Source: Desulfobacterales bacterium
GTDB lineage: Bacteria; Desulfobacterota; Desulfobacteria; Desulfobacterales; ETH-SRB1
NCBI GenBank assembly: GCA_030610995.1
Contig: JAUWQO010000012.1
Span: 1 to 42,739 of the forward strand
Reading direction: 5' to 3'
Length of the DNA stretch: 42,739 nucleotides
Part shown: positions 1-42,739 of the stretch, piece by piece
How positions within the stretch are numbered: the first letter of the stretch is position 1
Layout of the letters: the number at the start of each line of letters is the position of its first letter
Notes under the pieces: model-generated
The model's database searches: none
The model's input: only the letters and a program-made list of their open reading frames with translations
Told to the model about the DNA's origin: nothing
Translations under genes and position numbers: made by a program

Positions 1-15
1 AACATAAACTCTATT

Positions 16-84
16 CGGGCGGGATAAACCCGCCCCTACGAAATTTGATGCACGTAACACGTAGGGGCGGGTTTACCCCGCCCG
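16..84. repeat. GC-rich palindromic repeat (hairpin element)
   Basis: Two 25-base arms, 16-40 and 60-84, are reverse complements at 24 of 25 positions and start with CGGGCGGG. The 19-base loop is AT-rich. The arms look like one of the interspersed palindromes scattered through this window. No run of T follows closely, so a simple terminator role is not supported. Confidence 0.85.
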
Positions 85-256
85 ATAAATGATGATGCTG
101 TGGGATATCATTCCAATTTTAACAAACTGGTAATACTCCCGTTTCTTTCTATCGACACTTAGCCAAAATTTCAACAAAATATTCACAGCAAAATATGATA
201 TGTGTGTCAAAGCTTGAATTATAAATTTCTAAAATATATTGAAATGATTATAAAAG

Positions 257-442
257 ATGACACTTCAGCATGCAAAAACAATTCGTAAAAAGCTGCGGGA
301 GCTGGCCGGTCTTGCGCATGAGAGCGAATTGAGCAGGGCATAGGATGACGATTTACTTGTCTGCAGAGCGGTCAAGCTGGGTTTTTTGTCCAAAGAAGAT
401 GTTCCGGAGAAAGTGGCCGAGGCCATCCCTGTATTAGAATAG
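257..442 (+). pseudogene. Decayed small conserved gene with internal stop
   Basis: An ATG at 257 opens 28 codons beginning MTLQHAKTIRKKLRELAG and ending at TAG 341-343. The same frame continues without a shift through VCRAVKLGFLSKEDVPEKV to a second stop at 440-442. I associate the first stretch with the N terminus, and the second with the C terminus, of a roughly 100-residue hypothetical protein found in proteobacteria. That family link is from memory and was not checked. If it is right, the middle is deleted and a nonsense codon marks the junction. Read alone, the 28-codon frame would not be credible. The location beside other gene debris supports decay. Confidence 0.45.
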
Positions 443-526
443 GGAAGACGCATAGTGTGACGTTATATGATGGAGTGAGTGATCGAATTTGAGGGATGCT
501 TGAACATTTTTAAAACTATTGTTTAT

Positions 527-611
527 GTGCAAAACGTGTCGAAATATGACACGAATCGCTCATGAATCATATATTTTTTCTTGACAAATTATTCTTTAAG
601 TGCAAAATGTG
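527..611 (+). promoter_or_regulatory. Putative abiE promoter with repeated operator boxes
   Basis: A TTGACA hexamer at 581-586 is followed after 16 bases by CAAAAT (603-608), a weak -10 candidate. A near-perfect direct repeat brackets the -35: GTGCAAAACGTG at 527-538 and GTGCAAAATGTG at 600-611. An inverted repeat GTGTC-N7-GACAC lies at 536-552, overlapping the first box. AbiEi antitoxins are known to repress their own operon by binding repeats in the promoter, so these boxes are reasonable operator candidates. The binding itself is inference. Confidence 0.45.
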
Positions 612-634
612 ATGCAGAATGGAGCGTTTTGCAG

Positions 635-1465
635 ATGAATGCTAATCAATATCCAAAAACAGTTGGGCCGCGGGCGGCATTCGTGGTTGCGGAACTGTAC
701 GAACGGCAAAAGAATATTTTTTCTCATGCGGACGTGGAGAAGATAAGCGGCCTTTGTTCTGATTCTGCACGCGGGCTCGTAAGGAGGCTCGTCAACCGGG
801 GACTGGCGACCAGGTTGAAGTCGGGCCTGTTTATCCTTGTGCCTTCTGAACTTGGTCACGAGCGTTACTACTTTGGCAATCCTTATGTTGTGGCCAGGGA
901 GATCGTCGGTGGATCTGCGTACTATATTTCCCATGTCTCTGCGATGGATATCCACCAGATGGTAACCCAGCCGCAGCTCGTGGTTTATACGACAACCATT
1001 CGGGCTATTCGTCCGCATTTCGTGATGGGAACAGAATTTCGCTTTGTGTGCTACAAGCAGAAGCATTTCTTCGGAACAACGGATCATTGGATTACCAAGA
1101 CGCAGAAAGTCCGGATTAGTGATCTTGAACGGACGGTTGTCGACGGGCTCAGGCAGTCCGAATACTGTGGCGGCTTCAGTGAGGTTGCCAAGGGGTTCTG
1201 GATGCGGCGGGAGGATATTGATGTAAAAAAACTTGTGGAATACGCATTGCGGCTGGATATCGGGGCTGTCTATCGCCGCCTCGGATATATGCTGGAGCTG
1301 TTTGATTTGGATGCCTTTAGAGAGATAGAAACGTTGCGGCAGAAGCTCACCCCGTCTTATGCCATCCTCGATCCAATGCTGCCGAAGGAGGGCAAGTTCA
1401 TGGCTCGTTGGCGGCTGCGGCTTAATGTGAGCCCGGAAGAGATTAAAGCAGTAGTGAGAACCTGA
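635..1465 (+). CDS. abiEi: Type IV toxin-antitoxin system antitoxin, AbiEi family
   Basis: This is the antitoxin and autorepressor of an AbiE type IV toxin-antitoxin/abortive-infection pair. Type IV antitoxins oppose the toxin's action without forming a stable complex with it. The N-terminal part (FVVAELYERQKNIFSHADV and on to RLVNRGLATRLKSGLFIL) has the winged-helix pattern of the family. It is followed by the larger C-terminal domain (for example YYISHVSAMDIHQMV and ISDLERTVVDGL). I prefer the ATG at 635, giving 276 residues, with GGAG at 621-624 as ribosome-binding site. The frame is open from a TTG at 581, but that TTG belongs to a TTGACA promoter-like box. The toxin gene starts 3 bases after the stop, so the two are one operon. 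The sequence is intact and was recognised by motif style, not by a search. Confidence 0.85.
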   Translation: MNANQYPKTVGPRAAFVVAELYERQKNIFSHADVEKISGLCSDSARGLVRRLVNRGLATRLKSGLFILVPSELGHERYYFGNPYVVAREIVGGSAYYISHVSAMDIHQMVTQPQLVVYTTTIRAIRPHFVMGTEFRFVCYKQKHFFGTTDHWITKTQKVRISDLERTVVDGLRQSEYCGGFSEVAKGFWMRREDIDVKKLVEYALRLDIGAVYRRLGYMLELFDLDAFREIETLRQKLTPSYAILDPMLPKEGKFMARWRLRLNVSPEEIKAVVRT

Positions 1466-1468
1466 CTC

Positions 1469-2311
1469 ATGATTTCCCAACGAAACATTTCGCTTCTCTC
1501 CAACCGTCTTGCCCGCGAAGGCGGCCGCCGTATACCCGAAGCGGTCCTCGAACGTGATTACTGTCTTGCCTGGTTTCTTGTAGGCCTTTCCATCTCACCG
1601 ATCTGCAAAAGTCTTATATTCAAGGGCGGCACAGCGCTGAAACGATGCTATTTCAGTAAATACCGTTTTTCCGAGGATCTTGATTTCACACTTGCAGAGG
1701 AGATGCCGCTGGAAACTATCCTTGCCGGGTTTGAGAAAGTCTATGCCGAAGTCCGACAATCTTCAGGCGTGGTTATCCGCTACTCCCGGGAAGACCGCAG
1801 AAAACATCAAAACAGCCATACGTTTTACCTGACCTACGAGGGACCGTTGCCGGGTGTATCCAAAAAGGAATTCAAGGTGGACATTACCATTAATGAGCGG
1901 ATTGTCATGCCAATACAGGATCTGCCTGTGCTTAAGGGGTATGACGAGTACGCCGATCTCCCGGGAAACGCAAATATTCAGGTATATGCATTGGAAGAGA
2001 TACTGGTGGAAAAGATTGTCGCACTGACAGACCTTGCCCGTAACGAGCCGCGGGATCTCTACGACGTCTGGTATCTCACGGCGGTAGAAAACATGGATCT
2101 GACCGCACTTATTCCAAAAGTTGCAAGCAAGCTGGAGTTTCGCGACAAGGCTTTGGCGGAAATGGGTGATGAATTCGTAAAAAAGGAAGCCCGCCTGAGA
2201 AAGCTATGGCAGGTCCGGCTCGCCAATCAGATGGCCGATCTTCCCCGCTTTGATGAGGTCTATCGTGCCGTACGACGTTCATTGCGTGTGGCTGGCCTGA
2301 TGAGAGGATAG
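1469..2311 (+). CDS. abiEii: AbiEii-type nucleotidyltransferase toxin
   Basis: This is the toxin partner of the gene before it, 280 residues, in the nucleotidyltransferase (DNA polymerase beta-like) fold of the AbiEii/AbiGii family. The nucleotide-binding motif FKGGTALKRCYF sits at about residues 51-62 and the metal-binding pair D70-L-D72 in RFSEDLDFTL follows. A further acidic position is in KVDITINERI. The C-terminal signature EKIVALTDLARNEPRDLYDVW carries the lysine and RD.YD positions expected of this family. Characterised relatives transfer nucleotides onto RNA targets and so arrest growth; the target here is unknown. All catalytic motifs appear intact, so the pair is probably functional. 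The ribosome-binding site is weak, which fits translational coupling to abiEi across a 3-base gap. Confidence 0.88.
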   Translation: MISQRNISLLSNRLAREGGRRIPEAVLERDYCLAWFLVGLSISPICKSLIFKGGTALKRCYFSKYRFSEDLDFTLAEEMPLETILAGFEKVYAEVRQSSGVVIRYSREDRRKHQNSHTFYLTYEGPLPGVSKKEFKVDITINERIVMPIQDLPVLKGYDEYADLPGNANIQVYALEEILVEKIVALTDLARNEPRDLYDVWYLTAVENMDLTALIPKVASKLEFRDKALAEMGDEFVKKEARLRKLWQVRLANQMADLPRFDEVYRAVRRSLRVAGLMRG

Positions 2312-2602
2312 AATTTTCTCTTTGCAGAACCATCCACAATTCCTACCATTGCCAGTTGGTATCTGGCCGATTTGAGTAAAGCACAGGGCAAACAGGAATT
2401 GTTCACTCATCAATCGCCTCAAAAACTCAAGATCCTTCGAGAGCATGCCTTGATTGAGAGCGCTGTTTCTTCGAACCGCATTGAAGGTATAAATGTTGAC
2501 CAGTCCCGGATCGATACCCTTATTCTGGGAAACCCGCTTTTGAAGGACCGGGATGAAGAGGATATTCGGGTTTAGCGTGACGCTTTGGCAGAAAAGGGGT
2601 AA
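2312..2602 (+). pseudogene. Fic family protein, N-terminal remnant
   Basis: The frame directly after the abiEii stop reads PSTIPTIASWYLADLSKAQG, then FTHQSPQKLKILREHALIES and SAVSSNRIEGINVDQSR, then GNPLLKDRDEEDIR. This is the classic N-terminal region of Fic/DOC adenylyltransferases, including the SNRIEG inhibitory-helix segment. Translation meets TAG at 2573 where the family has a G-Y-R-D-A-L run. Beyond it the frame still reads RDAL, then stops again at 2600. The catalytic HPFxxGNGR loop is absent. The frame has no ATG start and seems to have lost both ends, so this is debris, not a working toxin. A TTG at 2372 could start a 67-residue product. Confidence 0.8.
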
Positions 2603-2641
2603 TACCCTTAAAAAAGGGTAATAAAGAGGGTAATAAGGCGT

Positions 2642-2710
2642 ATGACACAATCACCTGATGAAAAAACCTATGTGGAGTTCCCTTTTATTGAGCAGTTAAA
2701 GGGAATGTGG
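2642..2710 (+). pseudogene. HsdR N-terminal stub (type I restriction enzyme)
   Basis: The ATG at 2642 starts TQSPDEKTYVEFPFIEQLKG, which strongly resembles the first residues of type I restriction R subunits (PEKTFVE.PFLEQLEGLGW). The resemblance ends after about 22 codons. The frame continues without family resemblance to a stop at 2804. Only the very start of hsdR is left, and no hsdM or hsdS remains in the window. The assignment rests on a short stretch and is moderately certain. Confidence 0.5.
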
Positions 2711-2807
2711 ACTTTGGTTCTCATCAAAATTTCTATACCCTTCCTCACACTACCAGAATACACATCATGTCCAACTATAATTTTATGTGGTGCACTTGCA
2801 ACCTGAA

Positions 2808-2843
2808 TTCACAATTGTGAAAAACTTTTCACAATTTTGTGAA
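2808..2843. promoter_or_regulatory. Paired TTCACAA/TTGTGAA palindromes, likely operator
   Basis: A perfect 14-base palindrome (TTCACAA immediately followed by TTGTGAA) lies at 2808-2821. A second copy with a 2-base spacer lies at 2828-2843. Their centres are 21 bases apart, two helical turns. Because of the shared half-sites a perfect 11-base hairpin also forms between 2813 and 2836. The pattern suits a dimeric regulator binding twice on one face. The next gene, the lytic transglycosylase, begins about 210 bases downstream; the true target may be a lost gene. The rest of 2850-3040 is very AT-rich and I see no other feature in it. Confidence 0.45.
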
Positions 2844-3054
2844 ATTTATTGGACATTCTGCCGAAGACCGTTTTTTCGGCAATTTTATTAACTAATTGAA
2901 ATTTTAAGCAATTATATCATTAATTAATTTTGGTATGATAATTGCTGTTAATTGTTTTCAAAATAAACGATCAAATGATTAGGCAAATAATAAATAACTT
3001 CTTATAATCATTAAAAAAAATACATAAAAATTATATTATAACAGGAAAATACAT

Positions 3055-3741
3055 ATGATACATTTTATGAACTTAAATAGAGTTTTTCAAAAAGGAAAGT
3101 CAATATTTGATTATAAGATAAATTTGAATTTTACAAGTTTATTCTTTATATTGGTTATGATATTAAGCACATATAATATATCATATTATGTGATTACAAA
3201 GAACAACCAGGCGGTAATTCCTAATAAGGCGGTTTCAGAGAAAGAGGTTCCAAAGACACTACAGGAGAATTTTACCGAGCCTATAGATAATGGCAAGTAT
3301 GACCAATTTATACCATGTCGTGTTAGGAACGGGGAACGTAAGTTTCATTATATTATAAGTCAAGCCGCTACTCGCTATCAGGTTGATCCCGCACTAATAA
3401 AGGCTATCATCTTAGCAGAGTCAGGTTACGACCCAAGGGCAATTTCCAGAAGAGGTGCAAGGGGGCTTATGCAGTTGATGCCTAGAACAGCAAGAGCCCT
3501 TGGAGTTAGAGATAGCTTCAATCCAGAACATAATATTGATGGCGGTGTCAGGTATTTCAAGCAACTTTTAAATCGTTTTAATCAAGATGTAAAATTAGCC
3601 TTGGCAGCCTACAATGCCGGCAGCCGTAAAGTCTTAAAATATAACGGCATCCCTCCATTCAGGGCAACACAGATATATATCAAAAAGGTTATTGAGTATC
3701 AGGATTATTTCAAAAATAAAATAACAATAGAAAAAGTGTAA
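3055..3741 (+). CDS. Membrane-anchored lytic transglycosylase (SLT domain)
   Basis: Predicted murein lytic transglycosylase, cleaving the MurNAc-GlcNAc bond of peptidoglycan in the periplasm. Residues 27-46 form one hydrophobic segment (uncleaved anchor, inside to outside). The Slt/lysozyme-like domain spans about 96-215. Catalytic Glu122 lies in ILAESGYDPRA, GLMQLMP is at 137-143 and AAYNAGS at 184-190, all hallmarks of the family. At 228 residues it is a minimal enzyme with no LysM or SH3 domain. The start at 3055 has AGGAAA at about 3043; an ATG at 3067 is possible but worse placed. The gene stands alone in AT-rich DNA. The following 370 bases carry only a palindromic repeat (see 3850-3983). 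Confidence 0.88.
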   Translation: MIHFMNLNRVFQKGKSIFDYKINLNFTSLFFILVMILSTYNISYYVITKNNQAVIPNKAVSEKEVPKTLQENFTEPIDNGKYDQFIPCRVRNGERKFHYIISQAATRYQVDPALIKAIILAESGYDPRAISRRGARGLMQLMPRTARALGVRDSFNPEHNIDGGVRYFKQLLNRFNQDVKLALAAYNAGSRKVLKYNGIPPFRATQIYIKKVIEYQDYFKNKITIEKV

Positions 3742-3849
3742 CTACTTAAACTCGCCAGGAAAACTCGTATAACGGAACATATTTATTGCAACTATTTAGA
3801 ACTTAGTTCGCTTTGCTCACAATTGGGGTAAGTTTGTAAGTTTGAGTTT

Positions 3850-3983
3850 GGGGACATCCTTTACATTTCCATATTTACAGTACCAATACCAAGGTCTCTT
3901 ACCGCCCAATAGCACAACAGACTTTTTGCCTTAACGCGCAAAAGAATCATAATTTCAAATCTGTAAATGTAAAGGATGTCCCC
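3850..3983. repeat. REP/MITE-like palindromic element
   Basis: The left arm starts GGGGACATCCTTTACATTT at 3850. The right arm, 3961-3983, is its reverse complement, with an 8-base indel separating the two arms' inner ends. The roughly 80-base interior has no open frame of note. The shape resembles elements mobilised in trans by REP-associated tyrosine (Y1, HUH) transposases. A broken transposase of that kind lies at about 8600-8760, but a functional link between the two is inference. Confidence 0.75.
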
Positions 3984-4112
3984 GAAGCCCACACTACGGG
4001 CCGGAGGCCACAGGAATAGCCGGCTATTTCACTTAATTTTCTGAATGAGGATCGGTCAAAGATGGGCTGAAGATGAGATGCGAAAATGTTCAACTTATTT
4101 TTGCCCGAGACC

Positions 4113-5306
4113 TTAACGCAGACGAACGCAGATACCGTCTTCGATTGAGTCATCAGGGTAAGTAATGACAGCCTCCCCATGGGTAAGCCCTGAAACGATC
4201 TCTACGGTCAAGCTGCTCCGGTAGCCAACCTGGACCGGACGTCGTTCGGCCCTCCTGTTTTCAAATACGAACACTGCCCAATCATCTCCATAACGGAAGA
4301 GAGCGCTCGTAGGGATCTGCAGTATATCTTTGCCCTCCCAGAGAATGAAGCTTGCTTCCACACGGTAGCCGTTGCCGAGTTGTTCCCAGATATCCGGCGG
4401 TGAGGTTATATCCACGATGACAAGCACCCGCTGTTCCTCAACGCCCAGGGCGGAAATCTTGGTGAACCCGGCCGGCTCCACAATCCTCACTTTACCTTGA
4501 AGAGGGACATCGCCACCCCAGCGCTCAAAGACCACCCGCGTTCCGGACCCGATGCGCACCGCATCGGCTGATAGGACATCGACTTCGACCTCCAGGGCGC
4601 GCGGGTCACCGATCTCAATCAAGGCCTGCCCCTCGTTCACCGCTCTTTCGCTTTGGTGGTGGATATTGAGAACACGGCCGTTTACCGGTGAACGGATGGC
4701 GATCATCCGGGCATGATTCAGAGTCTCTTCCGCCGCCGAGTATTGAAGCGCGGTACGGGCGGCCTGCAGCTCAAAGCGGGCGACCTCGGAAGCAAACTTA
4801 GCCGAACGGAGGTTTGCATGTGTTCGTCTGGCTTCAGTATCGGTCTGATCCATCCTGTCCTGTGAAACATAACCGGCTTTGTAGAGCTGTTTGATACGTC
4901 CGAGTTCAGCCGCAGCATAATCTGCATCCGCTTTGGCAGCATGCACCTTCTCCTGCGCTTCACCCAGCGCCGCCCTGGCGGCTGCAATGCGTGCCTCCGC
5001 TTCCGCCCTGCTTCTGGGGTCAAGAACTTTCGAGCGCTGCGGCTCCAGGTCTACCAGCGTCTGTCCCTGCGTCACAAAATCGCCGACATCAAGCCGGATA
5101 CGACGCGCGAACCCCGCTACTGTCGCCGAGATTACGAAGCGGTCCATGACCCGGGTCTTACCTTCTTCCTCTATCGTGACTCTCAACGGTCCGCGGGTTA
5201 CCTTCGCAATATCCACGGGTATTGGCCTTGGCATCAGTCCGTAGGCAATGGCCAGTATAAGAGCCACCAGGAAAACGGATAGTCCGATTCGTTTACGCCA
5301 TCGCAT
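4113..5306 (-). CDS. HlyD/MacA-family periplasmic adaptor subunit
   Basis: Periplasmic adaptor linking an inner-membrane ABC exporter to an outer-membrane channel, 397 residues. An N-terminal anchor spans about residues 7-25 after MRWRKR. The first lipoyl half (ATVAGFARRIRLDVGDFV, about 57-90) is followed by an Ala/Glu/Arg-rich coiled-coil hairpin to about residue 205. The second lipoyl half is IRSPVNGRVLNIHHQSE, followed by beta-barrel and membrane-proximal regions. It is the last gene of a three-gene operon, starting 6 bases after the permease stop with GGAG before the ATG. No TolC-like gene is present, so the outer-membrane partner must be elsewhere. The substrate cannot be told from sequence; MacAB (macrolides, peptides) and DevBCA (lipids) are the closest models. 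Confidence 0.88.
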   Translation of the reverse strand: MRWRKRIGLSVFLVALILAIAYGLMPRPIPVDIAKVTRGPLRVTIEEEGKTRVMDRFVISATVAGFARRIRLDVGDFVTQGQTLVDLEPQRSKVLDPRSRAEAEARIAAARAALGEAQEKVHAAKADADYAAAELGRIKQLYKAGYVSQDRMDQTDTEARRTHANLRSAKFASEVARFELQAARTALQYSAAEETLNHARMIAIRSPVNGRVLNIHHQSERAVNEGQALIEIGDPRALEVEVDVLSADAVRIGSGTRVVFERWGGDVPLQGKVRIVEPAGFTKISALGVEEQRVLVIVDITSPPDIWEQLGNGYRVEASFILWEGKDILQIPTSALFRYGDDWAVFVFENRRAERRPVQVGYRSSLTVEIVSGLTHGEAVITYPDDSIEDGICVRLR

Positions 5307-5312
5307 GGTTTG

Positions 5313-7676
5313 TTACTCCCTTGTCTTAAGTACCGCCACGAGGTCCAGATGATAGAGTCTGCGTCGTACTATAAAGCCGGAGACGGAGGCCGACACCAGT
5401 ACCACGACAGCCGCAAATGCATAGGTGCCCGGTTCCAGTATTAGAGGTATCCGAAAAAGATCGGTCTGCAGCTCCAAGATCATATAAGCGCATAACCCGC
5501 GGCCAATGAGGAATCCAAGCGGTATGGCTGCGAGCGTTAACACAGCGAGTTCTCCGAGCAGGATATACGAAATCTCACCACATGTAAAGCCGAGTACCCT
5601 CAGGCTGGCCAGCTCCCGGTTCCGTTCAGAAAGGGCGATCCTTGCGCTGTTGTAAACCACGCCGAAGGCAATGCTAGCGGCAAGAAGGGTGTTGATGAAA
5701 GTGAAGATCAGCACCTGCTTGGCCATTGTCTCGCGAAAATTTTTCATGGCGTCCTTCCTGGCCACTATACCCGCTACCCGGGGCATCTCCTTAAGGGCAG
5801 CGTATATTTCAGACTTATAGCGCGCATCTGTAGCCAGGTGGACGCCGGATATAGCGTTTCCCTCTCGCATGAGACGGTTGAGGGCGGCAAGCTCCATGTA
5901 AGCCGATACCCCAATATATTCACTGACGAGAGCCGCCACCTGTACCTCACGCACAGGCCGGCTCCCTTCGAGCACCTCTACAGTCAGCAGGTCACCCGGC
6001 TGAACACCCAGTATCTTTGCCAGATGGTCGGTTAGAACGATTCCCGCCGGCGGGAGATCGATTGGTCTGAGCTCTGCGTTCAGCAGACGGTGCAGGTCTC
6101 CGCCGGTTTCCACACCACAAATTGCACTGCGGTAGCTTCGATGCTGGAACCTCAGCCTCACAGGCACTGACCGGAACGCCTCACCGTATTCAACACCGCG
6201 GAGACTTTCAAGCTCGTAAAGAGCACTCTTGGATGTTGGTTCCACAAAGGTAACGGAGACATCTTCACGCTGGGAAAGCCCGAACTGCACGTACACCATA
6301 TGGTCGACAGCGTCACTGAAGAAACTGCCCACCATCATAATTGCGCATGAAAAGGCGATGCCAACTACAGAAAGCAGTGCTTTGACCGGTCTGCGCTCGA
6401 TGTGGCGGGCGATCATCCGGGTAGGCTGGGAGAACAGGCGTTTCAGACCAATGCGCTCGATAAGGGTTTCCCGGTAACTCACCGGCGGTTCAGGGCGCAT
6501 GGCCTGTGCAGGGGGAAGTAGCGCCGCCTTTCGCACCGAGTACAGGGTAGCGGTTACGGCAGCAGCAGTACTCACCAATGCCGCAGCAACCGCTACACCT
6601 GGCCGGAGTGTATAGTGCAGAAAAGGGAAGCGGTAGAACTCCATGTACATCTCACTCAGGCTCTTCCCGAGCCAGGCCCCTGCTGCAACCCCGCTGGATA
6701 CACCGATCAGTACGACCAGTAGCACCAGTTTCAGATAATGGACGCCAATATCCAGGTTGCTGTAACCGAATGCCTTTAAAATGGCGACCTGATCGCGCTG
6801 TGTCCTGATGAGCCGGCTTACGACGATATTGAGCAGGAACGCCGCCACTCCGAGAAAGATGACCGGAAATATGGTAGCCATCTGGCCGAGCTGACGGAAT
6901 TCTTCCGAGAGATAGCGGTGGGAAATCTGATCCTTACGGCCGTAAGCACCGAGCCCTCCGTAGAAATCCAACAGCCTGTCAAGCTGGTTGATAACGTCAT
7001 CCATATTAGCATCGGCGGACAGGGTCAGCACCACATTGTTGAATGCACCTTCCATGTCATAGGCAGCACCAAGCGGTGTCCGTCTCATCCACAAAATGCC
7101 ATAGCGTTCAAAGTCAGGAAATATGGCTCCAGGACTTATCTGGTAGATGTATTCGGGAGAAAGTGCAATTCCCACGATGGTCAGGGTCTTGCGTCGCCCG
7201 TTGATGATTGCTCCCAGTTCATCACCGGGCACAAAATCGTGAGCCTCAGCAAAGGCTTCGTTCACCACCACTTCGTTGTCCCTGCCTGGTTCTGCTATGC
7301 GCCCCCGCCTCAAATAGAGCCGGTTCAGCAAAGCTTCACCCTCATCAGGTATTGAGACCAACTGTCCCGTCACCGGATCAGGGAAGTCCTCGATATCAAG
7401 GTTTACCGCCGCAACCACGCGCGTTGCGACCCTGTCCACGCCCCGTATCTCACCGATGCGAGGTCGCAGGCTCTCCGGTGCTCGCTTTACGGATGCGAAA
7501 ACCTCAGCGAAACGGTAGTCCTTATAAAAGGTTGACCGGGTCGTACGCAACGAGTCCAGGGTGCTGAGGGACATGACGAATGTGGCTACACCGCTTGTGA
7601 TTACAAGGGCGATGGCCAGGGCCTGACCCCTCATGCCCCACAGATCTCGCCAAAGTTTGCGGTTAAGTGATTTCAT
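5313..7676 (-). CDS. ABC transporter permease with two FtsX/MacB domains
   Basis: Inner-membrane permease of the exporter operon, 787 residues. An N-terminal membrane segment (GQALAIALVITSGVATFVMS) precedes a long periplasmic domain. FtsX-type transmembrane blocks follow at roughly 265-385 (FPVIFLGVAAFLLNIVVSRL), at 435-455 (ALLSVVGIAFSCAIMMVGSF), and at the C terminus after RNRELASLRVLGFTCGEISY. The duplicated layout, periplasmic domain then FtsX core twice, fits the large fused permeases of LolCE/MacB type lacking their own ATPase domain. It lies 4 bases after the ATPase gene and 6 bases before the adaptor, so all three are probably co-translated. Base composition is clearly GC-rich compared with recBCD nearby, consistent with transfer or a different history. 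Confidence 0.87.
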   Translation of the reverse strand: MKSLNRKLWRDLWGMRGQALAIALVITSGVATFVMSLSTLDSLRTTRSTFYKDYRFAEVFASVKRAPESLRPRIGEIRGVDRVATRVVAAVNLDIEDFPDPVTGQLVSIPDEGEALLNRLYLRRGRIAEPGRDNEVVVNEAFAEAHDFVPGDELGAIINGRRKTLTIVGIALSPEYIYQISPGAIFPDFERYGILWMRRTPLGAAYDMEGAFNNVVLTLSADANMDDVINQLDRLLDFYGGLGAYGRKDQISHRYLSEEFRQLGQMATIFPVIFLGVAAFLLNIVVSRLIRTQRDQVAILKAFGYSNLDIGVHYLKLVLLVVLIGVSSGVAAGAWLGKSLSEMYMEFYRFPFLHYTLRPGVAVAAALVSTAAAVTATLYSVRKAALLPPAQAMRPEPPVSYRETLIERIGLKRLFSQPTRMIARHIERRPVKALLSVVGIAFSCAIMMVGSFFSDAVDHMVYVQFGLSQREDVSVTFVEPTSKSALYELESLRGVEYGEAFRSVPVRLRFQHRSYRSAICGVETGGDLHRLLNAELRPIDLPPAGIVLTDHLAKILGVQPGDLLTVEVLEGSRPVREVQVAALVSEYIGVSAYMELAALNRLMREGNAISGVHLATDARYKSEIYAALKEMPRVAGIVARKDAMKNFRETMAKQVLIFTFINTLLAASIAFGVVYNSARIALSERNRELASLRVLGFTCGEISYILLGELAVLTLAAIPLGFLIGRGLCAYMILELQTDLFRIPLILEPGTYAFAAVVVLVSASVSGFIVRRRLYHLDLVAVLKTRE

Positions 7677-7680
7677 GAAG

Positions 7681-8430
7681 TTACCAATGTAGTTCCCGCG
7701 GCGACTTTTTGTGTTCGTTTATGTGCACCTTTGCGATGAGCCCGTCGCTTAAGTGTATCACACGGTCCGCCATGTCAGCAATGCTCGCATTGTGGGTAAT
7801 AAGTACCGTTGTGGTACCCAGCTTCCGGTTAACACTTTCCAGTGCTTCGAGCACCACAATTCCGGTTGTGGAATCAAGAGACCCGGTTGGTTCATCACAG
7901 AGTAAGACAGCAGGGTTTTTGGCTATCGCCCGGGCGATCGCAACACGCTGCTGCTCACCGCCTGACAACTGCGCTGGAAAATGATTGAGCCGGTCACCCA
8001 TGCCAACGATATTGAGCGCGTCCTCCGGCCTCATCGGTTCGGGTACAATCTCGGTGACGACAGCCACATTCTCCAGGGCGGTAAGGCTTGGGATCAGGTT
8101 GTAGAATTGGAACACAAAGCCGACGTGAAAACGCCGATAATCGGTGAGTTCCCGGTCCGTAGCTCCGGTGAGGTCCCACCAGTGGTAGGTAACGTGCCCT
8201 TCCGTGGGTGTGTCCAGCCCACCCAGGATATTCAGGAGGGTCGATTTTCCGCTACCGGACGGCCCCAGAAGAACGACCAGTTCGCCGGAGTAAAGGTCCA
8301 GATCCACGCCGCGCAAGGCGTGTACCCGCACTTCACCCATCTGGTAAACCTTGGTCAAGCCGCGAGACTGAAAGACGACAGCCCCTGGACCCGTAGAAGG
8401 ACTCACCTTTTGTTTTTGGCATTTAGACAT
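7681..8430 (-). CDS. ABC transporter ATP-binding protein (LolD/MacB-type)
   Basis: Cytoplasmic ATPase powering the exporter encoded downstream, 249 residues. Walker [10 protein letters not shown] is at 56-64, the Q-loop glutamine near 108 ([18 protein letters not shown]), signature LSGGEQ at 155-160, and Walker B with catalytic Glu in [12 protein letters not shown] at about 177-186. The H-loop is in VLITHN. The [13 protein letters not shown] stretch and the DEPTGSLDS form are typical of the LolD/MacB/FtsE branch that pairs with FtsX-fold permeases. It is the first gene of the operon and its promoter should lie in 8431-8600. I see a TATACT-like hexamer there but no convincing -35. The N-terminal 15 residues are not conserved-looking, so a later start is possible. 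Confidence 0.9.
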
Positions 8431-8599
8431 TCGAAGATGTTTTCCGATCTTGTTAGAGTATAGAAATCATTTCTCATCCGGATGTCTTTCCGCGTAGACC
8501 TGCCTTATACCGCTCAAAATGAGATAAAACAATAAGAAAACTTCGCTGTGTGGAATCTCCTCGGATTCTTGTGCGTTATGAATGTTATGACCAGTCCGA

Positions 8600-8760
8600 A
8601 TGTTACATAAAGATGAAAGTGGTTGGGGATTAGAGCCCATGCCTTAGTGGAATAGGCTTCACATTCCACGGGGTAAACATAGCACTGGGTTTGTGTTTCT
8701 TCGGTATAGTAGCCAAACGTTCGAGGAAGGATTCGCGGCTTCGGCTATGATGAAGAGCAC
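8600..8760 (-). pseudogene. Degenerate REP-associated tyrosine (Y1/HUH) transposase
   Basis: Read on the minus strand, one frame gives SRSRESFLERLATIPKK (about 8695-8745). A second frame gives AWALIPNHFHL (about 8612-8644). In REP-associated Y1 transposases the helix RESFLERL is followed by CYAWALMPNHFHLL, whose HFH is the metal-binding HUH motif. Here the two pieces are in different frames and are separated by a small hairpin (arms GTGGAAT and ATTCCAC near 8647-8669). The N-terminal part is unrecognisable, and the catalytic-tyrosine region is not seen. It is therefore a remnant. It is the only trace of an enzyme in the window that could have moved the palindromic repeats. The surrounding 8431-8790 holds no other gene. 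Confidence 0.6.
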
Positions 8761-8792
8761 TTGGAGCATAGGAACAAATTTGTCACTGGATA

Positions 8793-9128
8793 TCAAGCAG
8801 ATAGATATTTCTCAAGAGCTTCAGTTATTACAGTATTAAGAGTAGTTCCTTTGGCTTTAGCTAATAAAGCTGCTTCTTGATGAAAATCGCTCCCGGTTCG
8901 AACATTAAAACTACCTTTAAACGGTTTTTCAGGGATTTTTCCTTCTTTGATGCAAAGATCTAAATAATCATCTACCGCATCTTCAAATACCCCGCGTAAG
9001 CTGCCAACATCATTGCCTTCATAGCTAATGAGGCTGCGAATAAATTCTATCTTCCCATGAAAAATTCGATTTTCATCGCTATAATGAACTGAACCATAAT
9101 ATCCTTTGTAAGCAATCATATCTTTCAT
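8793..9128 (-). CDS. HicB-family antitoxin
   Basis: A 111-residue protein of the HicB-like type II antitoxin family. The N-terminal half (MIAYKGYYGSVHYSDENRIF, then KIEFIRSLISYEGND) is the partial RNase-H-like HicB fold. The C-terminal half (SFNVRTGSDFHQEAALLAKA, then TLNTVITEALEKYL) is a ribbon-helix-helix DNA-binding domain, so the protein should repress its own promoter. A HicA toxin, an RNA-cleaving dsRBD-like protein, is normally adjacent; none is seen here. The region directly upstream carries only the 3' end of another frame that overlaps this start codon (see 9125-9217), then a repeat. The gene is intact and may be an orphan or a stabilised leftover. Confidence 0.85.
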   Translation of the reverse strand: MKDMIAYKGYYGSVHYSDENRIFHGKIEFIRSLISYEGNDVGSLRGVFEDAVDDYLDLCIKEGKIPEKPFKGSFNVRTGSDFHQEAALLAKAKGTTLNTVITEALEKYLSA

Positions 9129-9217
9129 AACATTCCCTCTTTTTTAAGAAGTTCAAGGATATCATCAATAATATGCATTTTGAGATTGTAAATTAGCATC
9201 TGTTTTATTACTTTAGG
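9125..9217 (-). pseudogene. 3' tail of a gene overlapping the hicB start
   Basis: A minus-strand frame without an early start reads 30 codons, from PKVIKQMLIYNLKMHIID to LELLKKEGML, and ends in TGA overlapping the hicB ATG in an ATGA arrangement. Such overlap is typical of toxin-antitoxin pairs. The frame begins right after a stop at 9218-9220, about 17 bases from a repeat element (9237-9369). This fits a partner gene whose 5' part was lost near the repeat. I do not recognise the family, and it does not look like a standard HicA C terminus. An ATG inside it could give a 17-residue peptide. Confidence 0.3.
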
Positions 9218-9236
9218 CTATACATGACTATGCAAC

Positions 9237-9369
9237 GAGACCTTTGCATAAGCGCTGTTTTAGTCATTGCGAGGAGTGAAGCGACGAAGCAATCTCGTGG
9301 ATTATCAACGTCCTATGAGATTGCTTCGCTTTGCTCGCAATGACAATATAGGAGTTTTGCAAAGCTCTT
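9237..9369. repeat. Nested palindrome: GAGACCTTTG arms, TCATTGCGAG core
   Basis: Outer arms are GAGACCTTTGCA (9237-9248) and TGCAAAGCTCTT (9358-9369), complementary at 10 of 12 positions. The core starts GTCATTGCGAGGAG and ends GCTCGCAATGAC. The same core reappears at 25992, and the same arm type surrounds a different core at 22376-22506. The rest of 9218-9427 before recC holds no gene. Confidence 0.8.
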
Positions 9370-9427
9370 GTTATATGTGTAAAAACCATGCGAAAAAGGC
9401 GCGGAACTTGAACCCGGAGTATATATA

Positions 9428-12400
9428 ATGTCGATTCAGCTATATTTCAGTAACAGCCTGGAGAAGCTGGCAGAGCAATTTGCGTCAATAGTTGATCTGG
9501 AAAATCAACATAAAAAAGATATATTTAAAGCCCCTCTTGTAATTGTCCCGAACGGTAATCTTATAAAATGGTTGCAGCTTATGTTAGCGCGGGAGCGGTC
9601 TGTTTGCATGAATATGGATTTTCAGTTTTTAGAGACCGGTTTGTGGAATTTGCTGACAAACCTGGACACTGAAAAATTGAATCCAAAGCTGCCAAAGCTA
9701 CTTGATAATGACTGTTTGCAGATGCTGCTGCTTTATGCGCTGCAAAACCTCGATGAAAATAGGATTGAATTTGAACCGATAAATCATTACCTCCTTAATC
9801 CTGACGGCGCTAAAAGGCCGGATTATGTTGGAAGGCTCTGGCAGCTTTCAGAAAAATTTGTCCGTCTGTTTCAAGAATATGAATTTCATCGCTACGACAT
9901 GATTCAAAAATGGCGTGAAAACAAAACCCTGCCAAAAGGTATGGAGCTGTGCCAGCAAAAGCTGTATTTGCTGGTAAATAAATTGCGGGACAAACTTTTT
10001 CATAATTCCGGCGCCCTCTATCTTTCAATGATGGAATATGCAGACAGGCTTCTTGTTGGGAAAAGCGAAAAAAAGAAAATTGCCGTTAATGGAAATAATT
10101 TTGTGCATTTTTTCGGCTTGTCCCAGATTTCCCCTTTTCATTTGCAGCTTATCGGGCGATTGAAAGATTATTATGAAATCTTCATATACGCGTTTAATCC
10201 ATCCCGTGAGTTCTGGGAAGATATTAAAACCCCTCAAGAAAAAAGATGGATTTTAAGAAAAAATCTAACAAAATTAGCTATAAAATCGGAAGAAAAAGAT
10301 CAGGGAGAACTTTTTCTTCAGGATGATAATGAGCTTTTATCCTTATGGGGCAAACCGGGAAGGGAAAGTATCCGCCTTTTGTGTGAGCTGACAGATTATG
10401 ATTTTCATGCCTGCTTTGCAAAAGAAAAAACCCCGGCAACAGTACTGCAGAAAATCCAAAGTGATATCCTGACCCTTCCATCCGAAAAAGCCGGGCCAAA
10501 ACATTTTGAGCCAAAACATCTTAATCAGGACCATTTTAATCAAGACCGTTTTAATCAGGATTGGTCTTTGCAAATTGTCGCCTGTCCCGGCATATATAGA
10601 GAAGTTGAAACAGTCTATAACAGCATTTTATACAATCTTAATCAGGACAACTCTCTTCAGCTAACCGGCATCGCTATCCTTGTGCCGGACATATCAAAAT
10701 ACAAGCCTGTTTTTGACTCTGTTTTCAATCGCAGGCCGGAAGTTATTTCCTATAATCTTGTAGATTCCCACGCTGAGATCGAAAGCATATACGGACAGGC
10801 TGTATTGGGGATTTTAGAGCTTGCCACAGGGCGATTTTCACGAAAAGAGGTTTTTGATCTTATCTTAAATCCCTGCTTTATGTATAAATGGAAGATAGGG
10901 CAGGATGAAATAGAAGCATGGGCTGACTGGGCTGAATCATTAAATATATTTCATACGTTCGACAAGCAGTCAAAACAGGAAAAGGGATACCTGAAAAGCG
11001 GTTATTATACATGGAAACAGGGGCTTCAAAGACTGCGCCTGTCAAGAATCCTTTCTGCTCCGGATGAATCGGCCGAAAGCATTTCTAAACATTTTAATGG
11101 GGTTGTTCCATATTATGATTTAAAAACCAGCGATGCTGCGCTTATGGAAAAGTTTTGCCTAATCATAGAAAAACTGCATCTTGCCGCAACCGGCTTAAAG
11201 AAGATGCAATCATCAGGAGAAAAATGGAAGCAGAGCTTTCTGAAGGTTTGTGATGACCTGCTTGAAATACCTCCTGATTTAAGGGGAGAAACATCTGTTA
11301 AACACGCCTTGATTAATGCTTTTGATAATCTGAAATTTTACGATGCTCTTTGTGAAGACAAAAGTAAGTCAAGGCTTGATATTGAGCTGATAAAACAATT
11401 TGTTAAATCCAATCTAACCTCGATATCAGGCGGTTATGGCGATTATTTAACAGGCGGAGTTACTATTTCCTCTATGCAGCCGATGCGGCCCATACCTTTT
11501 AAAATCGTTTATGTCCTCGGGATGGAGGAGGGGGCATTCCCCGGGAAGGCAGATAGATCATCATTAGACTTAAGGCTGCTGAAAAGAAGGATCGGCGATA
11601 TCAGCCTGCCTGAACGAAACTGTTATATCTTTCTCGAAATGCTGCTGTCAACGCGCAGCAAACTTTATATCAGCTACATTTCAAAAGATCTGCTAAGGGA
11701 CCGCTTTCTTCAGCCCTGTTCACTGGTGAATCAATTGCGAAGGTATGTTGAGCAGGAAATTTTTCCAAAAGAAACCTTGTTTAAGATCGTTGATATTCCC
11801 TTGAAAGGCAGCAGTGATAAATATCTTGATAAAGATGCTGTAAATGATTTTTCTGATGTTTTGGTGAATTATTCTCTTGCGGACAGAATCATGTATTTCC
11901 GTGAACAACATTTATGGGCGCATGTAAATGAAACAGCCACGCAAAAAGAGATTAAAAAGGTAGAAAATTTTTCCCCTGATTTTACAAAAGAGCTTAAAGT
12001 TTCTGATGAGGACCTACAAATAGAAGAGAAAATCACCTTAAAACAGTTGAAAAAGTTTCTGGAAGATCCTGTTTCACAAAGCATAAAACATAATTTGGGC
12101 ATCTATGATGAAAGGGAAAGCATTGAGGAAATTGTTTTAAGCGAAGATGAGCCTTTTTATTCTGATTTCCCGATAGATTATAACTTGAAAATTAAACCGT
12201 TAACTATGTGGCTGGATTCAGTCTTTTCTTTTGAACGCCTGAAAGCAGGCAGACAACAACCAAAAGATCTTTTTGAAAATGTTTATGATAATTTCCAGCG
12301 CCAGAGCAAAACACCGGAAGGGATATTTGCACTGCTGGACAAAAGCGAGCTTGGCAATGATGTATCCATAAGATGCGCAACCATGTCACCGGTTCTTGAG

Positions 12401-13120
12401 CAAATGCAGTCAGGCGAGAAGCTTTACAGGGCTGTCATTATAGGAGACCAGGCCGATGATTACATTCCTTCGGCAGGCAGGCTTTGTGTTAAGCATTTTA
12501 AGCCGTTGATTTTAGCGGTTAACAGTATAAACTTAGCAGGTGAAATTGCTGCCCGCACAGTTGAGCTTCACGGACAGCTTCCCTGGATGTGGAAGGGCAA
12601 GGATAATGGATGGCATGCGCTGATATTGACAGGTGCGGAAAACAGGCCGAAAAAAGATCCGGACAAATATGTTTTGCAGCCGCTTTTATTTTACATGTGC
12701 TGCATGGCAGGTCAGGAAACCTCGGATTGGATAGGAAACAGCAGCATAACCTTTCACATCATGTATAAAGAGGATATTAAAACCTGGTCATATCAAATCA
12801 GCAAAAAAAGCTGTATAAATTACCTTGAGCAACTGCTGGCCTATTATCTTAGCCAAAAAGAGCTGCAATGGCTGCCGTTTAAAGCCGCAACTTCAGGAAA
12901 TGTCAGACCTCATAAAATTGCAGATGATAAAATTACTGAAGATATTAAGGCAGGTTTTCAAATTCAGCTTGCAGATGCCCTTTTAGAGGATGACGCTGCT
13001 CTAATTAAACTTGTCAAACCGGAGATTCCATCAAATGCATTTGACAAAGCAAGGCAGAGATTTCAGATTTTTTTCACTCTTCTTAACAATTCAGCCACTA
13101 AGACACAAAGGCACGAATGA
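9428..13120 (+). CDS. recC: Exodeoxyribonuclease V subunit gamma (RecC)
   Basis: RecC subunit of the RecBCD helicase-nuclease, which binds double-strand ends, splits the strands and scans for the Chi recombination signal. At 1230 residues it is somewhat longer than the E. coli protein (about 1120). It opens IQLYFSNSLEKLAEQFA and has the family's PLVIVPNGNLIKWLQLMLAR, FFGLSQISPFHLQLI and VTISSMQPMRPIPFKIVYVL segments. GAFPGKADRSSLDL is the RecC counterpart of a helicase motif; the helicase motifs proper are degenerate, as expected. GGAG at 9416-9419 is a good ribosome-binding site for the ATG. The final residues SATKTQRHE are encoded by an interspersed repeat (AATTCAGCCACTAAGACAC from 13089), so the natural end may have been replaced. 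recB follows after 452 bp of repeats. Confidence 0.93.
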   Translation: MSIQLYFSNSLEKLAEQFASIVDLENQHKKDIFKAPLVIVPNGNLIKWLQLMLARERSVCMNMDFQFLETGLWNLLTNLDTEKLNPKLPKLLDNDCLQMLLLYALQNLDENRIEFEPINHYLLNPDGAKRPDYVGRLWQLSEKFVRLFQEYEFHRYDMIQKWRENKTLPKGMELCQQKLYLLVNKLRDKLFHNSGALYLSMMEYADRLLVGKSEKKKIAVNGNNFVHFFGLSQISPFHLQLIGRLKDYYEIFIYAFNPSREFWEDIKTPQEKRWILRKNLTKLAIKSEEKDQGELFLQDDNELLSLWGKPGRESIRLLCELTDYDFHACFAKEKTPATVLQKIQSDILTLPSEKAGPKHFEPKHLNQDHFNQDRFNQDWSLQIVACPGIYREVETVYNSILYNLNQDNSLQLTGIAILVPDISKYKPVFDSVFNRRPEVISYNLVDSHAEIESIYGQAVLGILELATGRFSRKEVFDLILNPCFMYKWKIGQDEIEAWADWAESLNIFHTFDKQSKQEKGYLKSGYYTWKQGLQRLRLSRILSAPDESAESISKHFNGVVPYYDLKTSDAALMEKFCLIIEKLHLAATGLKKMQSSGEKWKQSFLKVCDDLLEIPPDLRGETSVKHALINAFDNLKFYDALCEDKSKSRLDIELIKQFVKSNLTSISGGYGDYLTGGVTISSMQPMRPIPFKIVYVLGMEEGAFPGKADRSSLDLRLLKRRIGDISLPERNCYIFLEMLLSTRSKLYISYISKDLLRDRFLQPCSLVNQLRRYVEQEIFPKETLFKIVDIPLKGSSDKYLDKDAVNDFSDVLVNYSLADRIMYFREQHLWAHVNETATQKEIKKVENFSPDFTKELKVSDEDLQIEEKITLKQLKKFLEDPVSQSIKHNLGIYDERESIEEIVLSEDEPFYSDFPIDYNLKIKPLTMWLDSVFSFERLKAGRQQPKDLFENVYDNFQRQSKTPEGIFALLDKSELGNDVSIRCATMSPVLEQMQSGEKLYRAVIIGDQADDYIPSAGRLCVKHFKPLILAVNSINLAGEIAARTVELHGQLPWMWKGKDNGWHALILTGAENRPKKDPDKYVLQPLLFYMCCMAGQETSDWIGNSSITFHIMYKEDIKTWSYQISKKSCINYLEQLLAYYLSQKELQWLPFKAATSGNVRPHKIADDKITEDIKAGFQIQLADALLEDDAALIKLVKPEIPSNAFDKARQRFQIFFTLLNNSATKTQRHE

Positions 13121-13137
13121 GGAATATGGTTGATAAA

Positions 13138-13274
13138 TTAGTGTCTGTCCGAAAAATAGCCAAAATTGTCATTTCGAGCGGAGCGAGAAATCTTATGTAT
13201 TGAAAATACGTGCGTTAAAAGATTTCTCCCTTTGGTCGAAATGACATAAAAGAGGGTTTTCGGACAGACACTAA
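13138..13274. repeat. Nested palindrome: GTGTCTGTCCG arms, TCATTTCGA core
   Basis: Perfect 18-base outer arms begin TTAGTGTCTGTCCG at 13138-13155 and end CGGACAGACACTAA at 13257-13274. Inside is a second inverted repeat: TGTCATTTCGAGCGGAGCGA from 13167, matched by a right half ending GGTCGAAATGACA at 13246. The same core occurs inside entirely different arms at 19712-19859 and 35148-35288. The element sits in the gap between recC and recB. Confidence 0.9.
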
Positions 13275-13572
13275 ATTATGAATTTTGGTATGCATTCCCA
13301 CGTTGGAGCATGGGAACGAGAAAACTCGGAGGAGTATACTGCATTGTTTTTACCACGAAGATTGCCACGTCCCGCCACGCTTTGCTCGCGGCTAAAGGCT
13401 TACTCGCTCCTCGCAATGACAGAAAGATTGTAACTCAGGAGGTTTTTCGTTTAAGCACAAACTAAGGAATTTTGATGTTTTAATCCTGAATATCCTGTAA
13501 ATCCTGTCAAAAAATTAAAAAAAACTTTTGCGCCTTTGCGTGAGAAATTTTTTGAAGAAGTAAAGTATTACA
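13275..13572. other. Intergenic repeat mosaic between recC and recB
   Basis: No gene is seen here. The stretch contains a small palindrome (ATTCCCACGTTGGAGCATGG near 13291). It also has a solitary half of the TCATTGCGAG core, reversed, near 13400-13425. The pieces TCCTGAATATCCTGTAAATC near 13484 and CTTTTGCGCCTTTGCG near 13524 look like fragments of other repeats. An inverted copy of the first of these two lies at about 35091. The recB ribosome-binding site is weak, at most GAAG near 13553. Confidence 0.6.
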
Positions 13573-16500
13573 ATGTTTTTAAAAACAATCAAAGACTGTA
13601 AAGAGATCGATCTTAAAAAGCACGGACTGATAGAAGCATCGGCAGGCACCGGCAAAACCTATATAATTGAAAATCTGGTGGTAAGGCTTCTTAAAGAAAG
13701 AGAGGATATAGCGCTGGATGAGATTCTTCTCGTTACCTTTACTGAGAAAGCAACCTGCGAATTAAAGATCCGCATACGTGAAAAAATTGAAAAGGAATTA
13801 AAAGATGCAAATGATCCCAGGGTTATTAAAAGGCTGAGAGATTCCCTGGATACATTTGATACAGCAGCCATCTTTACCATTCACGGTTTTTGCCGGACTA
13901 TTTTAAGCGATTTTGCCTTTGAAAACAGCGCCCTTTTTAAAAGCGAGCTAATCGATGACGCATCCCTTTTTGAAACAAAGCTCAAAGAGCAGATGCGAAA
14001 AACCTGGCCTGAAAGATATGGAGAGAATCTGTCCGAAGTTCTGGAATGCTCCGGCTTTAATACAAAAAAAGAAAGTCGTAAGTTCAGCGATACAGTACTG
14101 ACAATAGCAGGGAAAACATTTCGCGAAAATGCCGGTGATTTACTTTTGCCGGATATCGAAGACAAAAGTTTTAAAGAGATTCAAAATGAAATAAAAGCGC
14201 TGGTTATAGAATTAAAAACCCTGACAGGCGTACAGAAATGCTTTTCCGAACAATTTGAAAAATTAGATATCAATGCTTCAACAAAGAAGTCTTTATTAGG
14301 TAAAATAGTAATTCCTCTTGAAAATTACTTGAGCGATGTTGATGACAAAAATATTAATATTGCAGGCTTGCAGAATCTGATCTCTCAAATTCAAGGCGTA
14401 AAATCAGGCCAAAGACAGGGTATCCAATGTCTTGTCCCTGACAAATGGTTAAAAAAGGGGCCGAATCCGGAAGTTTGTCCCAATCTGCAAGATATAGTTT
14501 CTGTATTGCAAAAGATAGAAGAAACTTCGGCCAATTTAAAGCAAATGCTTGCGGTTGAGACAATCCATCAGCTTCAAAAGGAGGTGAGCCAGGCAAAAGC
14601 AAAGAAAGGCCGGATCAGTTTTGACGATATGATCAATCTCGTTGAAAAGGCCCTGTATAGTGACAATTCAGATCATTTGCTCGTAATGCTCAGGCATAAA
14701 TATCAAGTCGCATTTGTTGATGAATTCCAGGACACGGATTCTGTTCAATGGAAGATTTTCAAAAAAATATTCTTAGACAATCAAAAGCCGGGTCCTGAAG
14801 TAAATTCCGGCAACTTCCTGTTTCTTATCGGTGATCCAAAACAGGCTATCTATTCCTTTCGCGGGGCGGATGTTTTTGCCTATCTGGATGCAAAAAATGA
14901 AATAGAAGAATTATCAAAACAGCAAAAAGCCAATTTATATGCTTTGGATATCAACTGGCGCTCACAACCTGAACTAATCAACGCATTTAATAATTTGTTT
15001 GGCGGAAAGGATTGGTTTAAGCCCGGAAAACAGGCAGGCAAATTTGAAATATGTTATCAGGATGCGGGCTTTCCGGAAAAAAAGGACAGGCTGACATTGT
15101 TGAGTTCAGACGAATCCGGACGCGGTGCGCTGAACATCGTGGATCTTGGCAATGCATCATCTCCCAGCCTTGCCAAGCTGCCGCTTGCAAAGTTCATTGC
15201 CACAGAGATCCGGCATCTGATCGGCTGCGGTAATATCAAACTGATTCAAAAGGAGAAAAAAGAAAAGAGTCTGAGTTTTGGCGATATTTGCATTCTTGTA
15301 CGCGCAAGATCGGATGTGCCTTTGATCGAATCAGAACTTTCTACCCTTGCAATTCCATATACATATTACAAGAAACCAGGTCTTTTCCAGTCTGACGAAG
15401 CCCTTTATTTAAGCATGATTTTCCGCGCAATCCTGGACCCCGGCAACAGCGCTGATGTAAAAAGGGCGCTTTTGACCCCTTTTTTTGAATTTAAACCTGT
15501 TGATTTGTATGCTTATGAACAATTGCCCCATTTGCATCCATTAAAACAACTCTTTTTCAAGTGGAATGAATATGCGCTGTCACGCAACTTAAGCATTCTT
15601 TTTCAATCATTAATTATTGATTCGGGTTTGCTTTTCCGTGAAGCGGAAAAGGTTTCCTGGGACAGGAAATACACAAATTACCGGCAGATATTTGAACACC
15701 TGGAAGAAATAGCCTACCTGAAAAATCTGGATTTCAGGCAGATAACATCAATGCTCGATGGCTACAGGAAAGATACTGCTCGCGCTGATGAGGATGCCGA
15801 TATTCATCAGATTGAAACCGAGGAGGAAAAGGTTCAGATAATGACCATGCATGTTAGTAAGGGGCTTCAATTTCCTGTGGTTTTTATTGCAGGCGGATTG
15901 ACTCAAAGGTCTGCTGATTCTGACAACTGTTATATATATCACAAGATCGTGGAGAAGAACAACTCACATAAAGCAGTTAAAGTTATCGATCTGGCAATTC
16001 AAAAGGGGCAAAGTGGACAAAGCGGAAAGGAAAAGCACTTTCTTGAAAAAGCAGATGAAGATAAACGTCTTTATTACGTTGCTTCCACCCGGGCTCAGCA
16101 CAAACTTTATCTGCCATATTATCCTTATGATAAAAAATATTCATGGGTGGGGCCGGTGTGCAGTCTGCTTTCTCCTGCCCTATCAAAGGCTTTTCTCAAA
16201 GATGATGAAAAGAAAAATATTCTATGGCTTTCACCTGATAAACGCTACGCGGCAAGGGATTCAATTATTCAGGGTAAGCAAAGAGATCTCCCTGCAATAG
16301 CAAAAAAAGAGGCTGCAAAACCTTTTCCTTTTACTCGTAATTTTATTCACAGAAAAATAAAATTAGAATCCTTTTCCAGCCTTAATTATAAAAGTTTTTT
16401 CTTTCATGAAAATGTAAAGCAAGGCCCGGATTTCCTGGCTCTGTATGAAAAATCCAAAGAGGATGATGAAAGCTTTGCTTCGCAAAAGATTGATGCCGGA

Positions 16501-17241
16501 GCTGCCGACATAACCCCTGATGAAATGCCGGGCGGCGCTGAGGTCGGCTCTATGTTCCACAACATATTGGAGCTTATAGATTTTAAAACAGTTTATGCAA
16601 AACTGAGATATAAAACAGATAATGCCGGCAGTTTAATTGACGATCCTGAAATCGGAGATATAATCTTGCGGCAAATGGACATCTACAGGGTGGATAAATG
16701 CTGGCAGCAGCATGTCTGCCGGATTATTGCAAACACACTTACAACCCCTGTCAGATTTATCGATGATGAGTTTGTTCTTGGCAAACTCATGAAAGAGGAT
16801 CGGCTGCATGAGGTTGAATTTTATTATCCCTTTTCGCTGCCGGTTGATGATAATAAAAAAATTCCGGATTGCAAAATAACAAACGGCTTTATCAAGGGCT
16901 TTATAGATCTGGTTTTCAAATACGCCGGCAAGTATTATATGGCGGACTGGAAATCAAACTATATTGAAGACGGGTATGCCCGTGATGCCATGGAAGTAAA
17001 CATGTCTCATGCCAACTATCATCTGCAATACAAATTGTACAGTATAGCCCTTATACGGTGGTTAAAACAGGCTTTGGGCCGCAGGTTTAATCCTGCAAAA
17101 GATTTTGGAGGAGTATTTTATTTTTATTTACGAGGAATGGAGCCGGGAACAGAAAACGGTATCTACCATGTTTCTGGTGAAAAATTAGGAGATTTAGACA
17201 GGCTGGAAAAGGAGTTAACCGAAATGTTGATGACTTCGTAA
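13573..17241 (+). CDS. recB: Exodeoxyribonuclease V subunit beta (RecB)
   Basis: RecB supplies the 3'-5' helicase and the only nuclease of RecBCD and loads RecA after Chi. The length, 1222 residues, is normal. Superfamily 1 helicase motifs are all present: Walker A EASAGTGKT at 21-29, motif II VDEFQDTDS around Asp383, GDPKQAIYSFRGAD, the HVSKGLQFPVV region, and YYVASTRAQHKL. The C-terminal nuclease carries a metal-binding His in GSMFHNILE, an acidic residue in GFIDLVF, and the D-x-K motif Asp1125/Lys1127 in ADWKSNY. Both activities should work. The stop codon lies inside GATGACTTCGTAAAAAGT, close to the arm of the repeat family at 35148, so the last residues (LMTS) may be repeat-derived. recD follows after 13 bases. 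Confidence 0.95.
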   Translation: MFLKTIKDCKEIDLKKHGLIEASAGTGKTYIIENLVVRLLKEREDIALDEILLVTFTEKATCELKIRIREKIEKELKDANDPRVIKRLRDSLDTFDTAAIFTIHGFCRTILSDFAFENSALFKSELIDDASLFETKLKEQMRKTWPERYGENLSEVLECSGFNTKKESRKFSDTVLTIAGKTFRENAGDLLLPDIEDKSFKEIQNEIKALVIELKTLTGVQKCFSEQFEKLDINASTKKSLLGKIVIPLENYLSDVDDKNINIAGLQNLISQIQGVKSGQRQGIQCLVPDKWLKKGPNPEVCPNLQDIVSVLQKIEETSANLKQMLAVETIHQLQKEVSQAKAKKGRISFDDMINLVEKALYSDNSDHLLVMLRHKYQVAFVDEFQDTDSVQWKIFKKIFLDNQKPGPEVNSGNFLFLIGDPKQAIYSFRGADVFAYLDAKNEIEELSKQQKANLYALDINWRSQPELINAFNNLFGGKDWFKPGKQAGKFEICYQDAGFPEKKDRLTLLSSDESGRGALNIVDLGNASSPSLAKLPLAKFIATEIRHLIGCGNIKLIQKEKKEKSLSFGDICILVRARSDVPLIESELSTLAIPYTYYKKPGLFQSDEALYLSMIFRAILDPGNSADVKRALLTPFFEFKPVDLYAYEQLPHLHPLKQLFFKWNEYALSRNLSILFQSLIIDSGLLFREAEKVSWDRKYTNYRQIFEHLEEIAYLKNLDFRQITSMLDGYRKDTARADEDADIHQIETEEEKVQIMTMHVSKGLQFPVVFIAGGLTQRSADSDNCYIYHKIVEKNNSHKAVKVIDLAIQKGQSGQSGKEKHFLEKADEDKRLYYVASTRAQHKLYLPYYPYDKKYSWVGPVCSLLSPALSKAFLKDDEKKNILWLSPDKRYAARDSIIQGKQRDLPAIAKKEAAKPFPFTRNFIHRKIKLESFSSLNYKSFFFHENVKQGPDFLALYEKSKEDDESFASQKIDAGAADITPDEMPGGAEVGSMFHNILELIDFKTVYAKLRYKTDNAGSLIDDPEIGDIILRQMDIYRVDKCWQQHVCRIIANTLTTPVRFIDDEFVLGKLMKEDRLHEVEFYYPFSLPVDDNKKIPDCKITNGFIKGFIDLVFKYAGKYYMADWKSNYIEDGYARDAMEVNMSHANYHLQYKLYSIALIRWLKQALGRRFNPAKDFGGVFYFYLRGMEPGTENGIYHVSGEKLGDLDRLEKELTEMLMTS

Positions 17242-17254
17242 AAAGTTTAAAACA

Positions 17255-19237
17255 ATGACTCATCTTAATACAGACAGACAACGGCTTTTACAGCAGATAT
17301 TAGAATATAATATTACAGGAACGCATAATATGGGTGAGCTTTGCTCAAGCCATCCCTTTTTTTATACAAATGAGCTTTCCTTTTTGGATTATATGACTAT
17401 CAGGGATTTGCGCGAACTTGGCGGTTATCAGGATGATATCTGTATTTTTGCGGTATTAATGGCTATGTTTGAGGTATTGCAGGAAGGAAGTCTGTGTTTA
17501 AGTCTTGATAAAAACAGCCTGTCATCCAGGCTGCAAATTTTTATGGAAAAAGATATGGCCGAAGAAATCGCCGATCAATTTCTGACCAATCTTGCCGGCA
17601 ATAAATATGATAACCTTATTGCGAAAGATCGTTCTTTGTATCTACCCCTTGTTTTATATGAGTTCGCTGAACAAAAATATTTATACTTTCAAAAATTTTA
17701 TTTTCATGAAAACAGGCTGAGAAATCGCATAAAAACCATCCTGCAGGCAAAATCATCTCTTGAACTTAATGAAAAACAGCAAATAAGTCTTTTAAATGAA
17801 ATACTGTCCGACCCTCTTTCTCTCCGTATTTCAAAAAACGGAGCTTTGATAATAAAAGACCCGCATCAAATTGATGCAATAAAACTGGCTCTTAGCTCGC
17901 AGTTTTCGATTATCTCGGGCGGGCCCGGAACAGGCAAGACATCTCTTATGGTTAATATCCTCCGCTGCCTTGTAAGGGCCAAAATAGATACGGAAAAGAT
18001 AGATACGGAAAATATTATGCTGGCAGCGCCTACAGGCAGGGCAGCGCAAAGAATGACCGAAGCGGTATCCGGCAATATCAGCACAATATTAAATCCGTCT
18101 TCTGAAGACATTAAGCTGTTAAAGCTGAAAGGCGCCACATTACATAAGATTTTAAAATACAAACCATATAAAAATAATTTCTATTATAATGATACCAATC
18201 CTCTGCCCGCATCGGTGATAGTTGTGGATGAAGTATCAATGGTCGATGTTGTCATGATGGATAAATTTTTACAGGCAGTCGATCCTGCAGAGACCAGGCT
18301 TATTTTTTTAGGAGATAAAGATCAGTTGCCCTCGGTGGAGGCAGGCGCTGTTTTTGCGGAAATGATTCCCAACCAAACCACTGAGTTTACGGATCGAGTG
18401 GTTCTGCTGAAGAATGTCTATCGATCCGGCGCTAACCTGCTGCAGCTCGCAAAACAGATCAATCAGGGAAAGTGTCCGGAATACGAACCGGTTTCGTTTA
18501 ACTCAGCTCTTCAACTCAAAGAGGATCAATGGGCATTTGTACAAAGCGCAAGCTTAAATCAATGGAAACATCACCTGTATTCATGGGTACAAGATTATTA
18601 CATGAGCCCAATGCCTGGGGATAATATAAGTTATAAAGAATTAATATTTGAATCAGGGAAAATGGAGTCTGAGGAACTTATGACTTCTGCAACAGGGCAG
18701 GATATCTTATATCGAATTTTTCATGTGGTTGGATGCGGAAGAATTTTAACAATCCTGCGCAATGGAATTTATGGCTGTACATGGATAAACAGTATAATTA
18801 ATGAATATTTAAGCTTTGAATTGGAGCCGGCATCCCGGACAGTGGAGAGTGTTTTTACAGGCGCTGTCATTATCATTACACGCAATGACTATTCAAAAGA
18901 GCTGTTTAACGGAGATGTCGGAGTTGTAATTAAAGACAAAAGCGGAGCTTACAGGGCCTTTTTCCAACGATTTGATTCCTTTATCAGCTTTAGCATCGAT
19001 ACGTTGCCGTCATGGGAGCTTGCCTTTGCCATGACAGTGCACAAAAGCCAGGGATCTGAATTTGATGATGTGCTGGTTGTGCTGCCTGATAATGATAATC
19101 ACAGGTTATTAACCAGGGAGATTATATACACCGGCATTACAAGGGCAAAAAATCGGCTGATTCTTTATGGATCAAAATCAGCATTTAAAACCGCATTGCA
19201 AAGGGTAATTGAAAGGAAGTCTGGTTTGATGTGGTAA
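17255..19237 (+). CDS. recD: Exodeoxyribonuclease V subunit alpha (RecD)
   Basis: RecD is the fast 5'-3' superfamily 1B helicase of RecBCD, 660 residues. An N-terminal domain of about 170 residues contacts RecC. It is followed by Walker A GPGTGKT at 223-229, Walker B VVDEVSMVD, motif III GDKDQLPSVEAG, and the C-terminal motifs TVHKSQGSEFDDV and YTGITRAKNRLILYG. RecD, not RecD2, is indicated by the short N terminus and the recC-recB-recD context. It lies 13 bases after recB with no strong ribosome-binding site, suggesting coupling. The internal segment AKIDTEKIDTENI holds a small in-frame duplication (IDTE twice). It ends 11 bases before the end of a convergent small gene. Confidence 0.94.
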   Translation: MTHLNTDRQRLLQQILEYNITGTHNMGELCSSHPFFYTNELSFLDYMTIRDLRELGGYQDDICIFAVLMAMFEVLQEGSLCLSLDKNSLSSRLQIFMEKDMAEEIADQFLTNLAGNKYDNLIAKDRSLYLPLVLYEFAEQKYLYFQKFYFHENRLRNRIKTILQAKSSLELNEKQQISLLNEILSDPLSLRISKNGALIIKDPHQIDAIKLALSSQFSIISGGPGTGKTSLMVNILRCLVRAKIDTEKIDTENIMLAAPTGRAAQRMTEAVSGNISTILNPSSEDIKLLKLKGATLHKILKYKPYKNNFYYNDTNPLPASVIVVDEVSMVDVVMMDKFLQAVDPAETRLIFLGDKDQLPSVEAGAVFAEMIPNQTTEFTDRVVLLKNVYRSGANLLQLAKQINQGKCPEYEPVSFNSALQLKEDQWAFVQSASLNQWKHHLYSWVQDYYMSPMPGDNISYKELIFESGKMESEELMTSATGQDILYRIFHVVGCGRILTILRNGIYGCTWINSIINEYLSFELEPASRTVESVFTGAVIIITRNDYSKELFNGDVGVVIKDKSGAYRAFFQRFDSFISFSIDTLPSWELAFAMTVHKSQGSEFDDVLVVLPDNDNHRLLTREIIYTGITRAKNRLILYGSKSAFKTALQRVIERKSGLMW

Positions 19238-19248
19238 CAGGCCGGTTG

Positions 19249-19425
19249 TTATTTTTCTTTTTCTTTAGGCGTCTTTTCTGAACCCTTAACCGTTTCTTTG
19301 ATCGCATAATAAACGGTTTTGAAGATTTCAGGAAAGCCGGACGGAGAGGTCCTCCCCGCTTCTATGAATTTGACAACTATTTCCTTGGACGCCCTTAGAA
19401 TTTGTTCATCAATAGAAGAGCTCAT
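19249..19425 (-). CDS. Small conserved-looking protein, 58 aa, unknown function
   Basis: A minus-strand frame starts at ATG 19425-19423, after an AGGA located 8 bases upstream, and stops at 19249-19251. The product begins MSSSIDEQILRASKEIVVKF, continues IEAGRTSPSGFPEIFKTV and ends in a charged lysine/glutamate tail. The predicted structure is helical: a first amphipathic helix, then a turn around GRTSPSGF, then a second helix. I believe short proteins with an EIVVKFIE.GR.SP pattern occur in other Desulfobacterota, but this is recollection. It faces recD tail to tail with an 11-base gap, so it is a separate unit. The good ribosome-binding site and balanced codons support a real gene. Confidence 0.65.
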   Translation of the reverse strand: MSSSIDEQILRASKEIVVKFIEAGRTSPSGFPEIFKTVYYAIKETVKGSEKTPKEKEK

Positions 19426-19609
19426 TTTAAATATCCTTTTGTTGATAGTTTTTGTAGTAATTTTGGTTTGTTAGCAGAAAGGATTATTTGTGTCAAGTTG
19501 TTTGATGGCCGGTTTTTATTAACCAATCTCTCATAGTCTAATTGACAGCGGGCATTATATTTTCTATTAATAACCATTCCGAAATATTTTGATTTACTTT
19601 TTACATAAT

Positions 19610-19899
19610 AGTTCAGCCACAAAGACACTAAGACACCAAGATTATAATATTAATGTACAGTATATGCCGTATCTACAACTTTTTTTCTTCTCTTTTTGAT
19701 AAAGGTTTAAATTTGATGAATTTGTAAAAAGTCAAATTCGTCGAATGTGTCATTTCGACCGCAGGGAGGAATCTTATCTTTTCAATAGGTTGCAGAATAA
19801 AGATTTCTCGTTTCACTCGAAATGACAGGCCAGAGGGACTTTTTACGAGTTCATCAAAATTAAAGTTCTTTTGTGCCTTTGTGACTTAGTGGCTGAACT
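19610..19899. repeat. Triple-nested inverted repeat
   Basis: Three inverted-repeat levels share one centre. The outermost arms start AGTTCAGCCACAAAGACAC at 19610 and end TTAGTGGCTGAACT at 19899, about 85% complementary. Next come TTTGATGAATTTGTAAAAAG from 19712 and its partner at 19838-19859, complementary at 20 of 22. The innermost core is TGTCATTTCGACCGCAGG from 19748, closing with TCACTCGAAATGACA at 19827. Arms and core match, in inverse orientation, the element at 35148-35288. No gene is visible between 19426 and 19929. Confidence 0.85.
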
Positions 19900-19929
19900 T
19901 TTATTTTTTTATTATGAGGTCTTTGAAGT

Positions 19930-20337
19930 ATGCCGAAAAAACAGGCCAGCCATAGGGCAGACAAGCCGGATATAGTGAAAACAAACATCCTGACTGCTCT
20001 GGAGTACAAATATAAGGGCCAAAGGGATATTGATATTGTAATAAAACAACCTGAATTCACATCGGTATGCCCCATGACAGGTCTTCCGGATTTTGGATGC
20101 ATAACAATTAAATATACACCGGATGTGAAGATTGTTGAATTAAAGTCGCTAAAGTTTTATATGTTACAATTCAGGAATGTCGGTATCTTCTACGAACATT
20201 TGGCCAACCATATTCTAAATGATTTAGTCGGTCTGCTTGATCCAAAGAGGATGGAGGTTTCAGGAGATTTTACAGCGCGTGGCGGAATTACTACCACGGT
20301 TACTGCAATATACGAGAGGAAAAATGAGGATTCATAA
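19930..20337 (+). CDS. queF: PreQ0 reductase QueF (queuosine biosynthesis)
   Basis: QueF reduces the nitrile of 7-cyano-7-deazaguanine (preQ0) to the amine preQ1 with NADPH, a step in making queuosine for tRNA. The 135-residue form is the single-domain (YkvM-like) type. The thioimide-forming Cys47 and the acid Asp54 lie in SVCPMTGLPDFG. The family signature ELKSLKFYMLQFRN runs from 70 to 83, and FYEHLANHIL contains the substrate-binding Glu89. The start has GAGG at about 19917. No preQ1 riboswitch is evident in the short leader. A lipoprotein gene overlaps the last 14 bases, so the two are probably co-translated, although no shared pathway is known. Confidence 0.93.
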   Translation: MPKKQASHRADKPDIVKTNILTALEYKYKGQRDIDIVIKQPEFTSVCPMTGLPDFGCITIKYTPDVKIVELKSLKFYMLQFRNVGIFYEHLANHILNDLVGLLDPKRMEVSGDFTARGGITTTVTAIYERKNEDS

Positions 20338-21274
20338 TACTGCTGCATATATTCGAGTTGTTTTTGCTATTACCCTTTTTTTGTTTTCAATAGTTATGAT
20401 TGCCGGATGTTCCACATATTCGTCTATTAAAAAAAGTACAAAGAAGATAGTCAGGGATATAACAGCTTCAGATGATATTAAAAAAAGGATCGCAATTTCT
20501 TTTTTCGCAAACCATACCTTTTGCACTAATCAAAATCTGGAAGAATTGTTTCAGAAAAATCTTGCTGAAACCATAAACAGGGCATGTTCAGACATCTTGC
20601 TCATAAAGCCGGGGGATGCCGGATGTCCCGAGTTTTTAACCAGGCCTTTATTGCGGGAAGCAGGCCGTCTTGACAACATTGCTTTGGTAAAGGCAGGCCG
20701 GCGGCTTGGCCTGAATGCGATTATAACGGGAGCTCTTATAGATATAGAGGTTTATAAAGAAAAACAGGGGTTCCTGTGGTTCAAAGATGACCGGAATTTT
20801 CTGCGGGCGCTTATAAGCTGCGAAGTTTACGATATTGAAACAGGCGCAAAACTTTTTGATGAGAGTTTTGATTATGACGTCAGGATTGATGAATCAGAGT
20901 TTGCTTCAATAAAAAGTAAAAAGGTAAAGGAAACAGCAGTTCTAAAGAATGCTCTGGAGCATATTGCAGAAGCCATGGGCGAAAAGATATGTGATACTAT
21001 CGGGGTTTTGCCCTGGAAAGGATATGTTGTTTCAACTGCTAATAACAGGATTATAATTTCTGCCGGAAAAAGAGCCGGGCTTTTACGCGGCGATATATTA
21101 GAGGTTTATGACAGCGGAAAGATAATTCAGGGAAAAGACGGCCTGAGGTTTTTTCTGCCCGGGCTTAAGACCGGCGAGATAAAGATAACAGATGTTTATC
21201 CTGACAAGGCCCACGCCGCCTCAGCCTCAGGAGATGCAGTAAAAGTCGGTAGTTCGGTTAGAATAAAACAATAA
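20324..21274 (+). CDS. Lipoprotein with FlgT-like C-terminal domain, unknown role
   Basis: Predicted lipoprotein of 316 residues. The start is ATG 20324, preceded by AGAGGA at 20315-20320. The frame also runs 29 codons further upstream inside queF, but only from here is there a proper signal peptide: hydrophobic residues 11-27 and lipobox IAGC with Cys29. The middle (KKRIAISFFANHT, then LEELFQKNLAETINRAC and LGLNAIITGALIDIEVY) resembles CsgG/TolB-N-like domains of envelope lipoproteins. The end (IIISAGKRAGLLRGDILEVY) resembles the C-terminal domain of FlgT, and the closing VKVGSSVRIKQ fits. It may serve envelope or flagellar assembly. Confidence in being a secreted lipoprotein is high; in function, low. 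Confidence 0.75.
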   Translation: MRIHNTAAYIRVVFAITLFLFSIVMIAGCSTYSSIKKSTKKIVRDITASDDIKKRIAISFFANHTFCTNQNLEELFQKNLAETINRACSDILLIKPGDAGCPEFLTRPLLREAGRLDNIALVKAGRRLGLNAIITGALIDIEVYKEKQGFLWFKDDRNFLRALISCEVYDIETGAKLFDESFDYDVRIDESEFASIKSKKVKETAVLKNALEHIAEAMGEKICDTIGVLPWKGYVVSTANNRIIISAGKRAGLLRGDILEVYDSGKIIQGKDGLRFFLPGLKTGEIKITDVYPDKAHAASASGDAVKVGSSVRIKQ

Positions 21275-21346
21275 TTTCAACGTTCCGTGAGTGCTTACGT
21301 TTCTTATAACCCTGAACGGTGAACTTTTGAACCTATGAACGCTTAC

Positions 21347-22354
21347 TTAAACATTTACCCTGTACACCGCAATAGGCTCATCAATACCTTTGACTTTTAC
21401 AGGGGGCAGAGCCTCGGCATTAATCTGTTCAGAGACCTTCTGGCCGGATATCTTCTGAAATGTACTTTCAGATATAAGAATTTCGCCCTCTTTTGCTATG
21501 CCTTGCAGACGTGATGCAATATTAACGGCCATTCCTATAGATGTAAATTCCTTTTTTCTCAATGAACCCAGGACTCCGGAAAAGACCTTGCCTGTTGCTA
21601 TCCCAATTCCTATCTTCAGCTTTAAGCCGTTTTTTTGACTAAGTTCCCTGTCGATCTCTATTGCTTTTTTTTGCATAGCAATAGCGGATTTAACAGCCCT
21701 GACCGTATCATCGCTATGCATTACAGGCGAGCCGAATGTCACCATAATGCTGTCTCCTATATGCTTATCAACAGTTCCTTGAAACCGGTAAGCTATTTCT
21801 CCCATGGGTGTAAAATACCGGTTGTTCAAAAAGGCAACAATTGCTTCAGGTGAGACCGTCTGTGACATTTTGGTGAACCCCCGGATATCTGAAAACAGGA
21901 TCGACGCCTCATGGAAAGTTGGCTTTAGGTCCCCTGATGAGCTCTTTAGCTCTTCGTAAACCTGTTCGGATACAAACTGTTTCAGGTGCTTTCGTATTGA
22001 GATGTCACGAATTTTGGCTCTTAGTTCAATGTTGTCAAAAGGTTTAGTCAAAAACCCGTCGATCCCATCGTTTGTTGCCATGATCGCTGCTTCCATAGTG
22101 GCATAACCGGTTAGGATAATACGTGTTATCTCCGGGTTTATTGAAGCTATGCCGGCAAGGGTTTCAAGCCCGTTCAACCCTGGCATCTTGTAATCCGATA
22201 TTACGGTCGAAACATCAAAAATATTTTTCTTGATAAATTCTATGCCCCCTTCACCATTATCTTCCGTATAGATCTTGTAAGGTTCCTTCTTAAAGGCACG
22301 AATTACTGAACGTCGCACACCCTCTTCATCATCAATAAAAAGCAATCCGTTCAT
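21347..22354 (-). CDS. Response regulator fused to class III adenylate cyclase
   Basis: A two-domain signalling protein of 335 residues: receiver domain (1-125) and class III nucleotide cyclase (about 148-335). The receiver has Asp8/Asp9, phospho-acceptor Asp54 in VISDYKMPG, Thr82 in LTGYAT and Lys104 in FLTKPFD. The cyclase has metal-binding Asp156 (LFSDIRGFT) and Asp201 (HIGDSIM), Lys197 for the adenine ring, and Asn278 and Arg282 in VNIASRL. The position that usually carries the second base-selecting residue (Asp in IGDxVN) is Met275 here, SIGMAVN. ATP to cAMP is the likely reaction, in the cytoplasm, switched by phosphorylation from an unlinked histidine kinase. The 92-bp space before dusB's end contains repeat DNA. 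Confidence 0.88.
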   Translation of the reverse strand: MNGLLFIDDEEGVRRSVIRAFKKEPYKIYTEDNGEGGIEFIKKNIFDVSTVISDYKMPGLNGLETLAGIASINPEITRIILTGYATMEAAIMATNDGIDGFLTKPFDNIELRAKIRDISIRKHLKQFVSEQVYEELKSSSGDLKPTFHEASILFSDIRGFTKMSQTVSPEAIVAFLNNRYFTPMGEIAYRFQGTVDKHIGDSIMVTFGSPVMHSDDTVRAVKSAIAMQKKAIEIDRELSQKNGLKLKIGIGIATGKVFSGVLGSLRKKEFTSIGMAVNIASRLQGIAKEGEILISESTFQKISGQKVSEQINAEALPPVKVKGIDEPIAVYRVNV

Positions 22355-22375
22355 ATTTCTCTCCCCTGCTGTAAT

Positions 22376-22506
22376 GAGACCTTTGAATTTTGCCAGAAAT
22401 AGTTTAAATTGTCATTCCCGTGAAAACGGGAATCCAGCATTCTCAATTAGTTATAGATTCCCGCTTTCGCGGGAATGACAGAAAGAGAGCATTTTTCAAA
22501 GGTCTC
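22376..22506. repeat. Nested palindrome: GAGACCTTTG arms, TCATTCCCG core
   Basis: Perfect 12-base arms GAGACCTTTGAA (22376-22387) and TTCAAAGGTCTC (22495-22506) enclose a core from TTGTCATTCCCGTGAAAACG to CTTTCGCGGGAATGACA. The right half is translated on the minus strand as the last 19 residues of the dihydrouridine synthase. The arm type matches the element at 9237, which has a different core. Confidence 0.9.
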
Positions 22507-23454
22507 CATATATGTATTGATTAATTCTATTGTTTCATTTTCAGACGAAATTTGCTTTATTGATTCACGAAATTTACTGCTAAAACGCAAGCTTTTGACA
22601 AACCAGCCAAGACGGCCGCGCATCATCCTGCACGCAGCTTTTTCTCCAAAACATTGAACCGACATTTTAAAATATTTTATCATAATTTCAAACCGGTGCG
22701 TAATATCTATCGGCAATATGTCGTTGCCTCTGACAAGGGCAATGACATGGGAGAAAATCCATGGATTTCCAATCGCAGCTCTTCCAATCATAACTGCATC
22801 GCAGCCTGTAATCCTTTGCATTTCTATAGCGTCTTTTGCTGTAACAATATCTCCGTTTCCAATAACAGGTATGGCAATAGCCTTTTTTATCGCTGTAATT
22901 ATTGACCACTCTGCCTTGCCTCTGAATCCCTGGGAGGCTGTGCGTGGATGCACGGCAATTGCATCTACACCGGATTCCTCTGCCAGCAGGGATAGTTTTA
23001 ATGCCTGTTTGCCCGAGCTATCCCATCCTGTCCTGATTTTTATTGTAAGCGGGATATCGACGGCCTTTCTGACAGCCTTAATAATGGCTTCCGCATTATT
23101 GAGTTGTTGCATCAGCGCAACGCCGGCGCCTGTTTTAACCACTTTTTTTACCGAGCAGCCAAAATTGATGTCAATCAAATTTGCTCCCGAGGATTCGACT
23201 ATTTGAGCTGCTTCAGCCATTACAGCGGGATCTGAACCAAATATCTGAACAGACAGAGGTTTTTCTTCAGGCAGGCTTTTGAGCATTTGTTTGGTTTTTT
23301 TTGATCCACGGACAAGCCCGTTAGCGCTTATCATTTCGCTGCAGACAAGAGCGCAGCCTGCTTCTTTGGCGAGAATCCTGAAAGGCAGATTTGTAATTCC
23401 TGCAAGAGGGGCTAATATTGTAATGTTGTCAAGAGTAAGGCAGCCGATTTTCAT
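22447..23454 (-). CDS. dusB: tRNA-dihydrouridine synthase, DusB type
   Basis: FMN enzyme that reduces specific uridines of tRNA to dihydrouridine, 335 residues, TIM-barrel. Typical features are LAPLAGITNLPFRILAKEAG at the N terminus, SVQIFGSDP near 69-76, catalytic Cys100 in INFGCSVKKV, TIKIRTGWD, AIAVHPRTASQGFRGKAEW, and VIGNGDI. The family usually reads INxGCP; here the residue after the Cys is Ser. MIGRAAIGNPWIF closes the FMN site. It lies 9 bases after the DUF1848 gene and is the last of a three-gene minus-strand operon. The last 19 residues, from E317 through SVIPAKAGIYN, are translated from a palindromic repeat. The native C terminus therefore probably ended near residue 316. Confidence 0.93.
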   Translation of the reverse strand: MKIGCLTLDNITILAPLAGITNLPFRILAKEAGCALVCSEMISANGLVRGSKKTKQMLKSLPEEKPLSVQIFGSDPAVMAEAAQIVESSGANLIDINFGCSVKKVVKTGAGVALMQQLNNAEAIIKAVRKAVDIPLTIKIRTGWDSSGKQALKLSLLAEESGVDAIAVHPRTASQGFRGKAEWSIITAIKKAIAIPVIGNGDIVTAKDAIEMQRITGCDAVMIGRAAIGNPWIFSHVIALVRGNDILPIDITHRFEIMIKYFKMSVQCFGEKAACRMMRGRLGWFVKSLRFSSKFRESIKQISSENETIELINTYMETFEKCSLSVIPAKAGIYN

Positions 23455-23463
23455 TTTATTATT

Positions 23464-24342
23464 TTATGAAACAGAGCAAGGATTAGCATAACAGAAAAGG
23501 CAGTTATGATAACATGGATGAAGGCTGTACGATCCTATATCAACCGAGACCATGCACCTGCATCCCTGATTTATCCTCTGGCCTGAGTCCTTTCTGAAGG
23601 AAAGATTCCCGCCATATATTTTTACCAGAAGATCGTTTGGTATGCATGAACTTTGCTTGATGCCGGAATTTGCCGGCAAAATATTCATCAATTCCTTCTC
23701 GCAGCATGTATATATATTAATCTTTTTTGCTGCAAGCTCCTTTTCAATTTTTAAGATAATTACTTTTTTCTTTTCAATAGGCGGATGGATAAAAGAGAAA
23801 CCAGGTATTGATGCAACCCTTCTTCTAATCTTTGGGTAATCATCCATAAAGCTTGTTATGCATCTTTTTATACCGCTTTTTGATGCTTTTTTTGTAATTA
23901 TCGGGAGGTCATGCAGATTGTCTTTTATGTCTTCTTTATTTGTTTTGTAAAAACATATTGGATCAAATCTCCAGTTAATTACTTCTGGATTAAAATTATT
24001 GCAAAGAAAGTCAAGCTGTTTCAGGCGTTTCTTTAAAGGCGGCACATTAGGCTCAAGCATGGGCGAATCCGAATTGATGGTAAAATTAAAAAAAAGATTA
24101 AATCCCATTTCTATAAGCTTTTCTCCGAATCCGCCCTCTATAAAGGGACCAAAATTTTTAGACCAGAACACAATGGTATGAACCATGTCCGGCGTTGCAG
24201 GAGTTACTGATACATGCCTGTTGTATGGATTTATAACTTCAAAGTATTTCTTTTGAATCTGCTCCATAAACCAGCGCATGTAGAAAGCCGGAATGTCTGT
24301 TCTGCGGGAAGCGGAAATTACTATTTTGTGTGAAGGATTCAT
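23464..24342 (-). CDS. DUF1848 family protein with C-terminal cysteine cluster
   Basis: A 292-residue protein of the DUF1848 family. It opens VISASRRTDIPAFYMRWFM, followed by the family's VSVTPATPDMVHTIVFWSKN and NWRFDPICFY. The C terminus holds GCRCMVSVDIGSYSLHPC and CYHNCLFCYANP. The CX3CX2C spacing in the latter equals that of radical-SAM iron-sulfur sites, but it lies at the wrong end of the protein, suggesting a permuted or radical-SAM-related enzyme. That reading is inference; no activity is established to my knowledge. It starts immediately after the stop of the 110-aa gene (TGA-ATG, no gap) and ends 9 bases before dusB, so all three are likely one operon, hinting at an RNA- or nucleotide-related role. 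Confidence 0.8.
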   Translation of the reverse strand: MNPSHKIVISASRRTDIPAFYMRWFMEQIQKKYFEVINPYNRHVSVTPATPDMVHTIVFWSKNFGPFIEGGFGEKLIEMGFNLFFNFTINSDSPMLEPNVPPLKKRLKQLDFLCNNFNPEVINWRFDPICFYKTNKEDIKDNLHDLPIITKKASKSGIKRCITSFMDDYPKIRRRVASIPGFSFIHPPIEKKKVIILKIEKELAAKKINIYTCCEKELMNILPANSGIKQSSCIPNDLLVKIYGGNLSFRKDSGQRINQGCRCMVSVDIGSYSLHPCYHNCLFCYANPCSVS

Positions 24343-24675
24343 TCAAACCTTCTTTCGATCTTTCAGCAATATTACCTTCCCCTTTTTTGAGCCTTTGGAT
24401 GTCCGGCCCTTTTCTTCATGCATGTCAGGTTTTTCAGCAATTTCCGGGCATTCTATCAGCTCCAACCGTACTTTTCTCCCATCCATTGTAAATTCTTCAC
24501 CATCAATATATGAATCTCTTAAAATCCATGTGACAGGCTGAAGGGGTATCTGGAGAATAAGCAGCTTCACATGATACCAGTTCGGTTTTATATCAGGTGA
24601 TATTTCCTCTATTCTTGCAAAGGTAAGCGGTGTGCCTCCGGAATATATAAGCACAATATCTCTTTCTGTTGCCAT
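24343..24675 (-). CDS. Hypothetical protein, 110 aa
   Basis: The first gene of the operon with the DUF1848 gene and dusB. It starts MATERDIVLIYSGGTPLTFA and has a compact beta-rich first part (RIEEISPDIKPNWYHVKLL, then PVTWILRDSYIDGEEFTM), then a lysine-rich tail (KGSKKGKVILLKDRK). No signal peptide or membrane segment is seen. The pattern, a small beta-barrel-like domain with a basic tail, could fit nucleic-acid binding, but I do not recognise the family and make no functional claim. Coupling to the next gene is tight (adjacent stop and start). The upstream region 24676-24939 is a mosaic of repeat pieces, so its promoter was not identified. Confidence 0.7.
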   Translation of the reverse strand: MATERDIVLIYSGGTPLTFARIEEISPDIKPNWYHVKLLILQIPLQPVTWILRDSYIDGEEFTMDGRKVRLELIECPEIAEKPDMHEEKGRTSKGSKKGKVILLKDRKKV

Positions 24676-24939
24676 TTTAATTGGTTATCCTTATTTTGAT
24701 GAATTCATAAAAAGTTCAATTTACCACAGAGCGCACAGAGAACACAGAGACAACTATTTGTAATTACTGGATAGCGCTAACGGTTAGCGCTGATGCTTCA
24801 CTTCGTGTCACTACGTGCCCCGTTTTCACGGGAATGACAACCAGGCGAAATTTTGACTTATTATTAAATCATCGATATAATATATAAAATTATTTCATTT
24901 TTATTCAAAATATACTTTTAAAGCAAGGATTTTTATATC
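24676..24939. other. Divergent intergenic region made of repeat fragments
   Basis: No gene is seen here. It includes a solitary arm TTGATGAATTCATAAAAAGT (from 24702) and the run CCACAGAGCGCACAGAGAAC. It also has a perfect palindrome AGCGCTAAC-G-GTTAGCGCT at 24773-24791 and half of the core found at 22376 (CGGGAATGACAA near 24830). The palindrome might be an operator for either flanking gene or just another repeat. Confidence 0.6.
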
Positions 24940-25905
24940 ATGATGGTGCTCGGCTTACAGGGAAGCCCACGGGAAAAAGGGAACACAGCCTTTCTGCTGT
25001 CTGTCTTTATGCGTGAAGCAAAAAAACTTGGCGCTCAGACACATGTTATTGAAGTGGACAAAAAAAAGATTATCCCTTGCAGAGAATATACTGTGTGTTC
25101 AAAAAAGGGATTTTGTCCTATTGATGACGACATGAAGAATGAAATATATCCTCTGCTGCGTAAAGCGGACGTTATTGTAGCTGCTACTCCGATATTCTTT
25201 TACAATACGACCGCCCAGTTAAAAGCGCTAATCGACAGATGTCAGGTGTTCTGGTCAAGAAAGTATTTGTTGAAACTGAATGACCCTGGCCAAAAGTTCA
25301 GGCGCGGGTTTCTGCTGTCACTCGGAGCTTCAAAAGGGGAAAACCTGTTTGACGGAGTACACCTGACTGCAAAATACTTTTTTGATGCTGTTGGAGCCGG
25401 CTATGATGGGAGCCTTACATACAGGCAGATTACCGATCCAGGTGATATGGAAAAACATCCAATGGTTCTCAAAGATATAAAAGAGGCTGTCAGCGCTCTT
25501 TTACAGCCATTTCTTGGAAAAAAGAAAATTCTGTTTGCGTGCAGTGAAAATGCCTGTCGTAGCCAGATTGCATCTGCATTCGCCCAGTTGTTTGCAGGTG
25601 ATAAAATCGAGGCTGTAAGCGGTGGAAGCAGTCCTGTGAGCCAAATTAATCCTGTAATGGTTGAAGCAATGAAAGAAAAGGGAATCGATATGGCATTTCG
25701 CAGGCCTCAATCAATTGATGCCGCCGTGTCGGACGGAAAGCCCGACATGATTATAACCATTGGCTGTGGAGAGGAATGCCGGTTTATATCAGGTGTAAAC
25801 AGGCAGGAGTGGAACATCCCGGATCCATCCGGCAAACCCATAGAGTTTATGCGCAATGTGCGTGATCTAATAGAAAAAAATGTGCTCAATCTTATTGGTA
25901 AATAA
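24940..25905 (+). CDS. Fusion: NADPH-FMN reductase + LMW phosphatase/arsenate reductase
   Basis: A 321-residue fusion protein. Residues 1-190 are a flavodoxin-like NAD(P)H:FMN oxidoreductase: the FMN phosphate loop GSPREKGNT at 8-16, a three-cysteine segment (Cys47, Cys53, Cys59), and TPIFFYNTTAQLKALIDR at 83-100. Residues 195-321 are a low-molecular-weight tyrosine-phosphatase/ArsC domain: P-loop CSENACR at 201-207, Cys276 and Cys280 in GCGEEC as possible redox cysteines, and the acid Asp295 in NIPDPSG. The second half looks more like arsenate reductase than phosphatase. A flavin domain feeding electrons to an arsenate- or disulfide-reducing domain is a plausible inference. AAGGA at 24925-24929 supports ATG 24940. 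No ars operon genes are adjacent. Confidence 0.88.
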   Translation: MMVLGLQGSPREKGNTAFLLSVFMREAKKLGAQTHVIEVDKKKIIPCREYTVCSKKGFCPIDDDMKNEIYPLLRKADVIVAATPIFFYNTTAQLKALIDRCQVFWSRKYLLKLNDPGQKFRRGFLLSLGASKGENLFDGVHLTAKYFFDAVGAGYDGSLTYRQITDPGDMEKHPMVLKDIKEAVSALLQPFLGKKKILFACSENACRSQIASAFAQLFAGDKIEAVSGGSSPVSQINPVMVEAMKEKGIDMAFRRPQSIDAAVSDGKPDMIITIGCGEECRFISGVNRQEWNIPDPSGKPIEFMRNVRDLIEKNVLNLIGK

Positions 25906-25959
25906 TGGAGGCCTTTGAGGGGGCTTATTCCCGTAACATTCACAAATTCTGACACACTG

Positions 25960-26110
25960 AAACCTTTGCATAACCCCCACTTTTGCCCAATTCTGGTCAT
26001 TGCGAGGAGCAAAGCGACGCGGCAATCTCGTGGCTTATCAATGTGTTATGAGATTGCTTCGCTTCGCTCGGAATCCCACTTCATTCAACACAACTCTATC
26101 ATGCTATAAG
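25960..26110. repeat. Half-preserved nested palindrome, TCATTGCGAG core
   Basis: A GAAACCTTTGCATAA arm near 25960 is followed by a core from GGTCATTGCGAGGAGCAAAG to GATTGCTTCGCTTCGCTCGG at about 26075, as in the element at 9237-9369. The right outer arm is missing and replaced by unrelated sequence, so the element is truncated. It lies between two convergent genes and no gene is seen in 25906-26145. Confidence 0.7.
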
Positions 26111-26145
26111 CAATCTATCCATATTTGTCTTTTTCTTGTTTATCC

Positions 26146-26430
26146 TCAATCACTTCGACTTGTAATTTCAATCAGATGGTATCCAAACTGTGTCTGAACC
26201 GGCCCATGAACCTTTCCTGTTTCTTGACTAAATACGACGCTATCAAATTCCGGGACCATTTGGCCTGGCGAAAACTCACCTAAATTACCCCCGCCTTGCC
26301 GCCCAGAAGGACATCTAGAATGTTGCCTGGCCATTTCAGCGAAATCAGATCCTTCTTCAATTTGTTTTTTGACTTCTTCACATTTTTCCTGTGTATCAAC
26401 CAGGATATGACGAGCTGTAGCTTTTGTCAT
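26146..26430 (-). CDS. ppiC: Parvulin-type peptidyl-prolyl isomerase
   Basis: A 94-residue single-domain parvulin, the size of E. coli PpiC (93 residues), catalysing cis-trans isomerisation of X-Pro bonds in the cytoplasm. Family positions are evident: ARHILVDTQEKCEEV at the N terminus with the active-site His8, Cys45 in HSRCPSG, the glycine-rich GGGNLGEFSPGQMVPEFD, and FGYHLIEI with the second conserved His. There is no signal peptide, which separates it from PrsA or SurA. GAGGAAATC directly upstream on the minus strand is a good ribosome-binding site. Codon use is ordinary. It is transcribed away from arfB, with about 300 bases between them. Confidence 0.92.
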   Translation of the reverse strand: MTKATARHILVDTQEKCEEVKKQIEEGSDFAEMARQHSRCPSGRQGGGNLGEFSPGQMVPEFDSVVFSQETGKVHGPVQTQFGYHLIEITSRSD

Positions 26431-26564
26431 GATTTCCTCCTATATTATCGAAATATTCTTTAGCAAAACCTCGTATAAGAGCTCAGATCACAGGTTTTGT
26501 TAAGTTAAGGCATACCTCCTAAGAAGATAAACAAATTAACCGTAATAAAAAAAGGAGTACGCTC

Positions 26565-26708
26565 ATAAAACTAAAAAATTATGGCAGAAATCAGAAGAAA
26601 CGTAAAGAATATATTAAGCAAAGCGGACTTTTACTGATTTACCATAAGCCCGTTCCCGATATAAACTGTAGCTTGCCGCAGGGATGTTTCAAAAATTGTT
26701 GTTCTTGA
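26565..26708 (+). other. Possible small ORF of 47 codons without a standard start
   Basis: A strong AAAGGAG at 26551-26557 is followed 7 bases later by a frame beginning ATA AAA CTA. It encodes KLKNYGRNQKKRKEYIKQSG, then a short hydrophobic stretch, then a cysteine-rich end (CSLPQGCFKNCCS). The frame is open back to 26523 but holds no ATG, GTG or TTG. It is either a gene whose ATG mutated to ATA, a gene with a rare start codon, or a chance frame. The rest of 26431-26739 holds no other gene. Confidence 0.25.
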
Positions 26709-26739
26709 GAAAAAAACAATGATGATGTAAGTTATTAAT

Positions 26740-27165
26740 ATGATCTACGTCACACCTGATATTAAAATAAGCGAAAATGAAATTAAGTTCCGGTTTATAA
26801 GGGCATCAGGTCCTGGAGGCCAGAATGTCAATAAGGTTTCCACGGCTGTTCAGCTTCGCTTTGATGTAAGAAATTGCCCTTCTTTTTCCGATCAGGTTCG
26901 CTATCGCTTGACACGGCTTGGGGGTAGAAGAGTTACAGAACACGGGATTCTCATTATTGAGGCCAGGCGGTTTCGAAAACAGGAAGGGAACCGGCAGGAT
27001 GCCATCGACCGTCTGATTAAATTAATCCAAAAAGCTTCTGAAAAACCTAAACCCCGCATTAAGACTAAACCGAGTCTGACATCAAGGCAACGCCTGCTGG
27101 CAGCTAAAAAGCGGCGAAGTAGAATAAAACGGATGAGACGGCTGGTTTCGACTTCCGAGGATTAG
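26740..27165 (+). CDS. arfB: Peptidyl-tRNA hydrolase ArfB (ribosome rescue)
   Basis: ArfB (YaeJ) frees ribosomes stalled on mRNAs without a stop codon by hydrolysing peptidyl-tRNA in the ribosomal P site. The GGQ catalytic motif is at 26-28 in RASGPGGQNVNKVSTAVQLR, the usual class I release-factor core. The last 40 residues are very basic (KPKPRIKTKPSLTSRQRLL, then AAKKRRSRIKRMRRL), as required for the tail that probes the empty mRNA channel. The length, 141 residues, matches the family. It is not a full release factor because codon-recognition domains are absent. No strong ribosome-binding site is visible before the ATG, which could mean low expression. Confidence 0.93.
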   Translation: MIYVTPDIKISENEIKFRFIRASGPGGQNVNKVSTAVQLRFDVRNCPSFSDQVRYRLTRLGGRRVTEHGILIIEARRFRKQEGNRQDAIDRLIKLIQKASEKPKPRIKTKPSLTSRQRLLAAKKRRSRIKRMRRLVSTSED

Positions 27166-27183
27166 GGCTCAGGATATTCAACA

Positions 27184-27443
27184 GGGTGCAATACAAAAAA
27201 GTGATAAGACATTAAATTGGGTAATTTTTTTTGAATGTCGAATGTCGAACAGGGAATTATGAATGTCGAAGTGCGGATGCTTCTATTAGATTGTTGTGGA
27301 GCAAATAATGCCCACAAGTGGATTTTGAATAGATTTTCCTTCCTTCATTATTCGACATTCCCTGTTCGACATTCGACATTCAATCAGTATGTTCAACGGC
27401 TAAACTGCATTATCTCCATGGTGTCACTTTTTTGTATTGCACC
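27184..27443. repeat. Nested palindrome with GGGTGCAATAC arms
   Basis: Outer arms GGGTGCAATACAAAAAAGTG (27184) and CACTTTTTTGTATTGCACC (ending 27443) are almost perfect complements. Inner arms are GAATGTCGAATGTCGAACAG (from 27233) and CTGTTCGACATTCGACATTC (ending 27381), each about 25 bases and exact. The central 100 bases have no recognisable coding content. The element separates the converging arfB and ABC-F genes. Confidence 0.9.
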
Positions 27444-27461
27444 TTATTCAACATGGTGAAT

Positions 27462-29327
27462 TCAAGCCATTGCTTCCAGGTCAGCCAGTTGTTTTTCAAA
27501 TTCAGCCCGCTTTTTCTCCAGCGCAATTGTCAGGGATTCAAGTTCATCGTACAGGCTATCGACAGCGGCCTGTCTGGTGTTAAGCTGTCTGGAAAGATCG
27601 GTGATTCTTGAGCCGTTACCGCATTGGGAAGCCGAGACCAGATCTTTATTGATCTGTGCGATTTCACTTTCGCTTTGTTCTATTTCTTTTTCCACCTGCA
27701 ACATACGGTCTTCCATGGGTTTTAATGTCTTTCCTTTTTCAATGATGATTTCAGATCGCTTTTTACGCAGGTTTTTCCGGTTCGGCCTGCCTGCCCTGTG
27801 CTTAACTGAATTTTTGGTCTGGTCCGGTTTCCCTGTACGATCTTCATCTTCCCACCCGCCTTTTTCCAAAAACTCCTGATACCCCCCGTGAAAAACCTCC
27901 AGGTGGTCGTTTCTAAAGACGATGAGCTTTTGAGCGAGGGCATGGAGAAACATTTCATTATGGGTTACCATAATGACCGTGCCGTTGAAATTGTCGATGG
28001 CCGCAAGCAGAGCCTCGCATGCATCCATGTCCAGATGGTTGGTGGGCTCATCGAGAAGCAGCAGGTTGACCGGCGTTACCACGAGCTTGCCTAACATCAC
28101 CCGGTTTTTTTCACCACCGGAAAGTATGCTGATTTTTTTAAGCGCATCGTCACCGGAAAACATCATGGCTCCGCAGATGTTTCTGGCTGTCTGACGATCC
28201 ACATCCTGGTGGGAATAAAGGATTTCTTCTTCCACCGTGCGGGTATCCACCAGACTTTTGATGTGTGTTTGCTCGAAAACACCCTGGGTTATGTTCGGGT
28301 TGTAAACGATTTCTCCAGACTGCGGCGTGAGACGACCGGCCAGGAGCTTGAGCAAAGTAGTTTTGCCTTTGCCGTTTTTGCCCACCACGCAGACCCGTTC
28401 ACCGGCGGTAACGGTAAAATCCAGATTTTGGATCAGCGGCTTTTTTGTATCATAGGAAAATGTCAGGTTTTGTACGCTCATCACATGCTTTCCGGAAAAC
28501 GGTTTGGCTCGAAATGAAAAGCCAAGAGATTTGATAATTTCCAGCTTTTCCCGTTTTTCCGTTTTGGCAAGGGTCTTGATACGGGACTGGACGAGGTTTG
28601 CCAGCCTGGCTTTAGCCCTGAACCGGTTGATGAACAGCTCGGTTTCCTTTTGGTGTTTTTCATCGTTGATCCGGGTTTTTTCGTAGATTTCTTCATCCAG
28701 GGCAATCTGCGAATAGTACTTTTCGGTATTCCCGGCGATTTTACGAATCTTTTTGCGATGAATACCCATGGTGTGGGTCACGATGCCGTCCATAAAGCTG
28801 CGGTCATGGGTGATAAGCATAAGTTCGCGCGGCCAGCCGGACAGAAAACGGGTAATCCATCGGATGGAGGTTATATCCAGGTAATTGGTGGGCTCATCGA
28901 GGAGCAGCAGGTCCGGCTCGGCAACTAAAACCTTGGCCAGGTTCAGCCGCACCTGGAAACCGCCGGAGAATTCTCTGGGGTGCCGCTGCATGTCCGATGC
29001 AGTAAATCCCAGTCCAAACAGGATTTTTTCAACCTTCCAATGATGATCATGTTCGGTCTCGGAAAGTCCTGTCATGCCTTCGGATAGAACCGTATCCATG
29101 GTAAACTTAATCTGCTGGCGGACACAACCGATAGAATAGTTCTTAGGTGTGGTGATTAATCCGGAATCCGGATGCACATCTCCGGTGATGAGCCTAAACA
29201 GGGAGGTTTTACCATGCCCGTTTCGCCCGACGACGCCGACCCGTTCCCTGGCGTTTATCCTGAAACTCACGCTGTCAAACAGAATCCGGCCGCCGTAGCT
29301 TTTGGATAGATTTTCAATGCTGATCAT
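27462..29327 (-). CDS. ABC-F family ATPase (Uup/YheS-like)
   Basis: A cytoplasmic ABC-F protein with two ATP-binding domains on one 621-residue chain and no membrane domain. Walker A GRNGHGKT is at 34-41, followed by signature EFSGGFQVRLNLAKVL and LLLLDEPTNYLDI. The linker (YEKTRINDEKHQKETELFIN) is the P-site tRNA interaction motif typical of these ribosome-associated ATPases. The second site has GKNGKGKTTLL, ILSGGEKNRVMLGKLV and LLLDEPTNHLDMD. A charged coiled-coil tail (from about 560) resembles the end of Uup or YheS. Members tune translation or ribosome rescue; antibiotic-resistance types cannot be excluded. The gene is GC-richer than recBCD. Its minus-strand start is 125 bases from a repeat element. 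Confidence 0.92.
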   Translation of the reverse strand: MISIENLSKSYGGRILFDSVSFRINARERVGVVGRNGHGKTSLFRLITGDVHPDSGLITTPKNYSIGCVRQQIKFTMDTVLSEGMTGLSETEHDHHWKVEKILFGLGFTASDMQRHPREFSGGFQVRLNLAKVLVAEPDLLLLDEPTNYLDITSIRWITRFLSGWPRELMLITHDRSFMDGIVTHTMGIHRKKIRKIAGNTEKYYSQIALDEEIYEKTRINDEKHQKETELFINRFRAKARLANLVQSRIKTLAKTEKREKLEIIKSLGFSFRAKPFSGKHVMSVQNLTFSYDTKKPLIQNLDFTVTAGERVCVVGKNGKGKTTLLKLLAGRLTPQSGEIVYNPNITQGVFEQTHIKSLVDTRTVEEEILYSHQDVDRQTARNICGAMMFSGDDALKKISILSGGEKNRVMLGKLVVTPVNLLLLDEPTNHLDMDACEALLAAIDNFNGTVIMVTHNEMFLHALAQKLIVFRNDHLEVFHGGYQEFLEKGGWEDEDRTGKPDQTKNSVKHRAGRPNRKNLRKKRSEIIIEKGKTLKPMEDRMLQVEKEIEQSESEIAQINKDLVSASQCGNGSRITDLSRQLNTRQAAVDSLYDELESLTIALEKKRAEFEKQLADLEAMA

Positions 29328-29452
29328 GAGAAAAAGTCGAATTTATTAAGTGTTAAGTGTATAATATTTTAGTTGTCAATATCCTAATCAAAGTTGATAA
29401 GCAAGCACCTCCTTTTTCCTTTACTCACGATATCCCTCCTGTTATTATTTTT

Positions 29453-29850
29453 GTAGCCGTTCACGGCTTGAAACTTGAAATTGGAAATTAGAAATTTGGG
29501 AGAGATGAAACGAGTTTACGAGATATACTTTACGAGGTCATAATTTGAGGTTTTTAGATATAGGTAGGGACTGTTCCCCGAACAGTCCTATAGCTCGTTT
29601 GGGAAACGAGCCCTACATAATTTAGGGCAGCATATGTGATTAATTCAAAGCGCAATTTATGCCCTCGCTAAGTATAGATGTTTACAAACTGGTAGAAGCG
29701 TTAGAAGAAAAGTGTTATCTGAGTTAAACGAGACAGAATACAAAGCAATAGTTGAAAAACTCGGCCCAAAATTGAATGTGTTCATCAACAGTACAAAAGC
29801 ATGAATGCCAAATTTCCAATTTCCAATTTCAACGTTCCGTGAACACTTAC
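29453..29850. repeat. Palindrome-ended element with GTAGCCGTTCACGG arms, 398 bp
   Basis: Arms GTAGCCGTTCACGG (29453-29466) and CCGTGAACACTTAC (29837-29850) flank inner complements GAAACTTGAAATTGGAAATT and AATTTCCAATTTCCAATTTC. The element at 37065-37215 has the same ends but is only 151 bp, so this copy carries about 250 extra bases. These include two small hairpins near 29567-29617 and a 22-codon frame MPSLSIDVYKLVEALEEK (ATG 29659, stop 29725). That frame may be a scrap of a DUF1640-like gene (weak resemblance). No other gene is in 29328-29895. Confidence 0.75.
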
Positions 29851-29895
29851 GTTATTTGAAAATACATTTTAGACTTTTTAAGAGCATTATATATA

Positions 29896-31407
29896 ATGAC
29901 GGAAATTAACTATAAGGAAGTTAAAGATTATCTGAAAAAGTCCGATAAAAACGGGTTTGCCCATGTGTATCTGATTTTCGGAGAGGAACTGCTTTATAAA
30001 ACCGTTTTTGAAGAGTTGCTTGACAAATTGGTTCCTGCCCCAACAAGGGGTTTAAACTATGAGTCTGTAGATGGAGCCAGTGAGAAAATTAATGAAGCTT
30101 TGCAGCGTATAAACACATATTCTCTTTTGCAGGGCACAAAGGTTGTAGCTATTTGCGACACACAGATATTTTATTCAAAACTGAATGAAAAGGCTCTTAT
30201 AGAAAAAGCAAAGACGGAATATAATAACGACAATATTCAAAAGGCTGCAAACTATCTCCTGAGCCTCCTCGGGCTTTTGAATCTTTCCTTTGACGATATA
30301 AGCAAGGCAAACAGAGGCAAAGCATTAAAACTTGATGTTGACAGATTGGTTGGTGAAGAATGGTTTGATAAAACTATCGATTATTGCATAGAAGGCGGCC
30401 TGACTCCATCTAACGGAGATGATAAAGGAAAACTTTTGCAGCAGGCGATTGAGAAGGGATTCCCCAAAGATAATCATCTGATAATTACAGCCGATATGGT
30501 GGATAAAAGGAAGGGTCTTTATAAAGCTATAAATAAATGCGGAATGGTTGTCGATTGCTCTGTTCCAAAAGGTGAACGAAGGGCGGACAGGATGGCCCAG
30601 GAAAAAGTTCTTTATGAAAACATGGAAACTGTTCTCGCAAAAAATAAAAAGAGAATGGATAAGGCCGCAATTGCCGCCATGTTTGAAATGACCGGTTTCA
30701 ACCTTCGCACATTTTTAAATAATCTGGAGAAACTTATCAGTTATGTTGGTGAGCGAAACAGTATAACAATTGATGATGTAAAGTTTGTTGTAAAACGCAC
30801 AAAAAAGGATCCAATATTTGAGCTGACAAATGCAATATCAGACCGTAACTTAGAAAAAGCCCTTTTTTTTCTGAATTCTCTCCTGCCTCAATTAGACCAT
30901 CCTCTTCAATTGTTTGCCGCAATAACAAATCAGGTTAGAAAGCTTTTGCTGATTAAGGGTTTTGTTGAAAGCCGGCATGGCAGGGCATGGAATGCCGGTA
31001 TCAGGTTCGATCAGTTTCAGAGAGCTGTTATGCCTGCAATCAAGGAGTATGATAAGGATATAGTAAACCGACTGGAGGACTGGCAAAGCATGCTTTCAAA
31101 AAATGTTAATACAGTTGATAAGGCCGCAAAAAAAGGAAAAGCAAAAAAAGGCGGATCAAACAAAAGTAAACCGTCTACGGATCTGCTAATCGCACAAAAC
31201 CCGAACAATCCTTATCCTGTTTACCAGATGCTTCTCAGGTCTGAAAGGTTTACGACAAATGAACTCATTGAAGATCTTAAGCGCCTGAGTGAAGCTGATT
31301 TGCGGCTTAAATCAACCGGAGGGAATCCAAAAATTATATTGGAAAAGGTGATTTTTCATATTTGCGGCGATTTGAATACGTTACCACTAAGTTCAGGAAG
31401 AATTTAA
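29896..31407 (+). CDS. holA: DNA polymerase III subunit delta, with insertion (HolA)
   Basis: The delta subunit opens the beta sliding clamp in the clamp-loader complex. The family pattern is clear: HVYLIFGEELLYKTVFEELL at 23-42 (nucleotide-binding-like fold without Walker A), HLIITADMVDKRKGLYKAIN at 194-213, RTFLNNLEKLISYVGERNSI, and DPIFELTNAISDRNLEKALF. The C-terminal collar helices follow. At 503 residues it is far longer than typical HolA (about 340). The excess is an insertion of about 100 residues at 91-190 and a lysine-rich linker (AAKKGKAKKGGSNKSKPS) near the C terminus. The insertion lies where the short loop before the LIITA strand normally is. The frame is intact, so this looks like a lineage-specific extension. 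Confidence 0.85.
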   Translation: MTEINYKEVKDYLKKSDKNGFAHVYLIFGEELLYKTVFEELLDKLVPAPTRGLNYESVDGASEKINEALQRINTYSLLQGTKVVAICDTQIFYSKLNEKALIEKAKTEYNNDNIQKAANYLLSLLGLLNLSFDDISKANRGKALKLDVDRLVGEEWFDKTIDYCIEGGLTPSNGDDKGKLLQQAIEKGFPKDNHLIITADMVDKRKGLYKAINKCGMVVDCSVPKGERRADRMAQEKVLYENMETVLAKNKKRMDKAAIAAMFEMTGFNLRTFLNNLEKLISYVGERNSITIDDVKFVVKRTKKDPIFELTNAISDRNLEKALFFLNSLLPQLDHPLQLFAAITNQVRKLLLIKGFVESRHGRAWNAGIRFDQFQRAVMPAIKEYDKDIVNRLEDWQSMLSKNVNTVDKAAKKGKAKKGGSNKSKPSTDLLIAQNPNNPYPVYQMLLRSERFTTNELIEDLKRLSEADLRLKSTGGNPKIILEKVIFHICGDLNTLPLSSGRI

Positions 31408-31415
31408 AAGATTTG

Positions 31416-31791
31416 GTAACAGTTCAGCCACCAAGACACCAAGTCGCAAAGGAAAGACATATTTTCCAAAAGCTTATATGAAAGGAATCCCGCATTCCGC
31501 GGGACTAAAAGAACTTATAAAATCCCAAATTTCAAGCATCAAATTACAAATAAATCCCAAATTTCAATATTCAATAACCAAAACATGTTTGGAGTTTCAA
31601 ATTTAGGTCATTTACGGGTTTTGAATTTTGGTTATTGTAATTTATTTGATATTTATGATTTGTTGTTTGTTATTTCAGGAAAGGAAATTCCTATACTATA
31701 AATTTACAGATATTGCTTTTTTACTTCTGCATAAGAAATATAATTATTTTAGAATGTTAGTGTCTTTGTGACTTTGTGGCTGAACTGTTAC
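31416..31791. repeat. Nested palindrome with GTAACAGTTCAGCCAC arms
   Basis: Outer arms begin GTAACAGTTCAGCCAC at 31416 and end GTGGCTGAACTGTTAC at 31791, with 16 exact bases then imperfect continuation. The inner pair is CAATAACCAAAAC (from about 31572) and GTTTTGAATTTTGGTTATTG (ending about 31638). The same arm family, without the extra GTAAC, surrounds 19610-19899. Solitary arms lie at the 3' end of recC and at about 32029. No gene is seen in 31408-31818. Confidence 0.8.
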
Positions 31792-31818
31792 TATTTTTAT
31801 TGTTAAGGAGAAAAGAAT

Positions 31819-32028
31819 ATGGGGTTTATAAGACGCCAGGAAGAGAGCCTGGCGCTACGTTATTTATTGTGGCAGTATCAGAAAAAGCAGATTCCAGCGC
31901 CCCTCTATGAAAATCTGGAGAGGCAGGCCGGTCAAATCGTTGATGATGCGCATCGTATAGCTCGTGAAAGAGGGAGTAATCTTATTTCCATCATTAAAGA
32001 ACTGGCCAAAGATATTAAAAAAAAGTAG
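31819..32028 (+). CDS. Small protein of 69 aa, unknown function
   Basis: A short gene with an excellent AAGGAG at about 31805 before ATG 31819. The product begins MGFIRRQEESLALRYLLWQY and continues QKKQIPAPLYENLERQAGQI, ending in a lysine run. It appears mostly helical and soluble with a basic tail; there is no signal or membrane segment. I think similar short proteins occur in Desulfobacterota but do not recognise a named family. Its stop overlaps the start of a TTCAGCCACAAAGGCACTAA repeat arm at 32029. The ribosome-binding site and compact structure make a real gene likely. Confidence 0.7.
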   Translation: MGFIRRQEESLALRYLLWQYQKKQIPAPLYENLERQAGQIVDDAHRIARERGSNLISIIKELAKDIKKK

Positions 32029-32152
32029 TTCAGCCACAAAGGCACTAAGGCACCAATGATTATAATATAATTCTCTTAAAAGTCATAATTTATGATTTAG
32101 GAATTGCGAATTTAGGAATTTAGGAATTGAAGGAACCATCCATATTTTAATT

Positions 32153-32204
32153 CCTCAATTCCTCAATTCCTCAATTCCTCAATTCCTCAATTCCTCAATT
32201 CCTC
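32153..32204. repeat. 8-bp tandem repeat (CCTCAATT)
   Basis: Six exact copies of CCTCAATT run from 32153 to 32200, plus CCTC. The right part lies inside the 3' end of panP and encodes its last residues (GIEELRN) on the minus strand. The array also pairs partly with GGAATTTAGGAATTGA at about 32115-32130, so an RNA hairpin is possible, perhaps ending panP transcription. Confidence 0.95.
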
Positions 32205-33801
32205 TAAATATTTCTTCCTGTTCATCAAGGATTTCATTTAGAATCTTTATGCTTGTCATTGGATTCATTATCACGCAGCGAAAAACAACAATATCTTTTC
32301 CATGCTGATTTATTTTTAATTTTGTTCGTGAAACAAAACTCTTTCCAGCCTCCCTTTGCATTCTTTGAACAGCCCTGTTTATTTTATTTAATTTTTCATT
32401 AATGCTACATATCTGTTCAGGATTACCTTCGGCTAACCCGCGTTTAATATGTAAGGGGCATATCCTGTAGGTAAGAATGTTAAGCTCCGGGCGCGTTATT
32501 AGCTGGAAGTTTGGTCTTTTTTCAATTTCTTCGGCAAGCTTGAGACATGTATCAATCCCATGCTCAATCAGCAGCGCATAACCACGACTCCCCATTATTT
32601 TAAGCGCGCTGTCCAGTATAATAGAGCTTGCCTCCCTCGAACCTGCTAACGATTTTATGCCGAGATCAACAGAACCCGGGCGGTTTACATAGTTTGCATA
32701 ATATGCGACAGTATCCAGGATTGAAGGGTCCTTAAAGACAACTATGCCGCAGCCCATCGGCATATAAAACTGTTTGTGGCCGTCTATTGTTACGGAATCC
32801 GCTATTTTTATACCTTTAAGCAGATGCCTGTATTTTTCAGACATTAGTGTGGGCCCACCCCATGCGGCATCCACATGAAAGTGAATCCTGTTTTCTGCGC
32901 ATATTTCTCCGATTTCAGGCAGCGGATCGACTGATCCTGTTTCCGTGGTTCCGGCAATGCCGACAATGGCAATAATCTTTGTTTTAATGGAGCTGTTTTT
33001 TATATTGTTGATCGCTTTTTTTAGACTATCCAGGTCCATGCGGTTGTCCGCATCAACATCGATTGTCATAATATTTTGATTGCCTATTCCAAGAAGACCA
33101 CCGGCTTTTTTAACGCAATAGTGGCCAAGTCTCGACACCAGTATAACGCACCTTTCTATCTGGTATGCTTTGTATGCGGCCTGTATTCCTTCCTGTTCAA
33201 CGCCGGCAAAACCATTTTTCGGCGCAAGCATGGAGTTTCTGGCTACCCAGAAAGCTGTGAGATTTGCCAGGGTGCCATCTTCAATAAAACAGCCAAGCGT
33301 TGTTCGTATATTCTGGACATGCCTTTCATAGAAAGCTTCATCTTGTTCGTAGATCAGCCTGTGAATTTTGGCAATGACCTGTTTTTCCAAAATTGAGACA
33401 ACCTTTGAGGTTTCAATTTTAACTACATTTTGATTAAGCGCTGCGACTATGGTTTTGAGATGAACCATGAAAAATGGAATTGCGGAAGTCATGTGGCCAA
33501 CAAAATAGGGCGAGGTAACATTGACGGCGTGGGGCGCAATATTCTCGACAAGATCAGCTATGACATCTGCGAGTTTCTTTTCAGGATTTTCGCTGATAAG
33601 GGTGTTGGTAAAGTTTTTTGATAAATCCTTGAGGCTGACCTCTTCGGTGATCCCGACATGTTTTTTAAGAAAATCGTGAAGCCCGAAAAATATCTGTTCC
33701 ATGTATTTGACAAGAGTGGATCTGGAGGCATCATCTTCATGATTAATAAATGTTCTCATTAGAGTCTGCCAGTCGGCGACGAGTTTAGTTTTCTTTTCCA
33801 A
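32179..33801 (-). CDS. panP: PLP-dependent aspartate 1-decarboxylase (PanP-like)
   Basis: A group II PLP decarboxylase of 540 residues. The catalytic lysine is Lys343 in TIDGHKQFYMPMG, the coenzyme-binding Asp311 is in HVDAAWGG, and the ring-stacking His227 is in SRLGHY. The stretches TSPYFVGHMTSAIPFF, LNQNVVKIETSK and GKSFVSRTKL match PanP, the aspartate 1-decarboxylase of Vibrio that makes beta-alanine for pantothenate and coenzyme A. It is less like GadB, which is shorter at about 465 residues. No panC or panB is adjacent, and glutamate activity cannot be excluded. The stop codon falls within an 8-bp tandem repeat, so the length of the C-terminal tail may vary between strains. It is transcribed away from argC. 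Confidence 0.82.
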   Translation of the reverse strand: MEKKTKLVADWQTLMRTFINHEDDASRSTLVKYMEQIFFGLHDFLKKHVGITEEVSLKDLSKNFTNTLISENPEKKLADVIADLVENIAPHAVNVTSPYFVGHMTSAIPFFMVHLKTIVAALNQNVVKIETSKVVSILEKQVIAKIHRLIYEQDEAFYERHVQNIRTTLGCFIEDGTLANLTAFWVARNSMLAPKNGFAGVEQEGIQAAYKAYQIERCVILVSRLGHYCVKKAGGLLGIGNQNIMTIDVDADNRMDLDSLKKAINNIKNSSIKTKIIAIVGIAGTTETGSVDPLPEIGEICAENRIHFHVDAAWGGPTLMSEKYRHLLKGIKIADSVTIDGHKQFYMPMGCGIVVFKDPSILDTVAYYANYVNRPGSVDLGIKSLAGSREASSIILDSALKIMGSRGYALLIEHGIDTCLKLAEEIEKRPNFQLITRPELNILTYRICPLHIKRGLAEGNPEQICSINEKLNKINRAVQRMQREAGKSFVSRTKLKINQHGKDIVVFRCVIMNPMTSIKILNEILDEQEEIFRGIEELRN

Positions 33802-33998
33802 GCTGTTTTTATCCTTCGAGACTTTTGTTAGCGTAGTTGAAGTTTTCTAAAATAGTTTAGTAAAAGTTATGATTTTTAAAAAACGTTTTATATAACATAA
33901 CCGGTGTTTGATTCCAAGCAAATCTTTTACGCAAATATCCTTGATAAAGCCTGATGCCTTTGATAAATTAATTTTATTTATTTTAAACAGGAGGATAT

Positions 33999-35036
33999 AT
34001 GATCAGGGTCGGCGTAATCGGCGCAACAGGATATGCGGGCGCGGAGCTTGTCAGAATACTTTCAGGCCATCCGGATGTTCAACTGACAGCCCTCACATCC
34101 CGCAAGTATGCCGGGATGAAATATGACGGCATCTATCCCTCAATGGCAGGTGTTGTAAACCTGGTTTGCGAAGAATTTAATGAGGACAGCTTTTGCGATA
34201 AGGTGGATATAATATATATTGCCCTGCCTCACAGGATTCCTATGGAAATCGTTCCCGGTTTAATCAGGCGCGGGAAAAAGGTCATAGATCTTTCCGCTGA
34301 CTTCAGGTTCAAAGATGTTTTGAGGTATGAAACATATTACCAGCCGCATACTGCAAAAGAACTGCTCAAAGAAGCGGTCTACGGGCTTTGCGAAATCTAT
34401 TTTGATAAAATTAAAAAAGCTGCGTTGATCGGCAATCCGGGATGTTACCCCACCAGCGTTCTTTTACCTCTTTTGCCTTTGCTTAAAGAAAATTTTCTGG
34501 ATATCAATACAATTATCGCGGATTCAAAATCAGGGGTTAGCGGCGCAGGGCGATCGCTTTCGCTGACAACCCACTTTTGCGAGGCAAATGAATCATTCAA
34601 GGCATACAAGGTTGCCGAGCACAGGCATTGCCCTGAAATGGAAGAGATCCTGAGCGCAGAAGCAAAAAAGCCGGTAAAAATAACATTTGTGCCGCACCTT
34701 GTTCCCATGACGCGCGGCATGCTTACAACGATATATGTAAATCTTGTGAAAAAAACCGGTAATGAAGCGATACATAACTGCATTTCCACTTTTTATGCAG
34801 GACATCCTTTTATCCGTATATGCCCTGAGAACAGGCTTCCTGACACCATGCATGTGAGGGGGACCAATTACTGTGATATCGGTTTTAAAATAGATGAGCA
34901 AAACAACCGTCTGATCATGATCTCGGCAATAGATAACCTTGTGAAGGGGGCTGCGGGCCAGGCTGTTCAGAATATGAATATTATGCTGGGCGTAGACGAA
35001 ACAAGGGGTCTAAACAATGTCCCTTTTCCTGTTTAG
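33999..35036 (+). CDS. argC: N-acetyl-gamma-glutamyl-phosphate reductase (ArgC)
   Basis: ArgC reduces N-acetylglutamyl phosphate with NADPH, the third step of arginine synthesis. At 345 residues it is of standard length. The dinucleotide motif GATGYAG is at 8-14 and the catalytic Cys149 is in IGNPGCYPTS. The family segments SADFRFKD, SKSGVSGAGR and FVPHLVPMTRGM with its catalytic His are all present. AGGAGG is about 6 bases before the ATG, one of the best ribosome-binding sites in the window. The gene stands alone, not with argB, argJ or argD. The 960 bases that follow up to the next gene contain two palindromic elements and other repeat pieces. Confidence 0.96.
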   Translation: MIRVGVIGATGYAGAELVRILSGHPDVQLTALTSRKYAGMKYDGIYPSMAGVVNLVCEEFNEDSFCDKVDIIYIALPHRIPMEIVPGLIRRGKKVIDLSADFRFKDVLRYETYYQPHTAKELLKEAVYGLCEIYFDKIKKAALIGNPGCYPTSVLLPLLPLLKENFLDINTIIADSKSGVSGAGRSLSLTTHFCEANESFKAYKVAEHRHCPEMEEILSAEAKKPVKITFVPHLVPMTRGMLTTIYVNLVKKTGNEAIHNCISTFYAGHPFIRICPENRLPDTMHVRGTNYCDIGFKIDEQNNRLIMISAIDNLVKGAAGQAVQNMNIMLGVDETRGLNNVPFPV

Positions 35037-35147
35037 AAACACAAATAAAAAATATAGTAACACTTTAGCGCGCTATTATTTTCTTGACAGGATTTACAGG
35101 ATATTCAGGATTTAAATTATCGAAACTTTTCCTGTTAATCCAAATCT

Positions 35148-35288
35148 GATGAATTCGTAAAAAGTCTCCCAAACTTGTCATTTCGAGCAAAGCGAGAAAT
35201 CTTTATTCTATAACATACTGAATACATAAGATTTCTCCCTGCGGTCGAAATGACACATTCGATGAATCCGACTTTTTACGAATTCATC
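35148..35288. repeat. Nested palindrome: GATGAATTCGTAAAAAG arms, TCATTTCGA core
   Basis: Perfect 19-base arms start GATGAATTCGTAAAAAG at 35148 and end CTTTTTACGAATTCATC at 35288. The core runs from TGTCATTTCGAGCAAAGCGA at 35176 to CTGCGGTCGAAATGACA at 35255. The reverse complement of this element matches 19712-19859, including a spacer between arm and core. Just upstream, at 35091, lies TTGACAGGATTTACAGGATA, also found in inverse near 13484. Confidence 0.92.
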
Positions 35289-35401
35289 AAGTTTCGCACC
35301 CTTTTTATTTATTAAAGCTTTAAACTGTAATGGCCGAAATAAATTTTAAAGGCGAAACATCATGCCTGTTCTTGGAACAAGTCGTGGAGAACCGCTTCAT
35401 T

Positions 35402-35643
35402 TCCCCCTTTCATAAAGGGGGATTAAGGGGCATAAGCGCTTAAATAAGCATTTTTTTAACCCCAGAAGTAGTTGTAGCAAAATTCACAATTGACAATTAG
35501 CAATTGATTATTGACAATTTGTAGTGATAAATGAAGTAGTTATCGACACTGACCCATTTTGTATAATAATTAATAATCAATTGTGAATTACTAATTGTTA
35601 ATGATTCCCCCTTATTTAAGCGCTTATGGGGATTAAGGGGGAT
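35402..35643. repeat. Palindromic element inserted in a GGGGATTAAGGGG repeat
   Basis: The 18-base arms CATAAGCGCTTAAATAAG (35431-35448) and CTTATTTAAGCGCTTATG (35611-35628) are perfect complements. They are flanked by GGGGGATTAAGGGG on the left and GGGGATTAAGGGGG on the right in direct orientation. The interior carries loosely complementary CAATTGACAATTAG-type stretches. This looks like a palindromic element that landed inside, or recombined with, an older repeat. The following 35644-36030 shows no gene. Confidence 0.75.
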
Positions 35644-36030
35644 TTCAAACAACTAAAGTGTTGCATTTCGTCAAATATCCGACGTATGGGCAAGTTGTTG
35701 TCTGGAAGTGTCAAACCGACAATATGCGGCCATAGAGAAAATCAGATAATAACCTATTAATATTACAACCATATTTTTTTAACCTTAAAGATTTATTCCC
35801 CGGCGGCACACATATTGCTGATGTATTTATATAAAAATCCCCCCATTTACCGCCTTGACTTTGATAGAAATCAAGGGTGCAAAACTTGAGTTTTTATCTC
35901 AGATGTTGCTGACTTGACAGATTTATAAATTATATGATAGCAAGACAAAACTAAGATTTTCGCCTCCATTGTCTGCGTGCAATGCACAGGCAGGCAATCC
36001 GCTTCAGGCGGATTTGAAAGGTGTCAATTT

Positions 36031-36957
36031 ATGCAGCGAAAAATCACATTTTTTATGTTAAGCGATTCAGGCTCTCCAATAAAGCAGACAACTGTTTCCA
36101 GAACAGTTTTATGTTTTTCATGCCTTTTTGTCGCAGTTAGCATTATATTTTTTGGCTTTGTAATGTATGACTATTGTAATGTTAAGCTGAAATTATCAAA
36201 TATCAGAGGGGTGGAGAGCGATATTTCCGAGCAATTTGATACAGTAATCAGCCAGCGCAAGCAGATAAAAAATTTTGCAAATGAGATCAATTCGTTAAAG
36301 TCAAAACTGGTTGGTCTAAACAGTTTTGAAAAACGGCTGAGGATCGTTGCCAATATTGAAAAACCTGCTAATCAGGACAACCTTTTTGGCATTGGCGGTT
36401 CAATGCCTGATGATCTTGACACACAGATTCCGCTTACTGATAAGCACAACAGCCTGGTTCGTGAAATGCACGAGCAGACCAAGCAGCTTGATTTGGCATC
36501 AACAAGTCAAAAGCAGGGGTTTGAGTCGCTGTTAAAATATCTTGAAGATAAACAAAACCTTCTTGCCTCAACACCTGCTATACGCCCGTTAAGCGGGTGG
36601 ACATCATCAAGATTTGGATACCGCGTATCCCCGTTTACAGGTTTGCGCGAATTTCACAAAGGGTTGGATATTGCTAACCGGATTGGTACGCCTATAATTG
36701 CCACTGCCGATGGGGTTGTAACATTTGTCGGCAAAAAAGGCTTGCTTGGCAAAATAATTATTATTAATCATGGCCATGGAATGGTTACCCGTTATGCGCA
36801 TCTTCAGAAGACATTAAAAAAACGTGGCGAGTCTGTAAAGCGAGGAGACACCATTGCGCTTGTCGGCAATTCAGGCAGAACCACAGGCGCCCATCTCCAT
36901 TATGAGGTTCTTCTTAACGGAATTCCGGTTAATCCTGAAAAATATATACTTAATTAG
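36031..36957 (+). CDS. M23 family metallopeptidase, membrane-anchored
   Basis: A LytM/M23 zinc endopeptidase or divisome-type activator, 308 residues. I chose ATG 36031, with AAAGGTG about 8 bases before, over the frame's earlier ATG at 35977. It gives MQRKITFFML, a membrane segment at about 26-46, a coiled-coil region at 55-110 and 140-180, then the peptidase domain from 186. Zinc ligands are present: His209 and Asp213 in FHKGLD, and His290 in GAHLHYE; His257 in RYAH and His288 complete the set. An active enzyme is therefore expected, cutting peptide cross-links in the periplasm. It lies before secA, an order I recall in related bacteria, but 337 bases of repeat-rich DNA separate them, so co-transcription is unclear. 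Confidence 0.88.
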   Translation: MQRKITFFMLSDSGSPIKQTTVSRTVLCFSCLFVAVSIIFFGFVMYDYCNVKLKLSNIRGVESDISEQFDTVISQRKQIKNFANEINSLKSKLVGLNSFEKRLRIVANIEKPANQDNLFGIGGSMPDDLDTQIPLTDKHNSLVREMHEQTKQLDLASTSQKQGFESLLKYLEDKQNLLASTPAIRPLSGWTSSRFGYRVSPFTGLREFHKGLDIANRIGTPIIATADGVVTFVGKKGLLGKIIIINHGHGMVTRYAHLQKTLKKRGESVKRGDTIALVGNSGRTTGAHLHYEVLLNGIPVNPEKYILN

Positions 36958-37064
36958 AGATCTTCGAAAAACGCCCCCTTTTTTCTTATCTTTGACCGCC
37001 CCGCTGTAAAAAGTCAGCAACTTAAATTCTTCATAGACATTTCGTGAATTTCATCTTATTATAG

Positions 37065-37215
37065 GTAGCCGTTCACGGCTTGAAACTTGAAATTGGAAAG
37101 TAGAAATTAGGGAGAGATTAAAATAGAAATTGGAAAATAGAAATTGGGAAGAACAGTACAAAAGTATGAAGGCCAAATTTCCAATTTCCAATTTCAACGT
37201 TCCGTGAACGGTTAC
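37065..37215. repeat. Short palindrome-ended element, GTAGCCGTTCACGG arms
   Basis: Arms GTAGCCGTTCACGG (37065-37078) and CCGTGAACGGTTAC (37202-37215) match at 13 of 14. Inner complements are GAAACTTGAAATTGGAAA and CAATTTCCAATTTC. The centre holds tandem-like AGAAATTGGAAAATAGAAAT. This is the 151-bp form of the element at 29453-29850. A solitary right end is also visible at about 21275-21300. No gene is in 36958-37294. Confidence 0.85.
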
Positions 37216-37294
37216 TATTATAGATTATGGAGATCGTCAAATAGTTGAGCCGTCGAGTCGACTTTTTGTATTTATTAGGAGTATTTTATAGATA

Positions 37295-39817
37295 ATGTTT
37301 AATCTTTTGACAAAAGTATTTGGAAGCAAAAACGAACGGGAATTAAAAAAGCTGCAACCTGTTGTAGATAAGATTAATGCTCTTGAAGCCGAGATGCAGG
37401 CCATGGATGATCACCATCTGAAAGGCCAGACAGTTTTGTTTAGACAGCGACTTGAAAATGGAGCATCCCTTGAAGATATTCTTCCCGAAGCATTTGCAAC
37501 TGTAAGGGAAGCTTCAGTACGCACTCTCAAGATGCGTCATTTTGATGCCCAGCTTGTTGGCGGGATTGTTCTGCATGAGGGTAAGATCGCCGAAATGAAG
37601 ACAGGTGAGGGAAAAACACTGGCAGCCACCCTGCCGGTATATTTAAATGCTCTTTCAGGCAGAGGAGTGCATATTGTAACGGTAAACGATTATCTGGCAA
37701 AGCGTGATACAGAATGGATGGGGCAGATTTATAATTTTTTAGGTCTTTCTGTTGACTCCTTATTGCACGGCATGGATGATGTTGAGCACAAAAAGGCTTA
37801 CAGCGCAGACATTACCTACGGCACGAACAATGAGTTCGGCTTTGACTATCTGCGGGATAATATGAAGTTCGAGAGAGACTCGATTGTCCAGCGGGAACTC
37901 AACTTTGCCATAGTGGATGAGGTGGACAGCATATTAATCGATGAGGCAAGAACGCCGCTTATTATATCCGGTCCTGCTGAAAAATCGACCGATCTATACT
38001 ACCAGGTAAACAGGATAATACCGCGCCTTGAGCAAGACAAAGATTATGTTATTGACGAGAAGGCCAGAACATCGGTCATGACCGACAAGGGAATCGCAAA
38101 AGCTGAAAGCATTCTTAATGTAGATAATCTGTACGATTCAAAACATATTGAGCTTCTTCATCATATTAATCAGGCGCTGAAGGCTCACACACTCTTTAAA
38201 CGCGATGTTGATTATCTTGTAAAGGATGGCGAGGTAATCATAGTAGATGAATTTACAGGTCGCCTTATGCCGGGACGTCGCTACAGTGAAGGGCTGCACC
38301 AGGCGCTTGAAGCCAAAGAAAACGTCAGGATAGAAAACGAAAACCAGACTCTTGCAACAATTACCTTTCAAAACTATTTCCGTATGTATGATAAGCTTGC
38401 CGGCATGACAGGTACGGCCGATACTGAAGCCGCTGAATTTAAAAAGATTTATAACCTTGACGTTTTGGTTATCCCCACCAACAAACAGATGATAAGGGCC
38501 AATTTTCCTGATGTTATTTATAAAACCAGACAAGAAAAGTTTGAAGCAGCTATGGACGAGATAGTAGAGCTGCATAAAATAGGACAGCCTGTTCTTGTAG
38601 GTACGGTTTCAATCGATGTTTCGGAAAAATTCAGTAAACAGTTAACAAAGAAAGGCATCCAGCATTCTGTGCTTAATGCAAAAAACCATGAAAAAGAGGC
38701 GGAGATTATTGCCATGGCGGGTCAGAAAGGGGCGGTTACAATTTCAACAAGCATGGCAGGCCGCGGGACCGACATAGTGTTAGGCGAAGGAGTGGTTGAG
38801 TTAGGCGGGTTGCATATCCTTGGCACGGAAAGGCATGAGAGCAGGCGCATTGATAATCAGCTCAGAGGTCGTTCCGGAAGGCAGGGCGATCCTGGATCGT
38901 CCCGTTTCTACCTTGCTCTGGACGATGATCTTCTCCGTATATTCGGCGGAGAACGCATGACATCGATTATGGACAGGCTTGGCATGGAGGAGGGGGAGCC
39001 GATTGAACATAATCTTATAAGTAAAGCAATAGAAAATGCCCAGGCAAAGGTTGAAGGGCGCAACTTTGATATCCGTAAGCAGCTTATCGAGTATGATGAT
39101 GTAATGAACCAGCAAAGGGAGGTTATATACAGGCAGCGCCGCGAAGCGTTGACAGGCAAAAACCTGAAAAGCTCTATTGTTGATATGATTTGTGAAAAGG
39201 CCGAAGATATAGCCGATATTTTTGCTGATGAAAAGGTTCTTCCGGAAGAATGGGATATGAAGGGGCTCAACGAAGCGGTATTTAAGCAGTTTAACTTTCG
39301 TTTGGGCAGGATAGATGATGACACACTGGAGGGCCTGACCAGGGAGGGGTTGGCCCAGTTTATTTCTGATGCGGCCATCAAGGTATATGATGAAAAGGAG
39401 GCCGAGATAGGTGCGGAAAATATCAGGGACCTGGAACGGATTATAATGCTGCAGACTGTAGACAACCTGTGGAAGGATCATCTCCTCAGTATGGATCATC
39501 TGAAGGAGGGGATTGGTCTTAGAGGCTATGCTCAGCAGAATCCTTTGATTATTTATAAAAAAGAAGGATTTGAAATGTTTCAGGATATGATCTCCAGGAT
39601 CAAAGAGGGGATTGTTGGAATTCTGTTTAGAGTGCAGATAGCCGAACCTGAAAAGATTGATGGTTTAAGGAGGCCGGAAGATCAAAATCTTATATTTTCC
39701 AGCGGGGATGATATCGGAAGAAAAAAACCGGTCAGGCGAACGGAAAAGAAAATTGGGAGAAATGCTCCATGCCCATGTGGGAGTGGAAAGAAGTATAAGA
39801 AGTGTTGCGGAAGATAA
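37295..39817 (+). CDS. secA: Preprotein translocase ATPase SecA
   Basis: SecA drives protein export through SecYEG. It has 840 residues against 901 in E. coli, within the range of the family. Walker A TGEGKT is at 103-108, [16 protein letters not shown] follows, and the helicase-like second domain has [23 protein letters not shown]-like [15 protein letters not shown], and [13 protein letters not shown]. The C terminus ends in the zinc-binding SecB/lipid tail [18 protein letters not shown] with all four metal ligands. The start region [20 protein letters not shown] is typical. AGGAG lies about 13 bases before the ATG, rather far. The gene is complete and probably single-copy. The 225 bases after it hold two repeat arrays, then clpS. 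Confidence 0.97.
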
Positions 39818-39832
39818 AGGGCAGAGGGATTG

Positions 39833-39864
39833 GTCGAGTGGTCGAGTAGTCGAGTGGTCGAGTG
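39833..39864. repeat. 8-bp tandem repeat (GTCGAGTG)
   Basis: Four copies of GTCGAGTG, one with a final A, lie 15 bases after the secA stop. The copies are in direct orientation. Such short arrays usually arise by replication slippage. Confidence 0.9.
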
Positions 39865-39909
39865 GGAGCGGCTTTCAGCCGCGAAAATCGATGTCTGAGG
39901 TCTGAGCAA

Positions 39910-40017
39910 GGATTGATGATTGTTGATTTATGATTGATGATTGTTGGAATCGCTGAGTTTATGCTGAGGAACCGAAGTACTCTATCTTTTCAATCAACAA
40001 TCAACAATCATCAATCA
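39910..40017. repeat. Inverted repeat of GATTGATGATTGTTG type before clpS
   Basis: The left side has GATTGATGATTGTTGATT twice in imperfect tandem (39910-39947). The right side is CAATCAACAATCAACAATCA, then TCAATC, ending at about 40017, complementary to it. The spacer of about 43 bases holds no signal I recognise. It sits directly upstream of clpS, so any clpSA promoter would lie within or close to it. Confidence 0.8.
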
Positions 40018-40043
40018 AAATTGGAGCGTAGCGAGTTAAAGGT

Positions 40044-40358
40044 ATGGGTAATTATAGCCCTGAAGCAGACGATGTTGTACGTTCAGAGACCCTGGATGAT
40101 GTAAGGGAACCTTCCATGTACAGGGTGTTGCTTCATAATGATGACTATACCAGCATGGAGTTTGTTGTGGAGATCCTTCAATTTGTATTTAATAAATCAT
40201 CGGAGGAGGCGACACTCATTATGCTGAAAGTCCACAATGAAGGGATAGGGCTTTGTGGCGTTTATACCTATGAAATAGCTGAAACCAAGGTAGATACGGT
40301 TCAAGTTTTAGCGAGGGAAAGAGAATTTCCTCTTAAATGCACCATGGAGAGAGATTAG
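40044..40358 (+). CDS. clpS: ATP-dependent Clp protease adaptor ClpS
   Basis: ClpS delivers N-degron substrates (proteins with a bulky hydrophobic first residue) to ClpA-ClpP. At 104 residues it has the normal size. The family core MYRVLLHNDDYTSMEFVVEI contains the substrate-pocket Asn-Asp pair, and AETKVDTVQVLAREREFPLK is the C-terminal end of the fold. The start ATG 40044 has AAGG only about 2 bases before it, so initiation may be weak or use the GAG at about 40032. It lies 3 bases before clpA, giving a clpS-clpA operon, the standard order in proteobacteria. Confidence 0.95.
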   Translation: MGNYSPEADDVVRSETLDDVREPSMYRVLLHNDDYTSMEFVVEILQFVFNKSSEEATLIMLKVHNEGIGLCGVYTYEIAETKVDTVQVLAREREFPLKCTMERD

Positions 40359-40361
40359 GCT

Positions 40362-42599
40362 ATGATAAGTAAGGAACTAGGCGCAACTCTGGGCTTTGCG
40401 GCCAGAGAAGCAAAAAAAAGGCGTCATGAGTATCTCAGTTTAGAGCATGTGCTTTTTGCTGTCTTAAATGATAGCGCAGGCATAGAAATTATCGAGAGCT
40501 GCGGCGGTAATATAGAAAATCTAAGCAAAACCGTAGAAGATTTTTTAAGCAACCGGATGGAGAGTGTTCCGGAAGGGAGCGAGTATGTGCTTCAGCAGAC
40601 AATCGGTTTTCAGAGAATGATTAAAAGGGCGGTTAGCCATGTGCGTTCTGCCGAAAAGCAGGAGGTTACTGTAGGGGATATGCTGGCTTCCATATTTCAG
40701 GAAAAGGATTCCTATGCCGCATATTTTCTGGCAAAGGAGGGTATTACCCGGCTTGATGTTTTACATTATATTTTCCATGAAGCTTCAGATAGTTATTTCC
40801 AGAATGGGCCGGGTGGATTTATTAAAACAGGCAGACAAACAAAAAAGAAAAAAACAGATCCTCTCGAGGCTTTTACAATAGATCTTGTTGAAAGGGCTTC
40901 CCTGGGAAGGCTTGATCCGCTGATTGGCCGCAGCCTTGAACTGGAGCGCACCATTCAGATTCTTTGCCGGAGGCGAAAGAACAATCCTGTCTATGTGGGC
41001 GATCCTGGCGTTGGGAAAACCGCGATGGCCGAGGGACTTGCTATAAAAATTTCCAATGGATCTGTTCCCGATCTTCTCAAAAATGCTCGCATATATTCAC
41101 TCGATCTTGGCAGCCTTCTGGCAGGAACGAAATTCCGCGGCGACTTTGAGCAGCGTTTAAAAGGTGTTTTGTCGGCGCTCAAAAAGATAAAGGATGCAGT
41201 CTTGTTTATTGACGAGATTCATACTGTTGTGGGGGCAGGTGCAACCAGCGGCGGGTCCATGGATGCATCAAATATCTTAAAGCCGGCTCTTGCGACCGGT
41301 GAACTTCGGTGTATCGGCTCAACTACATATGAGGAGTATAAAAATTACTTTGAAAAGGACCGCGCTTTGTCGCGGCGATTTGAAAAGGTGGAAATCACAG
41401 AGCCTTCTGTTCTAGAATCATTTAAAATCTTAAAGGGCCTTAGATCGGTTTATGAAAAGCATCACGGTATTGTCTATACTGATCAGGCGCTTAAAGCCGC
41501 CGTTGAATTGTCCGCCAAATATATCAATGACCGTTATCTGCCTGATAAGGCCATAGATGTGATAGACGAGGCCGGGGCGTTTGTCAGGCTTTCAGGTTCT
41601 TCCCGCAGAAAAAGGATCAACCCTTCGGACATTGAAAAGATTGTGGCTAAGATAGCCAGGATTCCGGCCATTAGCGTGACGACATCGGATAAAACAAAGT
41701 TGGAAAGCCTTGAAGACAGGCTGAAGCAGGTGGTATTCGGGCAGGATGATGCCATAAGATATCTTGTCACTTCAATAAAGCGTTCACGAGCCGGGCTTGC
41801 TTCTCCAGACAAACCAATTGGATCATTTTTGTTTACAGGCCCGACCGGTGTTGGGAAGACAGAGGTGGCCAGGCAGGTTGCGATGAGTCTCGGGATTAAG
41901 TTTTTGCGTTTTGATATGAGTGAATATATGGAAAAGCATGCTGTAGCACGCCTTATAGGAGCTCCTCCCGGCTATATAGGCTTTGAACAGGGGGGCCTCC
42001 TGACTGACGGTATTCGCAAGCATCCTTATAGTGTTTTGCTTTTTGACGAGATAGAAAAGGCTCATCCGGATATGTTTAATATTTTGCTCCAGGTTCTGGA
42101 TCATGCGACCTTGACAGACAATAATGGGAAAAAGGCTGATTTCAGAAAAGTTATCATTATTATGGCTTCAAATATTGGAACAAGGGAGATGAGCGTTCAA
42201 ACAATCGGCTTTGGAGAATCGGAACTTGGCGCACAGTCCAAGGGAAAAAAGGCTGTTGAAAAATATTTTAGCCCGGAATTCAGAAACCGCCTTGATGGAA
42301 TAATTAACTTTAATTCGTTGACGCCTGAGATTATGAAAAAGGTGGTTGATAAATTCATGGCGGAGATCAATGAGCAGCTTTTTGCCAAAAAGATTTTTCT
42401 TACACTCTCGCCTGGAGCCCGGACATGGCTGGCAAAAAAGGGGCATGATCCGAATTATGGAGCAAGACCTCTTCACAGATTATTACAGACTGAGATCAAG
42501 GATATCCTCTCAGATAAGATTTTGTTCGGGCAGCTTGAAAAAGGGGGTAAGGTTTTTATTGATGTTGAAGATGACAGGTTGAGCTTTGTGTATGGATAA
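40362..42599 (+). CDS. clpA: ATP-dependent Clp protease ATP-binding subunit ClpA
   Basis: ClpA is the AAA+ unfoldase that feeds substrates to ClpP. It has 745 residues, near E. coli's 758. The order is an N domain (1-145, two Clp repeats beginning LGATLGFAAREAKKRRHEYL), first ATPase with GDPGVGKT at 213-220 and DEIHTVVGAG, and second ATPase with GPTGVGKT at 493-500 and FDEIEKAHPD. No long middle coiled coil is present, which excludes ClpB. The loop Ile615-Gly616-Phe617 in QTIGFGE is the ClpP-docking tripeptide, so it is a protease component. clpP is not in the window. clpA follows clpS by 3 bases with no other gene after it before the window end. Confidence 0.96.
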   Translation: MISKELGATLGFAAREAKKRRHEYLSLEHVLFAVLNDSAGIEIIESCGGNIENLSKTVEDFLSNRMESVPEGSEYVLQQTIGFQRMIKRAVSHVRSAEKQEVTVGDMLASIFQEKDSYAAYFLAKEGITRLDVLHYIFHEASDSYFQNGPGGFIKTGRQTKKKKTDPLEAFTIDLVERASLGRLDPLIGRSLELERTIQILCRRRKNNPVYVGDPGVGKTAMAEGLAIKISNGSVPDLLKNARIYSLDLGSLLAGTKFRGDFEQRLKGVLSALKKIKDAVLFIDEIHTVVGAGATSGGSMDASNILKPALATGELRCIGSTTYEEYKNYFEKDRALSRRFEKVEITEPSVLESFKILKGLRSVYEKHHGIVYTDQALKAAVELSAKYINDRYLPDKAIDVIDEAGAFVRLSGSSRRKRINPSDIEKIVAKIARIPAISVTTSDKTKLESLEDRLKQVVFGQDDAIRYLVTSIKRSRAGLASPDKPIGSFLFTGPTGVGKTEVARQVAMSLGIKFLRFDMSEYMEKHAVARLIGAPPGYIGFEQGGLLTDGIRKHPYSVLLFDEIEKAHPDMFNILLQVLDHATLTDNNGKKADFRKVIIIMASNIGTREMSVQTIGFGESELGAQSKGKKAVEKYFSPEFRNRLDGIINFNSLTPEIMKKVVDKFMAEINEQLFAKKIFLTLSPGARTWLAKKGHDPNYGARPLHRLLQTEIKDILSDKILFGQLEKGGKVFIDVEDDRLSFVYG

Positions 42600-42612
42600 A
42601 AATAAGGATTAG

Positions 42613-42705
42613 AGGATTAAGGGGTAAGGATTAAGGGGTAAGGATTAAGGGGTAAGGATTAAGGGGTAAGGATTAAGGGGTAAGGATTAAGGGGTAAGGA
42701 TTAAG
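42613..42705. repeat. 14-bp tandem repeat (AGGATTAAGGGGTA)
   Basis: Six identical copies of AGGATTAAGGGGTA plus a 9-base part lie 13 bases after the clpA stop. Exact identity suggests recent slippage. The last bases of the window (42706-42739) show nothing recognisable. Confidence 0.95.
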
Positions 42706-42739
42706 AAAAAAGAGTGTTTGCTTAAGAAAAAGTATAATG

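What the first reader, a model, noticed from the sequence alone, without database searches (positions are those of the whole stretch)
19610..19899. Three concentric inverted repeats between recD and queF
One locus has three pairs of arms sharing a single centre: TTCAGCCACAAAGACAC outside, GATGAATTTGTAAAAAG in the middle and TCATTTCGA inside. The two inner levels occur by themselves, reversed, at 35148. The outer level occurs around a different interior at 31416. This is the clearest sign that insertion took place into the centre of an existing palindrome.
Basis: seen in the sequence. Interest (0 to 1): 0.55.

Follow-up and report, generated by a model that had tools for sequence, protein, structure and literature searches.

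The report
Miniature transposons nested inside each other
Three short palindromic repeats between two genes of a sulfate-reducing bacterium are separate miniature mobile elements that jumped into one another like nested dolls, and they show how a common repeat with no known transposase of its own could spread as a passenger.

Summary
The three pairs of arms are real, but they do not share one centre. The middle and inner levels are concentric within 2.5 nt (19785.0 and 19787.5); the outer centre lies 30-33 nt away (19754.5).

The outer level is a MITE with GTAATAGTTCAGCCAC ends and 8-bp target duplications. The middle level is a second MITE (GATGAATTCGTAAAAAGTC ends, 6-bp AANNTT duplications). 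The inner level is a REP dimer of the CGTC/TGTC-tagged kind. Middle and inner travel together as a 141-bp unit.

Three other outer copies lack that unit at the exact site (TTTAAAATTAAAG); the window copy shows AAATTT/AAAATT around it. One insertion into an existing palindromic element is well supported. It lies at 0.70 of host length and a site at 0.49 is unused, so centre targeting is not supported.

Relatives: the 141-bp unit sits upstream of recB in one, with an exact AAAATT duplication, and is absent from two others. The outer element is absent between recD and queF in all six readable relatives. REP-free frames (45-65 bp) exist, so a surviving insert must look central.

New variant of a known kind. 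Best novel reading: transposase-less CGTC REPs spread as cargo of MITEs.

The parts
19597..19604 (.). left 8-bp target duplication of the outer element, CTTTTTAC
   Evidence: 6 of 8 match to the right copy TTTTTTAT
19605..19639 (+). outer MITE, left arm (GTAATAGTTCAGCCAC-type end, here ATAATAGTTCAGCCAC)
19640..19708 (.). left part of the outer interior, shared with the empty copies C146, C43 and C97
19709..19714 (.). left 6-bp duplication of the middle element, AAATTT (one substitution against AAAATT)
19715..19733 (+). middle MITE (mid-A), left terminal repeat
19748..19827 (.). inner core: inverted dimer of a TGTC-tagged REP, TGTCATTTCGA...TCGAAATGACA
   Evidence: tag definition from PMC3733652
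19837..19855 (-). middle MITE (mid-A), right terminal repeat
19856..19861 (.). right 6-bp duplication of the middle element, AAAATT
19870..19904 (-). outer MITE, right arm
19905..19912 (.). right 8-bp target duplication of the outer element, TTTTTTAT
31416..31791 (.). second outer copy with a different (AAATCCC...) interior
   Evidence: relatives G006 and G004 lack it
35148..35288 (.). mid-A with the same type of inner core, without the outer, reversed
13138..13274 (.). the same inner core inside another frame (TTAGTGTCTGTCCG...CGGACAGACACTAA)

Best explanation
The locus is a stack of miniature transposons. (1) Outer: a MITE with GTAATAGTTCAGCCAC ends that makes 8-bp duplications, most likely moved by an IS66-family transposase. 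(2) Middle: a MITE frame (mid-A) with GATGAATTCGTAAAAAGTC ends that inserts at AANNTT with 6-bp duplications; its transposase is unknown. (3) Inner: a CGTC/TGTC-tagged REP dimer carried inside the frame. Middle plus inner is an older 141-bp composite that moves as one unit. One such unit inserted into the AAAATT site of a resident outer element upstream of queF. The levels look concentric because a REP-free frame is only 45-65 bp and mostly terminal repeat, so an insert can lie only between the arms if the element is to stay mobile; insertions that break an arm stop amplifying. Shown: duplications, empty host copies, an orthologous empty site for the composite, REP-free frames, the same core in several frames. 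Inferred: the transposases, and survivorship rather than targeting as the cause of centrality.
For: Three empty outer copies and the AAATTT/AAAATT duplication. Duplications family-wide: mid-A 6 bp in 22 of 40 against 4.8 expected (exact inner 4 bp 17 against 0.8), outer 8 bp in 14 of 34 against 0.3; mid-A 44 of 69 in loci of other genomes. Orthologous empty site: G006 has the 141-bp unit between two AAAATT upstream of recB, G005 and G007 lack it. REP-free frames of 45, 58, 59 and 65 bp. The inner core occurs in other frames. A 3.3-kb element of G001 with an IS66 transposase (PF03050) has ends GTAACTATTCAG, identical over 12 nt to the outer variant GTAACTATTCAGCCAC.
Against: No autonomous element with mid-A ends was found: none of 20 listed wide-spaced pairs had the 6-bp duplication. 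G000 itself has no IS66 match, and the G001 IS66 element has no matching 8-bp flanks. The window outer's duplication has 2 mismatches. The mid-A 6-bp excess is diluted by AT-rich flanks. How REP dimers first entered the frames is not shown.
Confidence: 0.85

Rival explanations
1. Structure-guided insertion: the elements are steered to hairpin loops or cruciform centres, so nesting is targeted.
For: Several REP loops hold a 22-nt palindrome (TCCGCCA...TGGCGGA), by eye at GCGAG|CGAAGC in four places. In other bacteria REP dimers lie inside palindromes (PMC3733652, section 7).
Against: In the window the insertion is at 0.70 of host length with a central AANNTT site unused. The 22-nt palindromes gave only 3 of 29 above the 95% null for complementary flanks. 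Two independent mid-A-in-outer lines are about what chance gives (rough estimate).
Confidence: 0.08
2. Core exchange: frames and cores are swapped by recombination or gene conversion between copies, so nesting at a locus need not mean insertion there.
For: Chimeric elements with a left arm of one frame and a right arm of another around one core (C2:1725). At the queF site four relatives share one mid-A left junction with different interiors (by eye).
Against: It does not explain the AAAATT duplication with three empty outer copies at the window locus or the orthologous empty site upstream of recB.
Confidence: 0.04
3. A selected RNA hairpin controlling recD or queF: the stem is kept because it acts as terminator, attenuator or mRNA stabiliser.
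For: The 300-nt RNA folds far better than shuffles (-94.8 kcal/mol, z = -8.57, 0 of 200 shuffles as good), and it ends 25 nt before the queF start codon.
Against: The element is absent in all six readable relatives at this site and the window has no Rfam match. Strong folding follows from the inverted repeats alone.
Confidence: 0.03

Closest known systems
CGTC-tagged REPs, CGTC-1 = dRS3 of Neisseria (PMC3733652; abstract, passages, sections 6, 7, 14 read)
   Same: Tag CGTC or TGTC, stem beginning with AT, short loop, mostly dimers, no transposase of their own; dimers inside palindromes are reported for Halothiobacillus CGTC-1 and, for GTAG REPs, Anabaena.
   Different: Here the enclosing palindromes are mobile frames with target duplications, of several families, and REP-free frames exist; the paper found none in Halothiobacillus or Anabaena.
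Bacterial MITEs (RUP, NEMIS/Correia, Nezha; PMC2229807, PMC10969869, passages)
   Same: Short, non-coding, terminal inverted repeats, target duplications, intergenic.
   Different: Frames as short as 45-65 bp, routinely carrying another palindromic element; no description of nesting of this kind in the passages read.
IS66-family MITEs
   Same: GTAA ends and 8-bp duplications (family rule recalled); an IS66 element of the same genus shares 12 terminal nt.
   Different: The autonomous partner is not in G000 and the match is limited to the first 12 nt.
REPINs and RAYTs (PMC2817692 passages; PMC3116915 listing only)
   Same: Two inverted REP units forming one hairpin, high copy, intergenic.
   Different: No GTAG head; none of 11 Y1 transposase genes is flanked on both sides by these REPs within 1.5 kb.

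Membership tests
MITE (outer and mid-A) | terminal inverted repeats | tested here: met
MITE (outer and mid-A) | target site duplication of fixed length | tested here: met
   8 bp outer, 6 bp mid-A against re-paired flanks; 44 of 69 in other genomes; orthologous empty site
MITE (outer and mid-A) | related autonomous element with the same ends | tested here: inconclusive
   outer: IS66 element of G001 shares 12 nt; mid-A: none found
IS66-type ends (outer) | GTAA termini and 8-bp duplications (recalled) | tested here: met
   two IS66 elements of relatives begin with GTAA. The window copy itself begins ATAA
CGTC REP (inner core and its relatives) | CGTC or TGTC tag | tested here: met
   base before GTC is T or C in 76 of 81 (own) and 76 of 81 (other genomes) tags inside mid-A
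CGTC REP (inner core and its relatives) | 8-9 bp stem with AT first, 4-5 nt loop, CCA tail | tested here: inconclusive
   GTCATTCCCGCGAAGGCGGGAATCCA units fit by eye; the TTCGA core has an internal mismatch and a CTT tail
CGTC REP (inner core and its relatives) | predominantly HH dimers | tested here: inconclusive
   dimers with tags outwards are common; the paper's definition of head was not read
REPIN mobilised by a RAYT | a Y1 transposase gene flanked by two inverted copies of the REP (PMC2817692) | tested here: not met
   11 Y1 genes; within 1.5 kb none has the REP on both sides; one has a GTCATTCC-type unit on one side, one a GTCATTGCGAG dimer on one side

The most novel reading that the evidence does not exclude
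CGTC-type REP dimers, described as lacking any dedicated transposase, spread as cargo: they are captured inside very short transposon frames of several unrelated families and dispersed by the frames' transposases within and between species of Thermodesulfobacteriota and perhaps other phyla. Cores and frames are also reshuffled by recombination, giving a modular set of nested palindromes.
Probability: 0.45. Interest if true: 0.7.

Novelty: new variant of a known kind. Interest (0 to 1): 0.5.

Why it matters
The 2013 survey of REPs (PMC3733652) ends with the open question of what moves CGTC repeats. Here is a genome group in which they sit in frames that carry the marks of transposition, with REP-free frames also visible, so the question becomes testable by comparing close strains. 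It also gives a plain reason for 'concentric' palindromes that needs no centre-seeking recombinase: only inserts that spare the ends of a very short element are amplified.

Tried and rejected
Y1/RAYT transposases as movers of the inner core: 11 genes found, none flanked by the core on both sides. IS66 in G000: none. Autonomous mid-A element: none (of the wide-spaced intervals only some of the ORFs were scanned, 7 proteins). Rfam: 0 matches in the window. Flank complementarity of 16 paired GTCATTCC cores from 30 loci: uninformative, because shared mid-A frames inflated the null and 0 of 16 passed; by eye about 10 lie in mid-A frames (L194 and L195 are one element), and the 14 'without partner' are too many because my partner pattern was strict (L187 and L193 show degenerate partners). 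Loop test of the 22-nt palindrome: 3 of 29 above the 95% null, not convincing. Literature: repeat strings, nested MITEs, Desulfobacter with MITE, REPIN with MITE, IS66 with MITE, CGTC REP after 2013: no description of this arrangement among what I read in that library; subscription journals are mostly not held. Small dispersed repeats of cyanobacteria (recalled) were not found.

Two alignments placed gaps badly and were not used: recC-recB in G001 and G006/G005/G007. Those junctions are read from the sequences printed and the BLAST coordinates.

Full report
OBSERVATION. The three inverted pairs are present between recD (17255-19237) and queF (19930-20337). Outer arms 19605-19639/19870-19904 pair at 29 of 35 positions, middle arms 19715-19733/19837-19855 at 17 of 19, inner arms 19748-19775/19800-19827 at 22 of 28. 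At equal spacing the window reaches these values at 1, 4 and 6 positions of about 42,500. The centres are 19754.5, 19785.0 and 19787.5, so only the two inner levels are concentric.

FAMILIES. The window is contig C187 of a 3.02-Mb, 200-contig assembly. The middle-arm motif has 80 + 78 matches with up to 3 mismatches, control 0. In the stretches held (about 305 kb, taken around repeat copies, so not a random sample) there are 40 facing pairs, 96-300 bp long. Their flanks carry 6-bp duplications: 22 of 40 with at most 1 mismatch against 4.8 expected from re-paired flanks; for the inner 4 bp, exact in 17 of 40 against 0.8. The consensus target reads AANNTT. The outer element has ends GTAATAGTTCAGCCAC and 8-bp duplications: 14 of 34 (at most 1 mismatch) against 0.3. 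Both are therefore MITE-like. A further frame with GTGTCTGTCCGAAAA ends shows flanks such as TAAATTA and TAACTTA on both sides (8 pairs), too few for a firm length.

THE INSERTION IN THE WINDOW. Three other outer copies (C146:49786-49936, C43:10691-10846, C97:3618-3775) align along both sides and lack exactly the middle+inner block. They read TTTAAAATTAAAG; the window reads TTTAAATTT[unit]AAAATTAAAG, a 6-bp duplication with one substitution. The site is at 0.70, 0.71 and 0.71 of host length; in the C146 copy another AANNTT site at 0.49 is unused. This supports insertion into an existing palindromic element and speaks against aiming at its centre.

MIDDLE PLUS INNER AS A UNIT. Six of the 40 own-genome pairs, the window copy included, are 141-bp elements with the TTCGA core, and three more (152-164 bp) carry it with small changes. 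Upstream of recB, G006 has TTGTAAAATT[141 bp]AAAATTAGAG where G005 and G007 have TTGTAAATTAG (sequences printed): an orthologous empty site with an exact 6-bp duplication.

INDEPENDENCE OF THE INNER CORE. The same core lies in a frame with GTGTCTGTCCG arms (six of eight pairs carry both inner arms with nothing between, a seventh has another palindrome in its loop), in a frame with ACCCTACAACGACACTT arms and in one with GAGACCTTTGC arms (by eye). Conversely, mid-A frames hold several core types. Of the 72, 43 contain at least one GTCA[TC] tag (34 in both directions), 25 longer ones contain other sequence, and 4 are 45-65 bp with no core. In the own genome 36 of 40 contain the tag, 31 in both directions. 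The named records are mostly Desulfobacterota, with Nitrospirae, Bacteroidales and Neomarinimicrobiota bins among them; binning errors cannot be excluded.

OTHER NESTS. An outer>mid-A>REP composite occurs at C60, C106 and C135 with different flanks, at C60 with the exact 8-bp duplication ATAATTTT. C59 has an outer with a GAGACC frame and a GTCATTGC core, with a relative lacking it at C71. C34 has an AAATTGG element with ends GTAGCCGTTCACGG between two CCCAAATT inside an outer (by eye). So nesting is a general habit of this genome.

RELATIVES AT THE SAME PLACES. recD-queF synteny is readable in six relatives (G001, G004, G005, G006, G007, G009); none has the outer element. G002 has queF, but its contig begins 66 nt upstream. 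Four of the six (G001, G004, G006, G009) have a mid-A left arm at one and the same junction with different interiors; G005 has scrambled remains and G007 none (by eye). At 31416 four relatives are readable: G006 has no element, G004 only GTTAC between TATTTTTTA and TGTTTTTA, G003 a short outer-type element with TATTTTTA on both sides, G005 another palindrome. At 35148, G004 has 43 bp where G000 has about 845. Between recC and recB, G001 has 22 bp where G000 has about 497. These results show turnover; none is an exact one-level intermediate of the window locus.

MECHANISM. A mid-A transposase (not identified) inserts the frame at AANNTT. A REP-free frame is 38 bp of ends plus 7-27 bp, so any surviving insert must lie between the arms. 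This explains the look of insertion into the centre without targeting. Rough expectation for mid-A in outer elements by chance: about 79 frames, at least 34 outers of about 0.2 kb and about 550 kb of non-coding DNA (18% of the window by my gene list) give about one; I saw two independent lines. This is an estimate, not a test. The outer is probably moved by an IS66-type transposase: a 3.3-kb element in G001 with PF03050 and ends GTAACTATTCAGGGG shares 12 nt with the outer variant GTAACTATTCAGCCAC. The IS66 rules (GTAA ends, 8 bp) are recalled; two IS66 elements seen here begin with GTAA. How the REP dimer first entered a frame is open; recombination between shared cores also occurs (C2 chimera).

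KNOWN WORK. PMC3733652 (abstract, passages, sections 6, 7 and 14 read) defines CGTC REPs, including TGTC-tagged ones and Neisseria dRS3, says they lack a dedicated transposase, and notes REP dimers inside palindromes in Halothiobacillus and Anabaena, with no REP-free palindromes found there. PMC2817692, PMC10969869, PMC2229807 and PMC9769881 were read in passages. The arrangement here is a new variant: the enclosing palindromes are transposon frames with duplications and REP-free copies.

ORGANISM. G001 and G007 have contigs of the same length as records titled Candidatus Desulfaltia sp. and Eth-SRB1, so G000, in the genus of G001, is probably a Candidatus Desulfaltia (Desulfobacterales). This is inference.

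Noticed in passing
own genome, 29 distinct places, e.g. C132:12913-12943, C106:3427-3448: A 22-nt palindrome TCCGCCA(8)TGGCGGA is scattered through the genome and, by eye, sits in or beside REP hairpin loops in about 11 of 29 places; the complementarity test was not significant.
   Followed up: partly
L359:470-3802 (G001:C93): A 3.3-kb IS66-type element carries, besides the transposase, a protein matching DruA (PF14236).
   Followed up: no
window 35405-35645: Another apparent nest: AAGGGGGATTAAGGGG...AGCGCTTAAATAAG arms around an AATTGACAATTAG-type palindrome.
   Followed up: no
window 24698-24873: A degenerate mid-A frame with a CGTC-type core on one side.
   Followed up: no
G004:C36 near 45153-45170 (L394), against window 31416: GTTAC between two near-copies of TATTTTTA looks like the relic of a deleted outer-type element, which would mean near-precise loss.
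   Followed up: no
just upstream of queF in G001, G004, G006, G009 (L147, L145, L144, L149): The spot 5' of queF has been hit or rebuilt repeatedly: one shared mid-A left junction with different interiors.
   Followed up: partly
C60:4869-5260 against C106 and C135: Copies of one composite differ by extra palindromic pieces inside the REP hairpins.
   Followed up: no
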